Shown here one piece after another: positions 1-55,979 of a DNA stretch of 55,979 nucleotides (position 1 is the stretch's first letter; each line of letters starts with the position of its first letter). A program made the position numbers and the translations under genes. Location of the stretch: assembly GCA_021787845.1 (NCBI GenBank), contig JAJYLH010000039.1:1-55979 (forward strand), read 5' to 3'. This DNA comes from Myxococcales bacterium (GTDB taxonomy: Bacteria > Myxococcota > Myxococcia > Myxococcales > JAJYLH01). The notes under the pieces are model-generated. The model was given only the letters and a program-made list of their open reading frames with translations, did no database searches and had not been told where the DNA came from.

Positions 1-230
1 CTGTTCCCGGCCGTTCGCACCCTGTTCCCGGCCGTTCGCACCCTGTTCCCGGCCGTTCGCACCCTGTTCCCGGCCGTTCGCACCCTGTTCCCGGCCGTTG
101 GCACCCTGTTCCCGACCATTCGCACCCGTTCCCGACCGTTCGCACCCTGTTCCCGGCCGTTCGCACCCTGTTCCCGGCCGTTCGCACCCTGTTCCCGACC
201 GTTCGCACCCTGTTCCCGACCGTTCGCACC
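1..230. repeat. 21-bp tandem repeat, about 11 copies
   Basis: A 21-bp unit reading CTGTTCCCGGCCGTTCGCAC plus one C is repeated head to tail from the first base of the window to about position 230. Later copies drift: GGCC becomes GACC, and one copy has TTGGC. The array runs off the left edge, so its full length is unknown. The unit is a multiple of three, so frames stay open through it, but nothing suggests translation. Confidence 0.9.
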
Positions 231-665
231 TCGTCGGCCTCGGCTCGCGCCCGGTGGAAGGCGATTCGCACTTGCCGCTAAGCGCATCCACCCGGCCCGA
301 GCCGCGTCCGCTCGGTGCGGCGAACGAGCTGGGCGGAGAGCCGCGACCTCCCCCGGCCCGGGTGGTCTTCGGCATCAAGGGATCCCGACCGAGCTTGCCC
401 GGCTGGTGAAGGCGCGAGACGAAGGGCAGAAGATCCATACGATGATCGACCGTTTCCTCCTCGGCTGGTCGGCGACGACAGCGCCCTGCCCCCACTCTTG
501 GACAGAACCGATACCCTCCCTCGCCCGGGAGCGATGCCGACCACGACCGCCAGCGACTCCCACCGCGACGCCACCGAGGACTGATCGCACACCCGGGCCG
601 CTTGGGCTTCTCACGTGTCGTGCCGTGTCCGAGGGGTGTGCTACAAGGCCGGTGGTGTTTTCGAG
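231..665. other. Intergenic, no convincing gene
   Basis: No ORF here has a convincing start, ribosome site and protein-like composition together. One stretch at about 379-480 on the plus strand reads like coding sequence (GIPTELARLVKARDEGQKI, then HTMIDRFLLG) but has no proper start and soon turns into Pro/Arg-rich low-complexity sequence. It may be the remnant of a decayed gene. Confidence 0.4.
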
Positions 666-3600
666 ATGCCCATGACCCCGGCCCAACTACTCGCTTTCTT
701 GCGTGCCTACGCGGGCGAGGTTCGGCGCATTCGGGCCGACCCGGCCCATCATCCGGAGACGTCGCTCTACCCGCTGCTCCAGACGTTGCTCGAGTCGGTA
801 CTCGCGGCGTTTCGGCAGCACGTCGAGATTCGTTCGCAGCGCCGCGCCGAGGCGCGTAGCGTGCCCGATTTCACGCTGCTCGATCGGCAACATCCCTTCG
901 GGTGGATCGAGGCGAAGGCGCCCGACCATCGCGTCGATGAGCGCCGCCGTTTTCACGACCAGGAGCTCGTGCAGTTCGACCGCTACGCCAAGCTGCCCTC
1001 GGTCGTCTACACGAACTTCCATGAGGCGACGCTCTTCGTCGAGGGGCAGCCGGTCGAGTCGGCGCAGCTCGTCGCCGAATCGGATCTCGCTCCCGAGGGA
1101 CGCGGGTTCGCGGGTCCGAGCGACATCGGGCAGACGCTCCGGTTCTTCGAGCGCGTCGCGTCCTTCGAGCCCCCGCCGATGACGCGACCGGCCGAGGTCG
1201 CGGCCGCGCTCGCCCGACGTGCTCGCCTCGTGCGCGAGGTCGTCACCGAGGTCGTGCGCGAGCAAGCCGAGAATCCGCTGCAAGAGCTCTTCCGCGAGTT
1301 CGAGGACATCCTCTTCAAGTCGCTCTCCGCCGAGCAGTTCGCCGACGCCTACGCGCAGACGCTGACGTACGGGCTCCTGCTCGCGCACGTCTCCCTCGAC
1401 TTCGCTCGGGATGACCGGGCAGGCGTCGGGCTCTCTCTCGATAGCGCACCGAGATTGCTGGAAGACCATCACCGGTTGCTCTCCGGGGCGCTACGCCTGC
1501 TCGGGCAACCAGAACCGGTGCGACTCATCGGCTGGAGCGTCGAGGCGCTCATCGAGACGGTGCGGCGAGTCGATGTCGTCGTCCTCTCCGGCGAGCACGC
1601 GGATGAAGCGCTCCTCTATTTCTACGAACAGTTCCTGGCGGCCTACGACCCGGTGCTGCGCCGGAAGGTCGGTGTCTACTTCACGCCGCCGGAGGTGGTC
1701 GCGTTCCAGGTGCGCGCCTGCGAGGAGCTGCTCGCTTCCGAGCTGGGCATCGACACCGGGTTCGCGTCGGATGGCGTGAATGTCCTCGACCCGGCGACGG
1801 GGACCGGCACCTATCTGCTCGGCATCGTTCGGGAGGTCGCGCGACGCGCACGCGAGGAGCAGGGGCAGGCGGCGGTCCGCGGCGCGCTCGAGTCGCTTGT
1901 GCGGCGCATCTTCGCGTTCGAGCTTCTCGTCGGCCCCTACTCGGTCGCGCGCTGGCGGCTCGGAACGATGTTTCGAAGCGCCGGCGTGACCGCGAGCCCG
2001 CAGGTCGTGCTGACCGACACGCTCGTCCCCGCGACGATGGCCCGCGAAGTGACGCCGCAATTCGGCTTCCTCTCGCGAGCACTCAGCGAGGAGCGGCAAC
2101 GCGCCGACCACCTGAAGCAGGCCGAGTCCATCATGGTGATCCTCGGCAATCCGCCCTACGGCCGCACCAGGCTGAATGCCGACGACGAGCCGGGCGAGGA
2201 GGCCGGCCGCTGGGACTGGATTTGGCGCAAGGTCGACGACTTCCGGCGCGGGCTCCCGCAGGAAGAGCGGGTGAACATCCGCAACCTCGCCGACCGGTAC
2301 GTTCTCTTCTGGCGCTGGGGCTTCTGGAAGCTGCTCGACCCGGAGGCGAGCGGGCCGGGCCGCGGCATCGTCACCTTCATCACGAACCGCAGCTACCTCT
2401 CGGGCGGCGCATTCTCGGAGATGCGTCGGTTCATGCGCGAGAGCTTCGACCGTGTCGACATCGTCGACCTCGGGGGAGACCAGCGGGCCGGCCGCCGGGA
2501 CGATGCGCCCGAGGATCAGAACGTCTTCGAAATCGAGACTGGTGTCGCCATCGCGGTCTGCGTGCGTAAGAGCGAGCGACGTCCCCGCGGGTGCGATGTC
2601 CACTACCGGAGGCTGTGGGGCACGCGAAGCGAGAAGCTCTCTGCGCTCGGCGCGGTTCGCCTCCGACGCGGCTTCGAGCGACCGCCAAGAACCGGTGGCG
2701 ACTCGTTCATCCCGCGGACCGACTCGGCGTTCCACGACTGGCTGCCGCTGCCGGAGCTGTTCGCGCATGGGTTCAGCGGCGTCCAGACCAAGCGCGACAA
2801 GCTGGTTGTCGACGTGCGCCGGGAAGGACTTCATCGGAAGCTGGGGACGCTCGCCCGGATGAATGCGGAGGAGGCGAAGGAGACCTTTCACGAGACTCGC
2901 GACCGGAAGCTGCCGCCGCTGGCAGGCTTTCGGTTTGACGACGATGCCGTCTGCGCCTACGCCTATCGACCGCTGGACCGTCGCGTCATCTATTTGGACG
3001 ACAGGTTCGTCGAATACTCTCGCTCGGCGCTGCGCACGCTTTGGGGCCGAGACAACATCGCGCTGGTGACGTTCCCGCGAAAGCACGGGACGGGGCCGGT
3101 GGCTGTCGTGCACGCCAACTTGCCGGATATCAACTCTTTCAGCTCCGCGCAGGGCACGAGCCGCGTCTTCCCCCTCTGGGACGACGGCATCAAGCTCAGC
3201 CGCCGGCGAGTCTCCAACTTTCGGCCCGAGCGGCTCGATGCGCTACGCGATGCCTACGGCGAGTCCGACCCGAAGGACTTGTTCTACTACCTCTATGGCG
3301 TGCTCCAAGCACCAAGCTACACGAGCCGGTTCAGCGAGGAGCTCCAGCAAAGCTTTCCGCGAGTGCCGTTCCCTCAGGAGCGGACGCTCTACGAGGCCAT
3401 CGCGGCGTTCGGACAAGTGCTGGTCGATCTGCACACGTTCGCGCGGACTCTCCGTCGGGGCGAAGACCCCTGCCGGCTCGATGGCGAGAGCGCGGCGATC
3501 GATCGTGTCCAGTTCGTGCCCGAGGCGGGGCAGGTCGTCCTCGGCGAGGGGCTCGTGCTCACGAACGTGACGCAGCCAATATGGGGTTTCCAGGTGAGCG

Positions 3601-3782
3601 GCTATCCAGTGCTGCGGCGATGGCTCGAGGCGCGGATCGGCCTCGACCTCACGGCCGACGAGATCAACGAGCTTCGAAACGTCGTCCACGCCCTGCGCCG
3701 CACGGTCGAGCTGGGGCCGAGCCTCGATGCGCGTCTCGACGAGCTCGTCCGCGCGCCGCTGCTAGACCTGCAACTTGGTTGA
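666..3782 (+). CDS. Restriction endonuclease-methyltransferase fusion (type IIG / ISP-like)
   Basis: This 1038-residue protein joins a nuclease and an adenine-N6 DNA methyltransferase. The N-terminus carries a PD-(D/E)XK-type pattern (PDFTLLD near residue 65, IEAKA near 80). The methyltransferase core has motif I DPATGTGTYLLG near 375 and motif IV NPPYG near 495. The last 400 residues are probably target recognition. No helicase domain is visible, so it is shorter than classical type ISP enzymes (about 1500 residues) and closer to type IIG organisation. The ATG at 666 or 672 is preferred because the frame upstream is not protein-like; the ribosome site is weak. One polypeptide could both cut and protect DNA. 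No partner subunit is adjacent. Confidence 0.85.
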   Translation: MPMTPAQLLAFLRAYAGEVRRIRADPAHHPETSLYPLLQTLLESVLAAFRQHVEIRSQRRAEARSVPDFTLLDRQHPFGWIEAKAPDHRVDERRRFHDQELVQFDRYAKLPSVVYTNFHEATLFVEGQPVESAQLVAESDLAPEGRGFAGPSDIGQTLRFFERVASFEPPPMTRPAEVAAALARRARLVREVVTEVVREQAENPLQELFREFEDILFKSLSAEQFADAYAQTLTYGLLLAHVSLDFARDDRAGVGLSLDSAPRLLEDHHRLLSGALRLLGQPEPVRLIGWSVEALIETVRRVDVVVLSGEHADEALLYFYEQFLAAYDPVLRRKVGVYFTPPEVVAFQVRACEELLASELGIDTGFASDGVNVLDPATGTGTYLLGIVREVARRAREEQGQAAVRGALESLVRRIFAFELLVGPYSVARWRLGTMFRSAGVTASPQVVLTDTLVPATMAREVTPQFGFLSRALSEERQRADHLKQAESIMVILGNPPYGRTRLNADDEPGEEAGRWDWIWRKVDDFRRGLPQEERVNIRNLADRYVLFWRWGFWKLLDPEASGPGRGIVTFITNRSYLSGGAFSEMRRFMRESFDRVDIVDLGGDQRAGRRDDAPEDQNVFEIETGVAIAVCVRKSERRPRGCDVHYRRLWGTRSEKLSALGAVRLRRGFERPPRTGGDSFIPRTDSAFHDWLPLPELFAHGFSGVQTKRDKLVVDVRREGLHRKLGTLARMNAEEAKETFHETRDRKLPPLAGFRFDDDAVCAYAYRPLDRRVIYLDDRFVEYSRSALRTLWGRDNIALVTFPRKHGTGPVAVVHANLPDINSFSSAQGTSRVFPLWDDGIKLSRRRVSNFRPERLDALRDAYGESDPKDLFYYLYGVLQAPSYTSRFSEELQQSFPRVPFPQERTLYEAIAAFGQVLVDLHTFARTLRRGEDPCRLDGESAAIDRVQFVPEAGQVVLGEGLVLTNVTQPIWGFQVSGYPVLRRWLEARIGLDLTADEINELRNVVHALRRTVELGPSLDARLDELVRAPLLDLQLG

Positions 3783-3824
3783 GAACATAAGCACCGACGA
3801 AGTCGCCAAGGAGGAAGTATCTCG

Positions 3825-4115
3825 ATGAGCCGCCAGCGTGATCCAGGGGTGCCGCCGGCCAACAAGGCGGAGTACTTCAAGCACATTAGATACGAAGTCG
3901 AGATGCTCGCCGCGGTCGCCGAGTTGTTGGCGAGCGGTCTTCCTCAGCAAATGCTTTCGACCGCATTAGGGAAGAACATCCGGGCAGCGCTGCCGCCCTC
4001 CGGCAACGTCCGCATCGTCGCCATCACCGACAAGCAGTTCGGGAAGATGCACGTCGTCGAGGGACAAAAGCGCGTCGATGCCGAGGAGCCGCCCGAACAG
4101 ATCGTGCTTTTGTGA
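3825..4115 (+). CDS. Small hypothetical protein
   Basis: A 96-residue protein with a strong ribosome site (AAGGAGG, about 10 nt before the ATG). Composition is that of a real soluble protein (for example YFKHIRYEVEMLAAVAELL, then FGKMHVVEGQKRVD). There is no signal peptide, membrane segment or motif I recognise. It starts 42 bp after the restriction-methyltransferase and ends about 50 bp before the CRISPR-like array, so it may be co-transcribed with the enzyme. A regulatory or accessory role in that locus is possible but only positional. Confidence 0.7.
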   Translation: MSRQRDPGVPPANKAEYFKHIRYEVEMLAAVAELLASGLPQQMLSTALGKNIRAALPPSGNVRIVAITDKQFGKMHVVEGQKRVDAEEPPEQIVLL

Positions 4116-4134
4116 GCGCCCGAGGTGCCCGACC

Positions 4135-4153
4135 CCCCCGGAACTTCCGGGGG
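4135..4153. terminator. GC-rich hairpin, terminator-like
   Basis: The sequence CCCCCGGAACTTCCGGGGG is a perfect inverted repeat around a central C; as RNA it would form a 7-bp all-GC stem with an AACTT loop. It lies 20 bp after the stop of the 96-residue gene and 14 bp before the first repeat of the array. No T-tract follows, so it is not a classical intrinsic terminator; it could also mark the edge of the array. Confidence 0.45.
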
Positions 4154-4166
4154 ATTCGGGCCAGGT

Positions 4167-4465
4167 AGTGTACCTGAGCGTCGACCTCCTGCGGGATGCA
4201 GCTACACAAGCATCTCGCCTGCGGCCTCGAGTAGTGTACCTGAGCGTCGACCTCCTGCGGGATGCAGCCCAGGGCTCGCCGCAATGAACGGGCGGCTCAG
4301 TGTACCTGAGCGTCGACCTCCTGCGGGATGCAGCCCTACACCGGCGACCGCCTTCCCGGAACGAGTGTACCTGAGCGTCGACCTCCTGCGGGATGCAGCC
4401 GCCGGCCGCCGCTGTCGCGTGGGTCGGCGAGTGTACCTGAGCGTCGACCTCCTGCGGGATGCAGC
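4167..4465. CRISPR. Orphan CRISPR-like array, 5 repeats and 4 spacers
   Basis: Five copies of an identical 36-nt repeat (begins AGTGTACCTG, ends GGGATGCAGC) lie at 4167-4202, 4233-4268, 4299-4334, 4364-4399 and 4430-4465. The four spacers between them are 30, 30, 29 and 30 nt and unrelated to each other. The repeat contains GTCGAC and a short hairpin CTGC-GGGAT-GCAG. Perfect repeats with unique spacers of near-constant size are the hallmark of CRISPR; 36/30 geometry is common in type II and also seen in types V, VI and III. No cas gene is in the window, so transcription direction and type cannot be fixed. No degenerate end repeat is visible. Confidence 0.8.
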
Positions 4466-4739
4466 CCGGATTTCATAGACCCGCCTTTGAAGCCCTATGG
4501 CAGGAGTGGTGCCAACGCCTCCCGTCAGGCCGCGAGGGCATCGCGACAACACTTTGCCAGACACGGAGCGAGCGGCTCAAGTAGAGGAACTTGCCCTCGA
4601 TCGAGTCGTCGTCGGTGGAGTCCCCCGCTCCGCGGGTCAAGGTTCGCATCCTGGTCGGATGAGCACCCGTCAGCAAGATCAGGTATAGAGGACGCGCGCC
4701 GCTCGCGGTCGTCGCGGGCGCCGCCGGAGCCTCGAGCTG
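4466..4739. other. Intergenic between array and helicase gene
   Basis: No clear plus-strand gene. On the minus strand a 58-codon frame (4649 down to 4473) begins with GC3-rich, coding-like codons (MRTLTRGAGDSTDDDSIEGK) but loses that character towards the array. It may be a gene truncated when the array region was acquired. No leader-like AT-rich tract was seen. Confidence 0.3.
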
Positions 4740-7172
<2,433 letters not shown>

Positions 7173-7208
7173 AGACAGCCGGCATGGTTCTGGGTTAGGC
7201 TTCCCACG

Positions 7209-7904
7209 ATGTCGCCGCGTCCGACCGAGCGAGCGCCCATCGATGTTGTCCGCGCCGAGCGCGAAGACCAGGCGCTTCGCCACGAGATCGCGGGCCGACC
7301 CTTGTTCGACGCGCTCGCGCGCTACCACGCCCGGATGGACGCGCTGGTCGCCGAGGCGCTCGGGGGAGCCGCCATCGCCTGCGGTCCGGGCTGCGCGACG
7401 TGTTGCCATCAGCCGCTCCTCGTGAGCTTCCTGGAGCTCGCGGCGATCTTCTTTTCCGACGAGCGTCGCTTCGGCTCCCCCGAGTTCCGACGGGCGCTGA
7501 GCCAATCGAATCGCGCGCTGGCACGATGGAAGAAGGAGGCGGGCGCCGAAGGCGCGGTAGGCGTCGCGCGCCGTCAGTTCGCGTCTCGCGCGCCCTGCGT
7601 CTTGCTTGGCGAAGGCGGACGCTGCACGGCTTACGCCGTCCGGCCCTTTCTTTGTCGCAACGCGGTCGCCGACGCCGTCTGCACCTTTGCGAGCCTCGGC
7701 TCCTACGGCTTTGGCGATCTCGCGGCCCTCGCGCGACGCCTGCGGCAACGGCTCGTCGAAACCTACGCCCTGGAACGGTTCGATCGCCCACCCGTGCGCG
7801 TCGCGACCGCGGTCTTCCACTTGCCCGAAGGGCTCGCCTGGTTCGCCGACCACGCGCCGCGCGGCGAGCTGCGGGCGACCTTTGCTCGCCCGGATGCCCC
7901 CTGA
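7209..7904 (+). CDS. YkgJ-type cysteine-cluster protein
   Basis: A 231-residue soluble protein with the cysteine arrangement of the YkgJ family, thought to bind zinc or an iron-sulfur cluster: CGPGCATCCHQP near residue 60, then APCVLLGEGGRCTAYAVRP and a final FLCR. The cysteines and the short linkers match the family; biochemical function is unknown. It starts 36 bp after the helicase gene with a TTAGGCT box between, so it may have its own promoter. An additional Cys (DAVCTF) follows the cluster. Confidence 0.85.
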   Translation: MSPRPTERAPIDVVRAEREDQALRHEIAGRPLFDALARYHARMDALVAEALGGAAIACGPGCATCCHQPLLVSFLELAAIFFSDERRFGSPEFRRALSQSNRALARWKKEAGAEGAVGVARRQFASRAPCVLLGEGGRCTAYAVRPFLCRNAVADAVCTFASLGSYGFGDLAALARRLRQRLVETYALERFDRPPVRVATAVFHLPEGLAWFADHAPRGELRATFARPDAP

Positions 7905-7947
7905 AAGCGCTGCGTTTCCACCGTTCCTATGCGGTCGACGCACTTGC

Positions 7948-8202
7948 CAGAATGGGAGCCGGACACGTCGGTCTCCGGGTTCATTTTCGGCCGCGGGCTG
8001 TTTCGAATGGGAATCGAAATTGGAGTTGGAGCCGGACACGCCAGTGTTCGGGTGCAGGCAGGGACTTCAAGAACCGTAGAGCGGGGGCTTGCCCCCCGCC
8101 GCACGCTGACGCCGCCCCCAACGGCGGGGGACAAGCCCCCGCCCTACAATCCTCATTCGCGTTGCCGTGCTTGCACCCGGACACTGACGCGTCCGGCTCC
8201 AA
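7948..8202. mobile_element. Palindromic MITE-like element (copy 1)
   Basis: A 177-bp element (8026-8202) is bounded by inverted repeats of about 31 bp: the left arm begins TTGGAGCCGGACAC, the right arm ends GTCCGGCTCCAA. Nested inside is a second inverted pair, GCGGGGGCTTGCCCCCCGCC against GGCGGGGGACAAGCCCCCGC. A second copy in the opposite orientation lies at 55387-55561, and similarity extends left to about 8002. A half copy (GGGAGCCGGACACGTC) sits at about 7950-7970. No transposase is encoded, so any movement needs one supplied from elsewhere. Confidence 0.8.
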
Positions 8203-8250
8203 TTCTGGCAGAGGCCCAACGGATCACGAAGGCCCGACCTGCTCCGCGCT

Positions 8251-8472
8251 ATTAATCGTTGCGCAAGTAGCTGCACCGCAGATGGGACTCAGTAGTGCCG
8301 GCCCTCTGGCCCCGCGTGACGGCGATGTCGCTGGGTGCCGGGCCGGAGGGCCGGCACTACTGGTATTAATCGTTGCGAAAGTATCTGCGCCTCGCATCAT
8401 CAGTCGTGGCACGGGCGTCCCCGCCCGTGTAGCCTTCGTTGTGGTTTTCACAGGCGAGGACGCCTGTGCCAC
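8251..8472. repeat. Composite palindromic repeat cluster
   Basis: Two direct copies of an ATTAATCGTTGCGAAAGTA-like end (8251-8269 with one change, and 8365-8383) flank a perfect 22-bp inverted pair (8291-8312 and 8340-8361, arm starting AGTAGTGCCGGCCC). Next to it, 8406-8472 carries the family GGCACGGGCGTCCCCGCCCGTG with its inverted partner, also found at 52818-52908 and 55644-55717. The 8365-8472 block matches 55603-55719 in the same orientation. It appears non-coding. Confidence 0.75.
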
Positions 8473-8487
8473 GGACGGGCACGGTTC

Positions 8488-9168
8488 CTACTTCTTCGTG
8501 TGCTTCGCGCGGTGGTGTCCTGGCTTCTCGCGAGGCGTCTCGACTCCGGTGACCTCCCCGGTCTTCGGATCGAGCTGCAGGCGAACGTGGGCATGCCTGC
8601 GCAGCGCGCTCGCCGGCACCGACGCCGCGACGGGCAGAATCACCTCGAGCCGATGGCGCTTCGCCGAGTAGGACAGAACGTAGGCGGAGTAGGCGCCGGT
8701 CGCTTCGCTCTTCGGCTTCTTCGCGGATGCGCGCTCGCCCTTGGCGGGCTCGCTCGTGGCTTTCGACGGCGCCGCGGGGGCCTTCTTGGCTGGACTGGCC
8801 GCGGCGTTCGGTCGCTTTGGACCGAGGTCGCGAACGGTGCCGACGAGCGCCGAGATCTCTGCATCCGACAACCGGCCGCCGAAGCCGCTCATCATCTGAT
8901 GGACGCCGTCCTTCGTCCGGTGCACGCCGTCGACGATGGTCTGACGAATCTCCGCGTCGGACACGCTCTTCTGCCAGGCGGCGCTCGTCAGGTCCGCGAT
9001 CTTCATGTGACGCCCCATCGACGTGTCGGCCTTGCCGTCGGCGCCATGGCACATCGCGCACTTGGCCTTCCACGTCGCCTGGGCGCTCGCGCGGGCCCGG
9101 AAGGGGACGAACGACAGCGCGCCGACGACCAGAACGATTCCCAGATTTCGCGCCGAGCTCGGGACCAT
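8488..9168 (-). CDS. Secreted c-type cytochrome
   Basis: A 226-residue exported monohaem cytochrome c. After a hydrophobic signal segment (residues 8-29) comes the haem site CAMCH at 37-41, and the likely distal ligand is a Met in MMSGFGGRLSDAEI. The last third is an Ala/Lys/Pro-rich linker followed by a small C-terminal domain (AYVLSYSAKRHRLEVILPVA) I do not recognise. The ATG at 9168 is chosen because it begins the signal peptide and has AGAGGAG just upstream; the frame stays open further but is not protein-like there. It probably carries electrons in the periplasm. No oxidase or reductase partner is adjacent. Confidence 0.85.
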   Translation of the reverse strand: MVPSSARNLGIVLVVGALSFVPFRARASAQATWKAKCAMCHGADGKADTSMGRHMKIADLTSAAWQKSVSDAEIRQTIVDGVHRTKDGVHQMMSGFGGRLSDAEISALVGTVRDLGPKRPNAAASPAKKAPAAPSKATSEPAKGERASAKKPKSEATGAYSAYVLSYSAKRHRLEVILPVAASVPASALRRHAHVRLQLDPKTGEVTGVETPREKPGHHRAKHTKK

Positions 9169-9390
9169 GGCTTCTCCTCTCGCGCCGCCGCGCGAATGCC
9201 CGCACCGTTGCACGGTTCGAACGCGAACGCAAGTCAAGCGCTCGGCGCGCGCCGGAATCCCTCTCACCCTTTGACATCATCTCCGGCGCAGGTCTTTTCC
9301 GGCTGACGCCCCCCGATGGCGCGGTTGCCGTGGCGTGGCCGGCCGGTTCGTGCTATCCCTCGCGCCCGCGCGTGGACCGCCGGAGGAAGC

Positions 9391-10257
9391 ATGCCGAACG
9401 TGGAGCTGACGCCCCTGCCCGAGTACTCGTCGTTTCGTCGCCTCGCCATCGGCACCTGGCAGACGGCGTACGACCCGTCGATCTACGGGTCGATGGAGCT
9501 GCGGATGGAAAGGGCGCTCGCGTACATCGACGCCTTTCGCAAGCGCACCGGCAAACGGCTGACCCTCACCCACCTGGTCGCGAAGGCCGTCGCGGCCGCG
9601 CTCGCCGCCTGCCCCGAGGCCAACGCCGTTCTCCGCTTCAATCGCATCTGGCTGCGAAAACGCATCGACCTGTCGGTGCTCGTCGTGCAGACCGACGAGG
9701 GCGCCGGCAAGGTCGACCTGGCGGCGTGCACCATCCGCGAGGCCGACAAGAAGACGCTCTACCAGTTCGCGACCGAGGTCGACGAGCAGGTCCGCCGCGT
9801 GCGCGAGCGCAAGGATGCCGCGATGGAGAAGGGCAAGAGCACCGTCGCCAAGATTCCCTTCCTCCTCCTGAACCTGTTCCTCAAGGCGGTCGCGCTGTTC
9901 TCCTACACCTTCAACTGGAACTTGGAGTGGGCCGGGATTCCCAGAGACCCGTTCGGGAGCGCGACGATTACCAACATCGGCAGCCTCGGGCTCGACACCG
10001 GTTTCGTCCCGCTCGTGCCGTACACGCGCGTTCCCATCTTCATCGCGCCGGGCGCCGTCCGCGACGCGCCGGTGGTCGAAAACGGAGCCGTCGTTCCCGG
10101 CAAGGTGATGCGCCTGTGCGCCACCCTCGACCATCGGCTGATCGATGGCTATCACGCGAGCGTCCTGTCGAAGACCGTGCACGACTACCTGGAACGGCCG
10201 TTCGAGCATCTGGACAAGATCGAGGATCTCCCGGCCGCCGCCGACGTCGCGGCGTGA
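9391..10257 (+). CDS. Stand-alone 2-oxoacid dehydrogenase E2-type acyltransferase
   Basis: A 288-residue protein that is essentially only the catalytic (chloramphenicol-acetyltransferase-fold) domain of E2 acyltransferases, with the active-site motif LDHRLIDG near the C-terminus. It lacks the lipoyl and E1/E3-binding domains, so it cannot act as a normal dehydrogenase core on its own; it may transfer acyl groups from CoA to another acceptor. The ATG at 9391 has GGAGGAAGC directly upstream. There are no neighbouring E1 or E3 genes. Substrate unknown. Confidence 0.85.
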   Translation: MPNVELTPLPEYSSFRRLAIGTWQTAYDPSIYGSMELRMERALAYIDAFRKRTGKRLTLTHLVAKAVAAALAACPEANAVLRFNRIWLRKRIDLSVLVVQTDEGAGKVDLAACTIREADKKTLYQFATEVDEQVRRVRERKDAAMEKGKSTVAKIPFLLLNLFLKAVALFSYTFNWNLEWAGIPRDPFGSATITNIGSLGLDTGFVPLVPYTRVPIFIAPGAVRDAPVVENGAVVPGKVMRLCATLDHRLIDGYHASVLSKTVHDYLERPFEHLDKIEDLPAAADVAA

Positions 10258-10317
10258 GCGTCGCCCTCGGTCCGATGGGGCCGAGTGGCGTCAAGCCGAC
10301 AAGCACCCCGGCGACGA

Positions 10318-10345
10318 TTGGCAACGAGCCGAGCAGTGCTACATT
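10318..10345 (+). promoter_or_regulatory. Candidate sigma70-type promoter for the GAF/HD-GYP gene
   Basis: TTGGCA at 10318-10323, a 16-bp spacer and TACATT at 10340-10345 give a good -35/-10 pair. The GTG start lies 24 bp further on with GAGGAGG between, so the leader would be short. Confidence 0.55.
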
Positions 10346-10368
10346 CCCCCGCCGAGGAGGCTTTGGCC

Positions 10369-11838
10369 GTGACGGGTCTGGAACGGCGGGTCGAGAAGCT
10401 GACCGCGATTCTCGAGGTCGCCAAGGCGCTCGCCGCGGAGCGCGACCTCGACCAGCTTCTGGAGCTCGTCGTCAAGGCGGCGACCCACGTCGTCGACGCC
10501 GAACGCTCGACCTTGTACCTGTACGATCGCGACCGCCACGAGCTGTGGTCGAAGGTCGCCGAGGGCTCCGCCGAAATCCGCTTCCCCGCCTCGACCGGCA
10601 TCGCCGGCGCCGCCCTCCTGAGCGGGCAGATCGTGAACATCCCCGACGCCCACCACGACCCGCGCTTCAACCCGACCTTCGACGCCAAGACCGGCTTTCG
10701 CACCCGCTCGGTCCTCGCGGTCCCGATGTCCGACCAGAACGGAGACCGGGTCGGGGTCGTGCAGGCGCTCAACAAGCACGGCGAAGAGCGGTTCACCACC
10801 GAGGACGAGGAGCTGCTCTTCGCGCTGGGCGGCGTCGCCGCGGCGGCGGTGACCAACGTCCACCTCCACGAGGAGATTTCGCGGCTCTTCGAGGGGTTCG
10901 CCCAGGCGGCGGTGCTCGCGGTCGAGTCGCGGGACCCGGCGACGGCGGGCCACTCGAGCCGGGTGGCGGCGCTGACGGTGCGCCTCGCCGAGACGACGTG
11001 CGAGAGCGGCGTCGGAAGGTGGCAGGGCTGCCGCTTTACGAAGGATCAGATGCGCGAGCTGCGCTACGCCGCGCTCCTCCACGATTTCGGGAAGGTCGGG
11101 GTGCGCGAAGAGGTCCTGGTCAAGGCGCAGAAGCTCTACCCGGGCGGCATCGAGCGGCTGGAGGAGCGGTTCGAGGCCATTCGGCTGTCGCTGCAGGCGA
11201 GGAGCCTTGGCCGCCAGCTCGCGCGGCCTCTCCCGCCGGAGCCCGAGCGCTCCCGCCTCCTCGCCGAAGAGCGGGAACGGCTCCAAGAGGAGCTTTCCGA
11301 GCTCGACGGGACGATCGAGTTCGTCCGTGCGCTCAACGCGCCCGGCGCGCGCAACGATGAGGAGCGGCTCGCCGCCATCGGACAGCGCACCTTCGAGGAC
11401 AGCCGGGGGCGGACGCGGGCTTTTCTGACCGAGCCCGAGCTGCGGCTGCTGTCGATTCCCCGCGGCACCCTCGCCGACGAGGAGCGCATCGAGATGGAGA
11501 GCCACGTCACGCACACCTTCCGGTTCCTCTCGCAGATTCCCTGGACGCGCTCGCTCGAGGGCGTGCCCGCCATCGCCTACGGGCACCACGAGAAGCTGAC
11601 CGGCCGGGGATATCCGCGCGGCCTGTCGACCGGGGAAATCCCGGTGCAGACCCGGATGATCACCATCTGCGACATCTATGACGCGCTCACCGCGAGCGAC
11701 CGGCCCTACAAGCCGTCCCTCCCCCACGCGACCGCGATGGCGCTGCTCCGCGAGGAGGCGGCGCAAGGCGCGATCGACCGGGACCTGCTCCAGGTGTTCG
11801 TCGACCAGGACGTGCCCGCGCTCGTCAAGGCCGCCTAG
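10369..11838 (+). CDS. GAF and HD-GYP domain protein, probable c-di-GMP phosphodiesterase
   Basis: A 489-residue cytoplasmic signalling protein. A GAF sensor domain fills about residues 10-165. An HD-GYP hydrolase follows, with HDFGKVGV near 237 and HHEKLTGRGYP near 405, the metal-binding and signature motifs of c-di-GMP phosphodiesterases. The two motifs are about 168 residues apart, far more than the usual 60 or so, because a charged, probably helical insert (RLLAEERERLQEELSELDG) lies between them. The GTG start is chosen for the strong GAGGAGG at 10354-10360 and the promoter just upstream; a longer frame exists but has no ribosome site. Confidence 0.9.
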   Translation: MTGLERRVEKLTAILEVAKALAAERDLDQLLELVVKAATHVVDAERSTLYLYDRDRHELWSKVAEGSAEIRFPASTGIAGAALLSGQIVNIPDAHHDPRFNPTFDAKTGFRTRSVLAVPMSDQNGDRVGVVQALNKHGEERFTTEDEELLFALGGVAAAAVTNVHLHEEISRLFEGFAQAAVLAVESRDPATAGHSSRVAALTVRLAETTCESGVGRWQGCRFTKDQMRELRYAALLHDFGKVGVREEVLVKAQKLYPGGIERLEERFEAIRLSLQARSLGRQLARPLPPEPERSRLLAEERERLQEELSELDGTIEFVRALNAPGARNDEERLAAIGQRTFEDSRGRTRAFLTEPELRLLSIPRGTLADEERIEMESHVTHTFRFLSQIPWTRSLEGVPAIAYGHHEKLTGRGYPRGLSTGEIPVQTRMITICDIYDALTASDRPYKPSLPHATAMALLREEAAQGAIDRDLLQVFVDQDVPALVKAA

Positions 11839-12046
11839 CCAGGTTCGCCGCGACGCACCGCGCCCATCGTCGACGGCCGCCTCGCCTGGGTGGCCGCCTC
11901 GTTCACCTTGGAACGCGGATTGCTTACGCCATCGTCGGGTCCCCGCAGGGAGACACCGGCGCGCCGATGAAGCTCGGGCGCCGCACGAGACATCGAGCAC
12001 GAGCCACGCACGGCCTTGGGCGCCCCCCGCCCGAAAGGAGAACAAG

Positions 12047-13048
12047 ATGCCCAGAAGCCTTCGGTCCTGGAAGCTGCCGCTCTTCGCGATCGCCGGCGCG
12101 GTCCTGCTCGCCACCCCGGCGTGCATGATCTGGACGGACCCCGGCCCGAACCCCGGATGTGGCTGCTCCTCCGACCCGAGCACCGGCTGCGCCGACTGCT
12201 CCTGCGACAGCGACGGCAACTGTAGCTGCTCCGGCCGGACCCCCTCCCAGCCGCCGAGCCAGAACTACGGCGGCCCCTGCAACGTGCGCGACGACTGCCC
12301 GACCGGGTGGACCTGCACCGCCCAGACCTGCGTCCCGGTGGAGCCGAAGGCCCCCTGCGCGACCAGCGCCGACTGCGGCCAGAGCGACAGTTGTGTCGCG
12401 GGGCAGTGCACCCCGGCGCCGGGAAGCTGCGCGCTCTCCACCCAGTGCCAGACCGGGCAGCTCTGCATCGACGGCGCCTGCGCGACCCTGTGCACGAGCG
12501 ACACCGACTGCGACGTCGGCCAGACCTGCCAGTCGCACCGCTGCACCGCGATCCCGCCGCCCCAGGCGTGCACCAAGTCCACCGAGTGCCCCGACGGCGA
12601 GCTGTGCATCGACTCGGGCTGCACCAAGCTGTGCGCCGCCACCACCGACTGCCCCGAGGGCTACATCTGCCGCAACCAGGAGTGCATCATCCCGGCGGTC
12701 GAGTGCGCCTCCGACGCCGACTGCACGACCGGCCACGTCTGCGCCCGCGGCGAGTGCGCGGCCCAGTGCTCGAAGGACAGCGACTGCGGTGCCGCAGAGA
12801 GCTGCCAGAGCGGTCACTGCGCGTCGAACAGCTCGGCCTCCCAGTGCCGGACCGATGCCGATTGCCCGACCGGCCAGGCCTGCGTGAACGCGAGCTGCCA
12901 GACCACCTGCACGAAGAGCTGCCAGTGCCCGACCGGCGAGGTGTGCACGAACGGCGCCTGCGGCGCGCCCCCGCCGGCGACGCCGTCGTGCCAGACCGAC
13001 TGCGACTGCCCCTCGGGGCAGAGCTGCGTCAACGGCGCCTGCCAGTAA
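12047..13048 (+). CDS. Secreted Cys-rich repeat lipoprotein
   Basis: A 333-residue exported protein with a lipoprotein signal (lipobox LLATPAC, Cys 27). The mature part is built from about nine disulfide-type modules of roughly 25-30 residues with the pattern DC-x-x-G-x-x-C-x-x-G-x-C, such as DCPTGQACVNASC. Similar tandem Cys-rich lipoproteins are typical of Myxococcota. It probably sits on the outer membrane; the fold suggests binding rather than catalysis. AAAGGAG just before the ATG fixes the start. The repetitive sequence is a likely source of recombination. Confidence 0.85.
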   Translation: MPRSLRSWKLPLFAIAGAVLLATPACMIWTDPGPNPGCGCSSDPSTGCADCSCDSDGNCSCSGRTPSQPPSQNYGGPCNVRDDCPTGWTCTAQTCVPVEPKAPCATSADCGQSDSCVAGQCTPAPGSCALSTQCQTGQLCIDGACATLCTSDTDCDVGQTCQSHRCTAIPPPQACTKSTECPDGELCIDSGCTKLCAATTDCPEGYICRNQECIIPAVECASDADCTTGHVCARGECAAQCSKDSDCGAAESCQSGHCASNSSASQCRTDADCPTGQACVNASCQTTCTKSCQCPTGEVCTNGACGAPPPATPSCQTDCDCPSGQSCVNGACQ

Positions 13049-13140
13049 GAACGACCGTGCATGGAACCGAGAGCGGGCCGGCTTCCCGCCAAGGGGGGCC
13101 GGTCCGCTGCCGTTCTCCGCATGCCGGATCGTCTGGCGCG

Positions 13141-13201
13141 CCCCGACCGACCAGACCGACCAGACCGATCGGACCGAGCCGACCGATCGGTCTGATCGGA
13201 C
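13141..13201. repeat. GACCGATC-type repeat array
   Basis: A run of GACCGACCAGACC and GACCGATCGGACC units ending in GGTCTGATCGGA, partly palindromic. Same family as 6326-6374 (inside the helicase gene) and 45366-45411. Non-coding here. Confidence 0.7.
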
Positions 13202-13250
13202 GTTGGGGCCGCCGAGGCCCGGGTGCGCTCCCGCTTTTCGCGCGGGTGCG

Positions 13251-13280
13251 TTGACCTCGGGCGGGAACGCTTGCTAGCGT
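13251..13280 (+). promoter_or_regulatory. Candidate sigma70-type promoter for the carboxylase gene
   Basis: TTGACC at 13251-13256 and TAGCGT at 13275-13280 are separated by 18 bp, and the ATG follows 29 bp later, with GGGAGAAG before it. Confidence 0.5.
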
Positions 13281-13309
13281 GCCGCGCCTTTTTTCGTGGG
13301 AGAAGCGTG

Positions 13310-14878
<1,569 letters not shown>

Positions 14879-14966
14879 CGCCAAGAGAAGCGACCGCTTC
14901 GCGCGCTTCCTCCGGAGGGGCCCTCCCGGAGTGCGCCGGCGTCTCCGCTCGTCTAGCATCGCCAGG

Positions 14967-16853
14967 ATGCGCCGCGCCCTCGTCCTGCTCACCTTGACCG
15001 CTCTCGCTCGGCCGGCGACCGCGGTGGAGAAATTCGACCTCGCCGTCTACCACTTCAACATCCAGTACGTGCAGGGCGGTCTCAAGGGCTGGCCGGACGG
15101 CACCAACGCCGACCCCAGCTTCGACCTGAACGACCAGCAGGTGATGGACCGGCTCATCGACCAATCGTTCGAGCCGCTTCTGGACATGTACGCCCGCCAT
15201 CCGACCTGGGGCGCGGACATCGAGCTGCAGGGCTACTTGCTGGAAGTGATGCAGCACGACCGCTCGAAGGTGCTGGCGAAGCTCAAGGCCCTGGCCGACG
15301 CGGGAAGGGTCTCGGTCGATTCGTTCCACTACGCCGACCAGTTCTGGCTCGCCTTCCCGACCCGCGACGAGGAGGAGTCGTACGACCTGACGCTCGACGC
15401 GTTTTCGGCGACCGGCATCCCGCACGGGACGACGGTCTTCACCCAGGAAGGACAGTGGGGTCCCGCGATGGCGCCGTTCATGAAGGCGCGGGGCCTTTCG
15501 ACAGCGCTCCTGCCCACCAACCTGTTCGGCTGGGTCTACCCGAACGACCCGGGGAAGCCGCTCTATCGCTTCGGCGACGTGTATTGCGTCCTCACCCGCG
15601 GGACGAGCGACGGCGAGGTGCAGACGCAGTGGACGTTCGCCGACGACGGCGAGAAGGCGATGACCGGCGGCACCGACCCCTACCTGGGCCTGAACTTCAA
15701 GACCAATCCCGACGCGGCGGCAGCCTACGAGCAGCAGCTCGAGAACGATGAGGCGAACGGCTGGAAGCTCGTCTCGGTCGCCGACTACGTCAAGCGCGCG
15801 CTCGAGCTGGAGCCGGACCCGCCCCCGCTGCCGCCGATGATCGACGGCACCTGGCAGCCGAAGGAAACGGACAACGTCGCCCGCTGGATGGGCGACGCGG
15901 GCTTGACCGACGCGCTCATCCCCGGCACCGAGGCCGACAACGCCGTGCTGGCGGGCGACGCCGCTGCCGGTCGGCTCGTGCGGGAAGCCGAGACCGTCGC
16001 CGACAGCCTCCACGACCAGTCGATGCAGGCCGCGGTGACGAGCGCGTGGAAGGACCTCCTGCTCGCCGAGGGCTCGGACGCGACCGGCTGGAACCCCTGG
16101 ATGGCGGAGAAGAACTTCGCGCTCGCCCACGCGAAGACAGCGACCGCCGAGGCGAACCAGGTGCTCGAGAGCAGCGCCGTCGCTTCACGCCTGAAGCCGG
16201 CCCGCGTCCTGCCGCCCCTCGTCGATGCTACCGCCCCCCTCGGGGCCACCCCGGAAATCGCCGCGACGGGAAACGGCGACTCGACGCCCTCCCGCACCGC
16301 TACCGTGACCTGGAAGCGCCGCCAGGGAACGAACGTGTGGGACCTGACCGTCGCCTTCTCCGCCGCGAAGGGCGCGCGAACCATCGGCCTCGCCTTCCCG
16401 CGCACCATCGACGACCTGGTGGTGTCGCAGGCGCTCGACGAGGATCACGTCGTCGATTTCCCGCTCGCGAACATCGCCGCCCACAACGGGACCGACCCGC
16501 CCCAGCCGGTGACCGCCGCGCTCCCGAACGGGCTCATCGCGCTGGGCACGAACACCTTCCTCATCCTCGACACCTCGAGCGTGCACCTGTGCGCGCGGCT
16601 CCCGAAGGACGAGGAAGTGGTGCGCTTCACCGATGCGACAGCGCCGCCGGATCCCGTGACGTGGCATTTCGAGGTGCTGCAGGGCACGAGCGCGGAGGCG
16701 CTTGCGGAGGCGACCGCGCTCAACGTCGCGCCGGCCGCGGTGCTGGGGCCCGAGGTGGGCGGCTGCGGTTGCGGTGGGTTCGGCGACGCGGTCGCGCTCT
16801 TGCCGCTGGCGCTGGTCCTGCTCCGACGGCGCCGGCGCGAAGGCGCGTCGTAG
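14967..16853 (+). CDS. Secreted glycoside hydrolase/deacetylase-like protein with MYXO-CTERM-like tail
   Basis: A 628-residue exported protein. Signal peptide at 1-20 (ALVLLTLTALARPATA). The first 260 residues resemble the beta/alpha-barrel of GH38/GH57-type hydrolases and polysaccharide deacetylases (FDLAVYHFNIQYVQGG, WGADIELQGYLLEVM, TTVFTQEGQWGPAM), so carbohydrate is a likely substrate. The middle is helical, and a beta-rich domain follows. The C-terminus is GGCGCGGFGD, a hydrophobic helix and an RRRR stop, the pattern of myxobacterial surface-sorting tails. The start at 14967 begins the signal peptide; a TAGCAT box lies just upstream. The exact activity is not assigned. Confidence 0.75.
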   Translation: MRRALVLLTLTALARPATAVEKFDLAVYHFNIQYVQGGLKGWPDGTNADPSFDLNDQQVMDRLIDQSFEPLLDMYARHPTWGADIELQGYLLEVMQHDRSKVLAKLKALADAGRVSVDSFHYADQFWLAFPTRDEEESYDLTLDAFSATGIPHGTTVFTQEGQWGPAMAPFMKARGLSTALLPTNLFGWVYPNDPGKPLYRFGDVYCVLTRGTSDGEVQTQWTFADDGEKAMTGGTDPYLGLNFKTNPDAAAAYEQQLENDEANGWKLVSVADYVKRALELEPDPPPLPPMIDGTWQPKETDNVARWMGDAGLTDALIPGTEADNAVLAGDAAAGRLVREAETVADSLHDQSMQAAVTSAWKDLLLAEGSDATGWNPWMAEKNFALAHAKTATAEANQVLESSAVASRLKPARVLPPLVDATAPLGATPEIAATGNGDSTPSRTATVTWKRRQGTNVWDLTVAFSAAKGARTIGLAFPRTIDDLVVSQALDEDHVVDFPLANIAAHNGTDPPQPVTAALPNGLIALGTNTFLILDTSSVHLCARLPKDEEVVRFTDATAPPDPVTWHFEVLQGTSAEALAEATALNVAPAAVLGPEVGGCGCGGFGDAVALLPLALVLLRRRRREGAS

Positions 16854-16934
16854 CGCTCGAACGAGCGAGAACGTTCCGTCCGCCCTGGCGATCGCTCGCG
16901 CCGCGCGCGCAAAAGCCTCTAGACTCCGCCGCGC

Positions 16935-17630
16935 ATGGCCGGCGCCGCCTTCTTCGACCTCGACGGGACGCTCCTGACCGCGAACAGCGCGGCCCTCTGG
17001 GTGCGCCGCGAGCGGCGGCTCGGGCGGCTCGGCAAGCGGCAGACGCTCAAGGCGCTCTTCTTCTTCGGCGCCTACCGGCTGGGCGTCTTCGACATCGACC
17101 TCGCGATTTCCGAGGCCGCGCGCAGCCTCGCCGGCCGCAGCGACGACGAGATGCGCCGCCAGACCCGCCGCTGGTGGGCGCAGGAAGTGGCTGGCACCGC
17201 CGCTGCGGGCGCCGTCTGGGCCATCGACCGCCACCGCCGCGCCGGGGAGAAGGCGGTGCTCCTGACCTCGTCGACGCTCTGGGCGGCCGAGTGCGCTGCC
17301 GTCCAGTTCGGCCTCGACGACGTCCTCTGCACGCAGTTCGAGGTGGCGGACGGCCGGATGACGGGCGGCGTCGCGCAAGTCTGCTACGGCCGCGGCAAGG
17401 TCGCGCTCGCCGAACGCTGGGCCGAAGCGCGGGGCGTGCGCCTATCCGAAAGCACCTTCTACACCGACAGCTTCACCGACCTGCCGATGCTCGAACGCGT
17501 CGGCCGTCCCCGCGTGGTCCATCCGGACTTGCGGCTGCGTCTGGAGGCGCGCCGGCGCGGTTGGCCGGTCCTCGACTGGCGCCGAGCTCCCCGGGAGCGC
17601 TGGAACCTTACCGAGAGCGCAACCGGCTAG
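16935..17630 (+). CDS. HAD-superfamily (IB) phosphatase
   Basis: A 231-residue hydrolase of the HAD-IB group (SerB-like). Motif I is FFDLDGTLL at residues 6-14 with the nucleophile Asp; motif II is LLTSSTLW; motifs III/IV are the GRGKVAL lysine and FYTDSFTDLPML. It should remove phosphate from a small molecule or phospholipid head group. Its TAG shares the palindrome CTAG with the stop codon of the convergent lipoprotein gene, so the two coding regions overlap by 4 bp. Confidence 0.9.
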   Translation: MAGAAFFDLDGTLLTANSAALWVRRERRLGRLGKRQTLKALFFFGAYRLGVFDIDLAISEAARSLAGRSDDEMRRQTRRWWAQEVAGTAAAGAVWAIDRHRRAGEKAVLLTSSTLWAAECAAVQFGLDDVLCTQFEVADGRMTGGVAQVCYGRGKVALAERWAEARGVRLSESTFYTDSFTDLPMLERVGRPRVVHPDLRLRLEARRRGWPVLDWRRAPRERWNLTESATG

Positions 17631-18181
17631 CGCTCGCCGCCGATCACCACCAGGTCGTCGCGCCGGTTCTGGCGCCAGGCGCTCTCGTCGTGGCCCAGCG
17701 CCTTGGGCCGCTCCGACCCGTAGCTCAGCGTCTTGATCTGCCCGTCGGTCGCGCCCATCGTGACCAGGTAGCGCTTGGCCGCCGCCGCCCGCTTCTCGCC
17801 GAGCGAGAGGTTGTATGCCTCGGTCCCGCGTTCGTCGCAGTTGCCTTCGACCCGAATCGAGAGGTTTTGGTACTGCCCGAGGATGCGGCCGACCGCGGCG
17901 AGCGCCGATTCGCCGGCGGGCGTGATGATCGCCTCGTCGGTGTCGAAGAAGACCTTGGTGTCCGCCAGGGCCTGGAGGGCGGCGTCGAGGGCCTTGCGGC
18001 CGGCCTCGGCGTCGGCCGCGGGGGTCGGCGCGAGCCGCGCCTGGGCGACGAGCTGCGGTTTCGCCTGCGGGACCGGTGCCGGCTGGCGGTTGTCGGTCAC
18101 GAGGGTCTGGTGCTTCTGCACGTGGGCGCAGGCGGCGGTGGCCGCGACGAGGACGAGCACGAGCAGTCGAGAGCGATTCAT
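17627..18181 (-). CDS. pal: Peptidoglycan-associated (Pal/OmpA-type) lipoprotein
   Basis: A 184-residue outer-membrane lipoprotein: signal with lipobox AATAAC (Cys about 19), a flexible Ala/Pro-rich linker, and an OmpA-type peptidoglycan-binding domain from about residue 75 (VFFDTDEAIITPAG, then VEGNCDERGTEAYNLSLGEKR). It would tie the outer membrane to the cell wall. The ATG at 18181 has GGAGG upstream. No tolB or tolQRA lies next to it, so the symbol rests on sequence only. Confidence 0.88.
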   Translation of the reverse strand: MNRSRLLVLVLVAATAACAHVQKHQTLVTDNRQPAPVPQAKPQLVAQARLAPTPAADAEAGRKALDAALQALADTKVFFDTDEAIITPAGESALAAVGRILGQYQNLSIRVEGNCDERGTEAYNLSLGEKRAAAAKRYLVTMGATDGQIKTLSYGSERPKALGHDESAWRQNRRDDLVVIGGER

Positions 18182-18503
18182 CCGAGCCTCCGAAGGGTTG
18201 ACGCGCAGGGGGCTTGACCGCGTCGGCGGATCCAACCGCGACGCGAACACCTTCATTTCAAGGCGTTTTCGTCATCCGGCGAACGACGCGAATCGGGTCG
18301 AGGGCACGCGGCGGCGCGCGGCGGTCTGACGGCGATGGAGTCGAAAAGGTCGCGCCGAGGTTGCGAAGGCCATCGTCGAAGCGCAACGGGAGGCACTCCC
18401 GTCCAACACAGAATCCGTGCCCAAGCGAAGAACCGCCCATCCCGAAACGTCATGAGCGGAAATCCCGGACGCGGCATGTCCTGGACAAAGTGAACGGGAG
18501 GGC
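18182..18503. other. Intergenic between pal and tolC-type gene
   Basis: About 320 bp without a credible gene. It includes a short inverted motif CGGGAGGCACTCCCG near 18390-18405. Both flanking genes are on the minus strand; the pal promoter should lie in the part next to 18181, but no clear box was seen. Confidence 0.4.
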
Positions 18504-19739
18504 TCAACCACCGCCGAGCGAGCGTTCGAGCTTCGCCTGGTCGACGGCGGTGTTGAGGTCGTCCTGAATCGCCTGCGCCTCGGCGGTGGCGAGCTGCGCC
18601 TGGGCGTCGGAGAGCTCGACGATGTTGCCCGCGCCGGCGCGGTAGCGGCCTTCGGCGAGAACGAGCCCTTCCTGCGCCTCGGCCACCACCTCGTGCGCGA
18701 CCTGCGCCGCCTTTCGCGCGCCGTCGAGGGCGACGAGCGTGCTCTGCACGTCGAGCCTGACGTCGAGGACCTCGACCGCCCGGGCCTCGGCGAGGCTGTC
18801 GGCCAGCGCCTGCGCTTCCCCCAGCCGCGCGCGGTCGGCGCCACCGGCGAGGAGCGGAATCGACAAGGTCGCGCCCACCGACCAGCTCGTCTGCGGCTTG
18901 GAGCCGAAGTCGTGAATCGCGCCCTGCGCCCCCGCCGAGAGGCTCGGGTAGTAGGCGGCGCGCGCGTGGGCGACGTTCGCCCGATCGGCCGCGAGCTGCG
19001 CGTCGAGGCTCTGGATTTCCGGACGGTGGGCGACAGCGGTCTCGATGGCCTGAGCGAGGGGCGGCGCGGCGGCGGTCGACGGCGCCGGCGCGACGAGCGT
19101 CGCCTCGCCGATGTCCTGGCCGATGGCGTGGGAGAGCTGCGCCCGGGCGAGCTGGACGTTGTTCTTCGCCTGCACCAGAGCGAGCTGGGCGTTGCCGCGG
19201 TCGATCTTCGCCTTGGTCACGTCGTACGGAGGGCTGGAGCCCACCTGCTCGCGAACCTGGGCGAGCTTCAGGTGCTTCTCGGTGCTGGCGAGGGTCTCCT
19301 CCGCGCTCTTCTCCAGCGCCTCCGCGGCGAGCGCGGAGAAGTAGGCGGTCTTCACGTTGAGCGCGAGGTCGGCCTGCGCGAGGGACAGCTCGGTGGCGGT
19401 CGAGCGCGCCTGCGCCCGGGCGGCGTCGACGGCGGAGCGGGTGCGCCCGAAGTCCCAGAGCATCTCGTCGAGGGTCAGCGAGGAGCTGAAGAGGTTCGCG
19501 GGACCGCCTTCGGTGCCGATTCCCAGTTGCGGCGTCTGGCTGTTGGAGAGCGAGTCGCCGATCGACGCGGACGCCGACGGGAAGTAGCCGGCGCGGGCCT
19601 CGTCGATGCGGGCGTTCGCCGCGCGCTGGTCGGCGATCGCCTGCGCGAGGTGCGGGTTCGCTTTCGCCAGCTCGAGCGCGCGCTCGAGCGTGAGCGGTTG
19701 CGGTTGCGCGACGGCGGCGATGAGCAGAAGCGCGATCAT
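18504..19739 (-). CDS. TolC-type outer-membrane efflux protein
   Basis: A 411-residue protein of the TolC family, with a short signal peptide (IALLLIAAVAQPQ), two tandem copies of the long helical/beta unit (LTLERALELAKANPHLAQ; later AQAIETAVAHRPEIQSLDAQ), and heptad-rich helices throughout. As a trimer it would form the outer-membrane channel of the adjacent ABC exporter. The ATG at 19739 overlaps the stop of the permease gene by 4 bp (ATGA), indicating translational coupling; it is the last gene of the operon. Confidence 0.92.
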   Translation of the reverse strand: MIALLLIAAVAQPQPLTLERALELAKANPHLAQAIADQRAANARIDEARAGYFPSASASIGDSLSNSQTPQLGIGTEGGPANLFSSSLTLDEMLWDFGRTRSAVDAARAQARSTATELSLAQADLALNVKTAYFSALAAEALEKSAEETLASTEKHLKLAQVREQVGSSPPYDVTKAKIDRGNAQLALVQAKNNVQLARAQLSHAIGQDIGEATLVAPAPSTAAAPPLAQAIETAVAHRPEIQSLDAQLAADRANVAHARAAYYPSLSAGAQGAIHDFGSKPQTSWSVGATLSIPLLAGGADRARLGEAQALADSLAEARAVEVLDVRLDVQSTLVALDGARKAAQVAHEVVAEAQEGLVLAEGRYRAGAGNIVELSDAQAQLATAEAQAIQDDLNTAVDQAKLERSLGGG

Positions 19740-20962
19740 TCGTATCGCAGAGCCTCGATCGGGTCGAGGCGGGAAGCGCGCAGCGCGGGATAGAAGCCAG
19801 CGACGATGCCGGCCATCCCCGCCACGACGAGCGTTGCGACCATCACGAACGGCGAGAGGACCACGTGCCAGTGGGCCACCTGGCCGATGACCCGGGTCGC
19901 GCCGGCGCCGAGGCCGCAGCCGAACGCGCCGCCGACCGCCGCCAGCGCCATCGCCTCCACGAGGAACTGCACCAGCACGTCGCCGCCGGTCGCGCCGATG
20001 GCCATCCGGATGCCGATTTCGCGGGTGCGTTCGGTCACCGAGACCAGCATCACGTTCGCGATGCCGATGGCCCCGACGATCAGCGAAATCAGCGCCACGG
20101 TGCCGAGCAGGAGCGCAAGCGTCGACATCTGGTCCTTCATCGCGCTCTGCATCTCGGCGAGGTTGCGGATGTCGAAGTCGTCCGGCGCCCCGGCCGCCAG
20201 GTGGTGGCGCTGCCGCAGGAGGGCATCGATTTCGTTCTGCGCGTCGGCCACCAGGTCCGAGCTCTTGGCGGAGATCCAGAGCATCCCCACGGCATCGCTC
20301 TCGGTCCCCACGATGCGGCGCATCAAGGTGGTCCACGGCATCAGCACCACGTCGTCCTGGTCCTGCCCCCAACCGCCCTGCCCTTTCACCGCCAAGAGGC
20401 CGATCACCTCGCAGGGCATCGACTTGACCCGGATGACGCTCCCCACCGGGTCCTCCCCGCCGAAGAGCTGGGTCTTCACCGTGTTCCCGATGAGGCACAC
20501 CTTCGCCGCGCTCTTCTCCTCCTCGCGGGTGAACGGCCGCCCTTCGGCGATCGGCCAATCGCGCACGGTGAGGAAGGCGTTGGTGGTCCCCTGGAGCTGC
20601 GTCGCCCAGTTCTGGTGCCCGTAGACCACCTGCCCGCCCGAGCGGTCGACCGGCGCCACCGCGAGGACGTCGTCGGTCAGCTCGCGCGCGATCGCCTGCG
20701 CGTCGCTCAACACGAGCGTCTGGACCGCTCCCGCTCCCGTCACCGCGCCGTGCAGGTTCATCGCGCCCGGATGGACGATGAGGAGGTTCGTCCCCAAGGC
20801 CGCCATCTGCGCGGCCATCTTCGCCTTCGCGCCCTGCCCGATGGCCACCGTCGCCACCACCGCCGCCACCGCGATGACGATGCCCAGCATCGCCAAGCTC
20901 GAGCGCAAGGGGTTGCGCCAGAGCGCTCGGAACGCGGTCCGCCCGGCGCCGTGGATGGTCAT
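19736..20962 (-). CDS. MacB-type ABC transporter permease
   Basis: A 408-residue inner-membrane permease: one N-terminal membrane helix (ALWRNPLRSSLAMLGIVIAV), a large periplasmic domain of about 220 residues, and three C-terminal helices with the FtsX/MacB signature (RTREIGIRMAIGATGGDVL). The ATPase is a separate gene, unlike E. coli MacB where both are fused. It works with the downstream TolC-type channel and upstream adaptor to move lipids, peptides or drugs from the periplasm outward. The gap to the ATPase gene holds an apparent small insertion. Confidence 0.92.
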   Translation of the reverse strand: MTIHGAGRTAFRALWRNPLRSSLAMLGIVIAVAAVVATVAIGQGAKAKMAAQMAALGTNLLIVHPGAMNLHGAVTGAGAVQTLVLSDAQAIARELTDDVLAVAPVDRSGGQVVYGHQNWATQLQGTTNAFLTVRDWPIAEGRPFTREEEKSAAKVCLIGNTVKTQLFGGEDPVGSVIRVKSMPCEVIGLLAVKGQGGWGQDQDDVVLMPWTTLMRRIVGTESDAVGMLWISAKSSDLVADAQNEIDALLRQRHHLAAGAPDDFDIRNLAEMQSAMKDQMSTLALLLGTVALISLIVGAIGIANVMLVSVTERTREIGIRMAIGATGGDVLVQFLVEAMALAAVGGAFGCGLGAGATRVIGQVAHWHVVLSPFVMVATLVVAGMAGIVAGFYPALRASRLDPIEALRYE

Positions 20963-21074
20963 GCGGCCTCCGGGCGGGAGCCCCCGCGAAAGCCCGCTCG
21001 CCCTTCGACTGCGCTCAGGGTGAGCGGCTTTTCGCTCGGATGGAGACAGTGTCTTGGACAGGGGTGGTCGACAG

Positions 21075-21096
<22 letters not shown>
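20959..21096. repeat. 22-bp direct repeat flanking a small insertion
   Basis: The sequence starting TCATGC and ending CGGGCGGGAG occurs at 20959-20980 and again at 21075-21096 with one mismatch, a 116-bp offset. Each copy encodes the SRPEAA-stop end of the ATPase on the minus strand. Copy 1 still contains the overlapping stop/start (ATGA) with the permease gene. The DNA between contains TTCGACTGCGCTCAGGGTG, which resembles a repeat seen in many genomes. Confidence 0.7.
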
Positions 21097-21800
<704 letters not shown>

Positions 21801-21824
21801 GCGCCCGCTTCCCCCGATCCGTGC

Positions 21825-23042
21825 TCAGAAGATCGCACGCGGACCTCGGAGCCTCATCGCGCCGCCGGACTGGCCGAGAATCACCTGGTCCCCCGCGGAG
21901 AGGCCGGAGAGCACTTCCGTGTCGCGTCCGTCGCTGATGCCGAGGGTGACCGGCGTCGCCACCGGCCGGCCGCCGACGAGGCGGTAGACCATCCCCCGCT
22001 GCACCGGCGGATCGGCCGCCGCTTTCGGCGCAACCTCCGGCCGCTGCCGCCGCATCGCGACCTTCGGCGCCGCCCCTGGGTGGACCCCTGGCGTCAGACC
22101 CGGCGGCTTCGCTCCCGCCGGATGGAAGCGCAGCGCCGCGTCGGGCACCTTCAGCGCGTCCGGGCGGCGGGCGGTGACGATGGTCACCTGCGCGGTCATC
22201 CCCTGCCTGAGCTTGCGCTCGGGGTTCTGCGCGTCGATGACGCCCTGGTAGGTGACGACGTTGTCGGAGGTGATCGGTGCCGAGCGCACGTCGAGGATCT
22301 TTCCGAAGAACTTCTCGCCCGGGAACGCATCGACGGTGAACGAGGTCGGCAGCCCCGCGTGGACCTTGCCCACGTCGGCCTCGTCGATGTTCGCGAGCAC
22401 CTGCATCCGGGTCAGGTCGTTGGCGATGGTGAAGAGGGTCGGCGCCTGGAAGGCGGCGGCGACGGTCTGGCCGACGTCGATGTTGCGGGAGATGACGATG
22501 CCGTCGATGGGGCTCGTGATGCGGCAGAGGGAGACGTTGGTCGCGGCGGTGTCGCGGTCGGCGCGGGCGAGCTGCACCTGGGCGAGGGCGGCGTCGAGCG
22601 CGGCCTTCGCTCCGTCGCGCTTGGCGCGGGCGTCGTCGAGGTCCGCCTGCGAGTCGAGCTTCTGATCGACCAGCGCCTTCGTGCGGCCGAACTGGAGCCC
22701 GGCGTCGGTCACGTTGACCCTCGCCGCCTCGACGTTCGCCTGGGCCGCGCGCAGGGCGGCGTCGGCGCGCTCGAGCGCCGCCTTGAACAGCCGCGGATCG
22801 AGCTCGGCGAGGAGCTGCCCGCGCTTGACCGGCGTGTTGTAGTCGGCGAAGAGCTTGGAGACGATACCGGAGACCTGGCTGCCGACGTTGACGGTGACCA
22901 CCGCGCTCAAATCGCCGGTGGCGGTCACCGACTCGACGATCGGCCCGCGGACAGCGGCGGCAGTGCGGAAGACCGGCTCTTTCGCCTTGGCGCAGGCGAC
23001 CACGAGCAGCAGGACGAGCGATAGGTAACGGAAGCGAGGCAC
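21825..23042 (-). CDS. Periplasmic adaptor of the efflux pump (MacA/HlyD family)
   Basis: A 405-residue membrane-fusion protein with a lipoprotein-type signal (LVLLLVVACAK). Next come a split lipoyl domain (VGSQVSGIVSKLFADYNTPVK and later ITSPIDGIVISRNIDVGQTV), a long helical hairpin between them and a beta-barrel region. It would bridge the permease and TolC-type channel. GTG at 23042 is chosen because it starts the signal and has GGGAGGG upstream; the frame continues further but in non-protein-like sequence. A loop rich in Pro/Ala/Lys (about 325-365) interrupts the C-terminal domain. Confidence 0.9.
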   Translation of the reverse strand: MPRFRYLSLVLLLVVACAKAKEPVFRTAAAVRGPIVESVTATGDLSAVVTVNVGSQVSGIVSKLFADYNTPVKRGQLLAELDPRLFKAALERADAALRAAQANVEAARVNVTDAGLQFGRTKALVDQKLDSQADLDDARAKRDGAKAALDAALAQVQLARADRDTAATNVSLCRITSPIDGIVISRNIDVGQTVAAAFQAPTLFTIANDLTRMQVLANIDEADVGKVHAGLPTSFTVDAFPGEKFFGKILDVRSAPITSDNVVTYQGVIDAQNPERKLRQGMTAQVTIVTARRPDALKVPDAALRFHPAGAKPPGLTPGVHPGAAPKVAMRRQRPEVAPKAAADPPVQRGMVYRLVGGRPVATPVTLGISDGRDTEVLSGLSAGDQVILGQSGGAMRLRGPRAIF

Positions 23043-23163
23043 GCTGGGGAGCCCTCCCAACGCGGTCTTCGACACCCGCCGCGCCGGGCGCGTTAACGGC
23101 GGCAGAACGCGCGTGGAGCCAAGCGTGTTCCCTCCGGGTCCCCCCCGAGGCACACCGATTGGG

Positions 23164-23605
23164 CTGCCGGGGGGCGAACCCAGGAGAGGACGGTCCGGCT
23201 CGCACGCCCCAGTAGGTTGGACGGTCCGGCTCGCACGCCCAGTAGGTTGGACGGTCCGGCTCGCACGCCCAGTAGGTTGGACGGTCCGGCTCGCACGCCG
23301 CTAGGCGCGCGAACGGCCGTCCGACATTCCAGAGTGACCGCTGATCGCCCGCTCCCCTGCGACGATCGCTCTGGAACTGCCGGGGGGCGAACCCAGGAGA
23401 GGACGGTCCGGCTCGCACGCCCAGTAGGTTGGACGGTCCGGCTCGCACGCCGCCAGGCGCGCGACCGGCCGTCCGACATTCCAGAGCGATCGCTGATGAC
23501 GAACGAGCCCTCCATCGATCGCTCTGGAACGACGGACGGCCGGTCGCGAGATTCTCCTAACGCCATGCACGGCCCCGGGCGACCGGACCGTCCATCCTAC
23601 TGGTT
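23164..23605. repeat. Complex repeat block: 30-bp tandem repeats and palindromes
   Basis: A 30-bp unit (begins GGACGGTCCGGCTCGCACGC) recurs at about 23189, 23219, 23249 and 23279, and again at 23401 and 23431. Each run is preceded by the same CTGCCGGGGGGCGAACCCAG block (23164 and 23378) and followed by GGCCGTCCGACATTCCAGAG. The second half carries inverted CCAGAGCGATCG / CGATCGCTCTGG. The block ends at ACCGTCCATCCTACTGG, related to the ends of the 51036-51190 palindrome. Open frames through it give repetitive RAGPSNLLG-like peptides and are not real genes. Confidence 0.8.
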
Positions 23606-23612
23606 CATCTCG

Positions 23613-24332
23613 TCATCGTTTCAAGAGCCCGTACTTGGTGATGCACCAGAGCGCCCGAAACCCGTCGCGGACGCCGATTTTCTTCCCTTCCGCGTAGTCG
23701 CGTCCGCTGTAGGAAATCGGCACCTCGTAGACGCGGCAGCCGAGGCGCGCGACCTTCGCGGTCAGCTCCGGCTCGATGCCGAACCGGTCCTCCTGAAGCT
23801 CGATGCGGGTGAGCACCTCGCGGCGGAAGACTTTGTAGCAGGTCTCCATGTCGGTCAGGTTCAGGTTCGTCGCCGCGTTGGAGAGCGTCGTCAGTCCGAG
23901 GTTCGCGAGGTAGTGCCAGAAGAGATGGACGCGATGCGGGCCGCCGAGGAAGCGCGAGCCGAACACCACGTCCGCGCGGCCATCCAAGAGCGGCGTCAAG
24001 AGCGCGTCGTACTCGTTCGGGTCGTATTCGAGGTCGGCGTCCTGGATGACGACAAAGTCGCCGCGCGCCTCGGAGAAGCCCCGCCGCAGGGCCGCGCCCT
24101 TGCCGCTGTTGTTGGGCTGGAGGACGACGCGCACACCGCGGCCGAGCTCGGGGTCCGTCTCGATGCTGGCGAGGACCTCGCGGGTCGAGTCGGTCGAGCC
24201 GTCGTCGACGATGACGATATCCTTCTGGAGCCCGTGCGCGTGCGCCGCCTGCACCCGTCCGACCAGGTCGCGGATGGTCTTCGCCTCGTTGTAGCAGGGG
24301 ATGACGACCGAAAGCGTCTTGCCGCTGTCCAT
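23613..24332 (-). CDS. GT2 glycosyltransferase, dolichol-phosphate-mannose-synthase-like
   Basis: A 239-residue soluble GT-A glycosyltransferase: LSVVIPCYNEAKTI at the start, VDDGSTDST near 42, the metal-binding DADLEYDP near 92, and FLGGPHRVHLFWHYLANLG, typical of polyprenyl-phosphate glycosyltransferases. It would make a polyprenyl-phosphate-linked sugar at the membrane face. It has no membrane anchor of its own. The ATG at 24332 is chosen because similarity to the family begins there. A GT22-type transferase that could use such a donor is encoded at 46797. Confidence 0.9.
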   Translation of the reverse strand: MDSGKTLSVVIPCYNEAKTIRDLVGRVQAAHAHGLQKDIVIVDDGSTDSTREVLASIETDPELGRGVRVVLQPNNSGKGAALRRGFSEARGDFVVIQDADLEYDPNEYDALLTPLLDGRADVVFGSRFLGGPHRVHLFWHYLANLGLTTLSNAATNLNLTDMETCYKVFRREVLTRIELQEDRFGIEPELTAKVARLGCRVYEVPISYSGRDYAEGKKIGVRDGFRALWCITKYGLLKR

Positions 24333-24496
24333 GCGCGCTCCGAGCTCGGGCCGCCGCCCGAAAGCCGCGCGTCTATAGCACGAGCGCCGCCGTCCGAGAA
24401 ACGCCGCATCGGGCGAAGTCGCGGCATGCTCGAGCGCATCATTCCGCATCTCACCGCAAGCGGAATCCCGCTCATCGCGAGCGCAGTCGATCCTAT

Positions 24497-24566
24497 GTAG
24501 GGCGGGGCTCGTCCCACGCCGCGATGTCGATGCCGCGGAACGGCGGGGGACAAGCTCCCGCCCTAC
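24497..24566. repeat. Short palindromic element (GTAGGGCGGGG family)
   Basis: GTAGGGCGGGGCTCGTCCC at the left and GGGACAAGCTCCCGCCCTAC at the right form an imperfect inverted repeat over 70 bp. The same core is nested inside the larger elements at 8026-8202 and 55387-55561, so this is the core without the outer arms. Confidence 0.7.
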
Positions 24567-24586
24567 GCCGGCGCCGACCCGCGGCC

Positions 24587-24617
24587 TTGACGATCGACGG
24601 GTGAAAGCATGTATGCT
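24587..24617 (+). promoter_or_regulatory. Weak candidate promoter for the membrane protein gene
   Basis: TTGACG at 24587-24592 and TATGCT at 24612-24617 are separated by 19 bp, slightly longer than optimal. The next gene starts at 24671. Confidence 0.35.
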
Positions 24618-24670
24618 CGCGGCTCCGTCCGTCACCGCGGACGAGCACTACGCAGACGAGGAGCTCGAGC

Positions 24671-25150
24671 ATGAGTTCGGACAACCCTTACGCCGCACCC
24701 ACCGCGACCTCGGAACCGTTCGTGGAGGGCGGCGAGCATTTCACCAGCACGATGGTCGAACACCTGATGGCCACCCGCCCCTGGGTGCGGTTTCTCGCGG
24801 TCCTCGGCTTCGTCGGCTCGGCGTTCATGGGGCTGGCCGCGATCATGATAGTGGTCAGCTCCGCGTTCCGGCCCGTCTCACTAGGCCCCAGCGCGCTGCC
24901 GATCGATCTGGTGGCCGTCCTCTATCTCATCTTGGCGGCTGTCTACGTCGTGATCTCGGTCCAGCTCGAGCGCTACGCTTCCGCGATCGTGCGCGCGGAG
25001 AAGGGCGGTGGCACTCCGGCGGTCGAAGATGCCTTGCTGCGCCAGCGCATCTTCTGGAAGACCGCCGGAATCGTGGCGATGGTCTGCCTCGCCCTCGGGG
25101 GCCTTGCCTTCGTCGGCGGGATCCTCCTGGCGCTGACCCGCATGCACTGA
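24671..25150 (+). CDS. Small membrane protein (DUF5362-like)
   Basis: A 159-residue protein starting with the NPYAAP motif found at the N-termini of many small membrane proteins in Planctomycetes and Myxococcota, followed by three or four hydrophobic helices (about 42-65, 78-98, 130-155). A GAGGAGCTCGAGC ribosome site precedes the ATG. Assignment to DUF5362 is tentative; function unknown. Confidence 0.7.
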   Translation: MSSDNPYAAPTATSEPFVEGGEHFTSTMVEHLMATRPWVRFLAVLGFVGSAFMGLAAIMIVVSSAFRPVSLGPSALPIDLVAVLYLILAAVYVVISVQLERYASAIVRAEKGGGTPAVEDALLRQRIFWKTAGIVAMVCLALGGLAFVGGILLALTRMH

Positions 25151-25233
25151 TCACCGCCCGACGCGGCCCGGCCGACCCGTGCCTGGCCGGTTGACGCGCT
25201 TGCCCGATGCTTGAGCCGGACATGGGAACCCCT

Positions 25234-25470
25234 TTTTCGGCGAGCGTGAATCCGCCCACGGTCGAAAAAGGGGGGGTCCGGGCCGTTCCCATTTTCGATC
25301 TCTCCGAAAACGCCCTTTTCGGAGGCGCGCGAATCTGGAACGGTCGAAAAGGGGGGGTCCCGGGCCGTTCCCGTTTTCGATCTCTCCGAAAACGCCCTTT
25401 TCGGAGGCGCGCGAATCCGGAACGGTCGAAAAGGGGGTTTCGGGCCGTTCCAGTTCCTCGATCTCCCGCG
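25234..25470. repeat. 82-bp tandem repeat, about 3 copies, hairpin-rich
   Basis: The motif GGTCGAAAA recurs at 25260, 25342 and 25424, exactly 82 bp apart, within near-identical units. Each unit holds CCGAAAACGCCCTTTTCGG (7-bp stem, CGCC-type loop), and GGAACGG pairs with CCGTTCC across the G-tract. The third copy is degenerate. The flanking part of the 25151-25920 gap shows no gene; its end carries the promoter listed next. Confidence 0.8.
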
Positions 25471-25840
25471 AAACCGCCGTTTTCCGGGCGCGTGACTCGT
25501 CCGGCGCCGGCGAAACCGGCCTCCCCGAGCGGTCGAGCCGCGAACGCTCCGCCGCGGACGCCTCCGCCGGCCCCATGCCGGATCACGCCGGCCGCTCAAC
25601 TCCCGTTCCTGTGGCGCGCCAGCCGCGGACGCGCGTCCGATCCGGACCGCCGGCCGAGGGGGCGCGCAGAATTTTCCTCGGCAGGGCCCTCGCCGCAGAA
25701 TTTGCACCTTCTCGCCCCGGCCGATCCCGGCTCAAGGGGCCTTCCCACTCGGACGAGCCAATGTCGAGACGGAGAGAAAGCAGCGGCGACTCCTGCTCCT
25801 CACGGGGGATGGCCCTGGGGGCCGAGGCGCGCGTCCCCGA

Positions 25841-25859
25841 TTGGCATGGGACGTGCATG
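25841..25859 (+). promoter_or_regulatory. Candidate sigma54 (-24/-12) promoter
   Basis: TTGGCATGGGACGTGCATG has the GG and GC pairs spaced by exactly 10 nt as sigma54-RNA polymerase requires (consensus TGGCACG-N4-TTGCA). It lies 62 nt before the ATG of the next gene. One activator of this type is encoded at 49608. Confidence 0.45.
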
Positions 25860-25920
25860 TTTTTGTCGGCATCCGGCTCGCCGTACGTGGTGTGCGGCCC
25901 GACCCGAATGGGAGACTCCG

Positions 25921-26748
25921 ATGGCCATCGCCCGCAATGAGATTCACGTTCGCTCCGTCAAGTGCCTGACCGCGCTCAAGGCGCAGCCGAAGTACTTCGC
26001 CTTCATGCCCGAGCCGCTGAGGACTGCCCTGGAGTCCCTCGTCGGCCTCGTCGGTCCGGCGCTGGCCTATCTCGCGCACCAGAAGGACAAGGCGCTGGAG
26101 GAGCGGCTCACCGCCGCCGAGACCGTCATCGAGAACTCGCGCGACCTGGCGATGCAGATCCAGGACGGCATCCGGTACCAGTACCGGCACCATCCCGACG
26201 AGCTGCGTAAGCTCGCTCCGCTCAACTGCGGTACGGATGCGGCGGAAACCGGCGTGCGCCTCGCGACCCTGGCTCGGGAGCTGCCGGGCTGCACGCCCGC
26301 GTTCGTGTGGTTGCCGGGGGAACACGTCACCCTCGCCGCCGTGAAGAAGCAGATCGAGCTGCACGGGCCGGCGGCGGAGGTCGAGGCCGCGTGCGGCGCC
26401 CAACTCAAAGGCGCGCTCAAGACCCTGCGCGAGCAGCGGCCGGTCGCGCACAAGCTCTGGGATTCCGAAGGCCTGGGCTTGGAGGGGTGGGTCATCGCGA
26501 TCATCCCGAAGAACGAGCAGTTCGCCTTCGGCCTCGAGCGGCGGAAGCTGCCCCGCGCGGCCAAGCCCACCCCCCCGAACACGAACCCGCCCCCGGCGCC
26601 GCAGAACCCGCCCCCTGCCCCGGCTCCGGCTCCGGCTCCGGTGACGACCGCCCCGGCCACTCCCGCGACCCCGGCGCCGGCGCCGGCATCGCCCGCCCCG
26701 GCCGCGACGCTCCCCGCGACCCCGGCGGGTTCGACGCCGCATCCGTGA
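25921..26748 (+). CDS. Hypothetical protein with Pro/Ala-rich C-terminus
   Basis: A 275-residue protein. Residues 1-215 look globular and helical (FAFMPEPLRTALESLVGLVG, HQKDKALEERLTAAETVIE) with no recognised motif and no signal peptide. The last 60 residues are a Pro/Ala/Thr tail (PAPAPAPAPVTTAPATPA) that may be a spacer or disordered linker. The ATG at 25921 has GGGAGACTCCG before it and a candidate sigma54 promoter 62 nt upstream. Function unknown. Confidence 0.65.
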   Translation: MAIARNEIHVRSVKCLTALKAQPKYFAFMPEPLRTALESLVGLVGPALAYLAHQKDKALEERLTAAETVIENSRDLAMQIQDGIRYQYRHHPDELRKLAPLNCGTDAAETGVRLATLARELPGCTPAFVWLPGEHVTLAAVKKQIELHGPAAEVEAACGAQLKGALKTLREQRPVAHKLWDSEGLGLEGWVIAIIPKNEQFAFGLERRKLPRAAKPTPPNTNPPPAPQNPPPAPAPAPAPVTTAPATPATPAPAPASPAPAATLPATPAGSTPHP

Positions 26749-26820
26749 GCGGTTATCCCATCATCTCTGGTTGGCGGGCCATGCGGGGCGATCCCTCCCC
26801 GACCTCTCCCCCGCAAGCTG

Positions 26821-26896
26821 TAGGATGGGTGGCGCGTAGGCGAAACCCATCGAGCGGCCGCCGTCGATGGGCTCCGCTGTCGCTCCACCCATCCTA
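26821..26896. repeat. Palindromic element (TAGGATGGGTGG family)
   Basis: A 76-bp inverted repeat: TAGGATGGGTGGCGCG...CCCATCGA against TCGATGGG...CCACCCATCCTA. Elements of this type are widespread in proteobacterial genomes. The stretch from 26897 to 27105 holds no gene. Confidence 0.75.
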
Positions 26897-27105
26897 AGGT
26901 CTGGGTTGCGGGCAGTTTGTCTTGGACAGCAGTGGGTTCCGCCAACGCTCCATCGATCCCACCTCCCTCTCCCGTGCTCTTCGCGGGGAGGCTCGGGAAG
27001 GGGGCGCCGCGGACGAGCCCGCTCCGACCGGGAGTGTCGGATGAATTTCTCCGCTCCGTCCCGTGGCTGTGGTAGAAGGCCCTGCGGTTTCCGCGGGAGG
27101 TCCCG

Positions 27106-28155
27106 GTGCCCAGGCCACTCGAAGACGTTCAACTTCGTCCGTTGCCGGCGGCCGAGTCCGGCATCGGTCTGCGTCCTTTGGGGCTGGCGCTTGGTGCGGG
27201 GCCGAACCCATTGGAGATCGTGGTGTTCGAGGCGGACAGCCGTCCGTCCTCGGTGATTCTGCGGGAGACGTGGAAGCGTCGTTGGGGCGGTCGGGCGTCG
27301 CCGGTGGTGGTGGTCGCGACCTGGGCGGGCGGGACCGCCATCTGTGGTCCGTCGGAAGCCGATCCTCCCCCGCTGTACTCCGACGTGCCCGCGGCCGTCG
27401 CCGACACGATCCTCCGTGCCGCTCTCGCCGAGCCGGACCGCCACGCGGTATGGCGTCTGTTTTCCGAGCGGCTGCACGACCTGGAGCAGCGCGTCTTCGG
27501 CCTGCGCAACGAGGGTCTCTTCGCGACGCACCACCTGCAAATCGGCGCGCGTGGTCGCCCCGATTGGGATGACGCGAAGGCTCGGGCGCTGTCGGTCCGA
27601 TCCAGGCGCAGCGAGGAGCTGCTCGCGGCGTTGGGCTTCGGCGTCGAGCGGGGTCCCGGACAGAGCCTCGTTCTGCGTCACCAGCAGTCGAAGGTGGCGC
27701 TGGCGGTCCTGGTCGACCGGGGCACGGACGTCGATGCCGCGCATCCCGACTTCAACGGGTCGTCGCCGGTGTCCTACGGCCTCGCGAAAGCGGACGAGGA
27801 GAGCCTGCGCTGGCTGGTGGTGCTCGAGGGCTCGCGGCTGCGGCTGTACGCGACCGATCCCGCGGCCGGCGTCGGGCGCAGGGGGCGGACCGAGACGTTC
27901 GTCCAGGTCGATCTCGATCTCCTGGGCGAGGTCGACGCCGCCTATCTCTGGCTTCTCTTCGGCGCCGAGGCCCTGGCACGGGGGGGCTCGGTCGAGCAGC
28001 TTCTGGCGGAGTCGCGCGACTACGCGGTGAGCCTGGCGACCCGGCTGCGGGAGCGCATCTACACGAAGGTGATGCCGACCCCACCGTGCCGTGGACGGCG
28101 GGGGGCGCAGCGTGTCCGACCCCAGTGCTATCTTGGTGCGCGGAGGGTGTCATGA
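27106..28155 (+). pseudogene. N-terminal remnant of a large Eco57I/PglX-like DNA methyltransferase
   Basis: An ORF of 349 codons. Residues up to about 325 resemble the region before the catalytic domain of big adenine methyltransferases of defence systems (LVVLEGSRLRLYATDP; AYLWLLFGAEALARGGSVEQ; ending LRERIYTKVMP). In intact relatives the SAM-binding and NPPY motifs follow. Here the reading ends in low-quality sequence and a new gene begins at 28152. The matching C-terminal part appears at about 30235-31227, beyond the inserted restriction-modification pair. GTG at 27106 has GGGAGG upstream, so the fragment could still be made. Confidence 0.7.
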
Positions 28156-29168
28156 GTCAGAGAAACCAGATGTCGTTGACGTCGCTTTCCGCTCGGCGAC
28201 CGTTTCATCTCGGTGATGGAGTCGAAGTCGCGAACGCGGACGTGCTCGAAATGTACGGCCGCTGGCCGGCGGCGACCGTCATCGTCTCCGACGGTGCCTA
28301 TGGCGTCTCCGGTTTCGAGGGCGACCCCCCGACGGCCTCCGGCCTCGCCGAGTGGTACGCCCCGCACGTCGCCGAGTGGTCACGGCTCGCGACGCCGGAA
28401 ACGACCCTGTGGTTCTGGAACACCGAGCTCGGTTGGGCCACTGTCCATCCGATTCTCGCCATGCATGGGTGGGAGTACCGCTGCGCGAACATCTGGGACA
28501 AGGGTCTCGCGCACGTCGCCGGCAATTGCAACACGGTCACGCTCCGAAAGCTCCCCGTGGTCACGGAGGTCTGCGTCCAGTACACGCGGCAGGTTCGATT
28601 CCAGGTCGGGCCGCGATCGCTATCGATGAAGGAGTGGCTTCGCTACGAATGGGAGCGTTCCGGGCTCCCCCTCTACAAGACCAACGAAGCGTGCGGGGTC
28701 AAGAACGCCGCCACGCGAAAGTACTTCACCCAGGATCATCTCTGGTACTTCCCGCCGCCTGAAGCGTTCGAGCAATTCGCCGCCTATGCAAATGAGAAGG
28801 GTCGCCCGGCGGGACGTCCCTACTTCTCCTTGAGCGGCACGGACCCTATTCCCGCCGCCCAGTGGGCTCGGATGCGGGCGAAATTCTCCTGTCCCGTTGG
28901 AGTCAGCAACGTCTGGCGCGAGCCAGCGGTCCGTGGTGAAGAACGGTTGAAGACTGGTTCTCGTGCCTTCCATCTGAACCAGAAGCCGCTCTCCCTGATG
29001 CGGCGGATCATCGAAATATCTTCGGACCCCGGCGACGTGGTGTGGGAACCCTTTGGCGGGCTCTGCACGGCGTCGCTCGCCGCGCTCCTGGATGGGCGCC
29101 GCGCCTTCGCCGCCGAAATCAACCCCGAGTTCTTTGCCGCCGCCATCGAGCGGCTCGGAGACGCCTGA
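28152..29168 (+). CDS. Type II DNA methyltransferase (N6-A/N4-C class)
   Basis: A 338-residue site-specific methyltransferase. Motif IV is SDGAYG at 46-51 rather than DPPY. The C-terminal end has LNQKPLSLMRRIIE, then the SAM-binding loop WEPFGGLCTASLAALLDGR and the acidic residue of motif II (AAEINPEFF). Motif IV preceding motif I is the beta-class order. The middle is the recognition domain. CGGAGGGTGTC precedes the ATG. It overlaps the endonuclease gene (TGATG) and should protect host sites from it. Whether it makes N6-methyladenine or N4-methylcytosine cannot be told. Confidence 0.85.
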   Translation: MSQRNQMSLTSLSARRPFHLGDGVEVANADVLEMYGRWPAATVIVSDGAYGVSGFEGDPPTASGLAEWYAPHVAEWSRLATPETTLWFWNTELGWATVHPILAMHGWEYRCANIWDKGLAHVAGNCNTVTLRKLPVVTEVCVQYTRQVRFQVGPRSLSMKEWLRYEWERSGLPLYKTNEACGVKNAATRKYFTQDHLWYFPPPEAFEQFAAYANEKGRPAGRPYFSLSGTDPIPAAQWARMRAKFSCPVGVSNVWREPAVRGEERLKTGSRAFHLNQKPLSLMRRIIEISSDPGDVVWEPFGGLCTASLAALLDGRRAFAAEINPEFFAAAIERLGDA

Positions 29169-30094
29169 TGGACGCACCGATTCGGACCGCGCTTCCACCG
29201 GACTCTCCGCATGCCGAGCTCTTTCGGCGGGTTCAAAGCGCGCTCTTTGCGCTACCGTCCAACTTTCGGACCAGTGTCCACATCACCGGCATCAACGCCA
29301 CAGATCTCTTCGCGCTGAACTCCACGCTGGGCGCCGCGATCGAGACGCAAGCCGTGGCCTCGCTGAATGCTCTTCGGTCCCTCTGGGATCCCGAAGCGGA
29401 TTATGGTGGCTACGCGTTCGTACGTCAATCCCAGAGGTTCCCCGATGTGGTGCTCCGGCGCGGGACCGACGAGCCGATTCTGGGTATCGAGCTCAAGGGA
29501 TGGTACCTGCTCGCCAAGGAAGGCGAGCCGAGCCTTCGATTCACTGTGTCTCCGCTAGTCTGCGCGCCTCAAGACCTGATTGTCGTTTTCCCGTGGGCAC
29601 TGAGCGACGTTCTTTCGGGTGCTCCCCGTCTGCTGGTTCCCTGGGTCGAACAGGCTCGTTTCGTGGCGGAGACAAGGAACTTCTACTGGCAGCAGGTCCC
29701 CCAGTCCTTCAGTTCGCGGTCCATCCAAGACCGCACCATGAAGCTCAGCTCTGTGAGCCAGTTCTACCCGGCGAAAACCGATGCCATTTCCGACCGCCCG
29801 GTCCACGACGCCGGCGGCAACTTCGGGCGCATCGTTCGGCCATCGCAAGGCGGCCTCCTGCGCGAGTTCATCGAGGAGTCGCTGACCACTGAGCTTTCCG
29901 GCGTCCCCGCGAGACACTGGATCGCCTTTTTCCGGGCGTTCACCGACCAAGCGAGACCGGCCGAGGTGGCCGATACCGTGGAGCGTCTCGCGCGACGAAT
30001 TCGAGAGGAAGGACTCCTGCCGGACCTTGGTGACGACGAGCTCGGCCGCGCGCTGTCGTTGATGGTGCGCGCCCTCGCGCGCGTCGATCGATAG
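29168..30094 (+). CDS. Type II restriction endonuclease, PD-(D/E)XK fold
   Basis: A 308-residue protein encoded directly after its methyltransferase with a one-base stop/start overlap. The catalytic pattern is visible: PDVVLRR (Asp 93) followed by GIELKGW (Glu 108, Lys 110), preceded by helices and followed by strands typical of restriction endonucleases. No methylase or helicase domain. The tight coupling suggests methyltransferase is made first. Recognition sequence cannot be deduced. Confidence 0.8.
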   Translation: MDAPIRTALPPDSPHAELFRRVQSALFALPSNFRTSVHITGINATDLFALNSTLGAAIETQAVASLNALRSLWDPEADYGGYAFVRQSQRFPDVVLRRGTDEPILGIELKGWYLLAKEGEPSLRFTVSPLVCAPQDLIVVFPWALSDVLSGAPRLLVPWVEQARFVAETRNFYWQQVPQSFSSRSIQDRTMKLSSVSQFYPAKTDAISDRPVHDAGGNFGRIVRPSQGGLLREFIEESLTTELSGVPARHWIAFFRAFTDQARPAEVADTVERLARRIREEGLLPDLGDDELGRALSLMVRALARVDR

Positions 30095-30096
30095 GG

Positions 30097-31227
30097 ATGA
30101 GGCTGCTTGGCGTGCTAATCGACATCCACCCCAAACCGGCGATCACGCCTTCGTCATGCCGGCGTACGGACTCCCCATCGACCGAGATTTCGATCCAGTG
30201 CCCATACACATCGCGGGCTCGGTTCGATGCCTGTAGCCAGGCCGACGGCGCGCGCTTCGACAAGCGCGAGGTGCTCTCGTGGACCGACACGGCGGCGTTC
30301 CCGCTCCTGCCGAGCGAGGGTTCCGCCGCGGTCTTCGCGCAGATCCGCAAGGCGCCGCGGCTCGACTTGAACCGCCCAGGCGAGTGGCGGGCAAGGCCCT
30401 ATGCCGAGCTCCATGCCACCAACGACAAGAAGCAGAACGGCGGCGTCATCGACGTGACGAGCGCGACCCGCCCGAAGGGACACTGGCCGGTCTTCAAGGG
30501 TGAATCCTTCGATCTGTGGGAGCCGGACACCGGCACCTACTACGGTTGGGCGAACCCCAAAGCGGCGTTGCCCGAGCTGGAGCAGCGCCGGCAGTCGGGG
30601 CGGGGACGGGAGACGTCGCCGTTTTCGGAGTTCGCCCGCAACGACCCCCGCATGGCCGGCGGGCAGAAGTCGCTCCCCTGCCAGAAGCCGCGCATCGCCT
30701 TCCGGGATGTGACCAGAGCCACCGACACGCGCACCGTGCGAGCGGCGCTCCTGCCCGGCCGGGCGTTCCTGACGAACAAGGCACCATACTTGCTCTGGCC
30801 ACGAGGCGATGAGCGCGACCAGGCATACCTCCTCGGTGTTCTGGCGAGTCGGCCGTTGGATTGGTACGCCACGTGCTTCGTCGAGATCAATCTGAACTAC
30901 CACATCTTCAACCCGCTCCCGGTCCCACGTCCGCCGCGGACGAGTCCGTTCTGGCAGCGCGCCGTCGCCCTCTCCGGGCGGCTCGCCTGCCCGGACGAGC
31001 GCTTCGCCGAGTTCGCCGAGGCCGTCGGCGTCGAGTGCGGGCCGCTCGACCCGGCCGAGAAGCAGGACATGATCCACGAGCTCGACGCGGTCGTCGCCCA
31101 CCTCTACGGCCTCGACGCCGCCCAGCTCCGCCACGTCTTCGAGACCTTCCACGAAGGTTGGGACTTCGAAGACGACCTCCGGGCGACGTTGCTACACTTC
31201 GAGAAGTGGAAAGGGAGGCTTACGTGA
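30097..31227 (+). pseudogene. C-terminal remnant of the large Eco57I/PglX-like methyltransferase
   Basis: From about 30235 the frame resembles the recognition and C-terminal part of large defence methyltransferases (ESFDLWEPDTGTYYGWANP; LLGVLASRPLDWYATCFVE; LDAVVAHLYGLDAAQLRHVF; LLHFEKWKG). The first 45 codons (30097-30234) are unlike it; the opposite strand there reads like protein too (VYGHWIEISVDGESVRR), so this short stretch may belong to another broken gene. No SAM-binding motif is present. It overlaps the next gene by 4 bp (GTGA). Confidence 0.7.
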
Positions 31228-31637
31228 TTCACGAAAGCTACGAACAGGCAGCCGTACGCCACTGGAGCGATGGTCAACTCCTAGAGCGCGAGCAACGCCT
31301 TCCGAACGCCGACCAGCTCTACGGCTTCGCGGCCGAATGTGCACTCAAGGTGGCTCTCCAACGGCTTCCGACCTGCCGCTCGGAGGCGGGTCTCAATCCC
31401 GGTTGGCGTGAGCACGTTGATGCACTGTGGGCACGGTCGGCACTGCAAGGCTTGCAGAAGCTCTATCCCGGACTCATGGCGCTTCTGCGAACACCGAATC
31501 CCTTCCATGACTGGACAACCGACCATCGCTACGCTGACGATACGGCCGTGACACCAGAGGCTGCGGCGCGCCATCGAAACGCCGCGCGACGGCTCATCGG
31601 TGCGGTTGGTGTTCAAGCTTCACGAACGGAGGCATGA
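31224..31637 (+). CDS. HEPN-like small protein
   Basis: A 137-residue protein whose first half (HWSDGQLLEREQRLPNADQL, then YGFAAECALKVAL) has the helical pattern of HEPN-type proteins often found beside toxins and phage-defence genes. No clear Rx4-6H ribonuclease motif is visible, so it may be a non-catalytic member. GTG at 31224 overlaps the upstream stop (GTGA) and follows AAGGGAGG. The next gene starts 3 bp after its stop. Confidence 0.6.
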   Translation: MIHESYEQAAVRHWSDGQLLEREQRLPNADQLYGFAAECALKVALQRLPTCRSEAGLNPGWREHVDALWARSALQGLQKLYPGLMALLRTPNPFHDWTTDHRYADDTAVTPEAAARHRNAARRLIGAVGVQASRTEA

Positions 31638-31640
31638 GCC

Positions 31641-33020
31641 ATGGTACGTTTCGACGATTCGATCGAAGCGGTGCTTGGTCCACTCGAGGAGCACTTCAGG
31701 ACGCGCCTACCCGAGACGACGCTGGTGCGTGATCCTGCTGGGCGGGTGACAGTGGTTCTGCCCGACGATGCTCTGCCGCAGGGTGACTGGAACCCCCTGG
31801 CGCAGCGGCTCCACGACTCTTTGGGCCGCTGGAGCCCGGGCACGAAACAGGTCCTGCTGCGGGTGAGCGATCTCATCGATGCGCAGGACATCCTCGAGTC
31901 GCCGGATCGGGTCCGTCTCGACCGGCACAACGTCTCGATGGTCGATAGACTGGTGACCAACCTGGATTGGCTACGCCAGCCACTGGCAGGGATGCCGCCG
32001 GCGCCGCCGGCACTGATGGTCCCCGTCATGAACGATGGGACCGCGGTTCCCGTTCCCGCCGAGCCGTTGTCGATAGCCACCTTCTTTGGAATCAAGGGTG
32101 GAGTCGGCCGCACGACGGCCGCCGCCGTCCTCGCCTGGCATCTGGCGAGCCAAGGGAAGCGGGTTCTCGTCGTCGATCTCGATCTCGAAGCACCGGGCCT
32201 GGGCGAAATACTGTTGCCGGAGCTTCCGGACTACGGTCTCGTCGATTGGTTCGTTGAAGACCTCGGTGGACAGGCGGACCGCGAGCTCTTCGAGCAGATG
32301 CAGGCGCCGGCGCCCCTCGCAAGTGGACTGCCGGGATGGATTCGTGTGATCCCTGCCGCGGGGAGCCGCACGGGAGACTACATCGCCAAGCTTGGACGAG
32401 CCTACTTGCCCGCGCTCGACGAACAGGGTGCGCAGCGGGGAGTCCCGGAGCATTTGGCTTCCCTGCTACAACGTGCCGCGACCCGCATTGAACCGCCGGA
32501 GGTGGTGTTGCTCGACTCGCGCGCCGGGCTCCACGACATCGGAGCCGCCGCGGTGACCCGACTTGGCGCGGAGGTCTTCCTCTTCGGTCGCGATGACCCA
32601 CAGAGCTGGAGTGCCTACGACTGCCTCTTTCGCCACCTGTCCCGCTCCACCGCCATTAGGTGGGGGATGCCCGAGGACGACTTGCGCTGGCGGCTGAAGA
32701 TGGTCGCCGCTCAAGTGGAACCGAATCAGGCGGCTTCCGAGGCGTTCCTGGATCGTTCCTACTCGGCGTGGACCGCTCTCTACGATGAGGAAGACGAGGT
32801 TCGCCCGGGTGCCCACGTCTTCGAACGTGACGACCCTCAAGCACCTCACCACGCGTTGGCCATCGCATTCGATCCGCGCCTGCGCAGTATCGATCTGGTT
32901 GATCCGGCACGGCGGCCAGAGGCCGCCTTCATCCGCTCTGTCTTCGGGTCGTTCGTGGATGGCGCCGCTGCGCGGCTCTTACCGAGCACTACGGCTGTCC
33001 CGTCGGAGACGTCGCCGTGA
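31641..33020 (+). CDS. KGGVGR-type P-loop ATPase (ParA/MinD-like)
   Basis: A 459-residue protein. Residues 1-140 are a separate N-terminal domain; the P-loop FFGIKGGVGRTT lies at about 148-159, a variant of the deviant Walker A (KGGxGKT) with Arg replacing the second Lys. VLVVDLDLEAPGLGEILLPE is the switch-like Asp region, and PEVVLLDSRAGLHDIG the Walker B. Proteins of this variant family occur in defence islands. Its stop overlaps the GTG of the next gene by 4 bp. Confidence 0.8.
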   Translation: MVRFDDSIEAVLGPLEEHFRTRLPETTLVRDPAGRVTVVLPDDALPQGDWNPLAQRLHDSLGRWSPGTKQVLLRVSDLIDAQDILESPDRVRLDRHNVSMVDRLVTNLDWLRQPLAGMPPAPPALMVPVMNDGTAVPVPAEPLSIATFFGIKGGVGRTTAAAVLAWHLASQGKRVLVVDLDLEAPGLGEILLPELPDYGLVDWFVEDLGGQADRELFEQMQAPAPLASGLPGWIRVIPAAGSRTGDYIAKLGRAYLPALDEQGAQRGVPEHLASLLQRAATRIEPPEVVLLDSRAGLHDIGAAAVTRLGAEVFLFGRDDPQSWSAYDCLFRHLSRSTAIRWGMPEDDLRWRLKMVAAQVEPNQAASEAFLDRSYSAWTALYDEEDEVRPGAHVFERDDPQAPHHALAIAFDPRLRSIDLVDPARRPEAAFIRSVFGSFVDGAAARLLPSTTAVPSETSP

Positions 33021-34558
33021 CGAAAATCGCGTTCGATGCGCGTCAAGTCCGGGAGGCCCTGGCGCGGCTGCCAGACGTGGCGGCGCAAGAAAGCCTCGAG
33101 CCTCCGGCGTTGCAGCATCTTTACCTTCCGATTGGGCACCAGCAAGCCCTCGGACTGGACGCTGGCATCGTCGTGGGAATGCGAGGGGCCGGCAAGAGCG
33201 TGTGGACAGCGGTGCTTTCCAGCAACTTCCATCGCGCCTTCATCGCAACACTCGCCGACAACAAGGCTCTGGCAAGCGCAAAGGTGCGGGTGGGATTCGG
33301 GCTCGATTCCTCGAACACCCATTTCCCAAGTGAACAGGTCATTGCCAGCATCGTTCAGAGCGGAGTCGATCCTTTCGCGATTTGGCACACGGTAGTGCTG
33401 CGCCATGCCGAGACGGCGCTTGGGAAGCCGGACCGCTTCTCTGGCGAATGGCTGGCTGCGGCAAGAGCAGTCGCCGCGCGTCCGCAGGATGCCGAGGCCG
33501 CGCTGACCGAATGTGATCGAGAGTTGGCGGCCAAAGGGGCGGTGCTCCTAGTCCTGTTCGATGCGCTCGAAAGGGTCGCCCAAGATTGGCCGAGGGTCCG
33601 TCTTTTGCTATCGGGCGCGCTTCGCTTTGCCCTGGCATGTCGAACGCGACAGTCCATTCGAATGAAATTCTTTCTCCGGCCGGAGATGGAGGAGGACAGC
33701 GAAATCTGGAAATTCGCAGACAGCTCCAAGCTCAAGCACGGCCGGGTGGAGCTCACGTGGCGGACGACCGACCTGTACGCCCTGGTCTTGACGCATCTCC
33801 TCAATGACACGAACGCGGGCACTCACTTCCAAATGAAACTCCTCGAACTACCGGGAATCCAGTGGCTTACGGCCGAATTCTTTGAGCGTATCTTGATGTC
33901 CTTTTTTCGAGCCGCCGGGTTCGCCGGGCCGGAAGGGGCTAGGCTCGACTTGGTTCGCCCGCTGCCCCGATCGCTCGTGGACAACGAAGGACTGCTGCAG
34001 GCGGTCGTCGAGGGTATCACCGGGCCGTTCATGGGACGCAATCGCAGGCGCGGTTTGAGCTACTCATGGATCCCTACCCATCTCGCCGACGCCGCCGGCC
34101 GGGTGAGCCCACGCAGCCTCTTGCTCGGATTCAAGCACGCTGCCGGGATTACCGCGAGGGAGTACCCGAACCACGAGCTGCCGCTACGCTACGAGGCCAT
34201 TCAACGCGGCATCGTGGAGGCATCGCGGGTACGGGTCGACGAAATCAAGGAGGACTATCCGTGGGTTTGGCCGCTGCTCGAAGCCGCGCGAGGGCTCAAG
34301 GTGCCATGTACGGCGGCCGAGCTCACTGAGCGATGGACGCCCGCGCAGATTCGCGAGATGCGAAGTACCAGCGCCAAGCTCCCTCCCCGTCGGTTCACAA
34401 CCGATCCGATCCGCACTGGACAACCCGATGCCCTGATCGATGACCTCGTGGAACTCGCGATACTCTATCGCACGAGCGACAATCGCCTAAACATGCCCGA
34501 CATCTTCCGAGTCGGCTTCGGCATCAAGCGCAAAGGCGGGGTGAAGCCGCCGAGGTAG
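33017..34558 (+). CDS. P-loop ATPase of the defence island
   Basis: A 513-residue protein with one clear Walker A (VVGMRGAGKSVW, about residues 51-62) and probable Walker B VLLVLFDALERVA (about 176-188). The remainder is mainly helical and shows no membrane segment. It resembles AAA/STAND-type NTPases that act as sensors or motors in anti-phage systems, but no specific family is recognised. It is translationally coupled to the KGGVGR ATPase (GTGA overlap), suggesting the two form a complex. 3 bp separate it from the next gene. Confidence 0.75.
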   Translation: MTKIAFDARQVREALARLPDVAAQESLEPPALQHLYLPIGHQQALGLDAGIVVGMRGAGKSVWTAVLSSNFHRAFIATLADNKALASAKVRVGFGLDSSNTHFPSEQVIASIVQSGVDPFAIWHTVVLRHAETALGKPDRFSGEWLAAARAVAARPQDAEAALTECDRELAAKGAVLLVLFDALERVAQDWPRVRLLLSGALRFALACRTRQSIRMKFFLRPEMEEDSEIWKFADSSKLKHGRVELTWRTTDLYALVLTHLLNDTNAGTHFQMKLLELPGIQWLTAEFFERILMSFFRAAGFAGPEGARLDLVRPLPRSLVDNEGLLQAVVEGITGPFMGRNRRRGLSYSWIPTHLADAAGRVSPRSLLLGFKHAAGITAREYPNHELPLRYEAIQRGIVEASRVRVDEIKEDYPWVWPLLEAARGLKVPCTAAELTERWTPAQIREMRSTSAKLPPRRFTTDPIRTGQPDALIDDLVELAILYRTSDNRLNMPDIFRVGFGIKRKGGVKPPR

Positions 34559-34561
34559 ACC

Positions 34562-35275
34562 ATGAGGCCCGAGTTCGTCGACAACCACGCGGGCAACACC
34601 GTCGCCGTGGCGTTAGCCGGGTATCTGGACGAGTTGCGGAACAAGCTCGCGAAGCCCATCGAGCTGCGCATCGCCTCCGGGTACTTCAACCCGGGCGGCT
34701 ACCGGCAAGTCGCGGCGAGGCTGGCCGGCGTCCACAAGATCCGGCTGCTGTTGGGAGCGGAGCCGGTGCCGCCGCCGGCGATTCCGCTACGGATGCCGGG
34801 GGAGCCCAAGGGGCCGGAGGCGGAGGAGCAGCGGTTTCGAAACGCCATCCAGTCGCATGACGCCGCCTTGCGCCGCGACCGTGACCTGCTGCCGTTCGAC
34901 CTGGAGCAGGACGAGCTGCTGCGCGACATGGTGGATCGAATCCGCTCCGGCTTCCTCGAGGTCCGCAGGTACGAGAACGCTTTCCTGCACGGCAAGTGCT
35001 ATCTCTTCGGGACCGACGAGGGCACCCTGGTCGGCTCCTCGAACTTCACCGCCGCTGGGCTCACGAGCAACCTGGAGCTCAACCTCGGCGCCTACCAGCC
35101 GGGCATCGTCGCCCAGGCGGGCGAGTGGTTCGAGCGGTTGTGGGGAGAGGCCAAGCCGTACGATCTCGCGGCGTTGTACGAGGCGCGCTTCCAACCGCAT
35201 CCGCCGTATGTCATCTATCTGCGCTTTCTCTGGGAGCTGTTTCGGAAGGATCTCGGAGCGGCGGAGGCGCGCCGG
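34562..35275 (+). pseudogene. PLD-like nuclease part of a frameshifted PLD-SNF2 protein
   Basis: About 238 codons carry a phospholipase-D-type nuclease domain: LRIASGYFNPGGYRQVAARL near 35-55 and the single HKD motif HGKCYLF...GSSNFTAAG near 145-165. The domain continues to FLWELFRKDLGAAEA, after which this frame runs into Ser-rich nonsense and stops at 35416, while the neighbouring frame continues as helicase. One gene is therefore split by a +/-1 base change at about 35260-35280. It is listed as broken; a sequencing error would explain it equally well. Confidence 0.75.
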
Positions 35276-37839
35276 AGTTCCAGCTCACGGCCTTCCAGCG
35301 GGACGGCGTCTGGCGCGCCCAGCGTATCCTCGACGAGCTCGACGGGGTGCTCATCGCCGACGAGGTGGGACTGGGAAAGACGTTCGTCGCGGGCGATCTC
35401 ATCCGCGCAGCTCTGAAGCAGCGGCGGCAGCGCGTGTTGGTGGTCGCTCCGGCGGCGTTGCGCGACGGACCGTGGGAGTCTTTCTTGCGCCGGTTCCAGC
35501 TCGCCGACGCGGAGGTGGTCAGCTTCGAGCAACTGCAAGCCGACAAGCGGTTGAACCCCGACGCGAACGGGATCGAGCTGAAGCAGAAGCCGGAAGACTA
35601 CGCGCTCATCGTCGTCGACGAGGCGCAAGCGTTCCGCAATCCGGCGACGCGACGCGCCTCGGCACTGCGAGCACTGCTTCGAGGCACGCCGCGAAAGCAA
35701 CTCGTGCTGATGTCCGCGACCCCGGTGAACAATTCGGTCTGGGACCTCCACAACGTCCTGACGTTCTTCCTGCACAACGACGCCGCGCTGGCGGACCGGG
35801 GTATCCTCTCTTTGCGAGATCATTTTCAACGGGTGGCGGCGGCGAACCCCGAGGAGCTCCAACCGAACGCGCTCTTCGCGGTCATCGACTCGACCACGGT
35901 TCGGCGCACGCGGCATTTCGTGAAGAAGTACTACCCGAAGGACAGCATCATCGCCGCCGATGGGTCGAAGGTGGAGATCCAGTTCCCCAAGCCGATAGTT
36001 CAAGCTGTTCGCTACGATTTCGATGGCACCTTCCCCGGGTTGTTCGACCGCATCCGGGCCGCGCTGGCTCCCGATCACGACGGAGACGGGCTCACCCTCG
36101 CCCGCTACGCGCCGGACCGGTACCTGCTCCAGGCCCACAACGGTGACGACCCGCGCACGGCGGCGATGCTGGGGCTCGTGCGTTCTGGCCTTCTCAAGCG
36201 GTTCGAGTCGTCGGCGTTCGCGTTCCGGCGGACGCTGGAGAAGATGATTCATGGCTTCGACGCCTTCCTGAAGGGGCTCGACGAGGGAAAGGTCCTTCGT
36301 GGGCCGGGCCTTTCCGACATCGAGGACCTGTCCGATACCGACGCCTGGCAGGAGCTCATCGAGGACGGGGAGTGGAGGCCGGCCGCCGAGTACAAGGTCG
36401 GGAAGCTGCGCCGCGACGTCGAGAAAGACAGAGAGCTTCTGGCGAGCCTGCTGGACTCGGTGGAAAAGCTCAAACAGGCGCAGGATCCCAAGCTGCGAGC
36501 GTTGGAGGAGGAGCTCGTCGGCATCGTTCGGCAAGCGACCCGCGAAGGCGGGCCTCGCGCCGGAGACAGCCGGAAGGTCCTCGTCTTCACGTTCTTCGAG
36601 GACACGGTCGAGTGGATCCACGGCTACCTCGAAGACGCCCTCGCGCGGCGCAAAGAGCTGGCACCCTATCGTGGGCGCCTGGTCGGGCTCGCGGGGGATC
36701 GAACGTGGGGCGGCGTCTCCCGGGATGAAGCCATCTTCGGGTTTGCACCGAAGTCCATGGAAGCGCCCGCGGGTCGCGACGACGATCGCTTCGACATCCT
36801 CGTCACCACCGACGTCCTCGCCGAGGGCATGAACCTCCAGCAGTGCCGGCATGTCATCAACTTCGACCTCCCGTGGAATCCGATGCGGCTCGTCCAGCGG
36901 CATGGGCGCGTCGATCGCATCGGCAGCCCGCACGACACCGTGTACGTTCGTTGCTTCTTCCCCGATGAGCGGCTCGATGATCTGCTGGCGCTGGAGAATC
37001 TCTTGCGCCGGAAGATCGCGGCCGCCGCCGCCACCATCGGCCTGAGCGGTGAGGTCATCCCCGACTCGGCCACCGCCGAGAAGGTCTTCACCGAAACGCG
37101 GGTCGAGCTCGAGAAGCTACGACGCGAGGATGCCACCTTGTTCGAGAGCGGCGGCGAGAAGCCCGGTGCGCACAGTGGAGAGGAGCTGCGTCACGAATTG
37201 CGCAGGGCATTGGAGGAGACGGCGCTCAAGGAGGCGGTGCTTGGCCTCCCGTGGACCGCGGGCTCGGTCATCAGGAGCCCGGAGCGCAAGGGGTACGTCT
37301 TCGCTGCCCGCATCGGAGAGCGGCCCTTCGTGCGCTTCGTGCCTGCCGCGGCGGGCGAGAAGATCGTCGACGACACGTTGGAGTGTCTTCGGATGATCGG
37401 CTGCGAACCGGAGACAAAGCCCGCAAGTGGCATCGAAGACCTACGCCGGCCCGCGTACGCTGCCTGGATAGAGGCGCGCACGAGCATCTACGAGGAGTGG
37501 GCGCGGGCGACCGACCCCGCGAACATCCAGCCCAAGATTCGGCCACTGCTCCGGGAGGCGGCCAAGCAGGTTCGAGAGCATCCGCCCGAGGGGATGACGC
37601 AGAAGGAAGCGCAACTCGTGGTCGAGTCCTTGGAGGCGCCACGGAACCTGCGAACGGAGAAACTCCTGCGCGAGGCGATGGTCGATGCGCAGGGGAACGG
37701 GCTTCCGTCCGACGAGCTCTCCAAGGCCATCGTCGAAAGGGTTCGCGAGCTTGGACTCGAGCCCTACGTCGCACCGCAACCGTTGCCGCCGATCGAGCCT
37801 TCCGAGGTCGAGCTGGTTTGCTGGATGGCGCTCGCATGA
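35260..37839 (+). pseudogene. SNF2-type helicase part of the frameshifted PLD-SNF2 protein
   Basis: From PEFQLTAFQRDGVWRAQRIL onward this frame holds a full superfamily 2 helicase: Walker A ADEVGLGKT, Walker B VVDEAQAFRNP, motif III MSATPVNN, and motifs V/VI VLAEGMNLQQ and RHGRVDRIG, followed by about 280 C-terminal residues. PLD plus SNF2 fusions occur in restriction-like and DISARM-like defence systems. No good start codon lies at the beginning of this frame, supporting one 1090-residue gene (34562-37839) interrupted by a frameshift. Confidence 0.8.
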
Positions 37840-37857
37840 ATTCACGTCGCCGAACGG

Positions 37858-38529
37858 TCACGGGCCGCCGCAGGTACCCTCGATGGCGGGATTGTTGGTG
37901 ATGCCCTCGATGGCGGCGCCGATGGCGGAGATGACGAGGCCAACGCCCAGAAGCCCCCACTCCGAGAACTCGAGCCCGAGGGTCGGGGTCGTCGCACCAT
38001 CGAGCCGGGTCACGCCAACGTAGAGGCCGCCAAAGGTCGCGAGGTGCAGCCCGAGCCGGGCGTCGATGCCCCGTAGCCCGCCGCGGCCGATGAGCGGCGC
38101 GACGTTGAGGTCGGCGACGAGGCGCTGGCCCGGTTCGGGAGTCCAGTCGACTTCAGCGGCGAGCGACGGTCGGAAGAAGGCCTCGTCCTTCCGGCTGTCG
38201 TAGAGGATCCCGAGTCCGCCCATCGGCGAAAGCGAGTCGACCAAGCCGTGGGTTCGCAGGCGCGGCCCGGCGAGCGCGTCGAGGCCACCGCGCACCCGCC
38301 CCGGGGCGAACCCGAGGGTGCCGACCACGTCCCAGGCGACGCGCTTCGAGTAGCCGACCTCCCGCGGCCATCCCGCGCACGTCGATGAGTCGGCGGCAGG
38401 CTGCACCGGAGCCCGAGGAGCGCCGAGGCTCACGGTTGCGGGCTTGCTCGGCGTCGCTGCCTGAATCAACGGCGCGACGAGGAACACCAGCACTCCGATC
38501 GTCCGACGGGCGTGTAGCGGGTCTCCCAT
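37858..38529 (-). CDS. Hypothetical secreted protein
   Basis: A 223-residue protein with a signal peptide (TIGVLVFLVAPLIQAATPS). The mature part is rich in Gly and beta-type residues (LVADLNVAPLIGRGGLRG, LGLHLATFGGLYVGVTRL) and ends in a hydrophobic glycine-rich segment, which fits a small outer-membrane or periplasmic protein. It runs towards the helicase gene; their ends are 18 bp apart. No family recognised. Confidence 0.6.
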   Translation of the reverse strand: MGDPLHARRTIGVLVFLVAPLIQAATPSKPATVSLGAPRAPVQPAADSSTCAGWPREVGYSKRVAWDVVGTLGFAPGRVRGGLDALAGPRLRTHGLVDSLSPMGGLGILYDSRKDEAFFRPSLAAEVDWTPEPGQRLVADLNVAPLIGRGGLRGIDARLGLHLATFGGLYVGVTRLDGATTPTLGLEFSEWGLLGVGLVISAIGAAIEGITNNPAIEGTCGGP

Positions 38530-38783
38530 GAGGCCGGCAGCCTAGCCCTGATTCGCCGGACGATCAAGTCGACCGCCACGCGAACGATCAGGCCGGCGTG
38601 GCCTTCGGGCGCTGGACACGAAAGTTCGGATTCACCGCGACGGTCCACCGAGCCGGTCGCGGGATTCTATCCGGCGAACACCAGTTGGGTCCCGAACGCG
38701 TCAAGAGCCCGAGCAGGCCGCCTCGCCGAACCGTTGACCGCTCCCGGCGGCCATGCTAACAAACCTTTGCTGGAGGTTCGGCG

Positions 38784-39665
38784 ATGGCGCGTCGATGGGC
38801 CCCGGTGGTGACGCTCCTGCTCGCGGCGTCGCTCCTCGCGCCGCCAGCGGAGGCGACCGAGAAGCTGCTCGCGGTGCTGCCGCTCGACGTGAGACACACC
38901 GCGGGGCGGATGACCAAGGACGACGAGGCGTCGCTGGAGGAGATGCTGCGCGACCTGGCGTCGAACTCGCTGCCGGGGTGGACGGTGATGACCGGCGCGA
39001 CGACCGTGCAGCTCCTCGAGGACAACGGCATCGACCCGACGAAGTGCTCGGACTCTTCGTGCCAGCTCCAGACGGCACGGCAGATCGAGGCGGACAAGTT
39101 CTTCACCGGCACCGCGCAGTACGTCGACGGCGAGTACACCGTGTCGATTCGGATCATCGACACGAAGACCGGGCGCATCCTCTCGGCGGCGCGGGTGCTG
39201 GGCAAGAACACCCTCGCCGTGGAAGCCGCGTTCCAGAAACAGGCGCCGGAGTTCTTCGCGCGCGCCGGGCTCGTGGGAGCGTCGGCGGCGCCAGCGCCGG
39301 CGCCGGATGGAGGGACGACGCTGACGGCGGTTGCGGTTGCGGCCGCGGGCGGTACCGTGAAGGACCCCAGGACCGGGCTGACGTGGCAGCGCCAGGTGCC
39401 AGGTCCGTCGTACGGCTGGGAAGATGCGAAAGCTTATTGCGCCGGGCTCTCGCTCGCCGGAGGTGGATGGCGCTTGCCCACCATCGATGAGCTCAAGGGC
39501 CTGGCGGACAGTCACCTGCTTCCGAATTCGCCGGTGGACTGGTTCTGGTCGTCTTCCCGTCACCTCTACTTCACGGGTTCCTGGTTGGAGGTCGGATTCC
39601 ACGGCGGCTACCAGCACGGCTGGGGCGTGGGCAGTGGCGCGAACCGCGTCCGTTGTGTTCGTTGA
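38784..39665 (+). CDS. Exported protein with DUF1566 C-terminal domain
   Basis: A 293-residue secreted protein. Signal peptide at 1-24. Residues 27-150 resemble the TolB-N/CsgG-type periplasmic domain often found in deltaproteobacterial proteins (LLAVLPLDVRHTAGRMTKDD; FFTGTAQYVDGEYTVSIRI). After an Ala/Pro linker comes a DUF1566 domain (DPRTGLTWQRQ; WRLPTIDELKGL; final ANRVRCVR). Such domains are thought to bind ligands at the cell surface. GGAGG precedes the ATG. No known link to the genes downstream. Confidence 0.8.
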   Translation: MARRWAPVVTLLLAASLLAPPAEATEKLLAVLPLDVRHTAGRMTKDDEASLEEMLRDLASNSLPGWTVMTGATTVQLLEDNGIDPTKCSDSSCQLQTARQIEADKFFTGTAQYVDGEYTVSIRIIDTKTGRILSAARVLGKNTLAVEAAFQKQAPEFFARAGLVGASAAPAPAPDGGTTLTAVAVAAAGGTVKDPRTGLTWQRQVPGPSYGWEDAKAYCAGLSLAGGGWRLPTIDELKGLADSHLLPNSPVDWFWSSSRHLYFTGSWLEVGFHGGYQHGWGVGSGANRVRCVR

Positions 39666-39912
39666 CTGGGTGGTCTCTCACCTTGGCGCGGAGCTCCAAG
39701 CTCGCAACCCAAACTCGACCTCGGAAATCGTGGCCCGAAGTCTTGCTGCGTGGCGTCGAGATCCGCCCGCCACGATCCGCCCCGGCCCCGCCGGAGGGCT
39801 GCCGCAAAGTTCTTGCCTCTCCGCCGGCCGGTGCGTGTAGGATGTCCGGCGTTCGTCGAGCGGCGCTCGCCGGGCCCAGCTCCAACCCGGCGGCGCCGAC
39901 TCCGAGGGAGCG

Positions 39913-40809
39913 ATGGCGTTCTTCGGCTCGGACGACGGTTCGCCGATCGACTGGACGCGACTCCTTCGCGACGGGCCGCGCAACCGCGCCGCCTGGTACG
40001 CGTGGAAGCTGGCCTTCGGCGTCGCCGCCGCGGGGCTCTTCAGTTGGATGTACTTCCGTACCGGAACGCTGACCGAGGGCACGAGCCACGACCTGCTCAC
40101 CCGGTTCGACGCGGCGATTCCGTTCATCCGGTGGACCTGGTGGATCTATTTCCCCGGTTACATCCTCGGCATCGTCTTCGCGGTGCTCGCGCTCCAGGAT
40201 CTACGCATCTTCTATCGAGCGCTCGTCGCCATCCTCATCGCGGAGCTCTTTTGCGTCTCCGTCTACTTCCTCTTTCCTTCGACCTTCCCGCGCCCGACCG
40301 ATGCCGGCCCCGGCCTGACCGGCGAGGCCCTGCGCTGGTTCTGGAGCGTCGACCCCCCGGACAACACGTTTCCCTCGAGCCACGTCGCCATCAGCGCGCT
40401 CTGTGCTCTCGCGATGTGGCAGGAGAAGCATCGGTTCCGCTGGGTCAACTACCTCTTGACCGCCGGCGTTGCGGTCACCGTTCTCACGACCAAGCAACAT
40501 TACGTCATCGACGTGTTCAGCGGCTTGTTGGTCTCCGGCGGATCGTTCTGGCTCGTCTTCCACTTCTGGCCCCTGGGCGCACCGTCTGGCAGTCCGACGA
40601 TGGCCTTTGCGAACGACTCGCCACCGTCCCGAACCGGCGCCGGAACGATCCAGACGCGGATGAGGCTCGAGCGGCTCGGCCGGCCATCCGTCCGCCAGCT
40701 CGTGCCGCTGCGGCAAGGGGGCCCCGAGGGGATGTCGCGCCACGTCGAGGCCGGGCCTCGTTTGCTCGATGGCGGACGTTCGCTCGCGACCCTGCGACGA
40801 GCCGGGTAG
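39913..40809 (+). CDS. PAP2-family membrane phosphatase
   Basis: A 298-residue integral membrane protein with about six hydrophobic segments and the phosphatase triad pattern: FPRP (from KxxxxxxRP), NTFPSSHVAISA near 155, and TTKQHYVIDVFSG near 196. It probably hydrolyses a lipid phosphate or pyrophosphate at the periplasmic face. The last 75 residues are non-membrane and of unusual, Arg/Gly-rich composition. It ends 45 bp before the nitrogenase-like operon; a TAGAAT box overlaps its end. Confidence 0.85.
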   Translation: MAFFGSDDGSPIDWTRLLRDGPRNRAAWYAWKLAFGVAAAGLFSWMYFRTGTLTEGTSHDLLTRFDAAIPFIRWTWWIYFPGYILGIVFAVLALQDLRIFYRALVAILIAELFCVSVYFLFPSTFPRPTDAGPGLTGEALRWFWSVDPPDNTFPSSHVAISALCALAMWQEKHRFRWVNYLLTAGVAVTVLTTKQHYVIDVFSGLLVSGGSFWLVFHFWPLGAPSGSPTMAFANDSPPSRTGAGTIQTRMRLERLGRPSVRQLVPLRQGGPEGMSRHVEAGPRLLDGGRSLATLRRAG

Positions 40810-40853
40810 AATGCCGCCGGCGCGGGGGCGACGCGCGGAGGTTCAGAAGCCTG

Positions 40854-41678
40854 ATGGAAAAGATCGCCGTGTACGGCAAGGGCGGCATCGGCAAGTCGGT
40901 GGTCGCGACGAACCTGAGCGCGTTCTACGGCAGGGCCGGCAAGCGGGTGCTCCACGTCGGCTGCGACCCGAAGCACGACTCGGCGGTGCGGCTTCTGGAG
41001 AAGCGCCAGCCCGTGCGCACCATCCTCGAGGTGCTCGGCAGCCGCCCGGACGCCGAGCGCACGAAAGAAATCATCAACATCGGCCGCCACGGCATCCACG
41101 CCTGCGAGGCCGGAGGGCCGCCGGCCGGCCTCGGCTGCGGTGGGCGCGGCGTCGCGCGGACCATCGAATACCTCGACGAATGGGGCTTCCTCTCGAGCGG
41201 CGACTACGACATCGCGCTCTTCGACGTCCTGGGCGACGTGGTCTGCGGCGGGTTCGCGGCGCCTCTGCGCGACGGGTTCGCGGAGAAGGTGGTCATCGTC
41301 GTCTCCGAGGAGCCGATGGCGATGTTCGCCGCCAACAACATCTCGCGCGCGGTCGATCACTACAAACGAAACGGCGTCGTCCTCGCGGGGCTGGTGGTCA
41401 ACCTGCGCGGCTCGAACGTCAACCTCGGCCCGCTGGAGCGATTCGCGAAGCGTTTGAACACGCGCATCCTCACCGTCATCGAGCGCGACAAGCGCATCAT
41501 GGAAGCCGAGCGGGCCCAGCTCACCCTCGTCGAGACCGAGCCGGAAGCGAACGCCGCGAAGGCGCTCGTCCATCTCGCCGAGACGCTGCTCGCGCTCGAC
41601 CGTACGACCGTGCCGCCGCCGACCCCGATGAGCGACGACGAGTTCTTCGAACTCGCGCGCAAGTGGGAGGAGCCATGA
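40854..41678 (+). CDS. NifH/BchL-like iron-sulfur ATPase (reductase component)
   Basis: A 274-residue homodimer-type reductase. Walker A GKGGIGKS (8-15), VGCDPKHDS (36-43), the two [4Fe-4S] ligands Cys 95 (GLGCGGRGV) and Cys 131 (DVLGDVVCGGF), and the Arg of the GRGV loop are all present, so it should use ATP to pass low-potential electrons to the component encoded next. Length matches NifH, BchL, BchX and CfbC. The HDS following CDPK is closer to BchL than to NifH (ADS). Its stop overlaps the next start (ATGA). Candidate TAGAAT promoter box at 40807. Confidence 0.92.
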   Translation: MEKIAVYGKGGIGKSVVATNLSAFYGRAGKRVLHVGCDPKHDSAVRLLEKRQPVRTILEVLGSRPDAERTKEIINIGRHGIHACEAGGPPAGLGCGGRGVARTIEYLDEWGFLSSGDYDIALFDVLGDVVCGGFAAPLRDGFAEKVVIVVSEEPMAMFAANNISRAVDHYKRNGVVLAGLVVNLRGSNVNLGPLERFAKRLNTRILTVIERDKRIMEAERAQLTLVETEPEANAAKALVHLAETLLALDRTTVPPPTPMSDDEFFELARKWEEP

Positions 41679-43936
41679 GCGCGCCGTCGCCGCTGGAGCT
41701 GTTGGGACCGACGCCCCGCGAGGCCGGGCCGACGAGCTGCAAGCGGTTCCTGTGGGCTCTGGGATTGGATCGCCTCTATCCGAAGTATCGCGTCTTGCGC
41801 GCGGTGTGGGGAGGCGATCGCATCCAGCTCGCGGTCGATGCGGCGGGCGCGAAGGGATGGCTCGCGATTCATCCGCCGGACATCGGGACTTTCGTGACGA
41901 CATCGCTCCTGTCGTTTTCCTATGAAGGCACCCCGCTGCCGCCGGCGTTCCAGAAGGTGATTGCCGCGGCGGTTCCGGCGCGGCTCCACGACGCCTCGTT
42001 CGAGCGGGTGGCGGCGCTCCTCCTCGACGATCCGGACATCGAGCGGGTCGAACCGGAGCAGGCGCCGAGGCCGGCGGGCACGCGCGCGCTCGGTCCGGAC
42101 GAGGAAGAGGCGCTCTTGAAGCTCGGACATCGACGGCTCGCGGCGGGCCCGAAGACCCGGGAGCGGCTCGCTGAGATCTTCGGGCTCGACGAGGTGCCGC
42201 CCGCGCACCAAATCAAGGCGGCCGCGTGGGTCTTGGACCATCTCGAGTTCTCGCTCGACGACGAGGCCGGACGCGAAGTCGCGTTCACCGTCGAGACCCG
42301 GGCCGCCGGACAGCGCGGGATGGTCACGACCGATCACCTCGTCGTCGCCTATCGCGCGCGGGACCTGCCGGAGCTGGTCGAAGAACGAATCACCGCCGTC
42401 GGGCCGCGGTCGCTCGAAGCGATGACGCTGGGAACGCTCGCGCGCCTCCTCTTGGAGGACCCCCTCCTCGGCCAGCCGGGTCTGCCCGAGCCGCCCGTCG
42501 AGCACTTTCGACCGGCGAACCAGCTCGACAGTTGGGGCACCGGCGAGGCCTACGCGGACTTCTTCGCCAGCGGCGAGATGGCACGCGGGCAGCTCGATTC
42601 CTTGAACATGTTCAAGTCGGTGCGCACCGTCCAGCACTGCGACAGCGAGTGCATGCAGGTCAATCCGGTCGGCCCGGCGTCGCTCGTGTCGATGGTCGAC
42701 TACCCCTGGGAACATCGGGTCCAGACCGCGCACATGGCCGCGCCACCGTCGAACCCCGCGGACCTGCTCGACGTCTCGGATTCCTTTGTGACCACCGACT
42801 TGAGCGAAGACGACGTCATCCTCGGAAACCCGGACAAGCTGCGCGACGTGCTCGACTACCTGACGCATCTTCCGAACCCGAAGAAGAAACCGATCTTCGT
42901 CTCCAACACCTGCGTGCCCGTCGTCACCGGCGAGGACGTGGATTCGGTCGTGCGCTCCTATCGAAAGAAGAGCGAGGTGCCGATTCTCTTCCTGACCATG
43001 ACGCCGAAATCGATGAACGAGGTGATGGCCGACCTCTTCGTCGGGCGCCGCCTTCGAGCCGAGGCGAACGCGCCCGCGCCGGAGCCGCGCACCGTCAACC
43101 TCATCGGCTTCGGCGAGACGCCTTCGACCGGCGACCTGCGGAGCCTGCTCTCGGATTTCGACCTCCGGGTCAACGGCATCTTCCTGCCCGAGGTCGAACC
43201 GGAGCGCCTCGACCAGCTTCCGCATGGCGCGCTGAACGTCTTCTATCCGAACGCGCTCTGGAACCATCTCTACGAACAGCTCCGCCGGGACTCCAAGATT
43301 CCGTTCCTGGAGGCGCCGGCGCCGCACGGGGTGGAGGCGACTCGGGCCTGGGTCGAGGCGATCGTCGATCGTTTCGGCCGCCCGGACGACTTCGACGCCC
43401 GCTGGGAGAAGCAGCTCGCGCCGCACCGGGACAGGCTCGAGTCGCTGCGCGAGCGCGCCCGGCGACACCGGCTGGGGCTCGTCTTTCGCGAAGACGAGAT
43501 CCGCTTCCTCACCGACCCCGCCGAGACCTGGGGCGTGCCCCTCGCGGAGGCGATTCGCGAGTATGGCTTCGGGCTCGACGTGGTCATCCAGGTCGCGAGC
43601 GCGAACCAGGCGACGCGGCTGGTGGCGCAGGCGGAGGAGTTCCTCGGTCCGGACAGCGGCGCGCGCCTGAGCACCGTTCGCGACTTCGCCGGCCTGCGCG
43701 CCACCCTGCGCGAGAGCGAGGCGAGCGCGGTGCTCAGCCATCATTTCTACGACTGGCGCCTGACCGAGGCGGGCAAGAGCCGCTTCACGCTCCAACACTT
43801 CGAAGTCGGTCTGGAAGGCGCCGTCCGCACGCAGGAGCGGCTCGTCACCACCTGCGAGCTGCCGTTCTACCGCCGTTACGCGAAGCACCTGAAGCGCACG
43901 GCCGAGGGGCTGCGGACGCGAGGGGAGGAACCATGA
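41675..43936 (+). CDS. Nitrogenase component 1-like subunit with long N-terminal extension
   Basis: A 753-residue protein. From about residue 310 it follows the component-1 fold: FVTTDLSEDDVILGNPDKL (371-389) corresponds to the TTD-E-DIVFGG region of NifD, IFVSNTCVPVVTGEDVDSVV to the SECPVGLIGDDI region, and APHGVEATRAWVEAIVDRFG to the P-G-xx-T motif. Cysteines are Cys 322 and 326 (HCDSEC) and Cys 413; the HGPVGC motif of NifD is missing. The first 310 residues are an extra region I do not recognise (SCKRFLWALGLDRLYP; AFTVETRAAGQRGM). It overlaps both neighbours (ATGA). Confidence 0.82.
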   Translation: MSAPSPLELLGPTPREAGPTSCKRFLWALGLDRLYPKYRVLRAVWGGDRIQLAVDAAGAKGWLAIHPPDIGTFVTTSLLSFSYEGTPLPPAFQKVIAAAVPARLHDASFERVAALLLDDPDIERVEPEQAPRPAGTRALGPDEEEALLKLGHRRLAAGPKTRERLAEIFGLDEVPPAHQIKAAAWVLDHLEFSLDDEAGREVAFTVETRAAGQRGMVTTDHLVVAYRARDLPELVEERITAVGPRSLEAMTLGTLARLLLEDPLLGQPGLPEPPVEHFRPANQLDSWGTGEAYADFFASGEMARGQLDSLNMFKSVRTVQHCDSECMQVNPVGPASLVSMVDYPWEHRVQTAHMAAPPSNPADLLDVSDSFVTTDLSEDDVILGNPDKLRDVLDYLTHLPNPKKKPIFVSNTCVPVVTGEDVDSVVRSYRKKSEVPILFLTMTPKSMNEVMADLFVGRRLRAEANAPAPEPRTVNLIGFGETPSTGDLRSLLSDFDLRVNGIFLPEVEPERLDQLPHGALNVFYPNALWNHLYEQLRRDSKIPFLEAPAPHGVEATRAWVEAIVDRFGRPDDFDARWEKQLAPHRDRLESLRERARRHRLGLVFREDEIRFLTDPAETWGVPLAEAIREYGFGLDVVIQVASANQATRLVAQAEEFLGPDSGARLSTVRDFAGLRATLRESEASAVLSHHFYDWRLTEAGKSRFTLQHFEVGLEGAVRTQERLVTTCELPFYRRYAKHLKRTAEGLRTRGEEP

Positions 43937-45306
43937 CGCGAACCAACTTGCCGGTGTCGCTGTCGGTCGTCGACCTCGACGCGCCGCTGGATGGCGAGTC
44001 CGATCACTCCGCGCGGGTGATGCAGAGCTACATGATCGGCTTCTACCTCGCGGTCAACGCGATTTCGGACGTCTACGCGCTGGTCGAAGGTCCCGATTGC
44101 GTCCATGTCAAGACCCAGTTCGTTCAGGGAAACCACGACTGGCTCTCCACCTTGACCAGCGTTTCCGGCGTCCACCGCATCGCGAACACGGCGCTGCACC
44201 CGGTGACGTTGGCCGCATCGCGCGAGCCGGAGCTGATGCGGCTACTGGCGCGGATGGGCCGCCACCCGGCCGTCGAGGCCGTCCTCTATACCTCGATGCC
44301 GATGGCCTTCATCACCGGAGCGGACTACGAGCGGGTCTGCCGCGAGACGTCCGAAGCCACCGGCAAGCCCATCCTCCACGTCAAAGGCAACTCGCTCTCG
44401 CACGACTGGATGGACGGTTACGCGGAGACGCTGATTGCGCTCGCGAAGCAGCTCGACCTGTCCGGCGGGAGCCCGGATCCCGACAAGGTCGCGATCGTCG
44501 GGCACCTCTTCGAACGCAACGAGGCCGACGCGCGCGCCAACGTGAGCGAGCTCAGGCGGCTGCTCGGGGCGCTGGGGCTCGAGGTGACTTCGATTTGGCT
44601 GGAGGGCGGCCGCTTTCGCGACCTCGCCCGAGTCCGCGACGCCGGGACGATTCTGTCGTTTCCCTATGGTCGCAAGGCGGCGCAGCTCGTCGCGCGGCGC
44701 ACGGGCGCGAAGCTGGTCCAATGCGAGCTCCCCTTCGGGCCCCCCGCGACCGAACGGTTCCTGCGCCAGCTCGGGTCCCACTTCGGCCGCGAGGCCGAGG
44801 TGGAAGCGCTGATCGATCGCGAGCTCAGCGAGGTCGTGCCGGCGCTGGAATGGGTGGTGCCGTTCGTCTTCCAGGATCGCCGCTGGGGCTTCGTCGGCGA
44901 CCCGCACCTCGCCGCGGGCCTGCGGGAGATCGCCGACCTGCTGGGCTCGAAGCTCTCCTTCGCGGTCATCACCAACCCCGAACATCAGACGCGCGGGCTC
45001 GACGAGACCTTTCGCAAGACCGTCGAGACCCTGATCTTCCCGCGCACCCGCACCTATGGCCGTTTCGCGGCTCAGGCCATCGCCCGACACGAGGTGTCGC
45101 TCGTCGTCACGAACAGCATCATGTCTCTGCCGATCTCGGTCGCCACCGTGGAGCTCGGATTTCCGTCGTTCTACACGCACGCCCTCTTCGAGAGGCCCTC
45201 CCTCGGCTTTCGCGGCTTTCTCGCGTTCGCCGACTCGATGGCCAACGCGATTCGTCAACACGAGCTGCGCGAAGCCCAACGACCCGCGGGAAGTAATCAT
45301 GGCTGA
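43933..45306 (+). CDS. Nitrogenase component 1-like second subunit
   Basis: A 457-residue component-1 homologue, normal length for the family. Near the N-terminus ALVEGPDCVHVKTQF (Cys 56) matches the GP-xx-C cluster ligand region; the TSMPMAFITGADY stretch aligns with SECPVGLIGDDI but lacks its Cys. ELPFGPPATERFLRQLG is the conserved P-G-xx-T motif; a further Cys precedes it (VQCELPFG). It should pair with the 753-residue protein as a heterotetramer reduced by the NifH-like protein. Starts by ATGA overlap. Confidence 0.82.
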   Translation: MTRTNLPVSLSVVDLDAPLDGESDHSARVMQSYMIGFYLAVNAISDVYALVEGPDCVHVKTQFVQGNHDWLSTLTSVSGVHRIANTALHPVTLAASREPELMRLLARMGRHPAVEAVLYTSMPMAFITGADYERVCRETSEATGKPILHVKGNSLSHDWMDGYAETLIALAKQLDLSGGSPDPDKVAIVGHLFERNEADARANVSELRRLLGALGLEVTSIWLEGGRFRDLARVRDAGTILSFPYGRKAAQLVARRTGAKLVQCELPFGPPATERFLRQLGSHFGREAEVEALIDRELSEVVPALEWVVPFVFQDRRWGFVGDPHLAAGLREIADLLGSKLSFAVITNPEHQTRGLDETFRKTVETLIFPRTRTYGRFAAQAIARHEVSLVVTNSIMSLPISVATVELGFPSFYTHALFERPSLGFRGFLAFADSMANAIRQHELREAQRPAGSNHG

Positions 45307-45365
45307 AGCCCGTGGCTCAGACGAGGTCGCCCGGCTGACGCGCGCCGGCGTCGAGCGCAGACGAT

Positions 45366-45411
45366 GTCCGATCGGACCGATCGGTCGGATCGGTCGGATC
45401 AGTCCGATCGG
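45366..45411. repeat. GACCGATC-type repeat array
   Basis: Units GTCCGATCGGACC, GATCGGTCGGATCGG and CAGTCCGATCGG, largely self-complementary. Third copy of the family seen at 6326 and 13141. It lies in the 125-bp gap between the second component-1 gene and the radical SAM gene and could affect mRNA structure there. Confidence 0.7.
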
Positions 45412-45431
45412 CGAGTTTCCACGCGAGAGGC

Positions 45432-46775
45432 GTGCGACAGCCGGGACCGGTGGCGCTCTGGAGTCTGCGCGTGCCTGACCCCGTCCGAGCTCCGTGGCTG
45501 TCGGCGTTGAGCGCGCGCCTCGAGTCGCGAGGCGTCCTGGTCGTGCGGCTGACCGCGAACGATGCCGCGCTGGACGTGATGGTCGCGTCCCCGGGCGAGC
45601 CGGACCTCTCTATCGAGCTGCGGCCCCTCGAGCCCGGCGCGCCCGCGTATCGCACGACGGCGCAGCACCTCGTCCGCTATCGCGGGTCGCGCGATCTTTC
45701 AGCGGCGCTGCGTCAGGTGATCGACGCGGTCATCGAGGAGGTCGAACGTCCCGGCGCGATGCCGGCTCGCTTTCGGGGCGTCGCGACGCTCGGCGACGAG
45801 CCGGACCGACTGTCACCCGAATCCTTCGCGCGGCGTTTTCCTTTCGCGCAGGTCGATCTCTCGACCGGTCCTCGGGGCGCCGAGCGCGAAGTGCTCTTGC
45901 GCCTGACGCCGGCTTGCAATCAGCACTGCGCGTTCTGCTCCGCGCCGACCTTCGCCGCGCCCTCGGCGGAAGCGGTGCGCGCGTGCATCGACTTCATCGC
46001 AGCCGAGCTTGCCGGCGCTCAGCTCACTCTCACGGGCGGCGAGCCGACCTTATGCCCGACCTTCGCGGACAGCCTCTCCCATGCCTTGGACAAGCCCGAA
46101 ATCGCGCGGGTGCTCGTGCAGACGAACGCGGTCGCCTTCGGCACTGCCGGCCGGGCGTCGCGGCTGCCGAAAACGGAGCGGCTCGCGTTCTTCGTTTCGC
46201 TACACGCGCTCGATCCGGCCATCTACGATGAGATGACCGCGAGCTCAGGCCAGCTTCCTCTCGCGATCGAGGGCATTCGAAACCTGCTCGCCGCGAAGCA
46301 GGCGGTCACGCTGAACACCGTCGTCACCAGCGCCAACCTCGCGCACCTGCCGGCGATGATCGAGGCGCTCGGGGACACGTTCGCGCCCTCCGCGATTGGC
46401 TATCTCCACTTCTCGACTCTGATGTGCCCGCCGCACCGGCCCGACGCGGAGGGGCTTCTCGCGCGCTACTCGGACATCGCGCCCGTGCTCCTGCGCGTCG
46501 CCGAGCGCGCGGCCGAGCTGGGAATCGCGGTCGAACCGCTGGTCTCGAGCACGCACGCCTCGGTGCCGCTCTGCCTCGTGAGCGACGAGGAGCGCCGGCG
46601 GGCCACCCATCGCCCGGAGATCGGACCGGACGAAACCGGCTACGAAGACCTCTCGCGCTCGTGGGTCAAGGCGAACGCCTGTCGCGCCTGCCCCGCGGAC
46701 AAGGAGTGCCTCGGCGTTCCCGCGCCCTACGCCCGCCGCTTCGGACTGGCCGAGCTGCGCCCCTTCATCCCGTGA
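45432..46775 (+). CDS. Radical SAM protein with C-terminal Cys motif
   Basis: A 447-residue enzyme. Residues 1-150 form an N-terminal region without a known motif. The radical SAM core starts with LRLTPACNQHCAFCSAP, giving CX3CX2C at 162/166/169 for the [4Fe-4S] cluster that cleaves SAM, then LTLTGGEPTLCP (GGE motif). A second Cys group near the end (ACRACPADKECLGVP) resembles a short SPASM-type or auxiliary cluster site. It could build or modify a substrate or cofactor for the upstream nitrogenase-like enzyme. GTG at 45432 is tentative; an in-frame GTG also exists at 45474. Confidence 0.88.
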   Translation: MRQPGPVALWSLRVPDPVRAPWLSALSARLESRGVLVVRLTANDAALDVMVASPGEPDLSIELRPLEPGAPAYRTTAQHLVRYRGSRDLSAALRQVIDAVIEEVERPGAMPARFRGVATLGDEPDRLSPESFARRFPFAQVDLSTGPRGAEREVLLRLTPACNQHCAFCSAPTFAAPSAEAVRACIDFIAAELAGAQLTLTGGEPTLCPTFADSLSHALDKPEIARVLVQTNAVAFGTAGRASRLPKTERLAFFVSLHALDPAIYDEMTASSGQLPLAIEGIRNLLAAKQAVTLNTVVTSANLAHLPAMIEALGDTFAPSAIGYLHFSTLMCPPHRPDAEGLLARYSDIAPVLLRVAERAAELGIAVEPLVSSTHASVPLCLVSDEERRRATHRPEIGPDETGYEDLSRSWVKANACRACPADKECLGVPAPYARRFGLAELRPFIP

Positions 46776-46796
46776 GCATCGTGTTAGGATGCCCGC

Positions 46797-48209
46797 GTGC
46801 AGGCGGCCGCACATCCCGACTCTGGAGCGCGTCGCGCGGCGCTGGCGATTGCGTTCGGGGGAGCGCTGCTCGCGGTCGCGGTGGCCGCGGCGCTCGGCGG
46901 GCGGGTCCATCCGGATGAGATCTTCCAGTTCCTGGAGCCGGCCCACTTCGTCGCCTTCGGGCAGCGCGTCGTCGCCTGGGAGTGGCATCAGGGCCTGCGC
47001 AACTGGGCGTTTCCGGGGCTCCTCGGCGGATGGCTGCGCCTGTGGGCGGCGCTGGGCGTCACCAATCCGCGAACGCTCGCGCTTCTCGTCTTCAGCTTGT
47101 GCGCAGGGTTTCAGGCGCTGGGAACTCTTTCGCTCTACGCCTGGGTGAGCGAGCGCGACGGCGCCAAGGCGGGCCTGGTCGCGGCGGCGACGTTCGCGGC
47201 TTGGGGCGGCTGGCTCGTCTACGCGGGCCGGCCTTTGTCCGACGCGGTGACCATCGCGCCGCTTCTCGCCGCGCTCTGGCGGACCGGGCGCGCGCGACAG
47301 AGCGGAAAGCTGCGCGATGGCTCCTGGGTCGGACTCCTGCTCGGGCTCGCGTTCCTCGTGCGTTACCCCTCGGCGGTCTTCGCGGTGCCGATTGGCATCT
47401 CCCTTCTGCTCGGCCGCCGATGGCGCGCGCTCGCCGGCACCGCGGTCGGCGGCGCCTTGGTGCTCGCCTTCCTCGGCGCGCTCGACTTCGCCACCTGGGG
47501 CGCGCCGTTCCATTCGCTCGTGCGCTTCGTCGACTTCAACCTCTTCTCCGGCGCCGCGGCCACCCATTTCGGCTCCGCGCCGCTGTCGAAGTTCCTGCCG
47601 ATCCTCGCGTCGATGCTCCCGGTCGTGCTCCTCTGGCACTTCGGGCGCGGCCTTCGCCGGCTGGAACTCGCCGCCGGGACGTTCGCCTTCTACCTGGCCT
47701 TCGTCCTCGTCACGCCGCACAAGGAGGCGCGCTTCCTCGTTCCGCTGATGCCGCTCTTCGCCGCCATCGCCGCGCGGCCGCTCACATCTGATCTCGCGCG
47801 GCTGCGGGGCCGGCGATGGGCCCTGGCGCTGGCGGTCGCCCTCTTCGCCACGAACTCGGCGGCCGCGGCGACGGTCCTGCGCCCGTTCGGGATGCACCGC
47901 GGTATCGTCGACGCGACCATCGCCTGCGGCCGCGAGCCCGACTTTTCCGGCGCGATCATCGCGGGAACGCCCTGGTGGGGAACCGCCGGGCGCTTCTACC
48001 TCCATCGCCGCGGGCCCGCCCTGGTGACCGCCGGGCTGTCCGCGGCCGCGATCGCGCGCGCCCTGACCGATCCGGTCTACTCGGACGCTCTGGTGACGGG
48101 AACGGCGATTTCCGCTCGACAGCTCGCCGCCGCCGGGTTCGTCCCGATACATCGTTTCGGCCGCGTCAAGTGGTGGCACCGAAGGTCAGACCCCGGCGCA
48201 GCGTTGTGA
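46797..48209 (+). CDS. GT22-type (Alg9/PIG-B-like) mannosyltransferase
   Basis: A 470-residue integral membrane glycosyltransferase with about ten hydrophobic helices. The first loop carries the family signature HPDEIFQFLEPAHFVAFG and WEWHQGLRNWAFPGLL (acidic HPDE/E motif and WEW-GLR). VTPHKEARFLVPLMPLFAAI is the second conserved region (HKExRF). Enzymes of this GT-C class use polyprenyl-phosphate mannose, which the GT2 protein encoded at 23613 might make. GTG start, 21 bp after the radical SAM gene. Confidence 0.88.
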   Translation: MQAAAHPDSGARRAALAIAFGGALLAVAVAAALGGRVHPDEIFQFLEPAHFVAFGQRVVAWEWHQGLRNWAFPGLLGGWLRLWAALGVTNPRTLALLVFSLCAGFQALGTLSLYAWVSERDGAKAGLVAAATFAAWGGWLVYAGRPLSDAVTIAPLLAALWRTGRARQSGKLRDGSWVGLLLGLAFLVRYPSAVFAVPIGISLLLGRRWRALAGTAVGGALVLAFLGALDFATWGAPFHSLVRFVDFNLFSGAAATHFGSAPLSKFLPILASMLPVVLLWHFGRGLRRLELAAGTFAFYLAFVLVTPHKEARFLVPLMPLFAAIAARPLTSDLARLRGRRWALALAVALFATNSAAAATVLRPFGMHRGIVDATIACGREPDFSGAIIAGTPWWGTAGRFYLHRRGPALVTAGLSAAAIARALTDPVYSDALVTGTAISARQLAAAGFVPIHRFGRVKWWHRRSDPGAAL

Positions 48210-48414
48210 CCCGCCCCGGAAGCGGGCGTACCCCGATCCGCGAGCCGCGCGGGACATCGACCAGAGACGAGCTCGTTCGACCGGAAAGGCGACGGCTAGC
48301 CCGTGGATCAGCGGCGGCCAATCGATTCCGACGGAACGCTCCAGCTCCACCCGATTCAACAACGCATGCGTGGCCGCACTGAGTCGTCGCGTTTGCCGAC
48401 GTTCCGCGTGCCAG

Positions 48415-48443
48415 TTGACAGGGCGGGCCGCCTGTGCTATGAG
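48415..48443 (+). promoter_or_regulatory. Strong sigma70-type promoter for the kinase operon
   Basis: TTGACA at 48415-48420, a 17-bp spacer and TATGAG at 48438-48443: a perfect -35 and optimal spacing. The kinase ATG lies 82 bp downstream. The rest of the 48210-48525 gap shows no gene. Confidence 0.65.
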
Positions 48444-48525
48444 GACGGCTGGTTCCGAAAGCGGGCCTTCTCGACCGCGGCTTGGGCGCCGCCGATGACC
48501 CCGTTGTCGCACGCCAGGAGACGTC

Positions 48526-49607
48526 ATGGCTGCCATCTGCTCCTTGCCGGACCCGAAGACCTGCCCCATCAGCGGCACGCCGTGCCCGGGCGAGTGCCTC
48601 TTCGCGGACGTGCTCTCGAGCGAGAATCAGGGCGTCATCGTCTTCGACCTCCGGCACGAGGAGTTCGCGTTCGTGAACCGACCCGCGCGCGAGATACTCG
48701 AGCGCGCCGGCATGCGATGCTGCGAGTACCGCGAGATCGCGGCGCTGTTCCTGCCGCCGCCCGACGAGCTCGCCAAGATGCCTTCCAGCACAACGGGGCG
48801 CCCCATCCAGATCGGCACCCGGCTCATCGGGCACACGCTCTACCAGGCGCCGCCGTTCGCCTGGGTCTTCGCGCGCGACATCACCGACAAGGCCCGGATG
48901 GAATCCATCGCCTCGGCCGTGGAGCAGATGAGCCACATCGAGTACATCTTCTCGGGCGTGCGCCACGAGCTGGGCAACCCGGTCAACTCGGTCAAGGCGG
49001 CGCTGAGCGTGCTGCACGAGAACATCGACCGCTTCCCTCGCGCCACCATCGTCGAATACCTGGAGCGGATGACGGAGCAGATGGGGCGGCTGGAGAACCT
49101 CTTGCGGTCCTTGCGCAGCTTCTCGCTCTTCGAGGACCTGCAGCTCGAGCCACTGGACGCGAGCGCGTTCGTCCACTCGTTCGCGGCTCTCGTCGAGGCG
49201 GACGCGATGCGCGAGGGTGTCTCCGTCCGGGTCGAGGCCGAGCCGGGCTTGTGGGTTCGCGCCGACCGCCGCGCTCTGCACCAGGTTCTGCTCAACTTGT
49301 ACTCCAACGCCGTCGAGGCGCTGAAGAGCCATTCCCAGCCGGCGGTCGTGCTCGAGGTGAAGGACGGTGACGGGCTCGTGCACCTGGGCGTGACCGACAA
49401 CGGCCCGGGGCTCGCCGCCGCGGACCGGGCGCAGCTCTTCCGGCCGTTCTTCACCACCAAGCGCGAAGGGACCGGCCTCGGATTGGTCTTGAGCCGCAAG
49501 ATGGTCGCGCGCATGGGCGGCACCATCGAGATCGAATCGACTCCCTACCGGGGCACGACGGCGAGGCTGACGCTTCCGCCCACCGAGGCCCGAGCGGCGG
49601 CCGGCCC

Positions 49608-49611
<4 letters not shown>
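48526..49611 (+). CDS. Cytoplasmic sensor histidine kinase
   Basis: A 361-residue kinase without membrane segments. An N-terminal region rich in Cys (CSLPDPKTCPISGTPCPGEC) precedes a PAS-like domain (about 30-120); the phosphorylated His is in VRHELGNPVNS (about 147), and the ATPase domain has DNGPGL, FFTTKREGTGLGL and the N-box NLYSNAVEAL. The Cys group might bind metal or sense redox. It overlaps the sigma54 response regulator gene by 4 bp (GTGA), so the two form a pair. Confidence 0.9.
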
Positions 49612-50990
<1,379 letters not shown>

Positions 50991-50991
50991 G

Positions 50992-51223
50992 AGGGTGTGG
51001 TTTTCGCCTGGACGGATCAGTGGTGTGGCGACAGGCAGTAGGATGGGCAGTCCGGGGAATCGCAAGCGATTCCCGGCTGCCCGTCCTTCCAGAGCATGCG
51101 TGTCCCGGAAGGGCGCCGATGCGATCGCTCTCGGACGGACAGCCCGCCGAGCGCAGAGAGCCGCGCTCGACGGGACTGTCCATCCTACTGACTGTGGCCC
51201 AACGACAGGAGAACCACACCCCG
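50992..51223. repeat. Nested palindromic element
   Basis: Inner arms CAGTAGGATGGGCAGTCC (51036) and GGACTGTCCATCCTACTG (ending 51190) match with one mismatch. Outer arms GGTGTGGTTTTCGCCTG (from 50994) and CAGGAGAACCACACC (to about 51221) extend the palindrome to about 230 bp. The ends resemble those of the block at 23164-23605. 51224-51463 holds no gene. Confidence 0.7.
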
Positions 51224-51463
51224 TGTCCGGCTCCGAGGCAAGGAGCCGACCAGTCGAAATGAACCGGTCGCAACCGGCCGCCGGGTCGAAATGAGCCGAC
51301 GAGACGCGCGGCCGTCGCGCGCCGGCTCACGCTTCCGCCGCGGGCCCCGACCAGTCCTCGTCGCCACGAAAGAGCGCTCGCGGCAACGGTTCTCTCGCCG
51401 TCCCCACGCCGGCACGGCCCGGACGACGTCACCCGGCACACGGCTTGCGAAGGGGGATCGCCC

Positions 51464-52717
51464 GTGGCAGACGAGAAGCTACCGGTCGTGCTGGTCGTCG
51501 ACGATGAGACGCTCTTCCTGCGTGCGGTCACCGACGGGTTCGCGCCGCTCTCCGACCGGGTGGACCTGCGCACGGCGTCCGACGGACGGCTGGCGCTCGC
51601 CGTCTTGGAGAACGAGCACGTCGACCTCGTCGTCACCGACCTCGCGATGCCGGTGATGGGCGGCTTCGAGCTCATCGCGCGCATGAGCGAGCGCTTTCCG
51701 AAGATTCCGGTGCTCGTGATGACCGCTTTCGGGACGGAGGAGATCGACCGGCGTCTGGAGAATTTCGGCATCCTGCGCCACCTGCCGAAGCCGATCGACG
51801 TGAAGACGCTGCGCGCCCGGGTCCTCGATGCCTTGCACGGAAGCGCGAGCGGGCAGATCCAGGGAATCGCGTTGCCGACCTTCCTGCAGATGATCGAGAT
51901 GGACCGGAAGACCTGCACGGTCAAGGTGCGCGCCGGCAAGCAGTCGGCGCTGCTGCACTTTCGCGACGGGAAGCTTCTGGACGCGAGCACGCCGACCGCT
52001 CGCGGGGACGACGCGGTGCTGGAGCTGGTGTGCTGGCCGCGCCCGGTGATCGAGATCGTGTCGGGACGAGTCCACTGCGAGCGCACGGTGCGCTCGTCGC
52101 TCGCCTCGGTGCTGCTCGAGGCCTTCCGCCGGCGCGACGAGCAGGAGCGAGCGCGCGCGGAATCTTCGGAGTCTTCCGCGCTGCCTGACGCGGGGATGAC
52201 CGTGCTCGCGCCGTCGGAGCCCGCCGCCGGCAGCGTCGAGGGGAACCAGGCGGAGTGGGTGGATTTGACGCTGGACGAGCCCGCCGGCGAGCAGTCGCCG
52301 CAACCCGGGCAGAAGGAGAGAGCCATGGCAGCGCAAGACAAGATTCGCGAGCTGACGAACATCGAAGGGTTCCTGGGTGGCGCGGTCTACACGCCGACGG
52401 GCGAGATGCTGGCGTCGCAGGCGGGCGAGGCGGCGAACCTCAACAACGTGGGAATCCTCGCGAACAACACGTTGCTCAACGCCCAGAAGACGTCGCTGGA
52501 GATGGGCGTCGGGCGCGGCCAGCAGGTGCACATCGAGGCGGAGAAGGCGCACTTCCTCGTCCGCTGCCTCAACGAGGGCACCGACCCGCTCAAGTCGCAG
52601 CCGGGCAAGGCGCACATCCACATGGTGGTGATGCTGCGGCCGGACGCGAGCATCGGCTACGCGAAGATGAAGGTGAACGCCGTGATGGAGAAGCTCGCCG
52701 AGGACTTTCGCATGTAG
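51464..52717 (+). CDS. Response regulator with DUF4388 and roadblock-like domains
   Basis: A 417-residue protein. Receiver domain at 1-120 with DDE 13-15, phosphoacceptor Asp 59 (VVTDLAMPVMGG) and Lys in LPKPID. A DUF4388-type domain follows (GIALPTFLQMIEMDRKTCTV, about 130-230), then an acidic linker and a C-terminal roadblock/LC7-like domain (NIEGFLGGAVYTPTGEMLAS). No DNA-binding domain, so output is by protein contact, possibly with a small GTPase. GTG start with AAGGGGGATCG upstream. Confidence 0.85.
   Translation: MADEKLPVVLVVDDETLFLRAVTDGFAPLSDRVDLRTASDGRLALAVLENEHVDLVVTDLAMPVMGGFELIARMSERFPKIPVLVMTAFGTEEIDRRLENFGILRHLPKPIDVKTLRARVLDALHGSASGQIQGIALPTFLQMIEMDRKTCTVKVRAGKQSALLHFRDGKLLDASTPTARGDDAVLELVCWPRPVIEIVSGRVHCERTVRSSLASVLLEAFRRRDEQERARAESSESSALPDAGMTVLAPSEPAAGSVEGNQAEWVDLTLDEPAGEQSPQPGQKERAMAAQDKIRELTNIEGFLGGAVYTPTGEMLASQAGEAANLNNVGILANNTLLNAQKTSLEMGVGRGQQVHIEAEKAHFLVRCLNEGTDPLKSQPGKAHIHMVVMLRPDASIGYAKMKVNAVMEKLAEDFRM
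52325..52717 (+). CDS. Possible separate roadblock-like protein from an internal start
   Basis: Inside the previous gene, GAAGGAGAG at 52312-52320 precedes an in-frame ATG at 52325, exactly at the start of the roadblock-like domain. Independent translation would give a 130-residue stand-alone roadblock protein. Alternatively the site is chance and only the long form is made. Confidence 0.45.
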   Translation: MAAQDKIRELTNIEGFLGGAVYTPTGEMLASQAGEAANLNNVGILANNTLLNAQKTSLEMGVGRGQQVHIEAEKAHFLVRCLNEGTDPLKSQPGKAHIHMVVMLRPDASIGYAKMKVNAVMEKLAEDFRM

Positions 52718-52817
52718 AGCGGCCGGCCGCCTGCGCGCCGTGCCGGACGATCGCCCGCGACGCGCAGCGGTCGAGCTGATGCCCGTACCGCCAAGCGCGA
52801 CGGTGGAGATGCCAAGC

Positions 52818-52908
52818 GTGGCACGGGCGTCCTCGCCCGTGGATTCCTGAGAAACTGCATCTGCGGCGGGTCCAACTCGGCTTTCACGGGCGGGGACGCC
52901 CGTGCCAC
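52818..52908. repeat. Palindromic element (GTGGCACGGGCGTCC family)
   Basis: GTGGCACGGGCGTCCTCGCC (52818) pairs with GGCGGGGACGCCCGTGCCAC (ending 52908) around a central region of about 45 bp. Same family as 8406-8472 and 55644-55717. The rest of the 52718-53117 gap shows no gene. Confidence 0.75.
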
Positions 52909-53117
52909 GACGTTCTGGAGCTGCTCATCCGGTCGACCGCACCAACGGCTCGCTGGCTCGGTGGTGGTGCTCTCGTCCGGGTGCGATCAACCGGGCAGGC
53001 AGCCGACGGGAATAAGATCGGGACCGGAGGGATTGCGGCCGATGTCTTGATGCGCAAGGTCCACGGGCCGCCGAGCGGAGTGATGGCGGTGGCCGCCGCT
53101 TCCGGGGAGCGCCTCTC

Positions 53118-55217
53118 GTGATCGACCTTCTCGCAGCAACCCTGGTCTTCATCGGCTCCGTCTTGCTCTTCCTCGCCTTCTTCCCCGCTCTTGCGGTGTG
53201 GAGAGATCTGCCCGCCGGGATTCGGAAGCGATGGCTGCCGGTCCCCTACCACATCGGCTTCTTCCTGCTCGGCTACCTCGTCTTCGACGCGCTCCTCCTC
53301 GCCCGCGTCGCCTTCCCGACGCAGGCCATCGTCGGCGCCGTCTTCCTGGCGGGCGCGCTCTTCGTCTTCATGATGACGAGCGTCGTTCGGGCGACCATCC
53401 AGCGGATGAAGCAGGCGGAAGACGATCTCCAGGCGGTCAACCAGACTCTGGAGAAACGCGTGGCCGAGCGGACCGACGACCTGCAGCGGTCCCGCGATTT
53501 CGTGAAGACCGTGCTCGACAGCCTGAGCGATCCCATCTCGATCATCGACGCCAAGGACTTCACCATCGTCGGTGCGAATCGCGTCTTCCTTCAAGAGTTC
53601 AAGGCCAGGGAAGACGAGGTGCTCGGACGCAAGTGCCATGAGGTGACTCACGGCCTCGCCGAGCCGTGCCAGTCGCAGAACGAAACGTGTCCGCTCGTGG
53701 AGACCCTAGCCCACGGAGGCCACGCCACCGCCCTGCACATCCATCGCGACGCCGAGGGCGGGCTCCTCTACGAGGAAGTCCTCACCTCCCCGATCCGGGA
53801 CGCCCAGGGGAACATCGTGCAGGTGGTCCACACCGCTCGCAACGTCACCGAGCGCAAGCGGGCGGAAGAGCAGATCCGCACTCTCGCGTACTACGATCCG
53901 CTTACCCGGCTGCCAAACCGCAGGTTCTACATGGAGTTGCTTTCGCGGGCTCTGCTCTCCGCGCAGAGGTCCCACCGGCTCCTCGCGGTTCTCTTCATCG
54001 ACCTGGACTCCTTCAAACGCATCAACGACACGTTGGGCCACGCCGACGGCGACCGCCTGCTTCAAGAGACAGCCCAACGGTTGGTCTCCTGCATTCGCCA
54101 GACGGACACCGTCGGACGCCTGGAAGAGGACAGCTCGTCCAGTGTGGTTTCGCGGCTCGGCGGCGACGAGTTCATCGTTCTGCTCGGCGAGACCTCGCGC
54201 CCGGACGACGCGGCCCAGATTGCCCAGCGCATCCTGAAGAGGCTGGCCGCGCCCTTCGTGTTGAAGGGAGGAGAGGTCACCATCTCCGCCAGCATCGGTA
54301 TCTCGCTCTATCCCGCCGACGGCGAGGATGCCGACACCCTGCTCAAGAACGCCGACATCGCCATGTACCAGGCCAAGGAGCAAGGGAAGAACACGTTCCG
54401 GTACTTCTCGACGTCGATGAACGCCACCTCGCTCGAGCGCCTGACGCTGGAGGGCGACCTGCGCAAGGCCCTGGAGCGCGAGGAGTTCGTGCTGCATTAC
54501 CAGCCCAAGGTGGACATCTCGTCCCGTCGAATCATCGGGGCGGAGGCGCTCATCCGCTGGAAGCACGCCGCCCGAGGGCTGGTGTCGCCCGCCGACTTCG
54601 TGCCCGTCGCCGAGGAGACGGGGTTCATCGCGCCCATCGGCGAGTGGGTCCTGCGGGCCGCGACCCGCCAGAATCGACTCTGGCAAGACGCGGGCGTCGC
54701 TCCGTTCAGGGTCTCCGTCAACGTGTCGGTCCGCCAGCTCGAGCAGGAGGACCTGCTGGGAACGGTCGCGGCGATTCTCGAGTCCACCGGGATGGATCCT
54801 CGCTTGCTGGAGCTGGAGATCACGGAAAGCTCGGTCATGCGACATCCCGAGAAGGCGATCACCGTGCTGCGCGACCTCAAGGCGCTGGGCGTCGGAATCA
54901 GCGTCGACGACTTCGGCACCGGCTACTCCTCTCTCGCCTACCTGCGCAGGCTCCCGCTCGATTGCCTGAAGATCGACCGTTCGTTCGTCGCGAACATCAC
55001 CTCGAACCCGGACGACGCCGCCATCGCCGCCGCCATCGTGGCTCTCGCGCACACGCTGAAGCTGACCGTGGTCGCGGAGGGCATCGAGCGCGAGGACCAG
55101 CTCGCGGTGCTCCAGCGGATGGCCTGCGATCACGCCCAGGGGTACCTCTTCAGCCGCCCCCTGCCCGTGGAGGATTTCTTCGCGCTCCTCCAACGACAGG
55201 CGGGCCACGAGAGATGA
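53118..55217 (+). CDS. Membrane PAS-GGDEF-EAL protein (c-di-GMP metabolism)
   Basis: A 699-residue signalling protein. Three N-terminal membrane helices (about 4-26, 45-65, 70-90) lead into a coiled coil (95-125) and a PAS domain (about 127-250, containing Cys-rich GLAEPCQSQNETCP). A GGDEF domain follows with intact catalytic RLGGDEF (about 345) and then an EAL domain with EALIRW (about 474), DDFGTGYSSL and AEGIE. Both the cyclase and phosphodiesterase residues look intact, so it could either make or degrade c-di-GMP. GTG start with GGGGAG upstream. Confidence 0.93.
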   Translation: MIDLLAATLVFIGSVLLFLAFFPALAVWRDLPAGIRKRWLPVPYHIGFFLLGYLVFDALLLARVAFPTQAIVGAVFLAGALFVFMMTSVVRATIQRMKQAEDDLQAVNQTLEKRVAERTDDLQRSRDFVKTVLDSLSDPISIIDAKDFTIVGANRVFLQEFKAREDEVLGRKCHEVTHGLAEPCQSQNETCPLVETLAHGGHATALHIHRDAEGGLLYEEVLTSPIRDAQGNIVQVVHTARNVTERKRAEEQIRTLAYYDPLTRLPNRRFYMELLSRALLSAQRSHRLLAVLFIDLDSFKRINDTLGHADGDRLLQETAQRLVSCIRQTDTVGRLEEDSSSSVVSRLGGDEFIVLLGETSRPDDAAQIAQRILKRLAAPFVLKGGEVTISASIGISLYPADGEDADTLLKNADIAMYQAKEQGKNTFRYFSTSMNATSLERLTLEGDLRKALEREEFVLHYQPKVDISSRRIIGAEALIRWKHAARGLVSPADFVPVAEETGFIAPIGEWVLRAATRQNRLWQDAGVAPFRVSVNVSVRQLEQEDLLGTVAAILESTGMDPRLLELEITESSVMRHPEKAITVLRDLKALGVGISVDDFGTGYSSLAYLRRLPLDCLKIDRSFVANITSNPDDAAIAAAIVALAHTLKLTVVAEGIEREDQLAVLQRMACDHAQGYLFSRPLPVEDFFALLQRQAGHER

Positions 55218-55386
55218 TTCGCGGCCCCTCGTCGCCCAGCCCGAGACCCGCGCCATCCCCGGCTCGATTGCCTGAGGCGAGTCCGCCACGAGCCAGGCAC
55301 CATCGCAGTATTAAGGCTCTGCGCCGTTTCGCGTGGGTGGCGGGGAACGAGATGACGTTCATGATCGTGCTCTTTCTCGGCCGAAA

Positions 55387-55561
55387 TTGGAGCCGGACAC
55401 GTCAGTGTCCGGGTGCAGGCACGGCAACGCGAATGAGGATCGTAGGGCGGGGCTTTCCCCCGCCGTTGGGGGCGGCGTCAGCGTGCGGCGGGGGGCAAGC
55501 CCCCGCCCTACGGTTCTTGAAGTCCCTGCCTGCACCCGGACACTGGCGTGTCCGGCTCCAA
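55387..55561. mobile_element. Palindromic MITE-like element (copy 2, inverted)
   Basis: A 175-bp element with ends TTGGAGCCGGACACGTCAGT and GGCGTGTCCGGCTCCAA; it reads as the reverse complement of 8026-8202 with few differences, and similarity extends about 25 bp past 55561. The inner core GTAGGGCGGGGC...GCCCCCGCCCTAC matches 24497-24566. Confidence 0.8.
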
Positions 55562-55602
55562 CTCCAATTCCGATTCCCATTTGAAACAGCGCGGAGCCAG
55601 TA

Positions 55603-55753
55603 CTAATCGTTGCGAAAGTATCTGCACCTCGCATCGTCAGTCGTGGTCTCGTGGCACAGGCGTCCCCGCCCGTGTAGCCTTCGTTGTGGCTTTCACAGGC
55701 GAGGACACCTTTGCCACGAGACCCCGACTACAACTACTTTCGCAACGATTAAT
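55603..55753. repeat. Inverted-repeat-bounded element (ACTAATCGTTGCG family)
   Basis: ACTAATCGTTGCGAAAGTA at the left end and TACTTTCGCAACGATTAAT at the right end are inverted copies (one change) bounding about 150 bp. The inner part contains the GGCACAGGCGTCCCC family. The left 115 bp match 8365-8472 directly. The whole gap 55218-55861 is made of such elements and holds no gene. Confidence 0.75.
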
Positions 55754-55861
55754 ACCTTCGGGCGCCATGTTGGCACCCTGGCCGGGGATCGCGATCCCTT
55801 CGGGAACTATTTCGAGACCCGCGCCGGCGAACTGTCGATTCTCAAAACCTTTCGGGTGCGG

Positions 55862-55979
55862 CTATTCTGAAACCACATGGAGATGAGCCTTCTGGTGGGC
55901 TGGGGCGGAGCGTAGGATGACGTTGCGTGGGTTGCCGTCGGCGTAGCGGGAGAGGTGGTTACGCGCCTGTTCGCGGGCG
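55862..55979 (-). CDS. C-terminal end of a hypothetical protein (partial)
   Basis: On the minus strand one frame runs from the right edge to a TAG at 55862-55864, giving 39 codons with protein-like composition: AREQARNHLSRYADGNPRNV, continuing with ILRSAPAHQKAHLHVVSE. The 5' part is outside the window. No family recognised. Confidence 0.5.
   Translation of the reverse strand, partial: AREQARNHLSRYADGNPRNVILRSAPAHQKAHLHVVSE

Follow-up and report, generated by a model that had tools for sequence, protein, structure and literature searches.

A CRISPR array with no complete cas gene near it raises the question of which kind of system it belonged to and whether any effector in the same genome could still use it. 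Such an array lies on contig JAJYLH010000039.1 of a Myxococcales bacterium, the whole 55,979 nucleotides of which constitute the window analysed here, with 4.1 kb of sequence to its left and 50 kb to its right. As described below, the array adjoins a cas2 gene of which only the broken 3' part is left, and is for this reason read as the remnant of an ordinary type II locus.

The array and the partial cas2 gene

The array occupies positions 4167–4465 and comprises five identical 36-nt repeats (AGTGTACCTGAGCGTCGACCTCCTGCGGGATGCAGC), exact copies of which start at 4167, 4233, 4299, 4364 and 4430, with four spacers of 30, 30, 29 and 30 nt, each different from the others. The number and length of repeats and spacers, and the limits of the array, are exactly as given in the preliminary description. 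Direct repeats without variation, with unique spacers of almost uniform length between them, are those of a CRISPR array, and five exact 36-mers at a period of 65–66 nt cannot be a product of chance. The repeat folds no better than its own shuffles. A structured RNA was considered as the identity of the array and was rejected, as an Rfam scan gave no match there.

A 96-residue open reading frame is found at 3825–4115 on the plus strand, the strand on which the repeats are listed above. It has AAGGAGG ahead of its ATG and ends 51 nt upstream of the first repeat (gap 4116–4166). The PADLOC Cas2_II model matches this frame with E = 8e-12, but the match is confined to residues 47–96; that of the NCBIfam cas2 model (TIGR01573) is confined to residues 44–88 and falls under the curated cut-off, and a Pfam search of the frame gave no match. 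A partial cas2 of this kind would thus escape annotation by whole-gene models. Residues 52–96 (about 3978–4112) correspond to the C-terminal half of type II Cas2, with 38–44% identity to the Cas2 proteins of cas9-cas1-cas2-array loci and z = 14–22 above shuffles when compared with six type II Cas2 proteins. In the same test residues 1–51 (about 3825–3977) have z of about 0 and show no similarity to Cas2, which rules out the candidate reading of the frame as a divergent but complete Cas2. One gapped tblastn alignment, with the Pigmentibacter Cas2, does extend into the N-terminal half of the frame, but this part carries no signal in the shuffle test.

With whole Cas2 proteins as tblastn queries, no frame of the window yielded a convincing N-terminal half. 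The missing half holds the conserved first strand, MW..V.FDLP in relatives, which contains a conserved aspartate. Judged by its sequence, the gene at 3825–4115 is a genuine cas2 in its C-terminal half and is broken, its N-terminal half being missing, since residues 1–51 lack Cas2 similarity. The array had been described as lacking cas genes, from a look to its right; a partial type II cas2 lies 51 nt to its left. The term orphan remains apt to the extent that no complete cas gene is near, but not beyond it, as the C-terminal half of Cas2 adjoins the array at the place usual for type II systems.

The first 51 residues of the frame have no Pfam or plasmid match and no relative in the genome contigs or viral contigs. 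Immediately upstream, across the presumed junction and outside the CRISPR locus, a type ISP/IIG-like restriction-modification enzyme of 1055 residues is encoded at 615–3782 on the plus strand. A genome of the same order carries a 54% identical homologue, behind which residues 1–51 were not found. We note that this homologue appears to be split over two frames. The contig itself starts within a tandem array of an approximately 21-nt unit (CCTGTTCCCGGCCGTTCGCAC; window positions 1–250), which is probably the reason that the assembly stops there.

Comparison with type II loci

A tblastn search of plasmids with the 3825–4115 frame gave four records, aligned over residues 45–96 or 50–96 only. Three of the four are annotated, and in these the match lies on Cas2 and the genes are in the order cas9-cas1-cas2; an array lies directly behind cas2 in all four, including that from Tistrella. 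The distance from the cas2 stop codon to the first repeat, computed for the plasmids from the array coordinates, is 51, 74, 101 and 58 nt, compared with 51 nt in the window, a value shared with the Pigmentibacter locus. The repeat length is 36 nt in each of the four loci, and the period is close to 66 nt in three of them. Outside its own genome, relatives of the frame occur in only two of 195 genomes of the phylum; these two are also the only ones with Cas9, and both have cas9-cas1-cas2 in this order.

The locus most resembles the type II-C plasmid loci of Azospirillum thermophilum and Pigmentibacter ruber, with which it shares the C-terminal half of Cas2 (38–44% identity), the placement of the array behind cas2, a 36-nt repeat without structure and spacers of about 30 nt. 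It differs from type II-C loci in having no cas9, no cas1, no N-terminal half of Cas2 and no tracrRNA that could be found, and its repeat sequence differs from those of the two plasmids. Type II-C arrays are transcribed against the cas operon (PMC3936727, PMC6737040), so that the crRNA strand of the array is probably the minus strand, opposite to cas2. In this sense the repeat reads GCTGCATCCCGCAGGAGGTCGACGCTCAGGTACACT, beginning GCTGC and ending TACACT; in the same sense the Azospirillum repeat runs from GTTGC to TACAAT, and that of Pigmentibacter begins GCTGA. Both of these repeats also fold no better than shuffles.

Orphan arrays, which are on average shorter than others, are seen as what remains of systems since lost (discussed in PMC6737040, PMC9071438). 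The array resembles these in being short and having no functional cas genes nearby, but differs from them in that a partial cas2 still reveals the type of the system that was lost.

Cas genes and repeat copies elsewhere

The assembly of this genome (6.24 Mb, 153 contigs, 98.17% complete) contains no Cas9 according to either TIGR01865 or the RuvC-III model PF18541, and Cas9 proteins of other loci gave no convincing tblastn match in the window. Its sole Cas1 and sole other Cas2 both lie on contig C57 in a type I-G (formerly I-U) operon, which encodes Cas3g, Cas8g, Cas5/6g and a Cas4-Cas1 fusion and is accompanied by a 13-copy array (L007, 600–10196); the single Cas1 of the genome is thus of type I-G, and a type II cas1 is absent. 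The window repeat has no second site in the assembly at up to three mismatches, either beside cas genes, where it had been suggested to look for it, or elsewhere. It is absent from the other genomes of a 193-genome set of relatives and has no match in viral contigs, a loosened pattern gave no hit in genome contigs, and in none of these sets was it found beside a cas9. Spacer targets, also proposed earlier as a check, were not evident: comparison with phage, plasmid and self sequences gave chance-level pieces only, and viral contigs contained no exact copy of the 22 nt at the end of each spacer that is presumed to be the seed. Local alignment over window positions 1–9000 gave no anti-repeat above shuffles, and a genome search allowing up to three mismatches over 24 nt, which bulged anti-repeats could escape, also gave none; no tracrRNA was recognized in either search.

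With no Cas9, type II Cas1 or anti-repeat, and only a type I-G set, the assembly holds no component expected to process or use the window array. The preliminary description had allowed that a remote Cas set might serve it, and the complete type I-G set with its 13-repeat array is the only candidate present. The two arrays share a genome and a repeat length of 36 nt, but the type I-G repeat is unrelated in sequence and forms a stable 7-bp hairpin, whereas the window repeat has no fold that beats its shuffles; the type I-G locus has its own Cas4-Cas1 fusion and Cas2, and the cas2 remnant adjoining the window array is of type II. Use of the array in trans by this system is therefore most improbable. 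That a Cas9 and tracrRNA encoded elsewhere, and absent from the draft, serve the array in trans is somewhat easier to entertain but still unlikely: the identity of all of the repeats and the draft state of the assembly would suit it, but Cas9 is missing by two models, there is no second Cas1 and neither a second array nor an anti-repeat was found at up to three mismatches. An unrecognised effector had also been put forward. No recognised effector was found for the array and its repeat is not found elsewhere, but the type II Cas2 tail, its spacing and the length of the repeat are those of a known type, so that no such effector is needed and we give this idea almost no weight.

Origin of the array

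In our opinion the array is, with a probability of about 86%, the terminal 3' portion of a type II locus (II-C-like, cas9-cas1-cas2-array) left behind by a deletion or replacement. A full locus would once have stood at this site; the event would have taken cas9 and cas1 along with the N-terminal half of cas2, so that the break in the middle of cas2 came to be fused, in the same reading frame, with unrelated sequence after the restriction-modification gene. Adaptation would no longer be possible, as Cas1 and an intact Cas2 are missing, nor would interference, as Cas9 and tracrRNA are missing too, and on this gene content the array is probably inert. We infer subtype II-C with the proviso that a csn2 or cas4 gene may once have been present. 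The five identical repeats, together with an open chimeric frame that has a good ribosome-binding site, indicate that any decay is young at most. The loss would have been recent enough for the repeats to stay identical; the earlier argument from repeat identity against long decay thus holds in that the loss is not ancient, but does not imply activity. Other points that weigh against a remnant are that cas9 may sit in a gap of an assembly that is 98% complete in 153 contigs, that the repeat was beside cas9 in no set searched and that no donor of residues 1–51 was identified.

The main technical doubt is that the cas2 junction may be an assembly chimera, the contig having been misjoined in the middle of cas2 and the organism possessing an intact type II locus. 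The junction falls within a gene and the 21-nt tandem repeat at the left end of the contig is only 3.6 kb off, but the two parts are fused in frame and a ribosome-binding site precedes them, and no other contig carries a type II cas9 or cas1; we judge a misjoin to be improbable. It is less likely still that the chimeric 96-residue protein is expressed and under selection, with the array beside it kept for a non-immune role.

Read as a remnant, the array is an ordinary one of a Cas9-type system, and orphan arrays as remnants are already a known kind (PMC6737040, PMC9071438). It removes one candidate for an unknown effector and provides a clear case of an 'orphan' array typed by a partial cas gene, which bears on how orphan arrays are counted and not on new biology.

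To the right of the array, window positions 7945–8391 hold an intergenic cluster of long imperfect inverted repeats with arms of 26–41 nt, in which two 28-nt direct copies (TATTAATCGTTGCG...) lie among hairpins resembling repeat elements.
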